Below, one piece after another: positions 1 to 41,793 of a stretch of 41,793 bases of DNA. The notes beneath the pieces were generated by a model. That model saw only the letters and a list, made by a program, of their open reading frames with translations. It made no database searches and was not told where the DNA came from. The position numbers and the translations under genes were made by a program. Within the stretch, counting starts at the first letter, position 1. Each line of letters opens with the position of its first letter. Source of the DNA: Gammaproteobacteria bacterium F7 (lineage in GTDB: Bacteria > Pseudomonadota > Gammaproteobacteria > Pseudomonadales > IMCC2047); NCBI GenBank assembly GCA_001593685.1, contig LUKI01000020.1:1-41793 (forward strand), in the 5' to 3' direction.

Positions 1-40
1 CCTTGTAAGGGCGCCGCTCTACCAACTGAGCTAACCGCCC
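1..40 (-). tRNA. tRNA-Val(TAC), 5' part, cut by the window edge
   Basis: The 40 bases are identical to 229-268, the 5' part of the complete tRNA-Val(TAC) in this window, and run from the 5' acceptor strand through the D arm into the anticodon loop. The remainder lies outside the window. It is the third visible gene of a minus-strand Val-Asp-Val array, presumably a single transcript. Confidence 0.9.
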
Positions 41-93
41 TCAACAGCAGGGCAATTTTACATCCCTAGCCTGTCAAATAGGGGATGTGTAAG

Positions 94-170
94 TGGCGAC
101 CCGGAAGGGACTTGAACCCTCGACCTCCGGCGTGACAGGCCGGCATTCTAACCAACTGAACTACCGGGCC
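94..170 (-). tRNA. tRNA-Asp(GTC)
   Basis: The reverse complement folds as a 77-nt cloverleaf. The acceptor stem GGCCCGG pairs with CCGGGTC (one G-T pair), the anticodon loop TGTCACG carries GTC, and the T arm contains GGTTCAAGTCC. The discriminator is G, as expected for Asp, and CCA is encoded at 94-96. It lies between two tRNA-Val copies on the same strand and is probably processed from the same precursor. Confidence 0.97.
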
Positions 171-192
171 GCATTTCTTACAAACTCTCGAT

Positions 193-268
193 TGGTGGGC
201 GGTACAGGGGTCGAACCTGTGACCTACGCCTTGTAAGGGCGCCGCTCTACCAACTGAGCTAACCGCCC
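193..268 (-). tRNA. tRNA-Val(TAC)
   Basis: This is a 76-nt cloverleaf on the minus strand with acceptor GGGCGGT/ACCGCCC, anticodon loop CTTACAA (anticodon TAC), T loop TTCGAAC, discriminator A and encoded CCA (193-195). It is the first gene of the array and is preceded by a strong promoter at 283-310. Confidence 0.97.
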
Positions 269-282
269 AATCGAGACGCTGC

Positions 283-310
283 ATTCTATAGATTTCGCGC
301 CCCAAGTCAA
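283..310 (-). promoter_or_regulatory. sigma-70 promoter of the tRNA array
   Basis: On the minus strand there is a -35 TTGACT (305-310), a 16-base spacer and a -10 TAGAAT (283-288). A GC-containing discriminator (GCAGCG) and the first tRNA-Val follow. A near-consensus -35 with a GC-rich discriminator is typical of stringently controlled tRNA promoters. The stringent control is inferred. Confidence 0.75.
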
Positions 311-409
311 ATGCTAATCGGCAATAAAAAGGCAGTTTTTTTCATTTTATTGTCACATTTTTTTTGCCGTTTAAATTGACACCGATAAACCCTTGTGAGG
401 ACAGGTTTT

Positions 410-440
410 TTTACACCCGCCTGCCAGACAGTGTTAGAAT
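410..440 (+). promoter_or_regulatory. candidate queD promoter (extended -10)
   Basis: TGTTAGAAT at 432-440 reads as an extended -10 element (TG-N-TAGAAT). A TTTACA-like -35 lies at 410-415 with a long 19-base spacer. It sits about 50 bases upstream of the queD ATG. The extended -10 is the stronger part of the evidence. Confidence 0.4.
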
Positions 441-493
441 GCGCGCGTTTCTCGACGGCATATATCTGTCCACACCAGCAAGGCACCACAGGC

Positions 494-847
494 ATGGAAA
501 TTTACAAAGAGTTTACTTTCGAATCAGCCCACCGACTACCCAACGTACCGGAAGGTCATAAATGTGCACGTTTACATGGCCATTCCTTTCAGGCCCGCAT
601 TTATGTCAGCGGCGATGTTTCTCCCCACGAAGGCTGGATCATGGATTTCAGCGACCTTAAAGCGGCCTTCAAACCACTTTACGAACAACTGGACCACAAT
701 TATCTAAATGAAATCGAGGGCCTTGAAAACCCCACCAGTGAAAACCTGGCTATCTGGATCTGGCAGCGACTAAAACCTAACCTGCCTTTATTAAGTAAAG
801 TCGAGATCAAGGAAACCTGTACCAGTGGCTGCGTGTATGGCGAATAG
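494..847 (+). CDS. queD: 6-carboxy-5,6,7,8-tetrahydropterin synthase QueD
   Basis: This 117-aa cytosolic enzyme converts 7,8-dihydroneopterin triphosphate to 6-carboxytetrahydropterin in queuosine/preQ0 synthesis. The 6-pyruvoyl-tetrahydropterin synthase fold is recognisable. Zinc ligands are H13, H28 and H30 (HGH motif). The catalytic residues are C24, the D67-H68 pair and E107 near the C-terminus. The length matches the family. The frame is open further upstream (from 395), but those residues look non-coding and the ATG at 494 gives the conserved [15 protein letters not shown] start. It is transcribed alone and converges with ribBX across a bidirectional terminator. Confidence 0.95.
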
Positions 848-877
848 AAAGCCCATTTGTTGATACTTTGAAAACAA

Positions 878-912
878 AAAAGGCCAAACCCCATTAAGAG
901 GTTTGGCCTTTT
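878..912. terminator. bidirectional terminator between queD and ribBX
   Basis: A perfect 13-bp inverted repeat, AAAAGGCCAAACC (878-890) and GGTTTGGCCTTTT (900-912), has a 9-base loop. A-runs and T-runs on the two sides give a U tail in both directions, so it can end both convergent transcripts. Confidence 0.85.
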
Positions 913-933
913 ATAAGCGATAAACGCCCGTCT

Positions 934-2049
934 TTATACCGGATCTAAAAACTCACTAACTTCTAAATCAAAGCCTGAAATGGCCGTGTACTTAATCGGT
1001 GAGCTTAACAGGCGCATTTTTCGTACGCCGAGGTCACGTAATATCTGAGACCCGGTGCCGACAGTATCATGAACGCTCGGCGAGTGACGAACCACTTCGC
1101 GTGCCGCCGCATCGTCGCCTTGCAGCATACGCACATGCGATAGCATTTCACCATGTGGATCATCATTCGCTAAAACAACCACTACACCGGAACCCTCGGC
1201 TTCAATTTTCGCCAACGAATCACCTAACGCCCAACTTTTCCGGCCAGCGGGCTCTGCGCCAAGCAGGTCACGAAACACTTCCGTTTGACAAACACGTACC
1301 AGCGTTTCATTTTCTGACGCTATATCACCCTTTGTCAGCGCCATATGTATACCGCCCTGAACACTGTCCTGATAGGTAATCAAATTAAAATCGCCATAGC
1401 GCGTATTAATGGTCTGCTCTTCAACCCGCGAAATTGTTTTTTCATGCAGGATCCGATAATGAATCAAATCAGCAATGGTGCCAATTTTAAGGTCATGCTC
1501 GGCAGCAAATTTTTCCAAGTCTGGACGACGCGCCATGGAACCATCGGGATTCATGATCTCGACAATAGCTGCGGCTGGCTCAAGACCGGCCAAACGAGCT
1601 AAATCACAACCGGCTTCAGTATGGCCCGCACGACTTAATACCCCACCCTCTTTCGCCTTTAGCGGAAAAATATGCCCAGGTTGGACAATATCTTCAGGGG
1701 ACGCTTCTTTTCCAACCGCCGCCTGAATAGTTTTCGCACGATCCGCTGCAGAAATACCTGTTGTGACACCTTCAGCCGCCTCAATAGAAACGGTAAAGTT
1801 GGTACTGTGCTGACAGTTATTATCCTGCACCATTAACGGCAAACGTAACTGCTTGCAGCGCTCTTCCGTCAACGTCAGGCAGATCAAACCACAGGCATAA
1901 CGCGCCATGAAATTAATATCTTCCGGACGCACCATTTCGGCGGCAATAATCAAATCGCCTTCGTTTTCACGGTCTTCATCATCCATTAGGATGACCATTT
2001 TACCGCGGCGAATATCTTCAATAATTTCGGTTGTGCTATTTAATTCCAT
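934..2049 (-). CDS. ribBX: 3,4-dihydroxy-2-butanone-4-phosphate synthase with degenerate GTP cyclohydrolase II domain (RibBX)
   Basis: The N-terminal ~200 residues are RibB, which makes 3,4-dihydroxy-2-butanone 4-phosphate from ribulose 5-phosphate for riboflavin. The acidic loop DDEDRENEGD (23-32) and the RAGHTEAGCDLA motif are intact. The C-terminal ~170 residues align with RibA (GTP cyclohydrolase II), but the zinc-binding Cys cluster expected after VRV is replaced (VRVCQTEVFRDLL..., then no CDC). That half should therefore not be an active cyclohydrolase. Such RibBX hybrids are known in Proteobacteria. A TTG start at 2067 is possible, but the ATG at 2049 gives the usual MELNSTTEIIEDIR start, 371 aa. 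No FMN riboswitch was recognised upstream. Confidence 0.9.
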   Translation of the reverse strand: MELNSTTEIIEDIRRGKMVILMDDEDRENEGDLIIAAEMVRPEDINFMARYACGLICLTLTEERCKQLRLPLMVQDNNCQHSTNFTVSIEAAEGVTTGISAADRAKTIQAAVGKEASPEDIVQPGHIFPLKAKEGGVLSRAGHTEAGCDLARLAGLEPAAAIVEIMNPDGSMARRPDLEKFAAEHDLKIGTIADLIHYRILHEKTISRVEEQTINTRYGDFNLITYQDSVQGGIHMALTKGDIASENETLVRVCQTEVFRDLLGAEPAGRKSWALGDSLAKIEAEGSGVVVVLANDDPHGEMLSHVRMLQGDDAAAREVVRHSPSVHDTVGTGSQILRDLGVRKMRLLSSPIKYTAISGFDLEVSEFLDPV

Positions 2050-2087
2050 GGTTACTGCCGTACTCAAAATTCGTATTCATTGGGTAT

Positions 2088-2110
2088 ACTTGATCGTAAT
2101 ATGACCAAGT
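2088..2110. promoter_or_regulatory. operator-like inverted repeat upstream of ribBX
   Basis: ACTTGATC-N7-GACCAAGT is an inverted repeat with 7 of 8 arm positions matching, about 40 bases upstream of the ribBX ATG. A possible minus-strand -10 TATAAC (2109-2114) with a weak TGTAAA (2133-2138) would start transcription inside the repeat. That is the usual geometry for a repressor site. The binding protein is unknown. Confidence 0.3.
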
Positions 2111-2343
2111 TATAGCCACTAGGGGCGGACATTTTACACGTTTCTCACATAACCAACAGGGTTAAGCCGTAAATTGACAGGCTAAGGAAACTCAAATAGC
2201 CCATAACCACAACTACACTCGGCCAATTTACGCGAGTGACAAAAACTTTGAGCCGAATTTATCAAAAAAACTGCTGTCACATACAGCCAAGAACAGTACA
2301 ACGAAGAGCCTGTTAGTATTAATAATCACCACTGGGGTAAATC

Positions 2344-2871
2344 TTGACGATTACTGACATCATCAACAACAACATCGCTACTTTACGATCCAGCAGCACT
2401 ATCTTCGACGATCTCAGCGATGACCAATACAATCAAGTGTTAACACCCTACTTTAGTGCGTCAATTGGCAAACATTTCCGCCACATTCTTGACCACTATT
2501 TCTGTTTCTTAACGGGCTTAAAAAAGGGCCACATTCACTACGACCAACGCCAGCGTGACACAGCGGTGGAAACCCAACGGGCTTATACTCTCAACAAGCT
2601 AAATAAATTAATCACCGACCTGAAAGCACTAACCACACAGTCAGATAACGCGATAAAAGTCAGCTTGTCTTCGTCACCTGAAAAACCATGCGCCGCACCA
2701 GCCAGCAGCTCACTGGCTCGCGAATTAATATTCTTACAGGGGCACACCACCCACCACTACGCCATTATCAGCGCCCAACTGAAATTTATGGAGCTCCCTG
2801 TTGATGAGAATTTTGGCGTTGCTGCCTCCACCCAACTCTACAACAAGCAACAACGCACATGTGCACCGTAA
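2344..2871 (+). CDS. DinB-like four-helix protein
   Basis: A 175-aa protein with the DinB/YfiT-type pattern of metal-binding histidines: H44/H47/H51 in the first long helices and H134, H137 and H138 near the end (GHTTHH). The family comprises small metal-dependent helical-bundle proteins, several of which transfer thiols or modify small molecules. No substrate can be given here. The start is TTG with GGGGT six bases upstream; no better in-frame ATG exists in the N-terminal half. The 3' end overlaps the next gene by 13 bp, implying translational coupling to the NRDE protein. The preceding intergenic span (2050-2343) holds only the candidate ribBX control elements. Confidence 0.7.
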   Translation: MTITDIINNNIATLRSSSTIFDDLSDDQYNQVLTPYFSASIGKHFRHILDHYFCFLTGLKKGHIHYDQRQRDTAVETQRAYTLNKLNKLITDLKALTTQSDNAIKVSLSSSPEKPCAAPASSSLARELIFLQGHTTHHYAIISAQLKFMELPVDENFGVAASTQLYNKQQRTCAP

Positions 2872-3599
2872 GCTGGCTTTTCAGCAACCAAGGGTACCAG
2901 CTGTTCTTTAACCGGGACGAGCTTAAAAGCCGCCAACGTGCAGCTCGCCCTTCGCTCAAAACACTTCATCAAACTCAAATAATTGCCCCCACTGATACGG
3001 ATGCTGGCGGCACCTGGATCACAGTAAACGAACACGGCCTATCGCTCTGCCTGCTAAATCACTACGCTGCACAGCAAGTCATCGATCAGCGCGACTGGAT
3101 CAGCCGCGGATTGTTAGTCCGGGCACTATCACATTTTACAGACACCAACATGCTGCTATCACAGCTTAAGGCACTCAAGCTAAGTCAGTACCGCCCCTTT
3201 GACCTCTTGGCATTATCACCAAACAATCAGGTTTGGCAGGCCCATTGGGATGGCTTTGAATTACAGATCAAACAACCAACCCTAATGCCACTGACCTCTT
3301 CATCCTATGCCACCGACAAAGTTATTAACTGTCGGCTAAAACACTTTAGAAACATACAAAAAGGGCAGCCATTAAACCCGGAACAGCTTCGCCAATATCA
3401 CGCAAGCCACGCACCAGAAGCGGGCGCTTTTTCTGTCTGTATGCACCGCGATAATGGCCAAACAGTAAGCTTTAGTCACATTCGCGTTGACCAATCACAG
3501 GTTTATTTTGACTATTACGATGGCTCACCCTGTTCGACAGACGAAGTGCATAAAACTCGGTTAGCTCGTTTACCGGCAGCCCCTCCAAGTGGGGCTTAA
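2859..3599 (+). CDS. NRDE (TANGO2-like) family protein
   Basis: A 246-aa protein starting MCTVSW and carrying the family-defining NRDE motif at residues 18-21, followed by the conserved GGTWI segment near residue 50. TANGO2/NRDE proteins have an Ntn-hydrolase-like fold in which Cys2 could be the N-terminal nucleophile. The biochemical role in bacteria is not settled. It overlaps the DinB-like gene by 13 bp, so the two are very likely co-translated. Family membership is secure, function is not. Confidence 0.8.
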   Translation: MCTVSWLFSNQGYQLFFNRDELKSRQRAARPSLKTLHQTQIIAPTDTDAGGTWITVNEHGLSLCLLNHYAAQQVIDQRDWISRGLLVRALSHFTDTNMLLSQLKALKLSQYRPFDLLALSPNNQVWQAHWDGFELQIKQPTLMPLTSSSYATDKVINCRLKHFRNIQKGQPLNPEQLRQYHASHAPEAGAFSVCMHRDNGQTVSFSHIRVDQSQVYFDYYDGSPCSTDEVHKTRLARLPAAPPSGA

Positions 3600-3650
3600 A
3601 GCCATTGTGTCCAGAAGCAGCGCCTTCATCGCGGCGCAGGAGAAGTAGCC

Positions 3651-4457
3651 ATGCAAGCCAAATCCCAGCACCTTAATCGGCCCCACATAGAAAATGTGAG
3701 TTTCCAAGCTGGCCCCTATGAAGTCAGGCTTGCCGAAACAGCTGACGACATTGAAGCTGCTCAAGCACTACGCTATCGAGTGTTTTATCAAGAAAACCAG
3801 GGCACACCAACACCTGAAATGATCGATGCGGGACGAGAAATTGATGAATGGGACGATAATGCCTACCACATCATTGTCACTAACAGTAAAAACGCCAATG
3901 CCGTGGTTGGCACTCTGCGTTTAGTCAGTAACCAACGCCTCAACCCTGGCCAGGAGTTTTATACTGAAAAAGCCTTCAACCTGAACAAACTGAGAAACAA
4001 TTATCAAAAAATTCTAGAGCTTAGCCGTTACTGTATTGCCCCCGGTGGCCGCTCCGGCACAATTTTAATGCTGATCTGGAAGTTTGCGATGAAATTTATC
4101 ATCGATAATAACTATCAACTGATGATTGGTTGCGCCAGTTTCCATGATATGGATATCAGCAAACACACTGATATTCTCACGTATCTTCACCAGCACAATC
4201 CTGCACCACCAGAATTATGCCCAACCCCAAAGGTGGACAACCATGTTTGTCTTGATGAGGTATCTCTTGAAACCAATAGCGTTGACTGGGAAGTTGCAAA
4301 AAACGCAGTCCCCACACTACTGCGCGGCTACCTGAAACTCGGTGCACGCATCAGTAAATGCGCCATCATTGATCCGGTATTTAATTCAGTGTTCGTGTGT
4401 ATTTATGTGGACGCCGCCAAGATGCTAAAGGACAATCATACGCTTGTTCCAAAATAG
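3651..4457 (+). CDS. olsB: OlsB-like N-acyltransferase (ornithine/aminolipid synthesis)
   Basis: A 268-aa GNAT-fold protein of the OlsB/hemolysin-like acyltransferase type. Seen are YEVRLAETADDIEAAQALRYRVF near residue 24, a central VVGTLRLV strand, and the ELSRYCIAP segment around residue 123. OlsB moves a 3-hydroxyacyl group from acyl-ACP to the alpha-amino group of ornithine to give lyso-ornithine lipid. The next gene is a PlsC-type acyltransferase 16 bp downstream, the expected OlsA partner. A good Shine-Dalgarno (AGGAG) precedes the ATG. The amino acid head group is inferred from the family. Confidence 0.7.
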   Translation: MQAKSQHLNRPHIENVSFQAGPYEVRLAETADDIEAAQALRYRVFYQENQGTPTPEMIDAGREIDEWDDNAYHIIVTNSKNANAVVGTLRLVSNQRLNPGQEFYTEKAFNLNKLRNNYQKILELSRYCIAPGGRSGTILMLIWKFAMKFIIDNNYQLMIGCASFHDMDISKHTDILTYLHQHNPAPPELCPTPKVDNHVCLDEVSLETNSVDWEVAKNAVPTLLRGYLKLGARISKCAIIDPVFNSVFVCIYVDAAKMLKDNHTLVPK

Positions 4458-4473
4458 ACATTAAACCCCAAAC

Positions 4474-5295
4474 ATGCCCACTAAACGCCCCTACTCCATT
4501 GCTCTGATTTGTCTTCGCCTGCCACTGTTAATTTTGTGGTTGATTCTACTGCCTATTCCCGCACTACTTATTCGTCTCATCAGCCCACACTCAACACTGG
4601 CAACTGAAAAAATGCCGATGCTGTTTCACCGTGGTGTCAGCAAAATTTTTGGTTTGCGGCTCAAAGTAAGTGGCAGTTTAAGTCATCACCGGCCAACCCT
4701 GTATATCAGCAATCACGTTTCCTACCTGGATATTTTCCTACTGGGCTCGGTGGTACCCGGTTTTTTTATTGCTAAATCCGAGGTCGCGGGCTGGCCACTA
4801 TTTGGCAAATTGGCCCGTCTGCAAAACACCCTGTTTATCGAACGCAACAGTCGTCATGCCCGAGCGCAGGTGGACATTCTGCAACAACAATTAATTGCTG
4901 GTAATAACCTTATTTTGTTTCCAGAGGGTACCAGCACCGATGGTGCTCATGTGGAGCCATTTAAAAGCAGTCTGTTTCATGCTGCGGAAAGCGAACCTGA
5001 GATTAATATACAAATTCAGCCCATGACGCTCGCTTACACGCATCACAAGGGCCAGTTGATGGATCAGTCACTGCGCGATTACTATGCCTGGTATTCCACC
5101 ATGCCCTTTCTATCGCATTTTATTCAGTCAATGGGCATGCGTAATGCTGATATCGAACTGATTCTTCACTCCCCGGTCAGCATCCGCGAGTTTGAATCCC
5201 GTAAAGCCTGCGCTGAGAATTGCTGGAACGCTGTTAATGACGCCCTCGTCACCCGCGTTAAAACAACTGTATCAACCAACAACGAGTCCTATTAA
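4474..5295 (+). CDS. olsA: PlsC-family 1-acyl acyltransferase, OlsA-like
   Basis: A 273-aa membrane-anchored acyltransferase with a hydrophobic segment at about residues 10-36. The catalytic H81-x4-D86 lies in NHVSYLDIF, and the FPEGTS substrate motif is at about 149-154. OlsA proteins O-acylate lyso-ornithine lipid at the inner membrane. General lysophosphatidate acyltransferases share these motifs, so the specific role rests on the adjacent OlsB-like gene. Confidence 0.7.
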   Translation: MPTKRPYSIALICLRLPLLILWLILLPIPALLIRLISPHSTLATEKMPMLFHRGVSKIFGLRLKVSGSLSHHRPTLYISNHVSYLDIFLLGSVVPGFFIAKSEVAGWPLFGKLARLQNTLFIERNSRHARAQVDILQQQLIAGNNLILFPEGTSTDGAHVEPFKSSLFHAAESEPEINIQIQPMTLAYTHHKGQLMDQSLRDYYAWYSTMPFLSHFIQSMGMRNADIELILHSPVSIREFESRKACAENCWNAVNDALVTRVKTTVSTNNESY

Positions 5296-5366
5296 GTCTT
5301 CGTACCATGTAGCCCCTACCACACTATAATAACATCACCAAAATCAACGACTGCAGCCTGAGCCCT

Positions 5367-5762
5367 ATGTTTGACCTGTTACGCCGTTCTAAACTTTTTC
5401 GCAGCCTGATGGCGGCTACAGCGGGGTTTACTTTTTATGGTGGATGGGCTTTTTTAATTAATCATGATCACGGCCTAATGGTCGCGCTCAAAGCGGGGGC
5501 TACACAGGGCAGCTACAGCTTCATACTAACGTTATGCTTATCATTTTTTATGGAGTGGCTATTTCAGATAAGCAACCAGCCTAAATGGCAGTTTAGCCTG
5601 ACGCTATTTACGACCTGCGGGTTGATTTATACGACATCCTGGGGAGTAAATGCGCTGGCAGGCACACCAGAAATTCTATTGACCATTCTGCCCGGAGCAA
5701 TCATCAGCAGTCTCTACACACTGTCTTACACATTGGCGCTTTTTAAACTTCAGCGCGGATAA
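5367..5762 (+). CDS. small integral membrane protein, unknown
   Basis: A 131-aa very hydrophobic protein with about four predicted membrane segments (near residues 13-30, 48-65, 76-96 and 105-127) and short polar loops. No family was recognised. It lies 71 bp after the olsA-like gene on the same strand and may share its transcript. Its stop is only 6 bp from the convergent mltF stop, with no terminator in between. A structural or accessory role in the lipid operon is only a guess. Confidence 0.6.
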   Translation: MFDLLRRSKLFRSLMAATAGFTFYGGWAFLINHDHGLMVALKAGATQGSYSFILTLCLSFFMEWLFQISNQPKWQFSLTLFTTCGLIYTTSWGVNALAGTPEILLTILPGAIISSLYTLSYTLALFKLQRG

Positions 5763-5768
5763 CCTTAC

Positions 5769-7184
5769 TTAACTGCGTGGTCTGACAAAAATCTGTACGT
5801 CTGCCGGATTAAGCACCTGTTGCAAAACCTGTTGATACTGACGAATTTGTTGCACATATTTCACCGGTTCAGAACCACGCGCATAACCATACTTCACCGT
5901 TGAGTAGTATTCCCGCTGGCTCAATAATGGCAGCATAATTTTCATATCATGCCAGCTTTTTGGGTCTTTGCCCTGTCGCCTTGCCAGTGCTTGCGCATCA
6001 CGCAGATGCCCCAAACCAACATTATAAGCCGCCAGCGTCATCCAGGTCAGGTCCGGTTCATTGAGCTCATCTTTGAGGTTATCACGCAACTTGGCAAAAT
6101 ATTTAGCGCCAGCAAAAATACTCTGCTCGGCATTTAAACGATTTTTAACGCCCAATGACCTGGCCGTTGGCCAAGTCAGCATCATCATGCCACGCACCCC
6201 CGTCGGGCTTTTAGCCTTAGGGTTCCAATGTGACTCCTGATAAGCCTGTGCGGCCAATAACGTAAAGGACAGATCATTTTCTTCAGCCGCCTGCTCAAAC
6301 AGCTGTCGATATTTAGGAAAACGCTCTTTAATACGCCGTTTAAAAGCCTGAATATCGACATAATCAAACAACGTCACATGGCCGTAATAAAGCTCCCGCC
6401 ACTTAGCCATTTTTCCATCTGCTTTATAAGCTGTTAGCCAATTGACCGCTTCCTGTCGTAACTCGTTGGCTCCCTTAGGCAAAGCCCAGGCCAGTTCATC
6501 TTTTTTACCCAACGCAAAACGTACCCGCAACTCGGGGAAATAACGCTGGTTGATGGACACAATTGTTGAGTCCATCACCGTGCAACCAATTTTGCGCTCC
6601 CATACGCTCTCTAAGATTTGTTCGGATCCCAAACCCGTTGTAGCGTGCCAACTTAACTTCGGATGTTTTTTCTGCAACTCCTTGAGACGCTCTTCGTAAC
6701 TGCTACCCGCAATAATGACCAAATCAGTATCCACTAAATTGCTGATCCGGTTTGGCCGCTCACCACCACGACGACACACCACCTGCTGACTGACGGTTTG
6801 ATAAGCTGGGCCAAACAACACTTTACGTTTACGTTCTGCCGTAATGGACAACCCCGCCGTGGCCAAGTCACCTTCACCACGACTAATCGCATCCATCAAC
6901 TCAACAACACTATTTTTAATAATAAAAACCGGTTTTACACCGATACTCTCAGCGAAGTCTTTTACCAGTTTGTACTCTGGCCCAGACTCATTTTCGTGGC
7001 GGTCAACGTAATAAACCGTCGGATTATTTTGTGTCAGCACAATCAACTGCCCACTACGCTGAATTTCAGCTAATGTTCTCACCGGCAATACATGGGTTGT
7101 GCCCTTAGGCCACAGCACCGCCATCACCAGTAGCAAAGCCGCCAGTGCAATCATGACCGCCAAATCTTTTTTACGCTGTCTCAT
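5769..7184 (-). CDS. mltF: membrane-bound lytic murein transglycosylase F
   Basis: A 471-aa bimodular protein. An N-terminal membrane anchor lies at about residues 8-25. A periplasmic solute-binding-protein-like domain (about 36-265) is followed by an SLT lysozyme-like domain (about 285-450) with catalytic E317 in AYQESHWNP and the GVRGMMMLT motif. MltF cuts the MurNAc-GlcNAc bond with formation of 1,6-anhydroMurNAc, and the first domain regulates activity. The E. coli protein is slightly longer. ATG start with GAGG upstream. The 236-bp upstream spacer carries the inverted-repeat element at 7271-7408. Confidence 0.93.
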   Translation of the reverse strand: MRQRKKDLAVMIALAALLLVMAVLWPKGTTHVLPVRTLAEIQRSGQLIVLTQNNPTVYYVDRHENESGPEYKLVKDFAESIGVKPVFIIKNSVVELMDAISRGEGDLATAGLSITAERKRKVLFGPAYQTVSQQVVCRRGGERPNRISNLVDTDLVIIAGSSYEERLKELQKKHPKLSWHATTGLGSEQILESVWERKIGCTVMDSTIVSINQRYFPELRVRFALGKKDELAWALPKGANELRQEAVNWLTAYKADGKMAKWRELYYGHVTLFDYVDIQAFKRRIKERFPKYRQLFEQAAEENDLSFTLLAAQAYQESHWNPKAKSPTGVRGMMMLTWPTARSLGVKNRLNAEQSIFAGAKYFAKLRDNLKDELNEPDLTWMTLAAYNVGLGHLRDAQALARRQGKDPKSWHDMKIMLPLLSQREYYSTVKYGYARGSEPVKYVQQIRQYQQVLQQVLNPADVQIFVRPRS

Positions 7185-7270
7185 AGGCCTCGCAGGAACA
7201 CATTTATATGGGCTTAACTTTAGAAGTTCTTCGACAAACTACCAGCTTCTTTATGTAATTATAAAACCTC

Positions 7271-7408
7271 TAATCAAGTCGCTGGTGGCGGTGTTGGAGC
7301 TTTTACGGGGTCAGATGCAAGGCGAATACCGGAATCTTTGCAAAGGCTTTAACGTCGCAGCCTGCCCGCAATAGCCTGGTCCAAAAGGGTCCGCCAGCGA
7401 TTTGATTA
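7271..7408. repeat. imperfect inverted-repeat element, about 138 bp
   Basis: The outer arms TAATCAAGTCGCTGGTGG (7271-7288) and CCGCCAGCGATTTGATTA (7391-7408) differ from perfect complementarity at two places. Both become G-U pairs in a plus-strand RNA, giving an 18-bp helix closing a ~100-base interior that contains the palindrome CTTTGCAAAG. On the minus strand the same positions would be A-C mismatches. The element fills the mltF-dnaJ spacer. It may be a dispersed intergenic repeat, a non-autonomous mobile element or a structured RNA. Copy number in the genome is unknown. Confidence 0.5.
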
Positions 7409-7420
7409 AAAGCTCGTGGG

Positions 7421-8185
7421 TTAATCTTGAAAATGCTTGAGCAGGTATTCCTTGGCCTCATTAATCTTTGCCGCCAAATAATTACTGCCACCACGATCAG
7501 GGTGAAACTTCTGCATCATGCTACGATGGGCTTTAATAATGTCGGCCTTGCTGACAGGCTCCTGCAAACCAAGAATATCAAGCGCCTCTTCATAGTTCAT
7601 CGCCTGATCGCTGGTATCGTCCGCCTCACCCGTTGCCTGCTCTGAGCCGTCAAACTGTGTCTGCCAATCACTGCCAAAACGGTAGTTCAAATAGCTACAT
7701 AGCAGTGCATAAGAATCACGATCAGCCTGGCACTCTTTGAGTAAATTCTGTAACTGTTGAATGGTTAGCTCTCGCAATGGGCAACCAGTAAATTGCCCCT
7801 TCAACACTTCACCACTGATTTCACCATTATCGTGATTCAGAGTCATGCTTAAAAATAGGCTGTGTACATTAGAAGTCTGCCCCCCTTTTGGCTTTGAGCC
7901 CATGGAGCGCATTCCTCCCACATTAAGATAACGTCGCGCCAACTGTGCCAAAGGCACAAAACGCAGCAACGGCAGCAAGCGCCGCATCCAGGGCAATAAA
8001 CCGGCCAGTAAAGCAAACAACCAGTGTAAACGGCCGGTAATCGCCAACGCAAACAACAGCAAAGTAAAAAGGCCAATCAGGGCAAAAAAGAAATGTCGCG
8101 TAAAGCTTTTCGGGTTTTGACGAAATTGATAGCGCAGAATAAAAAACAGCATCACGCAGATAACAACAATAATCAGAATACGCAA
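7421..8185 (-). CDS. membrane protein with C-terminal J domain
   Basis: A 254-aa protein with three hydrophobic stretches at about residues 2-20, 31-50 and 52-70, a middle region of unknown fold, and a C-terminal J domain (about 197-254) with the invariant HPD at 228-230. The layout resembles TIM14/Pam18-type or DjlA-like membrane cochaperones that recruit DnaK to the membrane. The partner and substrate are unknown. The start is TTG with a good AGGAG seven bases upstream. It is 15 bp downstream of the vWA gene, with which it probably forms an operon. Confidence 0.75.
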   Translation of the reverse strand: MRILIIVVICVMLFFILRYQFRQNPKSFTRHFFFALIGLFTLLLFALAITGRLHWLFALLAGLLPWMRRLLPLLRFVPLAQLARRYLNVGGMRSMGSKPKGGQTSNVHSLFLSMTLNHDNGEISGEVLKGQFTGCPLRELTIQQLQNLLKECQADRDSYALLCSYLNYRFGSDWQTQFDGSEQATGEADDTSDQAMNYEEALDILGLQEPVSKADIIKAHRSMMQKFHPDRGGSNYLAAKINEAKEYLLKHFQD

Positions 8186-8200
8186 CGATTAGCTCCTGAG

Positions 8201-8914
8201 CTATTTAGGGCCGGACAACTGTTTCACTACTGCTGCCAATGCAGGGCGTGAGTGACTAAAATCTTGCAGCGCCTTTTTCCCACCAGCGGCAAACACCGCC
8301 ACAGCGGATAACAGGTCCTGCAGCTGCTGCGCGCTGTTTTGATCAAAACGACACCAGGCACCACCAGACAGGCGAGCAATTTCACGAAATACTGGTTCAG
8401 CATCTGTATCATAGCCCTCTTGAAACACAAATACTGGCAGCCGGTGTATGCCCAATTGGCCGGCCAGATCACACAACAAATCAGGATTTTCTTCAACACA
8501 ATCGCCAACAAACACCAATGCACTCACGGGTTGACGCTGGTGCTCATCCAGCGCATGACGCAGCACACGCTTAATTTGCGTCAAACCGCCGACGCACTGT
8601 ACCTTTTGCATAACACGATGCAACTCCACCGCCTTATCGAACCACCCGCTAAAGCGCGCTTCCCGGTAACCGCGATAAAAGCACAGTTGAATGTGCAGAT
8701 TACCCACCTGCTCGGCACTTTCAAACATCTGTCCCTGGAGGTTACAGGCGGTATCCCAGGTGGGTTGACGACTGGCCGTGGCATCCAGAGCAAACATCAA
8801 ACGTCCGCCGCCATTTGTATCTGCCGTAACCGCCAGCTCATTAGCCTTTTCAAGAAACTCTGCAATATCGGTGGCACTTGAGTGTTTAGTTACAGTTTTA
8901 TCATCACGGGACAT
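8201..8914 (-). CDS. von Willebrand factor A-domain protein
   Basis: A 237-aa soluble protein with a vWA/Rossmann-like fold. The metal site is recognisable as DATAS at residues 44-48 (canonical DxSxS with Thr in the middle), T111 in GGLTQ and D137 in FVGDCVE. No signal peptide or membrane segment is visible, so it is probably cytoplasmic. It is followed at 15 bp by the membrane J-domain gene. The pair suggests a membrane-linked chaperone or quality-control function, but no process can be assigned. A TATAAT at 8986-8991 on the minus strand could be its -10 element. Confidence 0.75.
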   Translation of the reverse strand: MSRDDKTVTKHSSATDIAEFLEKANELAVTADTNGGGRLMFALDATASRQPTWDTACNLQGQMFESAEQVGNLHIQLCFYRGYREARFSGWFDKAVELHRVMQKVQCVGGLTQIKRVLRHALDEHQRQPVSALVFVGDCVEENPDLLCDLAGQLGIHRLPVFVFQEGYDTDAEPVFREIARLSGGAWCRFDQNSAQQLQDLLSAVAVFAAGGKKALQDFSHSRPALAAVVKQLSGPK

Positions 8915-9035
8915 ACTAGGAGCTCAAATATTGCTTTCCAATGTTGTCGTTAAGGATCTCATTAACATTAAAAATACGCTAACAAATTATAAATCCACCC
9001 GCCAGCCTCAAGGGATTTAGGCAAGGCATGGGGAG

Positions 9036-10859
9036 TTACTGATATTCGCCATACAGTTTGGCATACAAACCATCCTGTGCGATCAGCTCATCATGACGCC
9101 CCTGTTCACTGATTAAGCCATCCTCAAAAACATAGACGTGATCAGCCTGCTTAACCGCACTCAGGCGATGGGCAATGATTAAGGTCGTACGCTGTTTGAG
9201 AAAATCGGTCATCGCTTCGTGCAGTGCGAATTCAGTTTGAGAATCCAACGCCGAGGTGGCTTCATCCAGCACCACCACTTTAGGGTCAGAAAGAATCATA
9301 CGGGCAATGGCAATACGCTGGCGCTGACCACCCGATAGCCTTACCCCCTGACGGCCCACAACCGTATCAAGACCGCTATCCATAGCCTGCACAACTGTTT
9401 TTAATTGTGCAATTTCCAGCGCTTGCCAGAGCTGCTCATCGGCCATATCGTGCCCCATCGCCAGATTAGCACGCACCGTGTCATTAAAGAGCACCGGATG
9501 CTGTAACACCGTCACCACATTGTCACGCACCACATCCAGACCGATCTCGGTGACCGGCACATGATCGAAACATACTTGACCAGAGCTTAATGGATACAAA
9601 CCCAGCAACACCTGTACTAGCGTTGACTTACCGCCGCCACTGGCACCCACCAGAGCGACTTTTTCACCCGCAGCAATATTAAGGCTCACACCACGCAACA
9701 CGGGCGTTTCTGCATCATAGGAAAAACAGGCTTCCTGGATTTGAATGCCCACACTCTGTTTGCCCTGAAACGGATTTTGGCGATGAGGGTATTGCGGCTC
9801 TTCGCGCAGGCTGAACATCTGGTTGATACGCTCCAGCGCACCATTGGCACTGTACCAGGCATACTGAATATTCAATACATCCTGCACCGGCCCCATCATA
9901 AACCAGAGATAGCCAAAGACAGCAAACATTTCACCAATGCTCAGATCCGACAAAATGACCATACACATGGCAACGGCGCGGAACATATCCATACCGAGGT
10001 GAAAGACCAGAAAGCTTAGACGGCTGGCAGCATCATTTTTCCACTCAAAGGACACCGCTCGGCGGCGCACCGCTTTAGCGTGCTCAATCAACCCTTTCAC
10101 ATAGTGCTTTTCACGATTACTGGCCCGCACCTGCTGAATCGCATCCAGCGTTTCAGTTAATGCTTCCTGAAATACACCATAGGCATCATTTTCGTCGGCT
10201 TTAAGCTTTTTAACTTTCTTGCCAAACAGGGTAGTGAAATACACCACAAACGGATTAAAAAACAGGATAAACAGTGCCAACTGCCAGTGCAGCCATAGCA
10301 GCACGGCCGCGACACCAATAATGCTCAGTACGGCGACCAGAAACTTACTCAGCGTTTTACTAATAAAGTTATCGACGGCATCCATATCGGTGACAAAATG
10401 TGTAGCCACCCCGCCACTGCCGAGGGTTTCGTATTCAGCCATTGAAATGCGTGGCATCAGCGTTAACAGCTGGCTACGCATTCGATAGATGATGTCCTTG
10501 GCAATGGCCGCAAACTGCCAGCTCTGCCAGACGTTGCAGAGTAATGAAAGCGCCCGCAATAATACGCTGACAACCAGCACCGCAATAATATAAAGAAAAG
10601 GGCTGGCCCAAGAGTCAGGAATCAGCATATGGGTAGTTGCAACCAAAAAACCCGGCTTATCCAACAGTACTTCATCCACCAATAGCGGCATCAACATGGG
10701 AATCGGCACACTGGCAATGGTTGCCAGTAACGCCACTAAATTGGCAATCACCAGCTCACGACGATGCTGAAGCGCAATACCTCGGATATAGCGCCAGCTG
10801 AAACCGCCTTGCCGTTGAACCTCGTCCTGCTGAGCTTGCAACTGTTTGTCTACCGCCAT
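9036..10859 (-). CDS. ABC exporter, fused permease-ATPase (MsbA-like type)
   Basis: A 607-aa half-transporter with an N-terminal six-helix membrane domain (about residues 35-320) and a C-terminal nucleotide-binding domain. The Walker A GASGGGKST lies at about 405-413. Signature LSGGQ, Walker B VVVLDEATSALDSQ and H-loop AHRLS are all intact. Such proteins work as homodimers in the inner membrane exporting lipids, peptides or drugs; the substrate cannot be read from sequence. An upstream GTG (10865) is possible, but the ATG at 10859 has AGGTGG at good spacing. It lies 38 bp downstream of trhO and may be co-transcribed. Confidence 0.85.
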   Translation of the reverse strand: MAVDKQLQAQQDEVQRQGGFSWRYIRGIALQHRRELVIANLVALLATIASVPIPMLMPLLVDEVLLDKPGFLVATTHMLIPDSWASPFLYIIAVLVVSVLLRALSLLCNVWQSWQFAAIAKDIIYRMRSQLLTLMPRISMAEYETLGSGGVATHFVTDMDAVDNFISKTLSKFLVAVLSIIGVAAVLLWLHWQLALFILFFNPFVVYFTTLFGKKVKKLKADENDAYGVFQEALTETLDAIQQVRASNREKHYVKGLIEHAKAVRRRAVSFEWKNDAASRLSFLVFHLGMDMFRAVAMCMVILSDLSIGEMFAVFGYLWFMMGPVQDVLNIQYAWYSANGALERINQMFSLREEPQYPHRQNPFQGKQSVGIQIQEACFSYDAETPVLRGVSLNIAAGEKVALVGASGGGKSTLVQVLLGLYPLSSGQVCFDHVPVTEIGLDVVRDNVVTVLQHPVLFNDTVRANLAMGHDMADEQLWQALEIAQLKTVVQAMDSGLDTVVGRQGVRLSGGQRQRIAIARMILSDPKVVVLDEATSALDSQTEFALHEAMTDFLKQRTTLIIAHRLSAVKQADHVYVFEDGLISEQGRHDELIAQDGLYAKLYGEYQ

Positions 10860-10897
10860 AGCCACCTATACTGCTTTAATCGTTTTAAGTCAGCGTC

Positions 10898-11899
10898 TTA
10901 AGACTCCTGTTTTTGACCCGCACAGGAACGCGCCTTTAATTCTGCTTGTCGCTCGGCTTTTTGTTGTCGGGCTTGCGCAACCTCTTCGGCACTTAAACCG
11001 ATGTGATGCTGGCCCTGTTCAGCCGCTAATTGAATCTGTTGCTGGCGCTGTGCAAAACGCGCTCTATCTTCGACACTTTTTTCGTTGATACAGTGATGAC
11101 AGGATACTCCCGCCTCATAATCTGGCGATTGCTTATCCTGTTCAGAAATCGGTCGTCGACAGGCGTGGCACATGTCGTAATGTCCCTGTTCCAGACTATG
11201 GTCTACCGACACACGATTATCAAAGACAAAGCACTCACCTTGCCAGAGGCTCTCATCCTGAGGAACTTCCTCTAGATACTTGAGAATACCACCCTGCAGA
11301 TGGTAAACCTCTTCATAGCCTTGTTTAAGCATATAAGCAGAAGCCTTTTCACAACGAATGCCACCGGTACAAAACATCGCTACCTTTTTGTTTTTCTTCG
11401 GATCCAAGTTATTGTGAACGTATTCGGGAAACTCTCGAAAGGTTTCAGTATGAGGATCAAGCGCGCCCTTAAAAGTACCAATTTCCACTTCATAGTCATT
11501 ACGTGTATCAACCAGAACCACATCAGGATCGCTGATTAATGCATTCCAGTCTTTAGGTTTAACGTAAGTTCCCACCGTTTGGTTCGGATCAATCCCCTCA
11601 ACGCCCAAGGTCACAATTTCGCGCTTGAGCTTAACTTTCATTCGATAAAAGGGGTTTTCCGCTGCAAAGGACTCTTTATATTCGACATCTGCCAATCGCT
11701 TATCTGCTTTCAGATAAGCCAGCAATTCATCCATCGCCGCTCTCGAGCCCGCCACCGTGCCATTAATTCCCTCGTTTGCTAACAACAGCGTACCTTTAAT
11801 ACCCTGCGCTTTGCAGAAGCTTTGTAACGGCTCTCGAATCGCCTGATAATCATCAAGCGTAACGAATTTATAAAGTGCGGTAATCACGCATGTGGTCAT
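10898..11899 (-). CDS. trhO: tRNA uridine(34) hydroxylase, rhodanese-fold
   Basis: A 333-aa protein of the TrhO/YceA family. TrhO catalyses oxygen-dependent 5-hydroxylation of U34 in certain tRNAs on the way to cmo5U/mcmo5U. An N-terminal ferredoxin-like region (about 1-95) is followed by a rhodanese domain (about 120-220) with the active-site loop [12 protein letters not shown] (C177). A Cys-rich tail has CHAC and CHHC pairs that probably bind metal. The last ~50 residues are Gln/Ala/Arg-rich and low complexity. ATG start. The length is normal for the family. Confidence 0.92.
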
Positions 11900-12027
11900 A
11901 GGTCGGCCTGCTCAATTAAGCTTAAAAAACACATAAAAATGCGCTATTAGAGGCCGCGAAGTGTATACGAGAGGGGGAAAAAAATAAATTAATACAGAGA
12001 CTTATTCACCAGCAGTTACGATTCTTT

Positions 12028-12076
12028 AAGTATGCTCCAGCACGCACAACAGAGCGGAGCACACTTAATTTTTTAG
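12028..12076. terminator. stem-loop with T-run, candidate terminator
   Basis: AAGTATGCTCC (12028-12038) and GGAGCACACTT (12056-12066) form an 11-bp stem with a single mismatch, followed on the plus strand by AATTTTTTAG. On the minus strand the odd pair becomes G-U, so the hairpin is complete but lacks a U tail. It could shape the 3' end of the 12101-12496 transcript, or end an unannotated plus-strand RNA from 11900-12030. Confidence 0.35.
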
Positions 12077-12100
12077 TGCATAAATAACCCATTATCAGAA

Positions 12101-12496
12101 TTAATAATGCCAATCACGGTTATGTCTTGACCAACCAGTACGATAGTCATCATGTCGTTTGTGGTGTCGACGCTGCTTATCATAACCGTATTGATGTTTG
12201 TGTTTTTTATGTCCTGAATAATAATCTGCATGATGACAGTTAGCGTGATGCTTGTGCTTACGACGCTGCTTCTGATCATATTTTATCCCGTAATAGGGAT
12301 GATAGTTATATTGAATAATATGCCGTGCCGGATGCCCGTACGAATAACTGTACCGCTGATAATGGTGAGACTGATAACCATGATCATAGTTACTGTAGCC
12401 AATATAAAACTTTACTTTGTCAGCCTGTGCAAAACCGGCCGATAGCAATAAAGCAAGACCTCCCGCAATAGCAGTAAGCTGTTGATACCTTTTCAT
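12101..12496 (-). CDS. secreted His/Tyr-rich small protein, unknown
   Basis: A 131-aa precursor with a clear Sec signal peptide (residues 1 to about 25, ending AGFAQA-DK). The mature part is extremely rich in His, Tyr, Lys and Arg, with clusters such as HKHHANCHHADYY and RRHHKRHDDY. It has a single Cys and no recognisable domain. The composition suggests metal binding or a surface/periplasmic scaffold role, which is inference only. A strong GGGAGGG purine stretch lies just upstream of the ATG. It appears monocistronic. Confidence 0.7.
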   Translation of the reverse strand: MKRYQQLTAIAGGLALLLSAGFAQADKVKFYIGYSNYDHGYQSHHYQRYSYSYGHPARHIIQYNYHPYYGIKYDQKQRRKHKHHANCHHADYYSGHKKHKHQYGYDKQRRHHKRHDDYRTGWSRHNRDWHY

Positions 12497-12625
12497 CTGA
12501 TGGCCCTCCCGCGCTTAATCAGGTAAAGCCAGTGTAGTGCTACAAAGCTGAATAAAGCCTGAACATAATGGGGAATAGCGTTACACAGCCAGACTCAAAG
12601 ATAGAGACCAAACACCAAACCCCGT

Positions 12626-13252
12626 TCAAAGAACATTGGATACAGGACTCTCCAGAATCCGCGCGACCTGATCCTTTAATGCAGGTAAGACTTCCAACTC
12701 GAACCAGGGGTTATTTCGCAACCAAATGTTATTCCTTGGCGACGGGTGAGGTAACGGTAAAAAATCAGGTAAGTACTGCTGCCAATGCTTAACAGTGTCG
12801 GTCACAGAGCCAGGGTAGTTCGGCTTGATCGCCAGCCCCTGTTTAGTCAAATAATAGCGCTGCGCATATTGCCCGATTAACAGGGTCAACTTCACCTCAG
12901 ACAAATGACGATGCAGTTTTTCACGCCATAGCGTTGCACATTGCGGCAATGGCGGCAGATCACCACTTGCTCCTCGACCCGGGTAACAAAAACCCATTGG
13001 CAAAATGGCAATTTTTTCAGCGTTATAAAATAGGGCTTTATCTAACCCCATCCACTGCCGTAACCGGTCACCGCTGGCATCATTCCAGGCAATTCCCGTT
13101 TCATACACACGAAGCCCCGGAGCCTGACCGACAATAAGTAATTTAGCCGAGCCACTGGCACTTAGCACGGGGCGCGGCGGGAAAGGCAAACTTTCCGCGC
13201 AGGCCTGACAGTGTCGAATATCATCGACTAAGTGACAGAGTTTTTCGCTCAT
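12626..13252 (-). CDS. uracil-DNA glycosylase superfamily protein
   Basis: A 208-aa protein with the two superfamily motifs: GQAPG at residues 42-46 (motif A, like family 4/5 enzymes) and HPSPRN at 169-174 (motif B loop). An N-terminal C15-x2-C18 pair resembles half of the iron-sulfur ligands of family 4 UDGs, but the full four-Cys set is not obvious. Members remove uracil or related bases from DNA, or have other nucleobase roles. Exact activity is uncertain. ATG start, with a plausible promoter at 13267-13294. Confidence 0.8.
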   Translation of the reverse strand: MSEKLCHLVDDIRHCQACAESLPFPPRPVLSASGSAKLLIVGQAPGLRVYETGIAWNDASGDRLRQWMGLDKALFYNAEKIAILPMGFCYPGRGASGDLPPLPQCATLWREKLHRHLSEVKLTLLIGQYAQRYYLTKQGLAIKPNYPGSVTDTVKHWQQYLPDFLPLPHPSPRNNIWLRNNPWFELEVLPALKDQVARILESPVSNVL

Positions 13253-13266
13253 AACAGCTCAATCCA

Positions 13267-13294
13267 ACAATAACGACTTAAATATCAACGTCAA
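13267..13294 (-). promoter_or_regulatory. candidate promoter of the UDG-like gene
   Basis: On the minus strand TTGACG (13289-13294), a 16-base spacer and TATTGT (13267-13272) lie just upstream of the ATG at 13252. The -35 is close to consensus and the -10 matches 4 of 6. Confidence 0.4.
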
Positions 13295-13475
13295 ACCACA
13301 ACAACTAAATGCCGTTCAAATTACTAAGGAAAACCCACATGTACTATAACTGTCTAGGAGAAAAACAGTCTACCGCTCCAATAATCAGGCATATTTAAGC
13401 TGGAAAGTGCCAGGTATGTTTTAACGCGCAAGCTCGTTACATGGCATCGACGATTTCTGCTTGCTGCTTGTCAAA

Positions 13476-14408
13476 TCAGCTCTCCATCCACTCTTTCAAC
13501 CCTTCTAAACCTGCTTCGATTGAAGTTTGTGGCACAAAGCCGAGTGTTTGCTGCAGCTTGGTAACATCGGCTAATGAAAATTTGATATCACCTGCGCGCT
13601 CAGCTTCATAGCGTATAGCTATATCAGCGCCACAAACCTGCTTAACCTTCTCAGCAAGCTCACTAACCTGCGTCGACATCCCCGTACCAATATTCAGCAC
13701 CCCCTGATCATCTGCATCCAATGCTAAACGCAGCACTTTGACGAGGTCAGCCACATAGACAAAATCACGCGTCTGCGTACCGTCGCCGAATATCGTGATA
13801 TCTTGGCCTGCAAAACATCGATCCATAAAAATCGAGATAACCCCCGAATAGGGTGACGCTGGATCCTGTCTTGGCCCATAAACATTAAAGAAGCGAAACC
13901 CCATTGCACTGATACCGTACAGCTTGCTATATAGCTGCGCATACATCTCATTACTAAACTTATCCTGCGCATAGGGCGAAACAAGGTTGCCTGGTGCCTG
14001 AGCTTCCGTCAGTCCCTCCTGGCCCACATCAGCACCATAAACCGCAGCGCTGGAGGCGTACAACAGCCGACCTTTAAATGCTTGTTTTCTTAACGCTTCC
14101 AGTACATTGTTAAAGCCTAATAAATTACTTGCTGCAGACTGATCAGGGTGTTCAATTGAAGCAGGTACGGATACTAGTGCTGCCAGGTGGATAACAGCTT
14201 CAACCTCTCGGCAGGCTTCTTCTACACATGCCTTATCAGCGACCGAGCCCTGCATGAACTCAAGGCCACTCTGCATAAAAGGCAGATTACCCAGTTTTCC
14301 GGTACTCAAGTCATCCAAAACACGAACCGTAAAACCTTCATCTAATAATAAATGAACAATATGAGAGCCGATAAAACCAGCCCCACCCGTTACCAAAACA
14401 CGCTTCAT
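13476..14408 (-). CDS. NAD-dependent nucleotide-sugar epimerase (GalE/Gne-like)
   Basis: A 310-aa extended short-chain dehydrogenase/reductase. The NAD-binding GGAGFIG is at 8-14, with S119/S120 in YASSAAVYG and the catalytic Y146-x3-K150 (YAQDK). The FRFFNVYGPRQDP and FGDGTQTRDFVYV segments are typical of UDP-sugar 4-epimerases. The likely reaction is UDP-GlcNAc/UDP-GalNAc (or Glc/Gal) interconversion for the polysaccharide locus that begins here. It lies downstream of the EpsB_2 transferase on the same strand, but a terminator at 14453-14473 separates it from the 14499-14774 gene. Confidence 0.85.
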   Translation of the reverse strand: MKRVLVTGGAGFIGSHIVHLLLDEGFTVRVLDDLSTGKLGNLPFMQSGLEFMQGSVADKACVEEACREVEAVIHLAALVSVPASIEHPDQSAASNLLGFNNVLEALRKQAFKGRLLYASSAAVYGADVGQEGLTEAQAPGNLVSPYAQDKFSNEMYAQLYSKLYGISAMGFRFFNVYGPRQDPASPYSGVISIFMDRCFAGQDITIFGDGTQTRDFVYVADLVKVLRLALDADDQGVLNIGTGMSTQVSELAEKVKQVCGADIAIRYEAERAGDIKFSLADVTKLQQTLGFVPQTSIEAGLEGLKEWMES

Positions 14409-14452
14409 TATTTATTTCTTCCGCTTCAAATATACAGTTGATAGGTACAAAA

Positions 14453-14473
14453 ACGCCGCTATTTGAGCGGCGT
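14453..14473 (-). terminator. rho-independent terminator
   Basis: ACGCCGCT (14453-14460) and AGCGGCGT (14466-14473) form an 8-bp GC-rich stem with a 5-base loop. On the minus strand the stem is followed by five T residues, so it ends the transcript of the 14499-14774 gene. Confidence 0.8.
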
Positions 14474-14498
14474 CTGATATTTATAGGTAGCCCTAAGG

Positions 14499-14774
14499 CT
14501 AACCGTTGGCCCTTCGTTCTCCAGTACGGCGGTCATGCAAAATAACTTCACCGCTAGGCAAGGTCATAGGAAATTGAATAACATTGCTGTTGTGCCGTCT
14601 ATCCTGCCCAGAGCGTTCCACAAAAACACGTTCAGTTTGCCACTCTTCATCTCTCTGGTCGTCCTCCGCAGGGGCTTCAGACACATAATTTCTTGCTGCA
14701 ACAGTAAACACATAGGTCGCTACAGCCACTGCACAAATGCTTAATATGATAAAAATCCACAGCACACTGCTCAT
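14499..14774 (-). CDS. small single-pass membrane protein with DRR motifs, unknown
   Basis: A 91-aa protein with one N-terminal membrane helix (about residues 4-26) and a charged cytoplasmic or periplasmic tail. The tail holds two similar basic turns, GQDRRHN and HDRRTGERR, bracketing a proline-containing segment (NVIQFPMTLPSGEV). No family is recognised. AGAGG precedes the ATG at good spacing. It is flanked by a terminator downstream and a 185-bp spacer upstream, so it is probably transcribed alone. Its position at the edge of the polysaccharide locus is the only functional hint. Confidence 0.6.
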   Translation of the reverse strand: MSSVLWIFIILSICAVAVATYVFTVAARNYVSEAPAEDDQRDEEWQTERVFVERSGQDRRHNSNVIQFPMTLPSGEVILHDRRTGERRANG

Positions 14775-14959
14775 TCCCAGTCCTCTTAATAAAGACGCCT
14801 AAAGAATAAGACGCAAAAATCACGCCTATGTTTATTTTTTCTTTTATTACAAAGAGTTAATGATCACTAACACCTATAATTTAATAACTCTGTAAGAAAG
14901 GCTGACACTATTAAACGCCGATAAAATAAGCGCCGTCAAGGCCACTAAAACGACACAGT

Positions 14960-15340
14960 CTAAGGAAGCTTAGGTTTTCCACTATTGGTTTCAACCTGAA
15001 CACAACGATCATCCCACAAAGAAATCATCGCGAAATCCTTCACATTAGTAACCTTTAAGGCCGGAAGCCCCTGTTTTTCAAGCCACTGCGTTACAAAAGG
15101 CACATATTCCGGCACCGATGCTCGCGCCGTAAAAATTCGAACCTCGCGCCCTTCTTCAATCCAGCCTTGAACGCGTTTCATCATAGCAGGTATTGGTTCA
15201 CCAATATGGGCAGGACCGTACCAGCCATCGTAGTGTGCCAGGGTGCCATCAAGGTCAACACCTATCCAACCTTTTCGGTGCTCAGACGGTGCTTCACTTC
15301 TCTCTTTGGTAAAAGCCCGCTTTAAATGCTTCTTGAACAT
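14960..15340 (-). CDS. compact HAD-superfamily phosphatase-like protein
   Basis: A 126-aa protein with all four HAD motifs in a minimal, capless form: motif I DLDGT with D29 and D31, motif II T71 (IFTARAS), motif III K101 (NVKDF) and motif IV WDDR with D110/D111. A phosphatase acting on a phosphosugar or nucleotide is plausible; the substrate is unknown. An in-frame TTG at 15364 would overlap the upstream gene, but the ATG at 15340, four bases after that gene's TAA, is preferred. It is probably translated from the same message as the sugar transferase. Confidence 0.75.
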   Translation of the reverse strand: MFKKHLKRAFTKERSEAPSEHRKGWIGVDLDGTLAHYDGWYGPAHIGEPIPAMMKRVQGWIEEGREVRIFTARASVPEYVPFVTQWLEKQGLPALKVTNVKDFAMISLWDDRCVQVETNSGKPKLP

Positions 15341-15344
15341 CCGA

Positions 15345-16751
15345 TTAGCGAGCCCCTTTACCAAACAGCACGACTTCGACCGTTTGCACTAAAATAAGGA
15401 AATCGAGAAACATACTATGGTTTTTTACATAATAGAGATCAAACTGTAGCTTTTGCCGGGCGTCTTCATCATTAGCTCCGTAGGGATAGCAAAGCTGAGC
15501 CCAACCAGCAATTCCAGGTTTAACCTGATGCCTGGCAGCATAATGCGGAATCCGCTTTTCCAGTTGCTCAACAAATTGCGGGCGCTCCGGACGCGGTCCC
15601 ACAAACGCCATATCGCCCTTCAATACATTAAATATTTGCGGCAACTCATCAATTCGACACCGGCGAATAAAATGGCCGACGCGTGTAACACGACTATCGT
15701 TTTGTTTTGCCCAAACAGCTTTACCATCCTTTTCCGCATCAATACTCATGCTACGAAATTTCAGCACATCAAATGGCTCGCCATTCACGCCAACCCGCTG
15801 TTGTCGATATAAAATGGGGGCCCTGAAACCTTCCTCCAACCAAATGGCTACAATAGTCAGCAGCATCATTGGCCATATTGCTATCAATAAAACAAGGCTG
15901 GCAGCTATATCGAACAAGCGTTTTGTGGTGGCACGTAGAGTGCCGTTATTAAAACCATCGGAAAACACCATCCAACCAGCCGTCACAAATTCAAGCATGA
16001 TACGGCCCGATTCACGCTCGAAAAAATCAACGACATCCAACACATCGGTACCGTTAAGCTTACATTCCAGTAGTTCCTGAACAGGCAAGCCCTTACGCCG
16101 ATCATCAACTGCCACCAGGATTTCATCAATCTGATTCTGATCAACATATTCAAAAATTGAACGATCCAGCTTAATGACTTGATTGCTATCTACAATTTGC
16201 TCTTCACCATCAACTGCAATGAACGCAGCAAAAGAAAATCCGCGTCGGTCAGACTCACGACGCAGACGATCAAGCACCAATCGAGCACGATGCCCAGCAC
16301 CGTAAACAAGTACCCGACGCTTTAAACGCTCCTGGTTCACTCGCCGGTGAAAAAGCATCCGTGACAACGCAATAAAAAGAAAAGTCACAAAAGCCGTTAA
16401 TGCTAAGGCTCCACGCCCTAATAGCAGTTCAGGGAACCAATAGAATACCAGCGACAAGCCCACCGCCATAAACACAAATGCACCAGTGGCTCGAATCCAG
16501 GTACCACTCAACCCTTCACGGGTATGCGGTTGATAAAGCCCCATTGCCCCCATCGAAACGAGCATCACGCCTGAAAAAATCAACGCCCGCGGTAAAACGG
16601 GGCCGATACTATCCCCAACACTACCGGCATCACCTTGGAAGCGTAGGTAAGCACCAATAAAAACAGCCGCAATAAATAGCAGCCCTTCTATAATGGCGAG
16701 CCAGACAAAGGCCGTATGCAGGTGGTGTTTAAATAAACGAACGGTGCCCAC
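15345..16751 (-). CDS. polyprenyl-phosphate sugar-1-phosphate transferase, EpsB_2 type
   Basis: A 468-aa membrane protein that starts polysaccharide repeat-unit assembly by moving a sugar-1-phosphate onto undecaprenyl phosphate. It has four to five N-terminal helices (to about residue 135), a CoA_binding_3/Rossmann-like middle with VLVYGAGHRAR, one more helix (about 275-300), and the bacterial sugar transferase domain. That domain carries LKFRSM, RIDELPQIFNVLKGDM and FVGPRPERP. This long form resembles the TIGR03013 family first linked to PEP-CTERM/exosortase loci, although no exosortase is in the window. GTG start with GGAGA upstream; divergent from the 17016 dehydrogenase. Confidence 0.88.
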   Translation of the reverse strand: MGTVRLFKHHLHTAFVWLAIIEGLLFIAAVFIGAYLRFQGDAGSVGDSIGPVLPRALIFSGVMLVSMGAMGLYQPHTREGLSGTWIRATGAFVFMAVGLSLVFYWFPELLLGRGALALTAFVTFLFIALSRMLFHRRVNQERLKRRVLVYGAGHRARLVLDRLRRESDRRGFSFAAFIAVDGEEQIVDSNQVIKLDRSIFEYVDQNQIDEILVAVDDRRKGLPVQELLECKLNGTDVLDVVDFFERESGRIMLEFVTAGWMVFSDGFNNGTLRATTKRLFDIAASLVLLIAIWPMMLLTIVAIWLEEGFRAPILYRQQRVGVNGEPFDVLKFRSMSIDAEKDGKAVWAKQNDSRVTRVGHFIRRCRIDELPQIFNVLKGDMAFVGPRPERPQFVEQLEKRIPHYAARHQVKPGIAGWAQLCYPYGANDEDARQKLQFDLYYVKNHSMFLDFLILVQTVEVVLFGKGAR

Positions 16752-16940
16752 TCAAGGGTCTCCTTAAAAACTTACATTGAATAAAAGTTGTCGAAAACTG
16801 CCATAAACAATGACGAAAGCTGTCGTCTCATCCCTGAACATAAATGATTTGTCAGCAGCCCATGAATGTTAGCACACACACCCAATCCTGCTAGTTAACC
16901 CGCCGCCATTTTTCAAAACCATAAAAATCTAAATTCCAGC

Positions 16941-16968
16941 TTGAGCCCCCGCATTGCTACACTATACT
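16941..16968 (+). promoter_or_regulatory. sigma-70 promoter of the nucleotide-sugar dehydrogenase
   Basis: TTGAGC (16941-16946), a 16-base spacer and TATACT (16963-16968) lie 47 bases upstream of the ATG at 17016. Both hexamers are close to consensus. The rest of the 264-bp divergent spacer shows nothing else recognisable. Confidence 0.65.
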
Positions 16969-17015
16969 AAGCAGAAATTTCAATCGCTGATTGATGCACC
17001 CACAAAGGAATAGGC

Positions 17016-18293
17016 ATGCATACACTTTCGAACACCAAAATTGCAATTATTGGTCTTGGTTACGTTGGACTTCCTCTGGCCGTTGAGTTCGGTAAGCACT
17101 ACCCAACCATCGGTTTTGATATCAACAGCCAACGCATTATTGAACTGCGTGACGGTGTCGATAACACGCTCGAAGTGGAGTCTGATGAGCTCAAAGCATC
17201 ACCACAATTAAGCTTTGCTGACAATATCAGTGCAATCAAGGAGTGTAATTGTTACATCGTCACAGTACCAACCCCTGTCGACAAGCACCGCCAACCTGAC
17301 CTGTCTCCACTCCGTTCGGCAAGCAAAGCGGTTGCAAAGGTCATCCAGAAAGGCGATATCGTCATCTATGAATCCACTGTCTACCCCGGCGCAACCGAAG
17401 AGGACTGCATTCCCATTATCGAAGCAGAAACCGGTCTGAAATTTAATGTCGATTTTTATGCTGGTTACAGCCCTGAGCGTATCAACCCTGGCGATAAAGA
17501 GCACCGTGTCACCACTATTTTAAAGGTGACCTCTGGCTCAACGCCAGAAATCGCCGACTATGTTGACGACCTCTATGCCAGCATCATCACCGCTGGAACG
17601 CACAAAGCCAGCTCAATAAAAGTCGCAGAAGCAGCTAAAGTAATTGAAAACACTCAGCGAGATCTCAATATTGCCCTGGTCAACGAGCTTGCATTAATTT
17701 TCCATCGTCTAGGAATCGATACCTTAGAAGTATTGGAAGCTGCGGGAACCAAGTGGAACTTCCTCCCCTTCCGCCCAGGCTTGGTAGGCGGCCACTGCAT
17801 CAGTGTCGACCCTTACTATCTAACCCATAAAGCACAAGAAATCGGTTATAACCCAGAGGTTATACTTGCAGGTCGCCGTATAAACGATGGTATGGGCTCA
17901 CATGTTGTAGAGCGCGTCGTCAAACTCATGACTCAACGTCGAATCCACGTGGTTGATTCAAAAATTCTTATTTTAGGGCTGGCCTTTAAAGAAAACTGCC
18001 CAGACCTTCGAAACACCCGCGTAGTCGATATAATCGACGAACTTAATGGCTATCACGCCAAAATTGACGTTTATGATCCTTGGGTAAGTCCAGAAGAAGC
18101 TAATGAAGAATATGGCATTAAACTTGTTGAAGCTCCTGCTTCCGGTGTTTATGACGCCATTATTCTTGCAGTGGGCCATAACCAATTTAAAGAGCTTGGC
18201 AGCGAAGGCATTCGAGCTTTTGGAAAAGAAAACACAGTCCTGTTTGACGTAAAGTACGCACTACCTAAAGACAGCGTAGATGCACGGCTTTAA
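17016..18293 (+). CDS. UDP-N-acetylhexosamine 6-dehydrogenase (TviB/WbpO/WbpA type)
   Basis: A 425-aa NAD-dependent enzyme oxidising C6 of a UDP-HexNAc twice to the uronic acid. It has the N-terminal GLGYVG at 13-18, the central dimer-forming domain with [15 protein letters not shown], and catalytic C261 in [12 protein letters not shown]. The C-terminal UDP-binding domain has [17 protein letters not shown]. The sequence is closest in feel to TviB/WbpO, which acts on UDP-GlcNAc or UDP-GalNAc. Its product UDP-GlcNAcA is the substrate expected by the WbpB-D-E set at 33972-36706. It is the only plus-strand gene in the locus and has its own promoter. Confidence 0.88.
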
Positions 18294-18322
18294 CCCTGCT
18301 TTCAGGAAATAAATAAACGAGC

Positions 18323-19594
18323 CTACTCTAAAACCTTTCGGTGTGATCTAACCACAAACATCATCAGGCAGTAATAAAGAAGCCCTGTAAACACTGCATT
18401 TATCGCTGCAGCAATCAAAGGTGGAAAGCTAATAATTAGGATGTAACCTAACACTAAAGAAAAAACCCCAGGCACAATATTTGGCATAAGTAATTTTTTT
18501 GTCTGCAGTACAGCAAACAACTCAGTTGACCCATAAGCAGCCCACTGAATTAATGCTGCAGGGATATAAAGAATAGGGAGAAGCCACGCACCAACCACAT
18601 ACTGCTCCCCGAAAGCTAACAAAAGAATCCTTTCAGAAAAGAAATATGAAAGTAAAAATCCGCTCAAAAGTAAAAAAGCGAACAATGGTTGAATAAATCT
18701 ATTTAACGATTGTGTTGCACCTTTCTTCTGATTTTCCATTTTATAAAGAATTGGTGTCATCAAAGCCCACAAAACACCAAAAGTAGCTGTCGGTATTAGA
18801 GTAGCTATAGCATTAACGGCAACAAACTCAGCAACAACTTCTTCATTATAGAAAACCCCCAGCAGCCAGCGATTAATCATATTTTGGGCCCAAATAAAGG
18901 GTCCCCAAATGATCATTGGAGTTGAAAAGTGCAAAATTTCAGCCCAGATTTTTTTATCGCACTTCCACGAAAAAAACCTAAAACCACTGAAATCACGCCT
19001 TTGAATAAATACTAAGATAAAAACATTCATCAGAGAAAGCAGTGAAAAGTACTCAAAAACCAACGATATCGTTAACGCCCCATGATCACCGAGATAATAA
19101 ATTACCCAACAACGACTTATATAAATCAACCCATTAGAAGCTGTGTTGATTGCTCGGTGTCTTTTACTATTTTCTATATTAAGCAATGAAATCCTGAGAA
19201 TCTCGACCAGACTGAAAAGCATGATACTCAAATAAGCCTTCTCTAACACACCCGGCATCGCTACCGGCGAGAAATATATAATTAAAGACAAAAAAGCATA
19301 GATAAGAATTAATGCAACAAAAAGCCAAGAAATGGCGACTAATGCTCGAGGCCATTTCCCTTGCTCTTGATAAATAGAAAAATACCTCGTTACAGCTGCA
19401 TCAATAGCAGTAAAGGGAAACATGCTAATAATAACGAATAGGGATATTCCTAGACTGTATAACCCAAAATCTTCCTTACTAGCGTAGATCGATAAGAGCT
19501 TTAAAGTAACAAATGTTCCGAAAAGTAAAAAAAGCTTATCCAGTAAAGTAAGAGCTACTTCAAAAACACCTCGGCAGCTAAGTTTGTTAATCAA
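18323..19594 (-). CDS. Wzx-like oligosaccharide flippase
   Basis: A 423-aa polytopic inner-membrane protein of the polysaccharide-transport (MOP/MATE-like) superfamily with about twelve hydrophobic segments and few charged residues. Such proteins flip undecaprenyl-linked repeat units to the periplasm. A TTG start with AGAGGA at good spacing is used; no nearby ATG is better placed. The base composition is visibly AT-rich compared with the flanks. It is last in a minus-strand run after the deacetylase-like, formyltransferase-like and FemAB-like genes. A second, MurJ-like flippase is fused in the 28257-31130 gene. Confidence 0.8.
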   Translation of the reverse strand: MINKLSCRGVFEVALTLLDKLFLLFGTFVTLKLLSIYASKEDFGLYSLGISLFVIISMFPFTAIDAAVTRYFSIYQEQGKWPRALVAISWLFVALILIYAFLSLIIYFSPVAMPGVLEKAYLSIMLFSLVEILRISLLNIENSKRHRAINTASNGLIYISRCWVIYYLGDHGALTISLVFEYFSLLSLMNVFILVFIQRRDFSGFRFFSWKCDKKIWAEILHFSTPMIIWGPFIWAQNMINRWLLGVFYNEEVVAEFVAVNAIATLIPTATFGVLWALMTPILYKMENQKKGATQSLNRFIQPLFAFLLLSGFLLSYFFSERILLLAFGEQYVVGAWLLPILYIPAALIQWAAYGSTELFAVLQTKKLLMPNIVPGVFSLVLGYILIISFPPLIAAAINAVFTGLLYYCLMMFVVRSHRKVLE

Positions 19595-19686
19595 AATAAT
19601 CCTCTACGATCTGCCAGATTGAAAACATATAGATGTAATTTACTTCCCAGCCAATCGTAAGCCATAACTATCTTATACATGCTATA

Positions 19687-20436
19687 TCAATTGCCCCCTC
19701 CCCCCAAGGATGTCACTAAACCTTCAAATGAAAAGAGAGTCGCATCACTTTTAAGGAGATCGGCTAGAAGTGTCGCTGCACCAAGCTTATTTGAGCGGGA
19801 GTCTTTTACATCTTTCGGGCTAACATCTTGCAAGCCAGCTGCTCCCATTTTTTCTTTCAGAGCTCTATAACTGGACATGTCACTAGAGTTCAAAGCTACA
19901 TGTATAGGATGAAAATCAAAAATAGTTTGTTTTGTCGATATCGATTCTAAGTCCCATGAAAAATCATTATCGAAAAAAGCAACATCATCTTCCCAGTTGT
20001 AATTTATCCTCTTAAATTTCACATCGTCATAGATCCAATCAAACTTTTCGATATGAGGAAATCTGTACATAAACATTGTTAAATCAAATTCCAACTGAGG
20101 AAAGTTCTTAAAAATATCATACAAAAGAGGCGATGATTGTACTAACGCATGAGTTCTCATTGAGGTAGCATTTGGGCACAACTTAAGCAGGTATTCAATT
20201 ATCGACATTTCATCTTTCCCTTGAGAAGAGCCGGGAAGAAAATTGGGGTGTATACCTACGTTATGGCCATCCTTAACTAAATCTTCAATTGTGTCAGATG
20301 GATGCGTGACAAAAAAAGTAGCCAAACAATTACTTTCTAATAACTTTATTCGAAGTTCATCAATAGCGAAATCAGGAGCCCAATCAATATCAAATGTGAG
20401 GTGATATTCACGAAGTTGGCAAGTTTTTCCTAGCAT
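19687..20436 (-). CDS. WbmS-like polysaccharide deacetylase family protein
   Basis: A 249-aa protein with NodB/polysaccharide-deacetylase-type motifs in the short WbmS-like form: LTFDIDW (D16, D18), GIHPNF (H63), MRTH (R94, H96) and FHPIHV late in the protein. Enzymes of this fold remove acetyl (or formyl) groups from amino sugars using a divalent metal held by Asp/His. No signal peptide is present, so it would act in the cytoplasm on a nucleotide sugar or lipid-linked sugar. AAGGAT precedes the ATG. It is 59 bp downstream of the formyltransferase-like gene. The C-terminus ends in LGGGGN. Confidence 0.7.
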   Translation of the reverse strand: MLGKTCQLREYHLTFDIDWAPDFAIDELRIKLLESNCLATFFVTHPSDTIEDLVKDGHNVGIHPNFLPGSSQGKDEMSIIEYLLKLCPNATSMRTHALVQSSPLLYDIFKNFPQLEFDLTMFMYRFPHIEKFDWIYDDVKFKRINYNWEDDVAFFDNDFSWDLESISTKQTIFDFHPIHVALNSSDMSSYRALKEKMGAAGLQDVSPKDVKDSRSNKLGAATLLADLLKSDATLFSFEGLVTSLGGGGN

Positions 20437-20495
20437 TGATCCATCCTTACAATTGATGCCTTGTTTCGGCTTTTATATTTTCACTAACTTGCTTG

Positions 20496-20867
20496 CTATA
20501 GCACCTTGGACGCAAAACATCCTTTGAACACTTCATTAATATCCTCATGAAACCCGACCTCAAAGGTTAATTGTTCTAATATATCCCCACTGTCTACTCC
20601 TTCATCTACCAAATGGAGTGTAAAACCCATATGCGTCTCACCATGAATCATGGTCCAAGTAAATGCATGCATGCTTCGGTAATAGGGAATTATGAATACT
20701 GAAAAAATATGTTCAGTTAAAAGCTCGTGCGGTATCAACTTGCCATATGAAATCATGATGACAAATAACTTTTCTGCCGGGATCAACTCAACACTTTCAA
20801 ATACTTCGAAATGCTTACTATATTCAGCATGTATAATTGAACTTGATGTTAATATGAGTTTTCTCAT
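20496..20867 (-). CDS. compact formyltransferase-like protein
   Basis: A 123-aa protein matching part of the formyltransferase fold. Recognisable are SYGKLIP (residues 40-46), WTMIHGETHMGFTLHLVDEG and D92 in VDSGDIL, the usual third catalytic residue. The first ~70 residues of the normal Rossmann half are missing or compressed. The N-x-H signature expected before the P-x-x-R-G turn is replaced by VFIIPYYRS. It may be a non-catalytic relative or a variant enzyme. Its ATG overlaps the stop of the FemAB-like gene (ATGA), so it is translationally coupled. Confidence 0.6.
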   Translation of the reverse strand: MRKLILTSSSIIHAEYSKHFEVFESVELIPAEKLFVIMISYGKLIPHELLTEHIFSVFIIPYYRSMHAFTWTMIHGETHMGFTLHLVDEGVDSGDILEQLTFEVGFHEDINEVFKGCFASKVL

Positions 20868-21844
20868 GCACCTAAATCAATAGTAAAACTTTCTCGAAAA
20901 GAACCAATAGCCCCGAAAGATTCCTTAAACCTGAAAATATTCCCTCTCCCTTTCATTCCATAAGAAGAAGTACCGAAGTCCATCCACTTAAATCCTTCTT
21001 CCGCAGCTTTTTTTGCCGCCTCAAGAATAAGGAGGCTTAACCCTTGTAACTCTTGGTATTTAGGGTCATTAGCAATATAGAAAGTAGATGTTAACTGCGA
21101 ATTAAGATCAAAAATCCCCAATGCCGACACAGGAACATCCCCCGAATAAGCAACGTATAGTTTTATATGATTAGGGAAGCGCGATATTAACGTCGCCAAC
21201 TCTTCCGAAGTATGTGTTGGTAAAATATTCAACTTTGCAAAAGTTTCATCCATTACTTTCCAAAAGTCTTCTTCTGGCGCATCAAAAACAACTCTCACAT
21301 CATTTTTCAAGGCTTTACGGGCTTTTCTATTTACACTAGAGTACTTAGCCTGATAAAGAGCGTTCTGGGGGAGGCCCTCATCAAGACAAATGGAACTTGA
21401 GATATCGCGATTTTTTAATATAAAACCCTGTTCATGTAACGCTAACCTAAATGTATCAGAGTAGACCTTTTCAGCTGGCGCAATTGGCAGGGTCATATCT
21501 AACCTCTCTACCTTTCGGGCCCTAAGGTAGTTGAGTAAAACATTAATAATTTCTATTGAGTCCGCATAATTTAAAGGTTTAGATGTGACAATACCTCCAT
21601 AACTTGCTCCATAGGGTGACCGAGCCACAAGACTTCCATTTTCATCAAAGATAGCCAAGGGCATCAACGCACATATAGAGTCTTTCTTGTAGAAAGCTAA
21701 GTTATTTTCGGTATCCTTAAAGCGATCCTGATGATATCCCAGAAATTTTTGCTTATGGAAGATCGTTCCATTATTGGAGTCATCAACAAACCGATCCCAC
21801 TCTTCAGCTTCACCACCAAACTCCAGTACACTAAAGTCACTCAT
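20864..21844 (-). CDS. GNAT/FemAB-like acyltransferase
   Basis: A 326-aa protein of the FemAB-like acetyltransferase group (the Acetyltransf_6-like duplicated GNAT fold). Features include a central RKARKALKNDVRVV segment, the VAYSGDVPVSALGIFDLNSQLTSTFY beta-hairpin region, and a late WMDFGTSSYGMKGRGNIFRFKESFG segment typical of the family. Members transfer acyl or aminoacyl groups to amino sugars, peptides or lipid-linked glycans. Here a sugar N-acylation role in the polysaccharide is likely but unproven. It overlaps the next gene by 4 bp. A strong terminator lies only 29 bp upstream of its start. Confidence 0.75.
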   Translation of the reverse strand: MSDFSVLEFGGEAEEWDRFVDDSNNGTIFHKQKFLGYHQDRFKDTENNLAFYKKDSICALMPLAIFDENGSLVARSPYGASYGGIVTSKPLNYADSIEIINVLLNYLRARKVERLDMTLPIAPAEKVYSDTFRLALHEQGFILKNRDISSSICLDEGLPQNALYQAKYSSVNRKARKALKNDVRVVFDAPEEDFWKVMDETFAKLNILPTHTSEELATLISRFPNHIKLYVAYSGDVPVSALGIFDLNSQLTSTFYIANDPKYQELQGLSLLILEAAKKAAEEGFKWMDFGTSSYGMKGRGNIFRFKESFGAIGSFRESFTIDLGA

Positions 21845-21872
21845 TATATAAACCGTTGTTAAATAAAAAATA

Positions 21873-21898
21873 AGCGCCTGAGAAAAATCTCAGGCGCT
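21873..21898 (-). terminator. strong rho-independent terminator
   Basis: AGCGCCTGAGA (21873-21883) and TCTCAGGCGCT (21888-21898) form a perfect 11-bp stem with an AAAA loop. On the minus strand the stem is followed by TTATTTTTTATTT. It should stop transcripts from the 22151-23671 gene before the FemAB-like gene. Confidence 0.88.
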
Positions 21899-21978
21899 CA
21901 AACAGTATTTATTTGACTCTGCCTAGGCCGCACCACTTATAAAATATGGGAAGCTTTCTCAAGCTAACGAATCAAAAA

Positions 21979-22151
21979 TTAATTATCGATCAAACAGAGC
22001 ATCATAGATGCTTTGTCATCTCCGTTATAATTTACCACTACTCACAAACTAAATTTCGGCTGAACATACCTTTTCCTGATAGAAAAGGGCCAGATAAAAA
22101 GCCTTTTGATGCAACGGTTTTTGAAACCAAGGCTTTAACTTTACCAACCAT
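21979..22151 (-). pseudogene. small decayed coding remnant after the GT-C gene
   Basis: An ATG overlaps the upstream gene's stop (TAATG, 22149-22153) and opens a 37-codon frame to 22038, MVGKVKALVSK... ending FSRNLVCE. A second frame shifted by two bases then reads GTG-started VVNYNGDDKASMML... to a stop at 21979. Both pieces look protein-like and the coupled start suggests a former gene in the operon, now frameshifted and truncated. The first piece is faintly like the N-terminus of polysaccharide deacetylases. Chance open frames are a real alternative. Confidence 0.3.
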
Positions 22152-23671
22152 TAGACTTCGTCTTCAATGAATGTATCTCTCAGTGTGGGGTACGTTTCGC
22201 GAGCCCATACGGGAATTCGATTCCCGGGTGCCCAACCCACTACCTTAAGAAAAATATATTTTTCATTTTCATGAACAACCGAGAAAACAGACTGATCCAC
22301 TTGCTTATAAAAATCGGGCCAATAGGGTTTGTTCAACAGCATACCACCGAGGTTCCAATCGTTTACTGCCTGCTCAACCGTTGTCCTCAGAACCGGGTAA
22401 TAAGGTTCTACCCACAGAATTCCATATCCATGCGCTCCCCACAATACTGCTTTCCCCGTACGACCTGAAATTTCATCCGAAATAGTTATCGGAACAACCA
22501 TCACTCGATCAATGTCCGATTCGGAGATCTTTGTCAGCATTTCATCAAGATCTTCGTCTTTTTCCTGGAATTTTACAGAAAGGTATCGATAGAATTTAAC
22601 CATGGCGGCGACGGCAATCATCAACATGGCAAACAATAGGCAGACCGTAATAATATTGGGTTCATTCGAACTCGTAAAGAGCCCCATTATCAGTATTGAC
22701 GGGAGATAGTACGTATAGGACCGACCATTTCCCCAACAAATTAAAAAGGGAACAAAGGTTGTCAACAGGGCGAAACCAACAGTTGCCGATGCGATAACCA
22801 ACCAAAATGGAGTAATGCCCGTATGACTGAAGAATAATGGAAGGAAGGGAAACAACCCGAATATCATCGTAAGTTTTGTAACCACAGTCCTCACAGTAGT
22901 TGGGCTCTCTCGCTCCTGGCCGTATATAGGAGATTCTTTGATCTGGTGGGCTGAGAGCAGATGACGGTTTCTGTTCCAGAACCGTGTCGTCTCGGCATGG
23001 GCAACCAGATGCTTTTTCAATCCCAGGCACGAATAGGCAAATGCGACAACAGCAACAAAGACCACGGGGAGTAGAAAAGCGCCATGACTCAAGGCCAGTA
23101 CAGTCAATAAAAAAATAAGCAGTTGCATGGTGAGCTTGTGCGTAAAGACTATCGAAAGGCATAGAAGGCAGATACCCACCACCAGCATCACATCAAAACT
23201 TTGACCGACAAACAGGTATAGGAGAAAGATCAGAACATCAAAGAGAATTGCCCCTACAATCCTTGAATTCAGCTGATTGTCATAGGTAACGAGAATTGGC
23301 GAAGAAAGGTAAACCAAAAGAGCCAACAATACCGTATTTATCCCGGGGTCGAATCCGCAAAGGCGAACCATGACATACATGAGGCACAAGCGCATGATCG
23401 ATAATACTTGTGTCACTAAGAAACCATGAGAAAACAAGCCGTCCGGCATAAGGCTGATCAACTTTCCATAGACAGGCAGATACCACTGTCGTACATCCAG
23501 CAAGTACTCTTTCAGAACAGGGGGAAACTCGTGTGTATGCCTCAGTTGGCGGCGATACTTCTGCCAAAAATAATCATCGACGGCCACAACCTTTGCTTTT
23601 GGCAGGAGAATTCCTCTAGCCAGCAGCAACACCGCACATGCAGCCATCAAAATGTATGAAATATAATCCAC
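22151..23671 (-). CDS. GT-C-type membrane glycosyltransferase-like protein
   Basis: A 506-aa polytopic protein with about ten membrane helices. A short first loop carries an acidic DDYFWQKY motif near residue 32, as in GT-C glycosyltransferases that use polyprenyl-linked donors. A soluble C-terminal domain of about 140 residues (from ~365) follows, probably periplasmic. It could add a side-chain sugar or act as a Wzy-like polymerase; no specific family is claimed. GTG start with AAAGGA about 11 bases upstream. It follows the hexapeptide acyltransferase gene by 72 bp and is closed by the terminator at 21873-21898. Confidence 0.6.
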   Translation of the reverse strand: MDYISYILMAACAVLLLARGILLPKAKVVAVDDYFWQKYRRQLRHTHEFPPVLKEYLLDVRQWYLPVYGKLISLMPDGLFSHGFLVTQVLSIMRLCLMYVMVRLCGFDPGINTVLLALLVYLSSPILVTYDNQLNSRIVGAILFDVLIFLLYLFVGQSFDVMLVVGICLLCLSIVFTHKLTMQLLIFLLTVLALSHGAFLLPVVFVAVVAFAYSCLGLKKHLVAHAETTRFWNRNRHLLSAHQIKESPIYGQERESPTTVRTVVTKLTMIFGLFPFLPLFFSHTGITPFWLVIASATVGFALLTTFVPFLICWGNGRSYTYYLPSILIMGLFTSSNEPNIITVCLLFAMLMIAVAAMVKFYRYLSVKFQEKDEDLDEMLTKISESDIDRVMVVPITISDEISGRTGKAVLWGAHGYGILWVEPYYPVLRTTVEQAVNDWNLGGMLLNKPYWPDFYKQVDQSVFSVVHENEKYIFLKVVGWAPGNRIPVWARETYPTLRDTFIEDEV

Positions 23672-23743
23672 GCAACTGTATTCCTTTATTTGTTAGAAAC
23701 AGGGTTCAATCAAGAACAATGCATCCCTCACCACCGCGCAAAA

Positions 23744-24271
23744 TTAGCGAATTTCTTCAGGTTCGACCGAATCACGCAACGACTTGACCACTCTGGCAGG
23801 CACTCCATAGGCCAGCGAAAAAGGGGGAATATCGCGATTCACCAGACTGTTCGCCCCGATTATCGAACATGAACCGATAGTAACTCCGGGTAGCACTGTA
23901 GAGTTCGCTCCAATCCAAACATCATCACCAATCTCGATCGGGGCATCTCCCTCAAGATCATCAAGCACCCCCATATTCCTGAGTGTTTTCGAATTATTGT
24001 GAGCCGAATACGGCGCAAAGACCACACCAGGAGCAATAGAGCAATTGCAACCAAGCTTCAGCAGCACCCTATCCGACATATAGTCATCAGCAACGGTCAC
24101 ATTAGGATTTAGATAGGTTCCTTCGCCTAGCTCGACGTTAGTCTCAATCCAAAAACGCCTGCGTATCCCCGCCTGCGGAAAATACATTGCAAGAAAACGC
24201 TTAATTCGTTTGGACAGGGATATTGCATTATCCTCAATCCACTGCGTGACTCTTTGTTCAATATTATTCAT
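23744..24271 (-). CDS. left-handed beta-helix acyltransferase
   Basis: A 175-aa hexapeptide-repeat protein of the maltose/serine acetyltransferase type. Imperfect [LIV]-G-x4 repeats run from about residue 48 to 150, including IEIGDDVWIGANSTVLPGVT and IIGANSLVNRDIPP. The catalytic-type His is in APYSAHNN, and the GVPARVV C-terminal signature is present. It probably O- or N-acetylates a sugar of the surface polysaccharide using acetyl-CoA. AGGAG precedes the ATG, partly overlapping the stop of the decayed frame upstream. Confidence 0.8.
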   Translation of the reverse strand: MNNIEQRVTQWIEDNAISLSKRIKRFLAMYFPQAGIRRRFWIETNVELGEGTYLNPNVTVADDYMSDRVLLKLGCNCSIAPGVVFAPYSAHNNSKTLRNMGVLDDLEGDAPIEIGDDVWIGANSTVLPGVTIGSCSIIGANSLVNRDIPPFSLAYGVPARVVKSLRDSVEPEEIR

Positions 24272-24275
24272 TAGA

Positions 24276-24649
24276 TTATCTCCTGATAGCTTTATGCACT
24301 ATCGAAGTGCGCTCGCTCAGTTCACTCAGTGCATGTCTAAGTTTTCTCCAACCAACCCGATGAAATAGTTTAAATTTAGATCGTCAATAAATGCGTTGGT
24401 GCTCAATGTCAGCCAGTTCTTGTAATAGGTCGGCATTAATTCCACAAACGTACGATCGATCTGAGTATAGGCAGCATTAACCACTCATTTCCCCCAATAT
24501 ACTAAAATAGCATCACTTGCCTCTGCCATTAAAACGTGCTCACGTACCGCTATCCCGCCGGGTACCTGGGTTGTCGGAGGTAATTCCTAGGGGAAATAAA
24601 AGGAGTAAAATAAGGAAATGAATATTTCGTTTGACCTAAAGTTATTCAT
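24276..24649 (-). pseudogene. decayed gene remnant between the acyltransferase and the PglE-like gene
   Basis: This fills the only gene-free span over 400 bp. From ATG 24649, one minus-strand frame runs 108 codons to 24326 interrupted by only a TAG (24587-24589) and a TGA (24485-24487). Its pieces look protein-like (IAVREHVLMAEASDAILVYW; then GTG 24482-24484 with GGGGG upstream, AYTQIDRTFVELMPTYYKNW). Near 24383 a different frame takes over and reads LFHRVGWRKLRHALSELSER... to a TAA at 24276-24278, at normal operon distance from the next ATG. Two nonsense changes plus one frameshift fit a dead gene. The 52-codon GTG frame (24326-24484) could still be a small live gene. No family is recognised. 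Confidence 0.4.
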
Positions 24650-24681
24650 TAAGATGCGCTACAAGCACCTGAAAAAATAAT

Positions 24682-25878
24682 TCAGGTTAACGAAGTTTGC
24701 TTCGTCGCCATTTCCATCACAGAAATTATAGCTTCACAAGAAATCTCAATTTCATCAGCGGTAAGTGTCGGGTGAACCAAAAACATGAGTGAAGTCTCAC
24801 CCAGAGCTTTTGCCGTTGGCAAATCGCTTACATCACCGTATTCAGTTCCATCAAACGCTTTCTCCAGATAAACCTCGGAACAAGAACCGGAAAAACAAGG
24901 CACTCCCTGATGGCTGATTTCAGACATAATTCTGTCACGGCCCCAGCCAGGTTTTAAAAATTCAGGTCGAACGAAAACATAACATTTATAAGCCGCATGA
25001 CCAATATTGTCGGGAACTTCTGGTACACGCAAAGCTTGGCATTTTCGTGCAGCACGCCATATCCGATTAGCATTAAACTGCCGCTTTTTCGTCCAAGCTG
25101 CTAGTTGCTTGAGCTGATGCCGACCCAAAACAGCCTGCATTTCTGTCATACGCCAGTTGGTACCGAAAGAGTCATGCAGCCATCTAAACCCCTGAGGATG
25201 ATCATGCCGATAAACTGCATCCCAGGATTTACCATGATCTTTATAAGACCACATCTTCGACCAGAGGGCTTTATCATTAGTCGTCACCATACCACCTTCA
25301 CCGCCAGTGGTAATAATCTTGTCCTGGCAAAAGGAAAATGCCGCCACATGACCCATAGATCCAACCTGCTTACCATTAAGCGTCGCCCCATGCGCCTGCG
25401 CACAGTCCTCAATAACCTTGATATTCCGCTCTTCGGCAAAGCTCATTAACGCCTCAACGTCACAGGGCCAGCCAGCAAGGTGCACCGCAATGATCGCTTT
25501 GGTTTTATCGGTTACCACCTTTTTTATGGACTCTACAGTCAGGTTCTGACTGCTCTCATCCACATCGGCAAATACTGGGGTTGCACCGCGAACTACTATG
25601 CAACTGGCTGTCGCAATAAAGGTTCGGCTGGTTGTAATCACCTCATCCCCTGGGCCAACCCCCATGGCAAAAAGCGCCAGTTCAAGTGCGACAGTGCCAT
25701 TTGCAACCGCAATACCATGATCACAGCCAACGTATTCTGCATATTCACTCTCAAACCTGCGTCCTTGCTCACCTGTCCAGTAATTCACCTTGCCTGAACG
25801 CAGTACGTCTGCAACTGCATTAACTTGCTCTTCATCAAATGATGGCCAGGGAGAGAATGAGCTGGGTTGACCCGACAT
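24682..25878 (-). CDS. PglE/DegT-family sugar aminotransferase
   Basis: A 398-aa PLP-dependent aminotransferase of the DegT/DnrJ/EryC1/StrS family. The PLP lysine is K187 in FCQDKIITTGGEGG, and the PLP-ring Asp is D158 in VIEDCAQAHGA. The WPSFDEEQVNAVADVLRSGKVNYWTG start is typical. In PglE the reaction converts a UDP-4-keto-6-deoxy-GlcNAc to the 4-amino sugar. The neighbouring PglD-, PglC- and PglA-like genes support that role. ATG start, 2 bp after the PglD-like stop. The partner 4,6-dehydratase (PglF) is not in the window. Confidence 0.85.
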   Translation of the reverse strand: MSGQPSSFSPWPSFDEEQVNAVADVLRSGKVNYWTGEQGRRFESEYAEYVGCDHGIAVANGTVALELALFAMGVGPGDEVITTSRTFIATASCIVVRGATPVFADVDESSQNLTVESIKKVVTDKTKAIIAVHLAGWPCDVEALMSFAEERNIKVIEDCAQAHGATLNGKQVGSMGHVAAFSFCQDKIITTGGEGGMVTTNDKALWSKMWSYKDHGKSWDAVYRHDHPQGFRWLHDSFGTNWRMTEMQAVLGRHQLKQLAAWTKKRQFNANRIWRAARKCQALRVPEVPDNIGHAAYKCYVFVRPEFLKPGWGRDRIMSEISHQGVPCFSGSCSEVYLEKAFDGTEYGDVSDLPTAKALGETSLMFLVHPTLTADEIEISCEAIISVMEMATKQTSLT

Positions 25879-25880
25879 AA

Positions 25881-26528
25881 TTACTTAATCACCTTTGCTG
25901 GAGTACCTACGACAGATACATTATCTTCAACATCATTGAGTACTGTCGCTCCAGCACCCACCGTAACATTTTTTCCGATTTTCACATTAGGATGGATTGT
26001 GGCTCCGGCACCAATGAGAGTCAGATCACCGACTAAAACACCACCACAAATTGTTACACCCGGTGCGACATGAACACTGTCTCCAATACGGCAGTCATGA
26101 TCAACAGTTGCTCCCGTATTAATAATCGTGTTTTTTCCAATTACTGAGTCAGAGTTGACGACACTCCCAGCCATAGCAACACTTCCGTCGCCAATGGTCA
26201 CTCCACGTGCTAACTGGCAAGAAGGGTGCACTACTGCCCTCGCCAACTTGAAGCCCTTCAGTTCCACCCAGGCAGCAATTTCTTGACGAACTCGGTTATC
26301 CCCGATCGCAATCAGGCAGTCGCCGCAACCCTTTGCTGTCAGGCCGGCTTTACCACCGGTTACTCGATAGCCATAGATATTCTGCCCCTTAATGGACGGG
26401 TTATCATCAATCAGGCAGGCCACCTCATAGCGCCCCTGATTTTCCAAAACATCAATCACCACCTTTGCATGTCCACTCGCTCCGAAAACTATAACGGGCT
26501 TCTTTTCTTGTTTGGCGCTCTGGGGCAT
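25881..26528 (-). CDS. PglD/NeuD-like sugar N/O-acetyltransferase
   Basis: A 215-aa protein. The N-terminal Rossmann-like nucleotide-sugar-binding part has VIVFGASGHAKVV, and a left-handed beta-helix of hexapeptide repeats follows (from ~100). The beta-helix carries the catalytic His in ATVDHDCRIGD and ends GTPAKVIK. PglD acetylates UDP-4-amino-4,6-dideoxy-GlcNAc to UDP-N,N'-diacetylbacillosamine. The stop of the PglC-like gene and the ATG overlap as TGATG; a GTG three bases upstream is an alternative start. Confidence 0.85.
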   Translation of the reverse strand: MPQSAKQEKKPVIVFGASGHAKVVIDVLENQGRYEVACLIDDNPSIKGQNIYGYRVTGGKAGLTAKGCGDCLIAIGDNRVRQEIAAWVELKGFKLARAVVHPSCQLARGVTIGDGSVAMAGSVVNSDSVIGKNTIINTGATVDHDCRIGDSVHVAPGVTICGGVLVGDLTLIGAGATIHPNVKIGKNVTVGAGATVLNDVEDNVSVVGTPAKVIK

Positions 26529-27139
26529 CACTGTTTATCCTGCGAGTTTTTTGGTTGGCCCTTGAACTTTTCCATAGTGACATGCCCTTCCTGACTGACC
26601 CCCTCAGAAGCAACAACTTTCAGCAATGTCATCCACAAAATTTTCAAATCCAGACCGAAGGACTCATGATCAACATACCATACATCATATTTGAACTTTT
26701 CTTCCCAGCTAACAGCATTCCTGCCATTAACCTGAGCCCAGCCAGTAATTCCCGGTCGCACGGTATGCCGCCTCGCCTGTTCCTCTGAGTAAAGCGGCAA
26801 ATACTCCATCAGTAAGGGTCTTGGACCAACAAAACTCAACTCCCCCTTGAGCACATTAAATAACTGAGGCAGCTCATCCAGGCTGTATTTACGTAGGATG
26901 GAGCCTAACCTCGTCATCCGATCTTTATCCGGCAACAATTCTCCTTTTGTATCGTACCGAGTAGCCATCGTCCTGAACTTGTAAATCTTAAACGGCTTAC
27001 CATGGAGTCCGGGCCTTTGCTGACAAAAAAGTACTGGACGGCCGTGATATAACCAGACCAGGCACATAACCAGCAAAATAACAGGCCACAGAAACAACAA
27101 TGCTGTCAGTGCCACTATGAAATCAAACGCTCTTTTCAT
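26528..27139 (-). CDS. PglC-like initiating sugar-phosphate transferase
   Basis: A 203-aa short sugar transferase with one N-terminal hydrophobic segment (about residues 5-27) and the catalytic core only. Visible motifs are KIYKFRTM, the acidic [24 protein letters not shown] and [15 protein letters not shown]. PglC-type enzymes transfer a bacillosamine-type phosphosugar to undecaprenyl phosphate, starting glycan assembly at the inner membrane. ATG start overlaps the GT4 stop by 4 bp (ATGA). It is the second initiating transferase of the locus. Confidence 0.9.
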
Positions 27140-28260
27140 AGCCTTTCCCGATAATAATCAAGCCACGCATTAGCCAAAGTTTCACTAGAAAAATCTCGAA
27201 GCGCCCGTTCCCTTGCATTTTGTGCTAGGTACTCTCGCAGTTCAGTGTCAGTAATCAGGTTTTTCATGTGTTTACAAAGCTCTTCATCATTCCCTGCTTT
27301 GAAAAGCAACCCCGTCCGACCATCTTGAATCGCGTCCTCAACACCATAGATTTTTGAACCAATCGAGGGGATACCGGCGGCGGCCGCTTCAATAACCACG
27401 CTACCAAAACCTTCTCGGTAACTGGGTAAACATAAAACATCTGCTGCAGCCATATAGGCTTCTGGGTCAGCAGAGAAACCCACGAAGTGAGCTCTTCCCA
27501 GGTTACTACCTAGTAAGCCTTTCATTTGCAATTGCATGCCAGCCTCATCGGGGCCTACAACCAATAAATGGGGCTTTGTACCAGCAAGCTTTGAGAAAGC
27601 AGTTGCCAAATCCAGCACCCCTTTGTCCCGGTTGAGGCGTCCAATAAAGAGATATACCGTATCACTCTCGTCAATACCTAGCTCACCTCTGATCCTCTGG
27701 CGCGCCGTTTCATCAGGCTTAAAACGTGCCGTATCAACACCTGAAATTGAGCCTTTAGCCAACACCGATGAACTTGTTTTTCTGACAACTCTTTCGTCTA
27801 ATAGAAACTGTCGTTGTGAAACACTGTCAACCAGCACTTCAGTCGCTAGTAGAGAAATCGCCCTATCCATTTGTTTAAAAAACCACCGACTTAGTCCCTG
27901 TCGTGTAGCCCAAACCTGGCCAGTAAAAATATGTAGTCTTAAGCTTACACCGGTAATTGAGGAGGCAAGCATTGCCAGCAGTCCGGCCTTTGGAGTCACC
28001 GAATGGACTGCCTCGAAATCGTACTTTCTGAAAATCTGAATCAGACAAAATAAAGCCGACAAATCACTCAGAGGAGAAATTTTTCGCTCGATAGCTACAG
28101 GAATGAGGTTGACGTTTCCCAAGCTTGCCGAGATATTTTCAGGGTCTCCATTAAAAACCAGATACACCTGATAATGCTCACAGAGCCTCTTTATTGGCTC
28201 AACTAAAAAAGCATTTATCGTCATTGGGCTAGATACGACAAGACAAATTTTTTTCTTCAA
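27136..28260 (-). CDS. GT4-family glycosyltransferase, PglA-like
   Basis: A 374-aa GT-B-fold enzyme. The N-terminal Rossmann half includes [16 protein letters not shown]. The C-terminal half has [18 protein letters not shown] and the E-x7-E region [20 protein letters not shown] that binds the nucleotide-sugar phosphate. It probably adds the second sugar to the lipid-linked starter. The start is TTG overlapping the fusion gene's TGA (TTGA), with AGGTT seven bases upstream. It is tightly packed in the operon with the PglC-, PglD- and PglE-like genes. Confidence 0.85.
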
Positions 28261-31130
28261 CTTTGAACCTGCCTTATCAGCATTTTATTCTGGCGTAGAG
28301 ATCTACTATAACCAGCTAAAAGCATTATATAAGTGAATACCGTCATAATAACACCCGGCACACTTTCAAAATTCACACTCACTAACAGGGTTAAAAATAA
28401 TAACCAGTTGAGGAATAAAGTCACCGTATCAAACAAACCTATATGCCGATACCTAGCCAGTGACAGAACGAGAATAGCAGTCGAAACAATCAAAGATATA
28501 GAGGCTCCCAAAGCAACCCCAGAGACGCCCATATATTTCATAAAAAACAAACTGGCCCCAATATTCACTATCAGTCCAAATAGGGCGGCTAATAAGATTG
28601 TCAGTACATGTTTTGTGGCGATAGCAAATTTCAATAGCAACACATTACAAGCAAAGAAAGGTATTTGTATAACCGCAAACTGCATTACTTTGGATACGGC
28701 GCTCACATCGTCGGGACCAAAGCCCTTTCCTACAAACACCATGCCCACAATTTGCTCCGAATATACAAAAAAGATCAAACTTAAAGGGGTAGCCAGACAA
28801 GTCAAAAACACTAAAAACGCCGACAACTCTCTCCTTGCTGTAACCACATGATTTTTTACAATTAAAACAGAAAAATATGGCAGCATAACGGCAGTAATAG
28901 CCGCACTAAAAATTCCAGTTATTAATAAAACAATTTTACTCCCTAAATTAAATACCGACACACCTCCTTCAGGCAGCAACATCGCAAGCATGGTGTTCAC
29001 CAGTAGTGCAATACTTACAAAGAAAGCCGAAGCTGTTAGAGGGGAATATTGTGAGCCTAACTGAGCCAAAGAAACTATCTTATGAATATTGAACCTAGGA
29101 ACAAGGAAGAACCCCTGTTTTTTAACATAAATATGTAATATCAGAAGATTAATTAATTGCCCAACGACCATGCCCAACATTGCTGCCTGAACGCCATAAC
29201 TATCACCGAAGATAACTACGGTAAGTATTGCAACTATTGGGACTACTAGCTGTGCGGTGCCTGTCATCACAGCCTTGCCCAAAGCATTTAATACCGCATT
29301 CCCTATAATTACTGGTCCACTAAAAAGGAGTATTGGCAATGAGAGCGCTGTTAGCTTTTGGATTTGTTCAATGTTTACAGCCGAACTACTATCAATCAAA
29401 GAGGGCAATACAAAAGGAACAGCAAAATACAGAAGAACGCATATTAAAGACAGAGCTATCAACACTACAGCTAATAAATTAGAAATTGATACTTGTACTT
29501 CTTGATTCTTGGCTTTTTCCTTCAGCATCAGGAAAAAGGGTGTAAATGCCATACCCAAAGGAATACTGGCAATTGAGACAATAGTCATGGGGATTAACAG
29601 TGCAACAAAAAAACTATCTAACTCAGCACCAAGTCCAAAAGTATTTGCTAATAGAATGTCCCTATAGAAAAACCCAATAAAGCCCAAAAATGTTAGTCCT
29701 GAAACATAAAGTCCTGAGCCAACAGCCTTCTTACGCTTAGATTTAATATCTTCACCGGTACTAGCATCAGCCAGAAATAAATCGTGTTTAGGCAAGAGTG
29801 TATTAATAATCTTTTCCAAAACCCCTTTTCTACTTAGAAAGGTATACCACCCCAAGACCCCAATAGCCATAAAGAGTAAAAGAAATGGGTACCGCACGCG
29901 GTGGAGGGTACCCAAATTACCTATCGTAAAACCATAAATTCCAAGGTAACAGAGCGCAAAGGTCACACAAAGCAACATGCCTTTGGAGCGATTATATTTG
30001 AGCGCTAGAAAAAAACCCGGGATGAGAAGATACCAGGCAAAAATTTCCATAACACCCACTAATCGTGCCATACTCAGCGAACTAAGCCAGGTATCAGGAA
30101 AGGGCGCGAGTAGCGAAATTGCAAACACCCTAGGCATATAAGAAACGATATCCCCTACATTGTTTGGCAACTCATCTCTATCAATATTAGAGGGCGCATC
30201 AAAGCTTGCACACATCAAACCAGCACGTGTCCTTGCAGCAGTTTCGGCATATTTTTCCACTGATGAGGGCAAAAATGAGGTTGGTTCCCAACGCCACTCT
30301 GAGCAAAGCTCATTCTGAGCACTACCATCCCAATTTTTGTAATGATTAGGGCTCTGAGCGGTTACAAAAAGTACCGAAAAGACAAACCAGACAAATATGC
30401 AAACCAGAAAATATTTCCCTTGCCGAGGCCAAGAGGATCTATACGCAGCAAACAAAGCCGTTATAGCAATCCAAGCAGCTGTCGCCACCACCAGAAAAAC
30501 AATGCTATAGGGGCGCACAAACAGGATTAAAAGAGCACCAACAAAACTACCCACCACAAAGATCATAGCTGACCGAAAGTTCTGAGGCTGATAGAAAAAA
30601 CGGAGCCAGACATACAGCACCAGCAACGTACCGGTTATCGCATAACCGTCCTTATGCACTTGGGCATACCAATTAAGAGTTGACGGAAGCACGACAAACA
30701 AGATGGCTGCGATAAACCCGGCATTTCGACCTATATGGCCCGGATACAATAATTGAACGACAAGAAAAATAAGTACACCAGAGCTCGCATGTAACGCTGC
30801 ATTAATTGGTAGAATTACTGAAGGATCCACCCCAAGCAAATCATATAACACGGCAAGAACAGCAACATTACCAGTAGCTCCCTGAGCGCTTGGCCAAACG
30901 GTATCCAAGGACCAGCCAAGAACCTCAATATTGGCAGCCATTTCGACAGCTATCTGGTGAAAATAGATCGCATCATTATTCAGCAAGCCATAGCCTGCAT
31001 GCATCGAAGGGATATTGGGTAGTATCAATTTTTGGAACAACAAAGCAATCACAACAGTGAAACAAAATAGAGTGATCCAAAGAGACAAGCCTATCGATAG
31101 GGACTGTTTAGTATTTTGGTTTTTAATCAT
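28257..31130 (-). CDS. GT-C-like membrane protein fused to a MurJ/MviN-like flippase
   Basis: One 957-aa reading frame with two membrane halves. The first half (to about residue 455) resembles GT-C glycosyltransferases. It has an acidic first loop (LLNNDAIYFHQIA), a PSTLNWYAQVHKDGYAI stretch, a Cys-containing loop and GNLGTLHRVRYPFLLL. A polar linker (about 456-475, GEDIKSKRKK) leads to a 14-helix-type MurJ/MviN flippase (FYRDILLANTFGLGAELDSFFVALLIP; SLPILLFSGPVIIGNAVLNALG). The frame opens at a TTG at 31265, but the ATG at 31130 has AAGGA at good spacing and is preferred. It overlaps the GT4 gene by 4 bp. The gene is AT-rich. Either half alone would be unremarkable; their union is unusual. 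Confidence 0.75.
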   Translation of the reverse strand: MIKNQNTKQSLSIGLSLWITLFCFTVVIALLFQKLILPNIPSMHAGYGLLNNDAIYFHQIAVEMAANIEVLGWSLDTVWPSAQGATGNVAVLAVLYDLLGVDPSVILPINAALHASSGVLIFLVVQLLYPGHIGRNAGFIAAILFVVLPSTLNWYAQVHKDGYAITGTLLVLYVWLRFFYQPQNFRSAMIFVVGSFVGALLILFVRPYSIVFLVVATAAWIAITALFAAYRSSWPRQGKYFLVCIFVWFVFSVLFVTAQSPNHYKNWDGSAQNELCSEWRWEPTSFLPSSVEKYAETAARTRAGLMCASFDAPSNIDRDELPNNVGDIVSYMPRVFAISLLAPFPDTWLSSLSMARLVGVMEIFAWYLLIPGFFLALKYNRSKGMLLCVTFALCYLGIYGFTIGNLGTLHRVRYPFLLLFMAIGVLGWYTFLSRKGVLEKIINTLLPKHDLFLADASTGEDIKSKRKKAVGSGLYVSGLTFLGFIGFFYRDILLANTFGLGAELDSFFVALLIPMTIVSIASIPLGMAFTPFFLMLKEKAKNQEVQVSISNLLAVVLIALSLICVLLYFAVPFVLPSLIDSSSAVNIEQIQKLTALSLPILLFSGPVIIGNAVLNALGKAVMTGTAQLVVPIVAILTVVIFGDSYGVQAAMLGMVVGQLINLLILHIYVKKQGFFLVPRFNIHKIVSLAQLGSQYSPLTASAFFVSIALLVNTMLAMLLPEGGVSVFNLGSKIVLLITGIFSAAITAVMLPYFSVLIVKNHVVTARRELSAFLVFLTCLATPLSLIFFVYSEQIVGMVFVGKGFGPDDVSAVSKVMQFAVIQIPFFACNVLLLKFAIATKHVLTILLAALFGLIVNIGASLFFMKYMGVSGVALGASISLIVSTAILVLSLARYRHIGLFDTVTLFLNWLLFLTLLVSVNFESVPGVIMTVFTYIMLLAGYSRSLRQNKMLIRQVQS

Positions 31131-31300
31131 ATTCGTCCTTGAAACAAAACAGGTACATATAAGCTTGTTCCTAAAAAAATCATTGCTTATAAGCGTAAGC
31201 GCTTTTCTGCTCAGTAATTTCAACAACATTTCTGCTTGCTGAAACGATATCTTACTCTCCAGCAAATAAGCTTAATGATTTACATTGGCTTAAATGAATT

Positions 31301-31819
31301 TCAAAAATTAATCTGTGAAACAACCTTGCATGGCGTCCCTAACGCTTTCGAATTTGAAGGAATATCGCCCAAAACAAGACTATTTGCGCCGATGACAACT
31401 CTATCGCCAATCGTTACACCTTTGGCAATGACCGTGTTGGGTCCAATATAGCAGCGGTCTCCCACTCGAGTCGGTGCCTGCTCTATTGGGCATACTCCAC
31501 CCGACAGAGTCCGGTCAACCGTATCATGGGTGTAAATCTGAGTCCCCGCCGATATTGCACAATGACTACCGATAGTCAGACCACCACCGGAACCATCCAA
31601 AATGGTTTGAGGACCAATCCAAGTATGCTCGCCGACGCTGACATCACCCAGAACCAAACAACTGTCATACACAGATGTTCCTTCACCAAAACCTAGGAGC
31701 CTTGCTTTTTCCCAACGGTCAACGACATAGTCAGCAAAAGGCAATGTTCGATGGAACTTTTCATTAACCTCCTCCTGGCGGCTACTCCAAAACCCCTTTA
31801 GCTTGCTAAATACAGTCAT
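31301..31819 (-). CDS. hexapeptide-repeat sugar acetyltransferase
   Basis: A 172-aa left-handed beta-helix acyltransferase with repeats from about residue 48 to 150 ([40 protein letters not shown]). A catalytic-type His is in [10 protein letters not shown], and the LGTPCKVV end matches the family signature. It is 3 bp downstream of a DegT aminotransferase, so it probably N-acetylates that enzyme's amino-sugar product. ATG start. Confidence 0.8.
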
Positions 31820-31822
31820 AAA

Positions 31823-32944
31823 TCAACGTCTCATTAACGCTTCTGACAAACTTGAACACACCAGCCTTACATCATCTATACTCATAGCTTCATGCAGTGG
31901 TAAAGCCAGCCCGTTTTCAAACAAGTCTGCGCCTACGGTAAAGATTTGTTTGCTATTAGCTACATGTGTAAACAGGCCGAGCCTAGACATACTTTGCGCG
32001 CCAAGGTTTGTTTCTACCCCCTTGGCTCTCATATCATCAATCAACTGATTGCGGCAAAGGTTTCCTTGCAGCTTTATCATATAGGTTTGACAACTATGGC
32101 CTTCCTGTATCCTTGGCAGTAAAATCATACCCGCCTCAAGCAAACCACCAAGTTCGATCTCATAACTCTTGGCCAAGGTAAAACGCTTTTTCAAATAGCT
32201 TGGTAATCGACTAAGAAAATCCCGCCCTATAGCCGCCTGGAAGTTGGTTAAGCGGTAATTTAACCCAGGCATTTTAAAGGACATGCCCTGATCAGTCCGC
32301 TTCATTCCATGGTTTCGAAGTAGATCAGCTTTTTCAGCGTATTTATCGCTGCTAGTGACAATCAGTCCACCTTCCCCTGTTGTCAGGGTCTTACGAGGAT
32401 GGAACGAAAAACAGCCGAAGTCGCCAAAGGTGCCAATTTTACCTGCACTGTTATGGGCTCCCATAGCACAGGCAGCATCCTCAACTAGAAAAAGGCCATG
32501 CCTATCAGCAATTTCGCGATATTTTTCAATACCTGACGGATTGCCAAATTCAAGAACGGGCATAATAGCCTTCAGATGTTCAGGATAATCCCAGGATTCA
32601 ACAAGTGTCTCTAATTTTGTTGGATCCATATTGTAGGTCACAGGATCAACATCAACGATAACCGTCCTAGCACCCGTCATTTCGACAATATTAGCCGTCG
32701 CCGCAAAGGTAAAATCAGGAACAATAACCGCATCTCCAGCCCCAACACCTAAAGCTAACAATGCAACATGCAGCGCAGCTGTACCACTGGAGACTACCAA
32801 AGCGTGTCTTACCCCGAGGAATTCGGCAAGTTCACGTTCAAAATCAAGACACTCTTTCCCGTAAACTAGCTGTCCACTTCGAAGGATATCAGCAACTCTC
32901 GAGATGGCTTCTTCAGAAATACTAGGTTGCGAAAGCTTAATCAT
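31823..32944 (-). CDS. DegT/DnrJ/EryC1-family sugar aminotransferase
   Basis: A 373-aa PLP enzyme. The Schiff-base lysine is K185 (SFHPRKTLTTGEGG), with D155 in LVEDAACAMGA and the PGLNYRLTNFQAAIGRDFL substrate loop. It transaminates a nucleotide keto-sugar with glutamate. It sits between an NAD-dependent epimerase/dehydratase (2 bp upstream) and an acetyltransferase (3 bp downstream), forming a dehydrate/aminate/acetylate cassette separate from the Pgl- and Wbp-like ones. The exact sugar is not readable. Confidence 0.87.
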   Translation of the reverse strand: MIKLSQPSISEEAISRVADILRSGQLVYGKECLDFERELAEFLGVRHALVVSSGTAALHVALLALGVGAGDAVIVPDFTFAATANIVEMTGARTVIVDVDPVTYNMDPTKLETLVESWDYPEHLKAIMPVLEFGNPSGIEKYREIADRHGLFLVEDAACAMGAHNSAGKIGTFGDFGCFSFHPRKTLTTGEGGLIVTSSDKYAEKADLLRNHGMKRTDQGMSFKMPGLNYRLTNFQAAIGRDFLSRLPSYLKKRFTLAKSYEIELGGLLEAGMILLPRIQEGHSCQTYMIKLQGNLCRNQLIDDMRAKGVETNLGAQSMSRLGLFTHVANSKQIFTVGADLFENGLALPLHEAMSIDDVRLVCSSLSEALMRR

Positions 32945-32946
32945 GC

Positions 32947-33948
32947 TTATTTTTTATTCAGGAAAATATCAGGCATTTCGGTGAACTCTGCCTCATTTGC
33001 AGCAATCCACTCAGCCGTTTTTATAAGCCCTTCCTCAAGATCAACCTTAGCTTCAAAATCGATTAGTTCTCTTGCCTTATCAACTTTCGGAATTCTCAAT
33101 TCAATATCTGCCGAAAGAGCATCTTTAAACACAATTTTTGATTTAGAGTTAAGGACTCGACATATTGTTTCAGCCAAACCAAAAATGGTGGTAATAGCTC
33201 GTGCGTTACCAATATTAAACGACTCACCAATGGCCTTTGGCATACAAAGAGCACGCATTAAAGCGTCTACCATGTCATCTACATAACACCATGCGCGAAT
33301 TTGTGCGCCGTCACCGAAAATATAGATATCTTCGTTTCTAAGAGCTTTTCGCATCATAATTGAAATTGCGCCTTCGCCAAGCTGGCCTGGGCCGTAGACA
33401 TTAAATGGGCGAACTGTCACAGTCGGTAACTCAAACTCACGATGATAAGCATGGGTTAAATGTTCGCCTGCCAATTTGCTCACTGCATAAGTCCAACGTG
33501 CCTCACCAACAGCACCGGTTGTTGTTGAGTCAACCTCTTCAACTCTATAGGCACGTGAACCAAAAACTTCAGATGTTGAAAACTCAAGAAAACGCTCAAC
33601 CTTCCCTGCTTCTTGGGCTGCCTGCAAGGCATTAGCTGTACCTAGCATATTAACAGTCATTGTCCGTACAGGACTTTTAACCGTATTATCAATACCCGCA
33701 ATTGCCGCAGCATGGATAAATAATTCCGCACCTTTTGCTGACTTAATTAAGTGATCGGCATCTAGAACATTACCTTCAATTAAAGTCAGGTTTTTATGGT
33801 TCGAAAATGATTGGCTCTGCAATGTATTTCTATCAAGGTTATCGAAAGCTACAATTTCATTATCTTCGATCAGTTTTCCGATCAGTGTAGAACCGATAAA
33901 CCCGGCACCACCGGTGATGAAGATTTTTTTTCCTATAATATTTTCCAT
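32947..33948 (-). CDS. NAD-dependent epimerase/dehydratase
   Basis: A 333-aa extended SDR enzyme with GGAGFIG at 13-19, S124/T125 in FSTSEVFG, catalytic Y154-x3-K158 (YAVSK) and the [12 protein letters not shown] motif. The fold covers UDP-sugar 4-epimerases, 4,6-dehydratases and decarboxylases. The Thr in STSE would fit a dehydratase or decarboxylase as well as an epimerase. It heads the cassette with the 31823 aminotransferase and 31301 acetyltransferase. Confidence 0.8.
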
Positions 33949-33971
33949 ACGTGATCCGAGTTAGTTTACTG

Positions 33972-35060
33972 CTATGAGAGTGTCTGTTTTAGTGCTTGGC
34001 AAACAGTTTCTATTTGTTCATCTGTAAGATAAGGGTGCATTGGCAAACTCATAACCACGTCGGCAATTTTATCACCAACCGGCAGGTCAGCTGAGTCATC
34101 AGACAAGGCCGTTTGTTTATTCAAAGGAATAGGGTAATGCACGGCTGTAGGAATCCCTTCTTCTTTAAGTTTTTCCTGAACAGCTTCACGGTTTTCAAGG
34201 CGAATTGTATATTGTGCCCAAGCACTAGTGTTGTGAGATTCCAAATATGGCGTCGTATCAATACCCGCCTCATTTAACAATGATGTGTAACCTTCTGCCA
34301 CTTGTTGCCGTAATTCCAGTTCTCTGGAAAACATCTCGAGTTTAGGGAGAAGAATAGCTGCTTGAATCGTATCAAGCCTGCTATTAACACCCACCAAAGC
34401 GTGGTGATAACGTCTATCCTGGCCATGGTTAGCTATTTGGCGCATAACCGTTGCCAATTCATCATCATTGGTAAAAATAGCCCCACCATCACCGTAACAA
34501 CCTAGAGGCTTGGCGGGAAAGAAAGAGGTCGTCGCCACAGTGCTCAGATTACAGGAGCGTTCTCCCTTATAAGTCGCACCAAAACTTTGCGCAGCATCTT
34601 CGATGACTGGTAACCCATGCTTATCCGCAATCGCATTAATGGCATCAAAATCTGCACACTGTCCGTACAATGACACAGGCATAATCGCCTTGGTACGAGA
34701 AGTGATAGCCGCCTCAATTTTTAATGGATCAATATTATAAGTACGGGAATCAACATCCACATAAACTGGTTTGGCGCCTAATAAAGCCACCGTTTCTGCA
34801 GTGGCGATAAAGGTAAAACCAGGAACAATAACTTCATCACCAGGACCAATGCCAAAAGCCATTTGGGCAATTTGAAGAGCATCTGTCCCATTTGCACAAG
34901 CGATACAATGTTTTACTCCCGCAAATTCAGATAGTTTTTGTTCAAGCTCGCGAACTTCAGGCCCCAAAATGTATTGCCCATGTGCCAGTACTCGCTGAAT
35001 ACCCGCATCTATTTCCTTTTTAATCAGCGCCTGCTGCGCAGCAAGATCAACAAATTGCAT
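33972..35060 (-). CDS. wbpE: UDP-3-keto-GlcNAcA aminotransferase, WbpE-like
   Basis: A 362-aa DegT-family aminotransferase. PLP lysine K184 lies in FFPAKPLGCYGDGG and D155 in VIEDAAQSFGA. In Pseudomonas O-antigen synthesis, WbpE aminates the 3-keto sugar made by WbpB, using glutamate and regenerating 2-oxoglutarate. The gene order WbpB-WbpD-WbpE with 2-3 bp spacing is seen here, which makes the specific call good. ATG start. Confidence 0.87.
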   Translation of the reverse strand: MQFVDLAAQQALIKKEIDAGIQRVLAHGQYILGPEVRELEQKLSEFAGVKHCIACANGTDALQIAQMAFGIGPGDEVIVPGFTFIATAETVALLGAKPVYVDVDSRTYNIDPLKIEAAITSRTKAIMPVSLYGQCADFDAINAIADKHGLPVIEDAAQSFGATYKGERSCNLSTVATTSFFPAKPLGCYGDGGAIFTNDDELATVMRQIANHGQDRRYHHALVGVNSRLDTIQAAILLPKLEMFSRELELRQQVAEGYTSLLNEAGIDTTPYLESHNTSAWAQYTIRLENREAVQEKLKEEGIPTAVHYPIPLNKQTALSDDSADLPVGDKIADVVMSLPMHPYLTDEQIETVCQALKQTLS

Positions 35061-35063
35061 TAT

Positions 35064-35654
35064 CTATTCACTCTCTTTATGTAAGACACCATCATTCAGC
35101 AGATAGCGTGCGCCTGTATTCGGACAAATAGCCTCACCATCTCCTTCAACTGGTAAGTTCAACTGTTCACCAAACTCACTCATCCAACCTATTTGCCGTG
35201 AAGGAACCCCTACTACCAAGGCATAGGGTAAAACGTCTTTATTTACAACCGTACCAGCTCCAACAAAAGAGTATTTCCCAATAGTTACTCCACAGACGAT
35301 CGTACAGTTAGCCCCCAAAGTAGCGCCCTTTTTAACCAAAGTATCCTTATATTGATCCTTGCGTTCAATCAAAGAACGCGGGTTATAGACATTGGTGAAA
35401 ACCATGCTCGGCCCACAAAAAACCCCCTCTTCGAGATACACATTATCGTAAACAGACACATTATTCTGAATTTTACAGTGATCGCCAATGGTAACTTTAT
35501 TACCCACAAAAACATTTTGCCCTAATGACACCCCCTCACCAATTTGCGCGCCACTGCAAACATGAGCCCAATGCCAGATCCGACTATTTGGGCCAATTCT
35601 GGCACCATTGTCTACAATAGCCGTCTCATGAATCATTACGTCTTTAAAAGACAC
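35064..35654 (-). CDS. wbpD: UDP-3-amino-GlcNAcA N-acetyltransferase, WbpD-like
   Basis: A 196-aa hexapeptide-repeat acetyltransferase. The [34 protein letters not shown] and [19 protein letters not shown] segments correspond closely to WbpD. WbpD acetylates the 3-amino group to give UDP-2,3-diacetamido-2,3-dideoxy-glucuronic acid. The start GTG (35654) has GGAG eight bases upstream; an in-frame ATG at 35636 is a weaker alternative. It lies 2 bp from the WbpB-like stop. Confidence 0.9.
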
Positions 35655-35656
35655 TC

Positions 35657-36706
35657 TTAATACTCCAATGGTAAGGAAACTGTTTTACCGTCTCTCGCAG
35701 AAAGGTAAGCAGCAATTAATACTTCAAGTGATTTCAGACCCTCTCGCCCATCTGTTTCCGGCTCAGCTTCACCACGAAGAACATCAATTACATTTTTATA
35801 ATAAAGTGGGTGCCCAAAGCCATAAACAGACGTGGTTTCATAATTTGCTGCCGCAATCTCAGTATCGTAATCTTTCGCTTCAGCAAAATCCCACTCCTGA
35901 ATTTCGTTCACCGCCATACCGCCGATTCGTACAGTACCTTCCTCACCTAAAATGGTAATAGATCCCTCAAGGTTTTTCGGATAGGTACACATTGTCACGG
36001 CCATTGAGCCTAGGGCGCCATTTCGCCAACGAACATTAAGGACACCAGTATCCTCAACTTCAATATTGCGGTGTGTTGTCGTCATAGCTTGAACATCTGC
36101 AATAGGCCCTATTATCCAATCTAATAAATCAACATAGTGGCTAGCCTGATTCATAAACGCGCCACCATCAAGCTCCCATGTGCCTCGCCACTTACCCTGA
36201 TCGTAATATTCCTGCGGTCTTGTCCAAAAAACATTCAGGTGAACCATATAAATTTTACCGAAGCGGTCTTCATCTACGGCTCGTTTAAGTAGTTGTAAAG
36301 TAGTATTACGCCTGTTTTGCTTAACCACTAACAAACGCACCTTGTTCTCGTCGCACGCTTTGACCATTCGCACACCATCAGACCAGCGAGTAGCCATCGG
36401 CTTTTCACTAACAACATGCACACCATGCCTTGCTGCAAGTATCGCTTGATCGGGATGAAGCCCACTCGGCGAACAAAGAGCCACCACATCTATTGACTCG
36501 TTGCTCAACATGTCTTCTAAGTGAGAATACCCAGGAACCTCATATTCTTTTTTCGCTATTTCAAGCGCACGTATATCATTATCACAAACAGCGGTGAGAC
36601 ATAAATGTTCAGGGTATTTTTCAATGGCAGCAAAATGATTTTTTGCAATACGCCCGCAGCCAACCACTGCTATATTGATTTTCCTTTCTTTGACAACTGG
36701 GTACAT
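35657..36706 (-). CDS. wbpB: UDP-GlcNAcA 3-dehydrogenase, WbpB-like (Gfo/Idh/MocA family)
   Basis: A 349-aa oxidoreductase with N-terminal NAD-binding GCGRIA (16-21), the family's EKP motif (101-103) and a C-terminal beta-sheet domain with [18 protein letters not shown]. WbpB oxidises C3 of UDP-GlcNAcA and, in coupling with WbpE, recycles NADH through 2-oxoglutarate. It is the first gene of the long minus-strand run, so its promoter should lie in 36707-36989. ATG start with GGTGG upstream. Confidence 0.9.
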
Positions 36707-36989
36707 AGATCCACCGATTTATCAGCAAAATAGCCCCCCTCAATTAGGTGCAACGACCATTGATTAGCAGCACACGAACAAAGGAGGAAATAGTCGGCCA
36801 TACTACAATAGGCTGTAAACTTTTAAAACGAAAAACCACTCCTAGTCTACTGTACTTGAAGTGAAATCAACTTTAAAAGAAACATGCGCAAAAGGAGGAT
36901 AAGAAAACCTGTCAGCTCGACGCCAAAACCTCATAGCAAGGAGATTAATTTTAATCGCGGTACTAACAAATAGTTTCAAATAAAGAAAA
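36707..36989. other. intergenic span upstream of the polysaccharide run
   Basis: No gene is visible. It must contain the promoter of the wbpB-led operon. The best minus-strand guess is TTTACA followed 18 bases later by GACTAT, which is weak. Three plus-strand purine blocks (AAAGGAGG near 36779, AAAGGAGG near 36890, AAGGAG near 36939) resemble ribosome-binding sites, but no start codon follows any of them. Confidence 0.4.
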
Positions 36990-37066
36990 TGGTCGGGACG
37001 ACAGGATTTGAACCTGTGACCACCACACCCCCAGTGTGGTGCGCTACCAGACTGCGCTACGCCCCG
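36990..37066 (-). tRNA. tRNA-Pro(GGG)
   Basis: A 77-nt cloverleaf with acceptor CGGGGCG/CGTCCCG, anticodon stem-loop CCACA-CTGGGGG-TGTGG (anticodon GGG), T arm ACAGGTTCAAATCCTGT and encoded CCA (36990-36992). It is single-copy here and downstream of the ihfA-merR genes on the same strand, as in pseudomonads. It forms the right border of the polysaccharide locus. Confidence 0.96.
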
Positions 37067-37101
37067 ATGATCTTGAATATCTAACTTAAGAAACGGCGCA
37101 G

Positions 37102-37130
37102 ATCATACCCTATGAAAGGCGCCTTGAAAA
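37102..37130 (-). promoter_or_regulatory. promoter of tRNA-Pro
   Basis: On the minus strand TTTTCA (37125-37130), a 17-base spacer and TATGAT (37102-37107) are followed by the GC-rich discriminator CTGCGCCG, typical of stable-RNA promoters. Confidence 0.55.
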
Positions 37131-37183
37131 CAACAGAAGGGTTTTGAAAACAACTAATTTTGTATCGGAATGATTTTCGAGTT

Positions 37184-37540
37184 TTAAGCTTTTAATGTGC
37201 TTAACACGTCTTCAAGCTCGGTCACCATCTGACGAATCAGTTGCTGAGATTGGCTGGTATCATCCTTAACATCTTCACTACCGAAGCGCTGTCGCGCACC
37301 GCCAATGGTGAAGCCCTGATCATATAACAGGCTACGAATCTGGCGAATAATCAGCACATCCTGACGCTGATAATAACGGCGATTTCCGCGGCGCTTTACC
37401 GGGCTAAGCTGAGAAAATTCCTGCTCCCAATACCTCAACACGTGCGGTTTGACATTGCACAGTTCACTCACTTCACCAATAGTAAAGTAGCGTTTTCCCG
37501 GAATGGGGGGCAATTCATCGTTATGGCTTGGTTCCAGCAT
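37184..37540 (-). CDS. MerR-family transcriptional regulator
   Basis: A 118-aa DNA-binding protein with a MerR winged helix ([25 protein letters not shown], residues about 17-41, then the wing [13 protein letters not shown]). It has a short C-terminal helix in place of an effector domain. This regulator is the conserved downstream neighbour of ihfA in pseudomonads; its targets are not known from sequence. An upstream TTG (37549) exists, but the ATG at 37540 gives the usual [12 protein letters not shown] start. It overlaps the ihfA 3' end by 20 bp. Confidence 0.9.
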
Positions 37541-37823
37541 AATCTTCAACTTTTGCTTTTAATTTTTGACCAGGGCGGAAGGTCACCACGCGCCGTGCGC
37601 TAATGGGTATATCTTCACCCGTTTTCGGATTACGTCCAGGTCGTTCTTTTTTATCCCGCAGACCAAAATTACCAAATCCCGATAATTTTACCTGGTCATT
37701 ATTAATCAAACTTTGTCGCACTTCACCAAAAAACATCTCTACAATTTCTTTGGCTTCACGCTTATTCAAACCCAACTCATCAAACAGTTTTTCTGCGATA
37801 GCTGCTTTGGTAAGAGCTCCCAT
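37521..37823 (-). CDS. ihfA: integration host factor subunit alpha
   Basis: A 100-aa HU/IHF-family DNA-bending protein. [13 protein letters not shown] starts the helical dimer region, and the beta-arm tip [14 protein letters not shown] carries the proline that intercalates DNA. Paired with IhfB it bends DNA at specific sites in replication, recombination and transcription. It is 3 bp downstream of pheT, the standard pheST-ihfA arrangement. ATG start. Confidence 0.97.
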
Positions 37824-37826
37824 TAA

Positions 37827-40205
37827 CTAGCCCCTTAATTTTGCGCTAAATTGTTTTTCTAAGCTATTGATAACATTACCAATAAACTCTGATATTTCTT
37901 CATCGGTAAGAGTGCGCGATGTGTGCTGCCAGGTCAAGCCTAACGCTAAACTTTTGTGATCCGGCTCAATACCTTTGCCGTCATACAAATCAAATAAACG
38001 CACATCTGTTAACCACTCACCAGCCGACGCTTTCATGCCATCAACAATGGCAGAAAGCTCAACCGAACTTGAAACAAGTATAGACAAGTCTCGTCGAACT
38101 TCCGGGAATTTTGATAATTCTGTAAAACTAGCAATAACACCCTGCTCAATGCCTGCTAAAGAAAGCTCAAACAGATAAACGGGGCCATTCAAGCCAAGTG
38201 CTTTTTCAATAGTGGGGTGCAGTGCACCAACAAACCCAACCTCCTCACCATTGCGCATAATAGCGGCCGACTGCCCCGGATGCAGCGCATGATGAGCTTT
38301 AGCCACAAAGGTAAATTCCTGCGCCGCTCCGCCCATGGCTAAAAGCGCTTCCACATCACCTTTTACATCATAAAAATCAACCGACTCAGTTTTTTCCAGC
38401 CAGTTCTCCTCATGACGACCACCGGCAATCACACCACCAATTTTGGCCACCTGCTCGATGCCCGCACTGGAACGCTTAAAGGTCAAGCCACTTTCGAACA
38501 AACGTACACGCTGCTGCTGACGGTTTTGGTTGTACTGCAGTGCCTGAGCAAGCCCTGGCCACAGTGATGTACGCATCAGCGACATATCTGCCGAAATCGG
38601 ATTAGCCAGCTCGATACCCTGATCCGAGGTATCAAAATAGGCCTGCATCTTAGGATCAACAAAACTGTAAGTGATTGCTTCGTTATATCCGCGCGCTAAC
38701 AAAACACGACGCAGACTCTTAATAGATACCTTTGCTTCATTTGCAGGCTTCGGGGTCAATGTTGCGGTTGGTGCACAAACCGGCAAACGGTTATAGCCAT
38801 AAATACGTGCCAGCTCTTCAACCAAATCCGCTTCGATAGCAATATCAAAACGATAGGAAGGCACAGAAACCGACCACTCACCAGCTGCTACCTCTTCTAC
38901 GCCCAAGCCAAGACGCTTGAGAATATCTACAATTTCGTCAGCACCTATATCCAGCGCCAGCAAACTCTTAACCCGTTCTTCGCGCAGGCTTACCGTATTC
39001 CATTTAGGCAATTTACCTTCAGAAACCACTTCAACGACCGGCCCGGCTTCGCCACCACTGATATCCAGCAGTAACGCTGTCGCACGCTCAACCGCCTGGC
39101 GTTGCAATTCAAAATCCACACCCCGCTCAAAACGGTGTGATGAATCAGTGTGCAATCCATAGCTACGCGCTTTACCGGCAATTGTAGTCGGCTTAAAAAA
39201 AGCACTTTCCAAAAAGATGTTTTTAGTTTCACTACCCACACCTGTAGCCGCACCACCCATCACACCGGCCATAGCCAGCGGGCCAGAGTTATCAGCGATA
39301 ACTAGCGTATCGGCTGTCAGCTTGATTTCCTGCTCATCCAGCAGGGTTAGCTTTTCACCTTCGCTAGCCATGCGCACCTGAATCGCCCCCTGCAGCTTAT
39401 CTCTATCAAAAGCGTGCATAGGTTGCCCCAGCTCAAGCAACACGTAGTTGGTTACATCAACCACTGCATCAATGGAACGGATTCCAGAACGACGTAAACG
39501 CTCGACCATCCACAGCGGAGTAGCGGCCGTGGCGTCAATATTATTAATCACACGCCCCACATAACGCGGACAGTCCCCATCAGCATCAACAACAACCTCA
39601 TGAATATCATCATGTGTTGCAGATACGGCATTAATCTTTATAGAGTTAACATCAGCTTTGTTGAGCACACCCACTTCACGAGCCAAACCAGCAACGCTCA
39701 AACAGTCACCACGGTTAGGCGTCAGATCAATATCAATCACATTGTCTTCAAGCTTTAAGTAACAGCGGATATCAGCACCAACAGGCGCATCGGCAGGCAA
39801 CTCCATAATACCGTCGGATTTTTCACCCAAGCCAATTTCGTCCGCGCCACATAGCATACCGTAGGACTCAACGCCTCTCAGTTTGGCTTTTTTGATTTTG
39901 AAGTTGCCCGGCAAGACCGCGCCCACTTCGGCCAAAGCCACCTTAATACCAGCACGCGCATTTGGCGCACCGCACACCACCTGAAAAACCTCGGAGCCAT
40001 TAGTCACCTGACAAACTCTTAGTTTGTCCGCATCCGGGTGCTGTTCAGCCTGCTGAATTTCAGCCACCACAACTCCGCGAAAATCACCGGCAACTGGTTC
40101 AATGCCGTCCACTTCCAGACCCGCCATGGTTAATTGCTCAACCAATTCGTCGGAATCAATCTGGGGGTTTACCCACTCTCTAAGCCACTGTTCACTGACT
40201 TTCAT
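37827..40205 (-). CDS. pheT: phenylalanine-tRNA ligase subunit beta
   Basis: A 792-aa subunit, close to the E. coli length. It has an N-terminal OB-fold tRNA-binding domain (about 40-150), the B3/B4 editing region, the B5 domain, a catalytic-like core (about 480-690) and a C-terminal FDX-ACB anticodon-binding domain (about 700-792). With PheS it forms the (alpha-beta)2 enzyme charging tRNA-Phe, and it clears mischarged Tyr. ATG start, 83 bp after pheS on the same transcript. Confidence 0.98.
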   Translation of the reverse strand: MKVSEQWLREWVNPQIDSDELVEQLTMAGLEVDGIEPVAGDFRGVVVAEIQQAEQHPDADKLRVCQVTNGSEVFQVVCGAPNARAGIKVALAEVGAVLPGNFKIKKAKLRGVESYGMLCGADEIGLGEKSDGIMELPADAPVGADIRCYLKLEDNVIDIDLTPNRGDCLSVAGLAREVGVLNKADVNSIKINAVSATHDDIHEVVVDADGDCPRYVGRVINNIDATAATPLWMVERLRRSGIRSIDAVVDVTNYVLLELGQPMHAFDRDKLQGAIQVRMASEGEKLTLLDEQEIKLTADTLVIADNSGPLAMAGVMGGAATGVGSETKNIFLESAFFKPTTIAGKARSYGLHTDSSHRFERGVDFELQRQAVERATALLLDISGGEAGPVVEVVSEGKLPKWNTVSLREERVKSLLALDIGADEIVDILKRLGLGVEEVAAGEWSVSVPSYRFDIAIEADLVEELARIYGYNRLPVCAPTATLTPKPANEAKVSIKSLRRVLLARGYNEAITYSFVDPKMQAYFDTSDQGIELANPISADMSLMRTSLWPGLAQALQYNQNRQQQRVRLFESGLTFKRSSAGIEQVAKIGGVIAGGRHEENWLEKTESVDFYDVKGDVEALLAMGGAAQEFTFVAKAHHALHPGQSAAIMRNGEEVGFVGALHPTIEKALGLNGPVYLFELSLAGIEQGVIASFTELSKFPEVRRDLSILVSSSVELSAIVDGMKASAGEWLTDVRLFDLYDGKGIEPDHKSLALGLTWQHTSRTLTDEEISEFIGNVINSLEKQFSAKLRG

Positions 40206-40288
40206 TTATCAATCCAAATTCTTCAATTTATGCCAGGCCTGCTCTTAAGCAAGCCAAGGAAATAACCATTTATGCCAATCTAAGGGCG

Positions 40289-41479
<1,191 letters not shown>

Positions 41480-41500
41480 TCACTAAAATAATTTCAGTGA

Positions 41501-41793
41501 TTAAGCGGCCAGAGCTTCTTTTGCTTTTTCAGCAACGGCAGCAAATGCAGCCTGCTCTTGAACAGCCAGGTCAGCCAGCATCTTACGATCGATTTCGATA
41601 GACGCTTTTTTCAGTCCAGCAATCAGACGGCTGTAGGAAATACCATTGATGCGAGCTGCCGCATTAATACGGGCAATCCACAGAGCACGGAACTGACGCT
41701 TACGCTGACGACGGTCACGGTATGCATATTGACCGGCTTTGATAACAGCCTGTTTGGCAACGCGGTATACACGGCTACGAGCACCGTAATAAC
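41501..41793 (-). CDS. rplT: 50S ribosomal protein L20, 3' part
   Basis: The visible 96 C-terminal residues match L20: [16 protein letters not shown], then the very basic [21 protein letters not shown] and [11 protein letters not shown], ending KEALAA. About 20 N-terminal residues lie beyond the window. L20 binds 23S rRNA early in 50S assembly and represses its own operon in several bacteria. It is immediately upstream of pheST, the conserved arrangement. Confidence 0.95.

Follow-up and report, generated by a model that had tools for sequence, protein, structure and literature searches.

The glycosyltransferase domain of archaeal AglD is not GT-C. It shares one polypeptide with an MprF-type flippase-like domain that belongs to another superfamily (PMC5898192), and AglD and MprF offer only loose parallels to the protein described here. 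In lipid II flippases of the MurJ/MviN family (PF03023, TIGR01695; PDB 5t77 and 7waw), four cavity arginines, R18, R24, R52 and R270, are reported to be essential in Escherichia coli (PMC4790310, PMC9973255). In Wzx (PF01943)/Wzy systems, flipping of an undecaprenyl-PP repeat unit and its later periplasmic assembly are the work of separate proteins, and mutant complementation experiments have led to the proposal of a Wzx-Wzy-Wzz complex (PMC10030265). Most of the GT-C_A enzymes that have been characterised take their sugar from a lipid-P-monosaccharide; GT66, the exception, uses a lipid-PP donor (PMC10920833). Polymerases of families GT122-GT135 have a GT-C fold, face the periplasm and carry a conserved Arg and Asp, to which the GT-C3 polymerases add a conserved His and an N-terminal loop; fusion to a flippase is not mentioned in the same source (PMC10920833). 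In the open-access literature searched, which includes few subscription journals, we found no description of a GT-C/MurJ fusion, which agrees with the initial annotation of this locus, where no described family of such architecture was known.

The window, meaning the whole 41,793-nucleotide stretch analysed, is the entire contig C20 of a 2.58-Mb draft genome (214 contigs, 86% complete). Open-reading-frame analysis of its minus strand bears out the initial annotation of one uninterrupted 957-codon frame: the fusion is a single gene of 957 amino acids plus stop, with no internal stops. The gene starts with an ATG at 31130, with AAGGA upstream, and its stop codon shares bases with the TTG at which the following gene, for a GT4, begins. 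A longer mechanical frame begins at TTG 31265. The two polytopic modules proposed for this frame are recovered by hydropathy, which predicts about 24 membrane helices, 10 in the N half (to about residue 433) and 14 in the C half, separated by a charged linker. That linker had been expected near residues 456-475 and lies slightly upstream, at about 434-469. On our reading, the N-half count treats the helix at residues 89-103 as juxtamembrane and includes a further one at 160-178. The gene divides as follows.

28257 to 31130, minus strand: fused gene, joining a GT-C_A-like transferase to a MurJ-superfamily flippase (open frame; complete fused homologues from four further genomes).
29805 to 31130, minus strand: N half, residues 1-442, GT-C_A (PMT_2-like), about 10 TM helices (hhalign to PMT_2; held-out members; hydropathy topology).
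29724 to 29831, minus strand: linker, residues 434-469, with nine K/R and five D/E, predicted cytoplasmic (hydropathy; identity drop between fused homologues; in-frame indels).
28260 to 29723, minus strand: C half, residues 470-957, MurJ-superfamily flippase, 14 TM helices (Pfam MurJ and PDB MurJ matches; clade).

A scan of the phylum with the N half recovered the same N-half plus C-half architecture in two genera of one family in another class, which we suspect to be the Zetaproteobacteria, where 5 of the 78 genomes searched carry it. Homologues spanning both halves, for which the initial annotation had proposed to search, are thus present in five other genomes. Independently assembled, four of these encode complete homologues in a single open frame (G485, 966 aa; G611, 969 aa; G601 and G677, 974 aa each), and the fifth, G662, is truncated by a contig end after 593 aa. 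Differences in linker length among the fused homologues are multiples of a codon, and between close relatives most changes in either half fall at third positions. A lost stop or frameshift at 29,740-29,800, raised in the initial annotation, is excluded by the uninterrupted homologues in four assemblies. As the same fusion sits in a common gene block of a second bacterial class, comparison of sequences confirms it as a genuine single gene and not an assembly error. Long MurJ frames also occur in G420 (960 aa) and G333 (1268 aa), but their translated ORFs suggest frame overlap or read-through, and neither was counted as a fusion.

The gene block is shared as well. In all six loci, window included, the fusion gene comes first and is followed by genes for a GT4, a PglC-like phosphoglycosyl transferase (PGT), a PglD-like acetyltransferase and a PglE-like aminotransferase. 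In the window, these genes and a further flippase gene are placed as follows.

27136 to 28260, minus strand: GT4 glycosyltransferase, second gene of the block, with overlapping start (PF00534; 51-54% identity, same order in six loci).
26528 to 27139, minus strand: small PglC-like initiating phosphoglycosyl transferase (NCBIfam sugar-transferase models; 69-72% identity across the block).
25881 to 26531, minus strand: PglD-like sugar N-acetyltransferase (PF17836, PglD_N).
24682 to 25878, minus strand: PglE-like DegT aminotransferase, closing the common block (PF01041; 51-55% identity).
18323 to 19594, minus strand: Wzx-type flippase, encoded separately in this locus (PF01943).

The locus otherwise resembles one for O-antigen or capsule. 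We recognised no undecaprenyl-P-sugar synthase in the conserved block and saw no protein acceptor gene at the locus. The initial annotation had credited the locus with a separate Wzx-like flippase and a separate GT-C protein; the first is upheld by its PF01943 match and has a counterpart in the G485 locus, while the second, a nine-helix protein at 22151-23671, reaches only 7-10% against PMT_2 in hhalign. In G485, G611 and G662, PglE has a Wzy_C-type (or candidate) protein as its neighbour. In the G601 locus, whose contig starts close by, the fusion is the sole polytopic protein found, and the one Wzy_C protein in the genome of the window is on another contig.

The C half bears out the MurJ/MviN-like label first given to it. 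Pfam MurJ (PF03023) covers residues 494-938 over profile columns 1-446 of 451 (E 2.7e-40), and the C-half profile matches solved MurJ structures in the PDB (E 2.2e-30). The C half has a MurJ fold with a full-length profile match and 14 helices, but it falls below the TIGR01695 MurJ equivalog cut-off (151.5 versus 235.6 bits), is fused to an enzyme and has lost lipid II signature residues. Alignment to MurJ locates the diagnostic positions.

29658 to 29663, minus strand: codons R490-D491, equivalent to MurJ R24-D25 and kept; the R18 site is F484.
28935 to 28937, minus strand: codon K732 at the MurJ R270 site, R to K.

Each of the six fused proteins carries F, R, V and K at the sites of R18, R24, R52 and R270, respectively, and keeps D25 and D39; every one of 68 canonical MurJ rows has all four arginines. 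Phylogenetic analysis unites the fused C halves in one clade (100/99), whose sister group, also with 100/99, is made up of standalone flippases from polysaccharide loci, whereas the genome's own ordinary MurJ, encoded on contig C66 (480 bits), falls among canonical MurJ. The standalone flippases (G114, G355, G130 and G440) have also lost R52 and have K at the R270 site, but they are unfused, measure about 457-473 aa, and have a profile match that ends at about column 430, before the last two helices. The gene for one of them, in G130, lies between those for Wzc/Wzz and Wzy_C. Residues and tree reject a canonical MurJ duplicate. Given the loss of R18 and R52, the R270-to-K change, the clade shared with polysaccharide-locus flippases and the separate genomic MurJ, we regard the C half as most probably a flippase of MurJ descent that acts on an undecaprenyl-PP-glycan and not on lipid II.

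The two halves have diverged to different extents. Compared with the fusions of the other class, the window protein has 62% identity in the N half versus 34% in the C half, and the drop falls exactly at the linker, where GC in the window also falls, from 0.44 to 0.39. Within the other class, both halves are about equally conserved, and the neighbour genes of the window share 34-72% identity with theirs. It is possible that the flippase half was swapped, or that two independent fusions to related flippases took place. The common C-half clade, which sits on long branches in the tree, and a conserved C-terminal helix pair argue for a single origin of the fusion.

The N half was less readily placed. 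Sequence and profile searches gave no match in Pfam, NCBIfam or the PDB, including none to the Pfam STT3/oligosaccharyl transferase family (GT66, PglB); there was nothing in viral contigs or plasmids, and a PHROGs search returned nothing useful. In profile-profile comparison with hhalign, a profile of seven N-half homologues scored 82-94% against PMT_2 (columns 17-254) with seven of eight templates, the remaining one, L115, giving 10%. The window N half alone scored 81%, and held-out true PMT_2 proteins scored 87-97%, comparable to the seven matching templates. Controls stayed low, with reversed profiles at no more than 1.3% and MurJ at 0.7%. Wzy_C, WaaL and MurJ-type profiles gave less than 1%, and EpsG (one sequence) and Wzy_C profiles gave 0.04-0.4%, so that an EpsG- or Wzy_C-type polymerase is rejected by sequence, with neither a profile nor a Pfam match. 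The GT-C-like assignment of the initial annotation can therefore be refined to a remote GT-C_A/PMT_2 relative, which the controlled profile comparisons support; PMT_2 homology is established for about the first 254 residues and not for about 254-433. A single-sequence AlphaFold2 model of the N half reached a pLDDT of 44, too low to show its fold.

Conserved polar positions of the N half map as follows.

30957 to 30974, minus strand: codons D53-H58 (NNDAIYFH), in periplasmic loop 1, with D53 aligned to the GT-C "DE" motif (PMT_2 alignment).
30648 to 30653, minus strand: codons K160-D161, periplasmic start of TM helix 4, aligned to where PMT_2 has its second conserved acid.
30513 to 30515, minus strand: codon R206, R-P-Y motif, periplasmic side (invariant in seven close homologues).
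29892 to 29900, minus strand: codons R411-V-R413, NxGTxxRxRYPF motif, periplasmic loop (neither G407 nor R411 varies among 15 relatives).

D53 is likewise invariant in 15 relatives, and D161 is the residue aligned with the second acid of the GT-C (PMT_2) profile. Under the positive-inside rule, D53, H58, K160/D161, R206 and R411/R413 would all be on the periplasmic side. A wider set of proteins of about 400 aa has D53, P103, P149, G407, R411 and the NxGTxxRxRYPF motif in common, and several of these adjoin sugar-nucleotide or GT genes. The N half is like GT-C_A proteins (PMT_2, PF13231; ArnT- and PMT-type) over its first 250 residues, the loop-1 acid and second acid included, but it differs in lying below Pfam detection, in its distinct C-terminal motif and in carrying a flippase. 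Its conserved features resemble those of the GT122-GT135 polymerases, whereas the EpsG and Wzy_C profiles do not match it.

Each half also occurs alone. Standalone N halves are found in G254 (32% identity, 449 aa), where a GT4 follows it, and in G387 (about 24%). The sampled loci of both contain one PF01943 flippase each; no Wzy_C was seen there, and none of the polytopic proteins found is a further candidate for the polymerase. With the standalone C-half-type flippases of G114, G355, G130 and G440 also residing in polysaccharide loci, sequence context suggests that in other such loci flipping falls to the unfused C-half type, while the unfused N-half type takes the place of the polymerase.

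Taken together, these comparisons lead us to favour, with a probability of roughly 0.5, a one-chain flippase and GT-C transferase, most likely a polymerase, for the undecaprenyl-PP oligosaccharide of a Wzx/Wzy-type surface polysaccharide. The protein would do the job predicted for Wzx and Wzy, flipping followed by periplasmic assembly, but in one chain and not two. We hold more tentatively that it is a natural Wzx-Wzy-type fusion, in which a single polypeptide flips and polymerises the undecaprenyl-PP repeat unit and the GT-C_A enzyme is a polymerase of an undescribed kind. Beyond gene identity, we infer the steps from the families named. The PglE- and PglD-like enzymes would make a 4-amino-4,6-dideoxy sugar (2,4-diamino-type sugar nucleotide), which the PglC-like PGT would load onto undecaprenyl phosphate and the GT4 would extend. 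The C half would then flip the undecaprenyl-PP oligosaccharide to the periplasmic leaflet, and the N half would transfer the flipped glycan in the periplasm, most likely as repeat-unit polymerase. The tether would raise the local concentration and pair the flippase with its own transferase, and it may physically couple sugar transfer to flipping, with hand-over of the glycan.

The polymerase role is favoured with moderate confidence because the standalone-N-half loci are without Wzy_C, the fusion is the sole polytopic protein found in the G601 locus and the Wzy_C of the window's genome is off the contig. Against it stand the Wzy_C-type (or candidate) proteins of G485, G611 and G662, the 22151-23671 protein of the window, and the separate Wzx of the window and G485. 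If the N half used the lipid-P-monosaccharide donor usual among GT-C_A families (PMC10920833), it would be a side-sugar transferase, adding one sugar from undecaprenyl-P-sugar to the unit flipped by the C half, with another protein as polymerase. This less likely alternative fits the PMT_2-type homology and the Wzy_C proteins of some other-class loci, but the conserved block has no recognised undecaprenyl-P-sugar synthase, and in the standalone-N-half loci none of the polytopic proteins found is an alternative candidate for the polymerase.

The block also resembles pgl of Campylobacter, with PglC, PglD, PglE, a GT4, a flippase and a GT-C_A enzyme, and the N half might accordingly be an oligosaccharyl transferase or ligase like PglB that passes glycan to protein or lipid. 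We consider this improbable, as the N half has no Pfam oligosaccharyl transferase match, no protein acceptor gene was seen and the locus is otherwise O-antigen- or capsule-like. A case can also be made that one half is inactive and a mere scaffold or docking module for the other, the window C half being far more diverged than the N half from the other fusions and a separate Wzx being present; this too seems doubtful, since both halves keep their motifs, full helix complements and third-position-biased changes between close relatives. Finally, although the genome is a fragmented draft, the chance that an assembly or sequencing error joined two adjacent genes is negligible given the uninterrupted fusions in four other assemblies and the codon-length indels in the linker.

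As a conserved natural fusion, a one-chain flippase and polymerase would be direct evolutionary evidence for flippase-polymerase coupling. It offers a single protein for structural study of lipid-linked glycan hand-over and, as a natural construct, a way to test for physical coupling between flipping and sugar joining. The N half, for its part, would represent an unnamed GT-C family of polysaccharide loci, marked by the D, KD, R and NxGTxxRxRYPF motifs and tied to flippases, whose recognition may aid the annotation of other clusters.

The polysaccharide locus in the window holds initiating phosphoglycosyl transferases of both types together with two flippases, and perhaps makes two glycans. 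These transferases, other proteins of the locus and one beyond it are as follows.

window:3651-4457, protein of GNAT type with a match to FeeM N-acyl amino acid synthase, beyond the glycan locus
window:15345-16751, large WbaP/WcaJ-type initiating phosphoglycosyl transferase
window:17016-18293, UDP-sugar dehydrogenase
window:20496-20867, short formyltransferase-like frame (123 aa), by sequence reading
window:22151-23671, ~9-helix protein (506 aa) without a Pfam or NCBIfam family
window:26528-27139, small PglC-type initiating phosphoglycosyl transferase
window:33972-35060, DegT aminotransferase
window:35064-35654, hexapeptide acetyltransferase
window:35657-36706, Gfo/Idh oxidoreductase

Judged by family, the dehydrogenase, aminotransferase, acetyltransferase and oxidoreductase resemble WbpA/WbpE/WbpD/WbpB and would together make a di-N-acetylated uronic acid. 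The formyltransferase-like frame may be a truncated or broken gene, while the 506-aa protein, with weak hhalign similarity to the GT-C_A family PMT_2 (7-10%), is possibly another GT-C enzyme.

The D53 and NxGTxxRxRYPF motifs of the fusion's N half recur in a wide, unnamed family of ~400-aa membrane proteins (L077, L078, L079, L147-L151 and L153), several of which adjoin glycosyltransferase genes; this family is a candidate polymerase or GT-C family. In genome G114, a short EpsG-like fragment with a 79-aa frame (L112, G114:C86:9547-9666) and the standalone MurJ-like flippase are ~9 kb apart; the fragment is a candidate broken or missed polymerase gene.

The window fusion is 62% identical to the other fusions before the linker (window:29724-29831) and 34% after it. 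This step falls precisely at the linker, where GC also drops from 0.44 to 0.39; the flippase half was possibly swapped. The fusion belongs to a five-gene block with GT4, PglC-like transferase, PglD and PglE genes that is common to window:24682-31130 and the loci of the other fusions (L066-L070), spanning two classes of one phylum. As identities across the block range from 34 to 72% between the classes, horizontal exchange of this glycan module between them is suggested.
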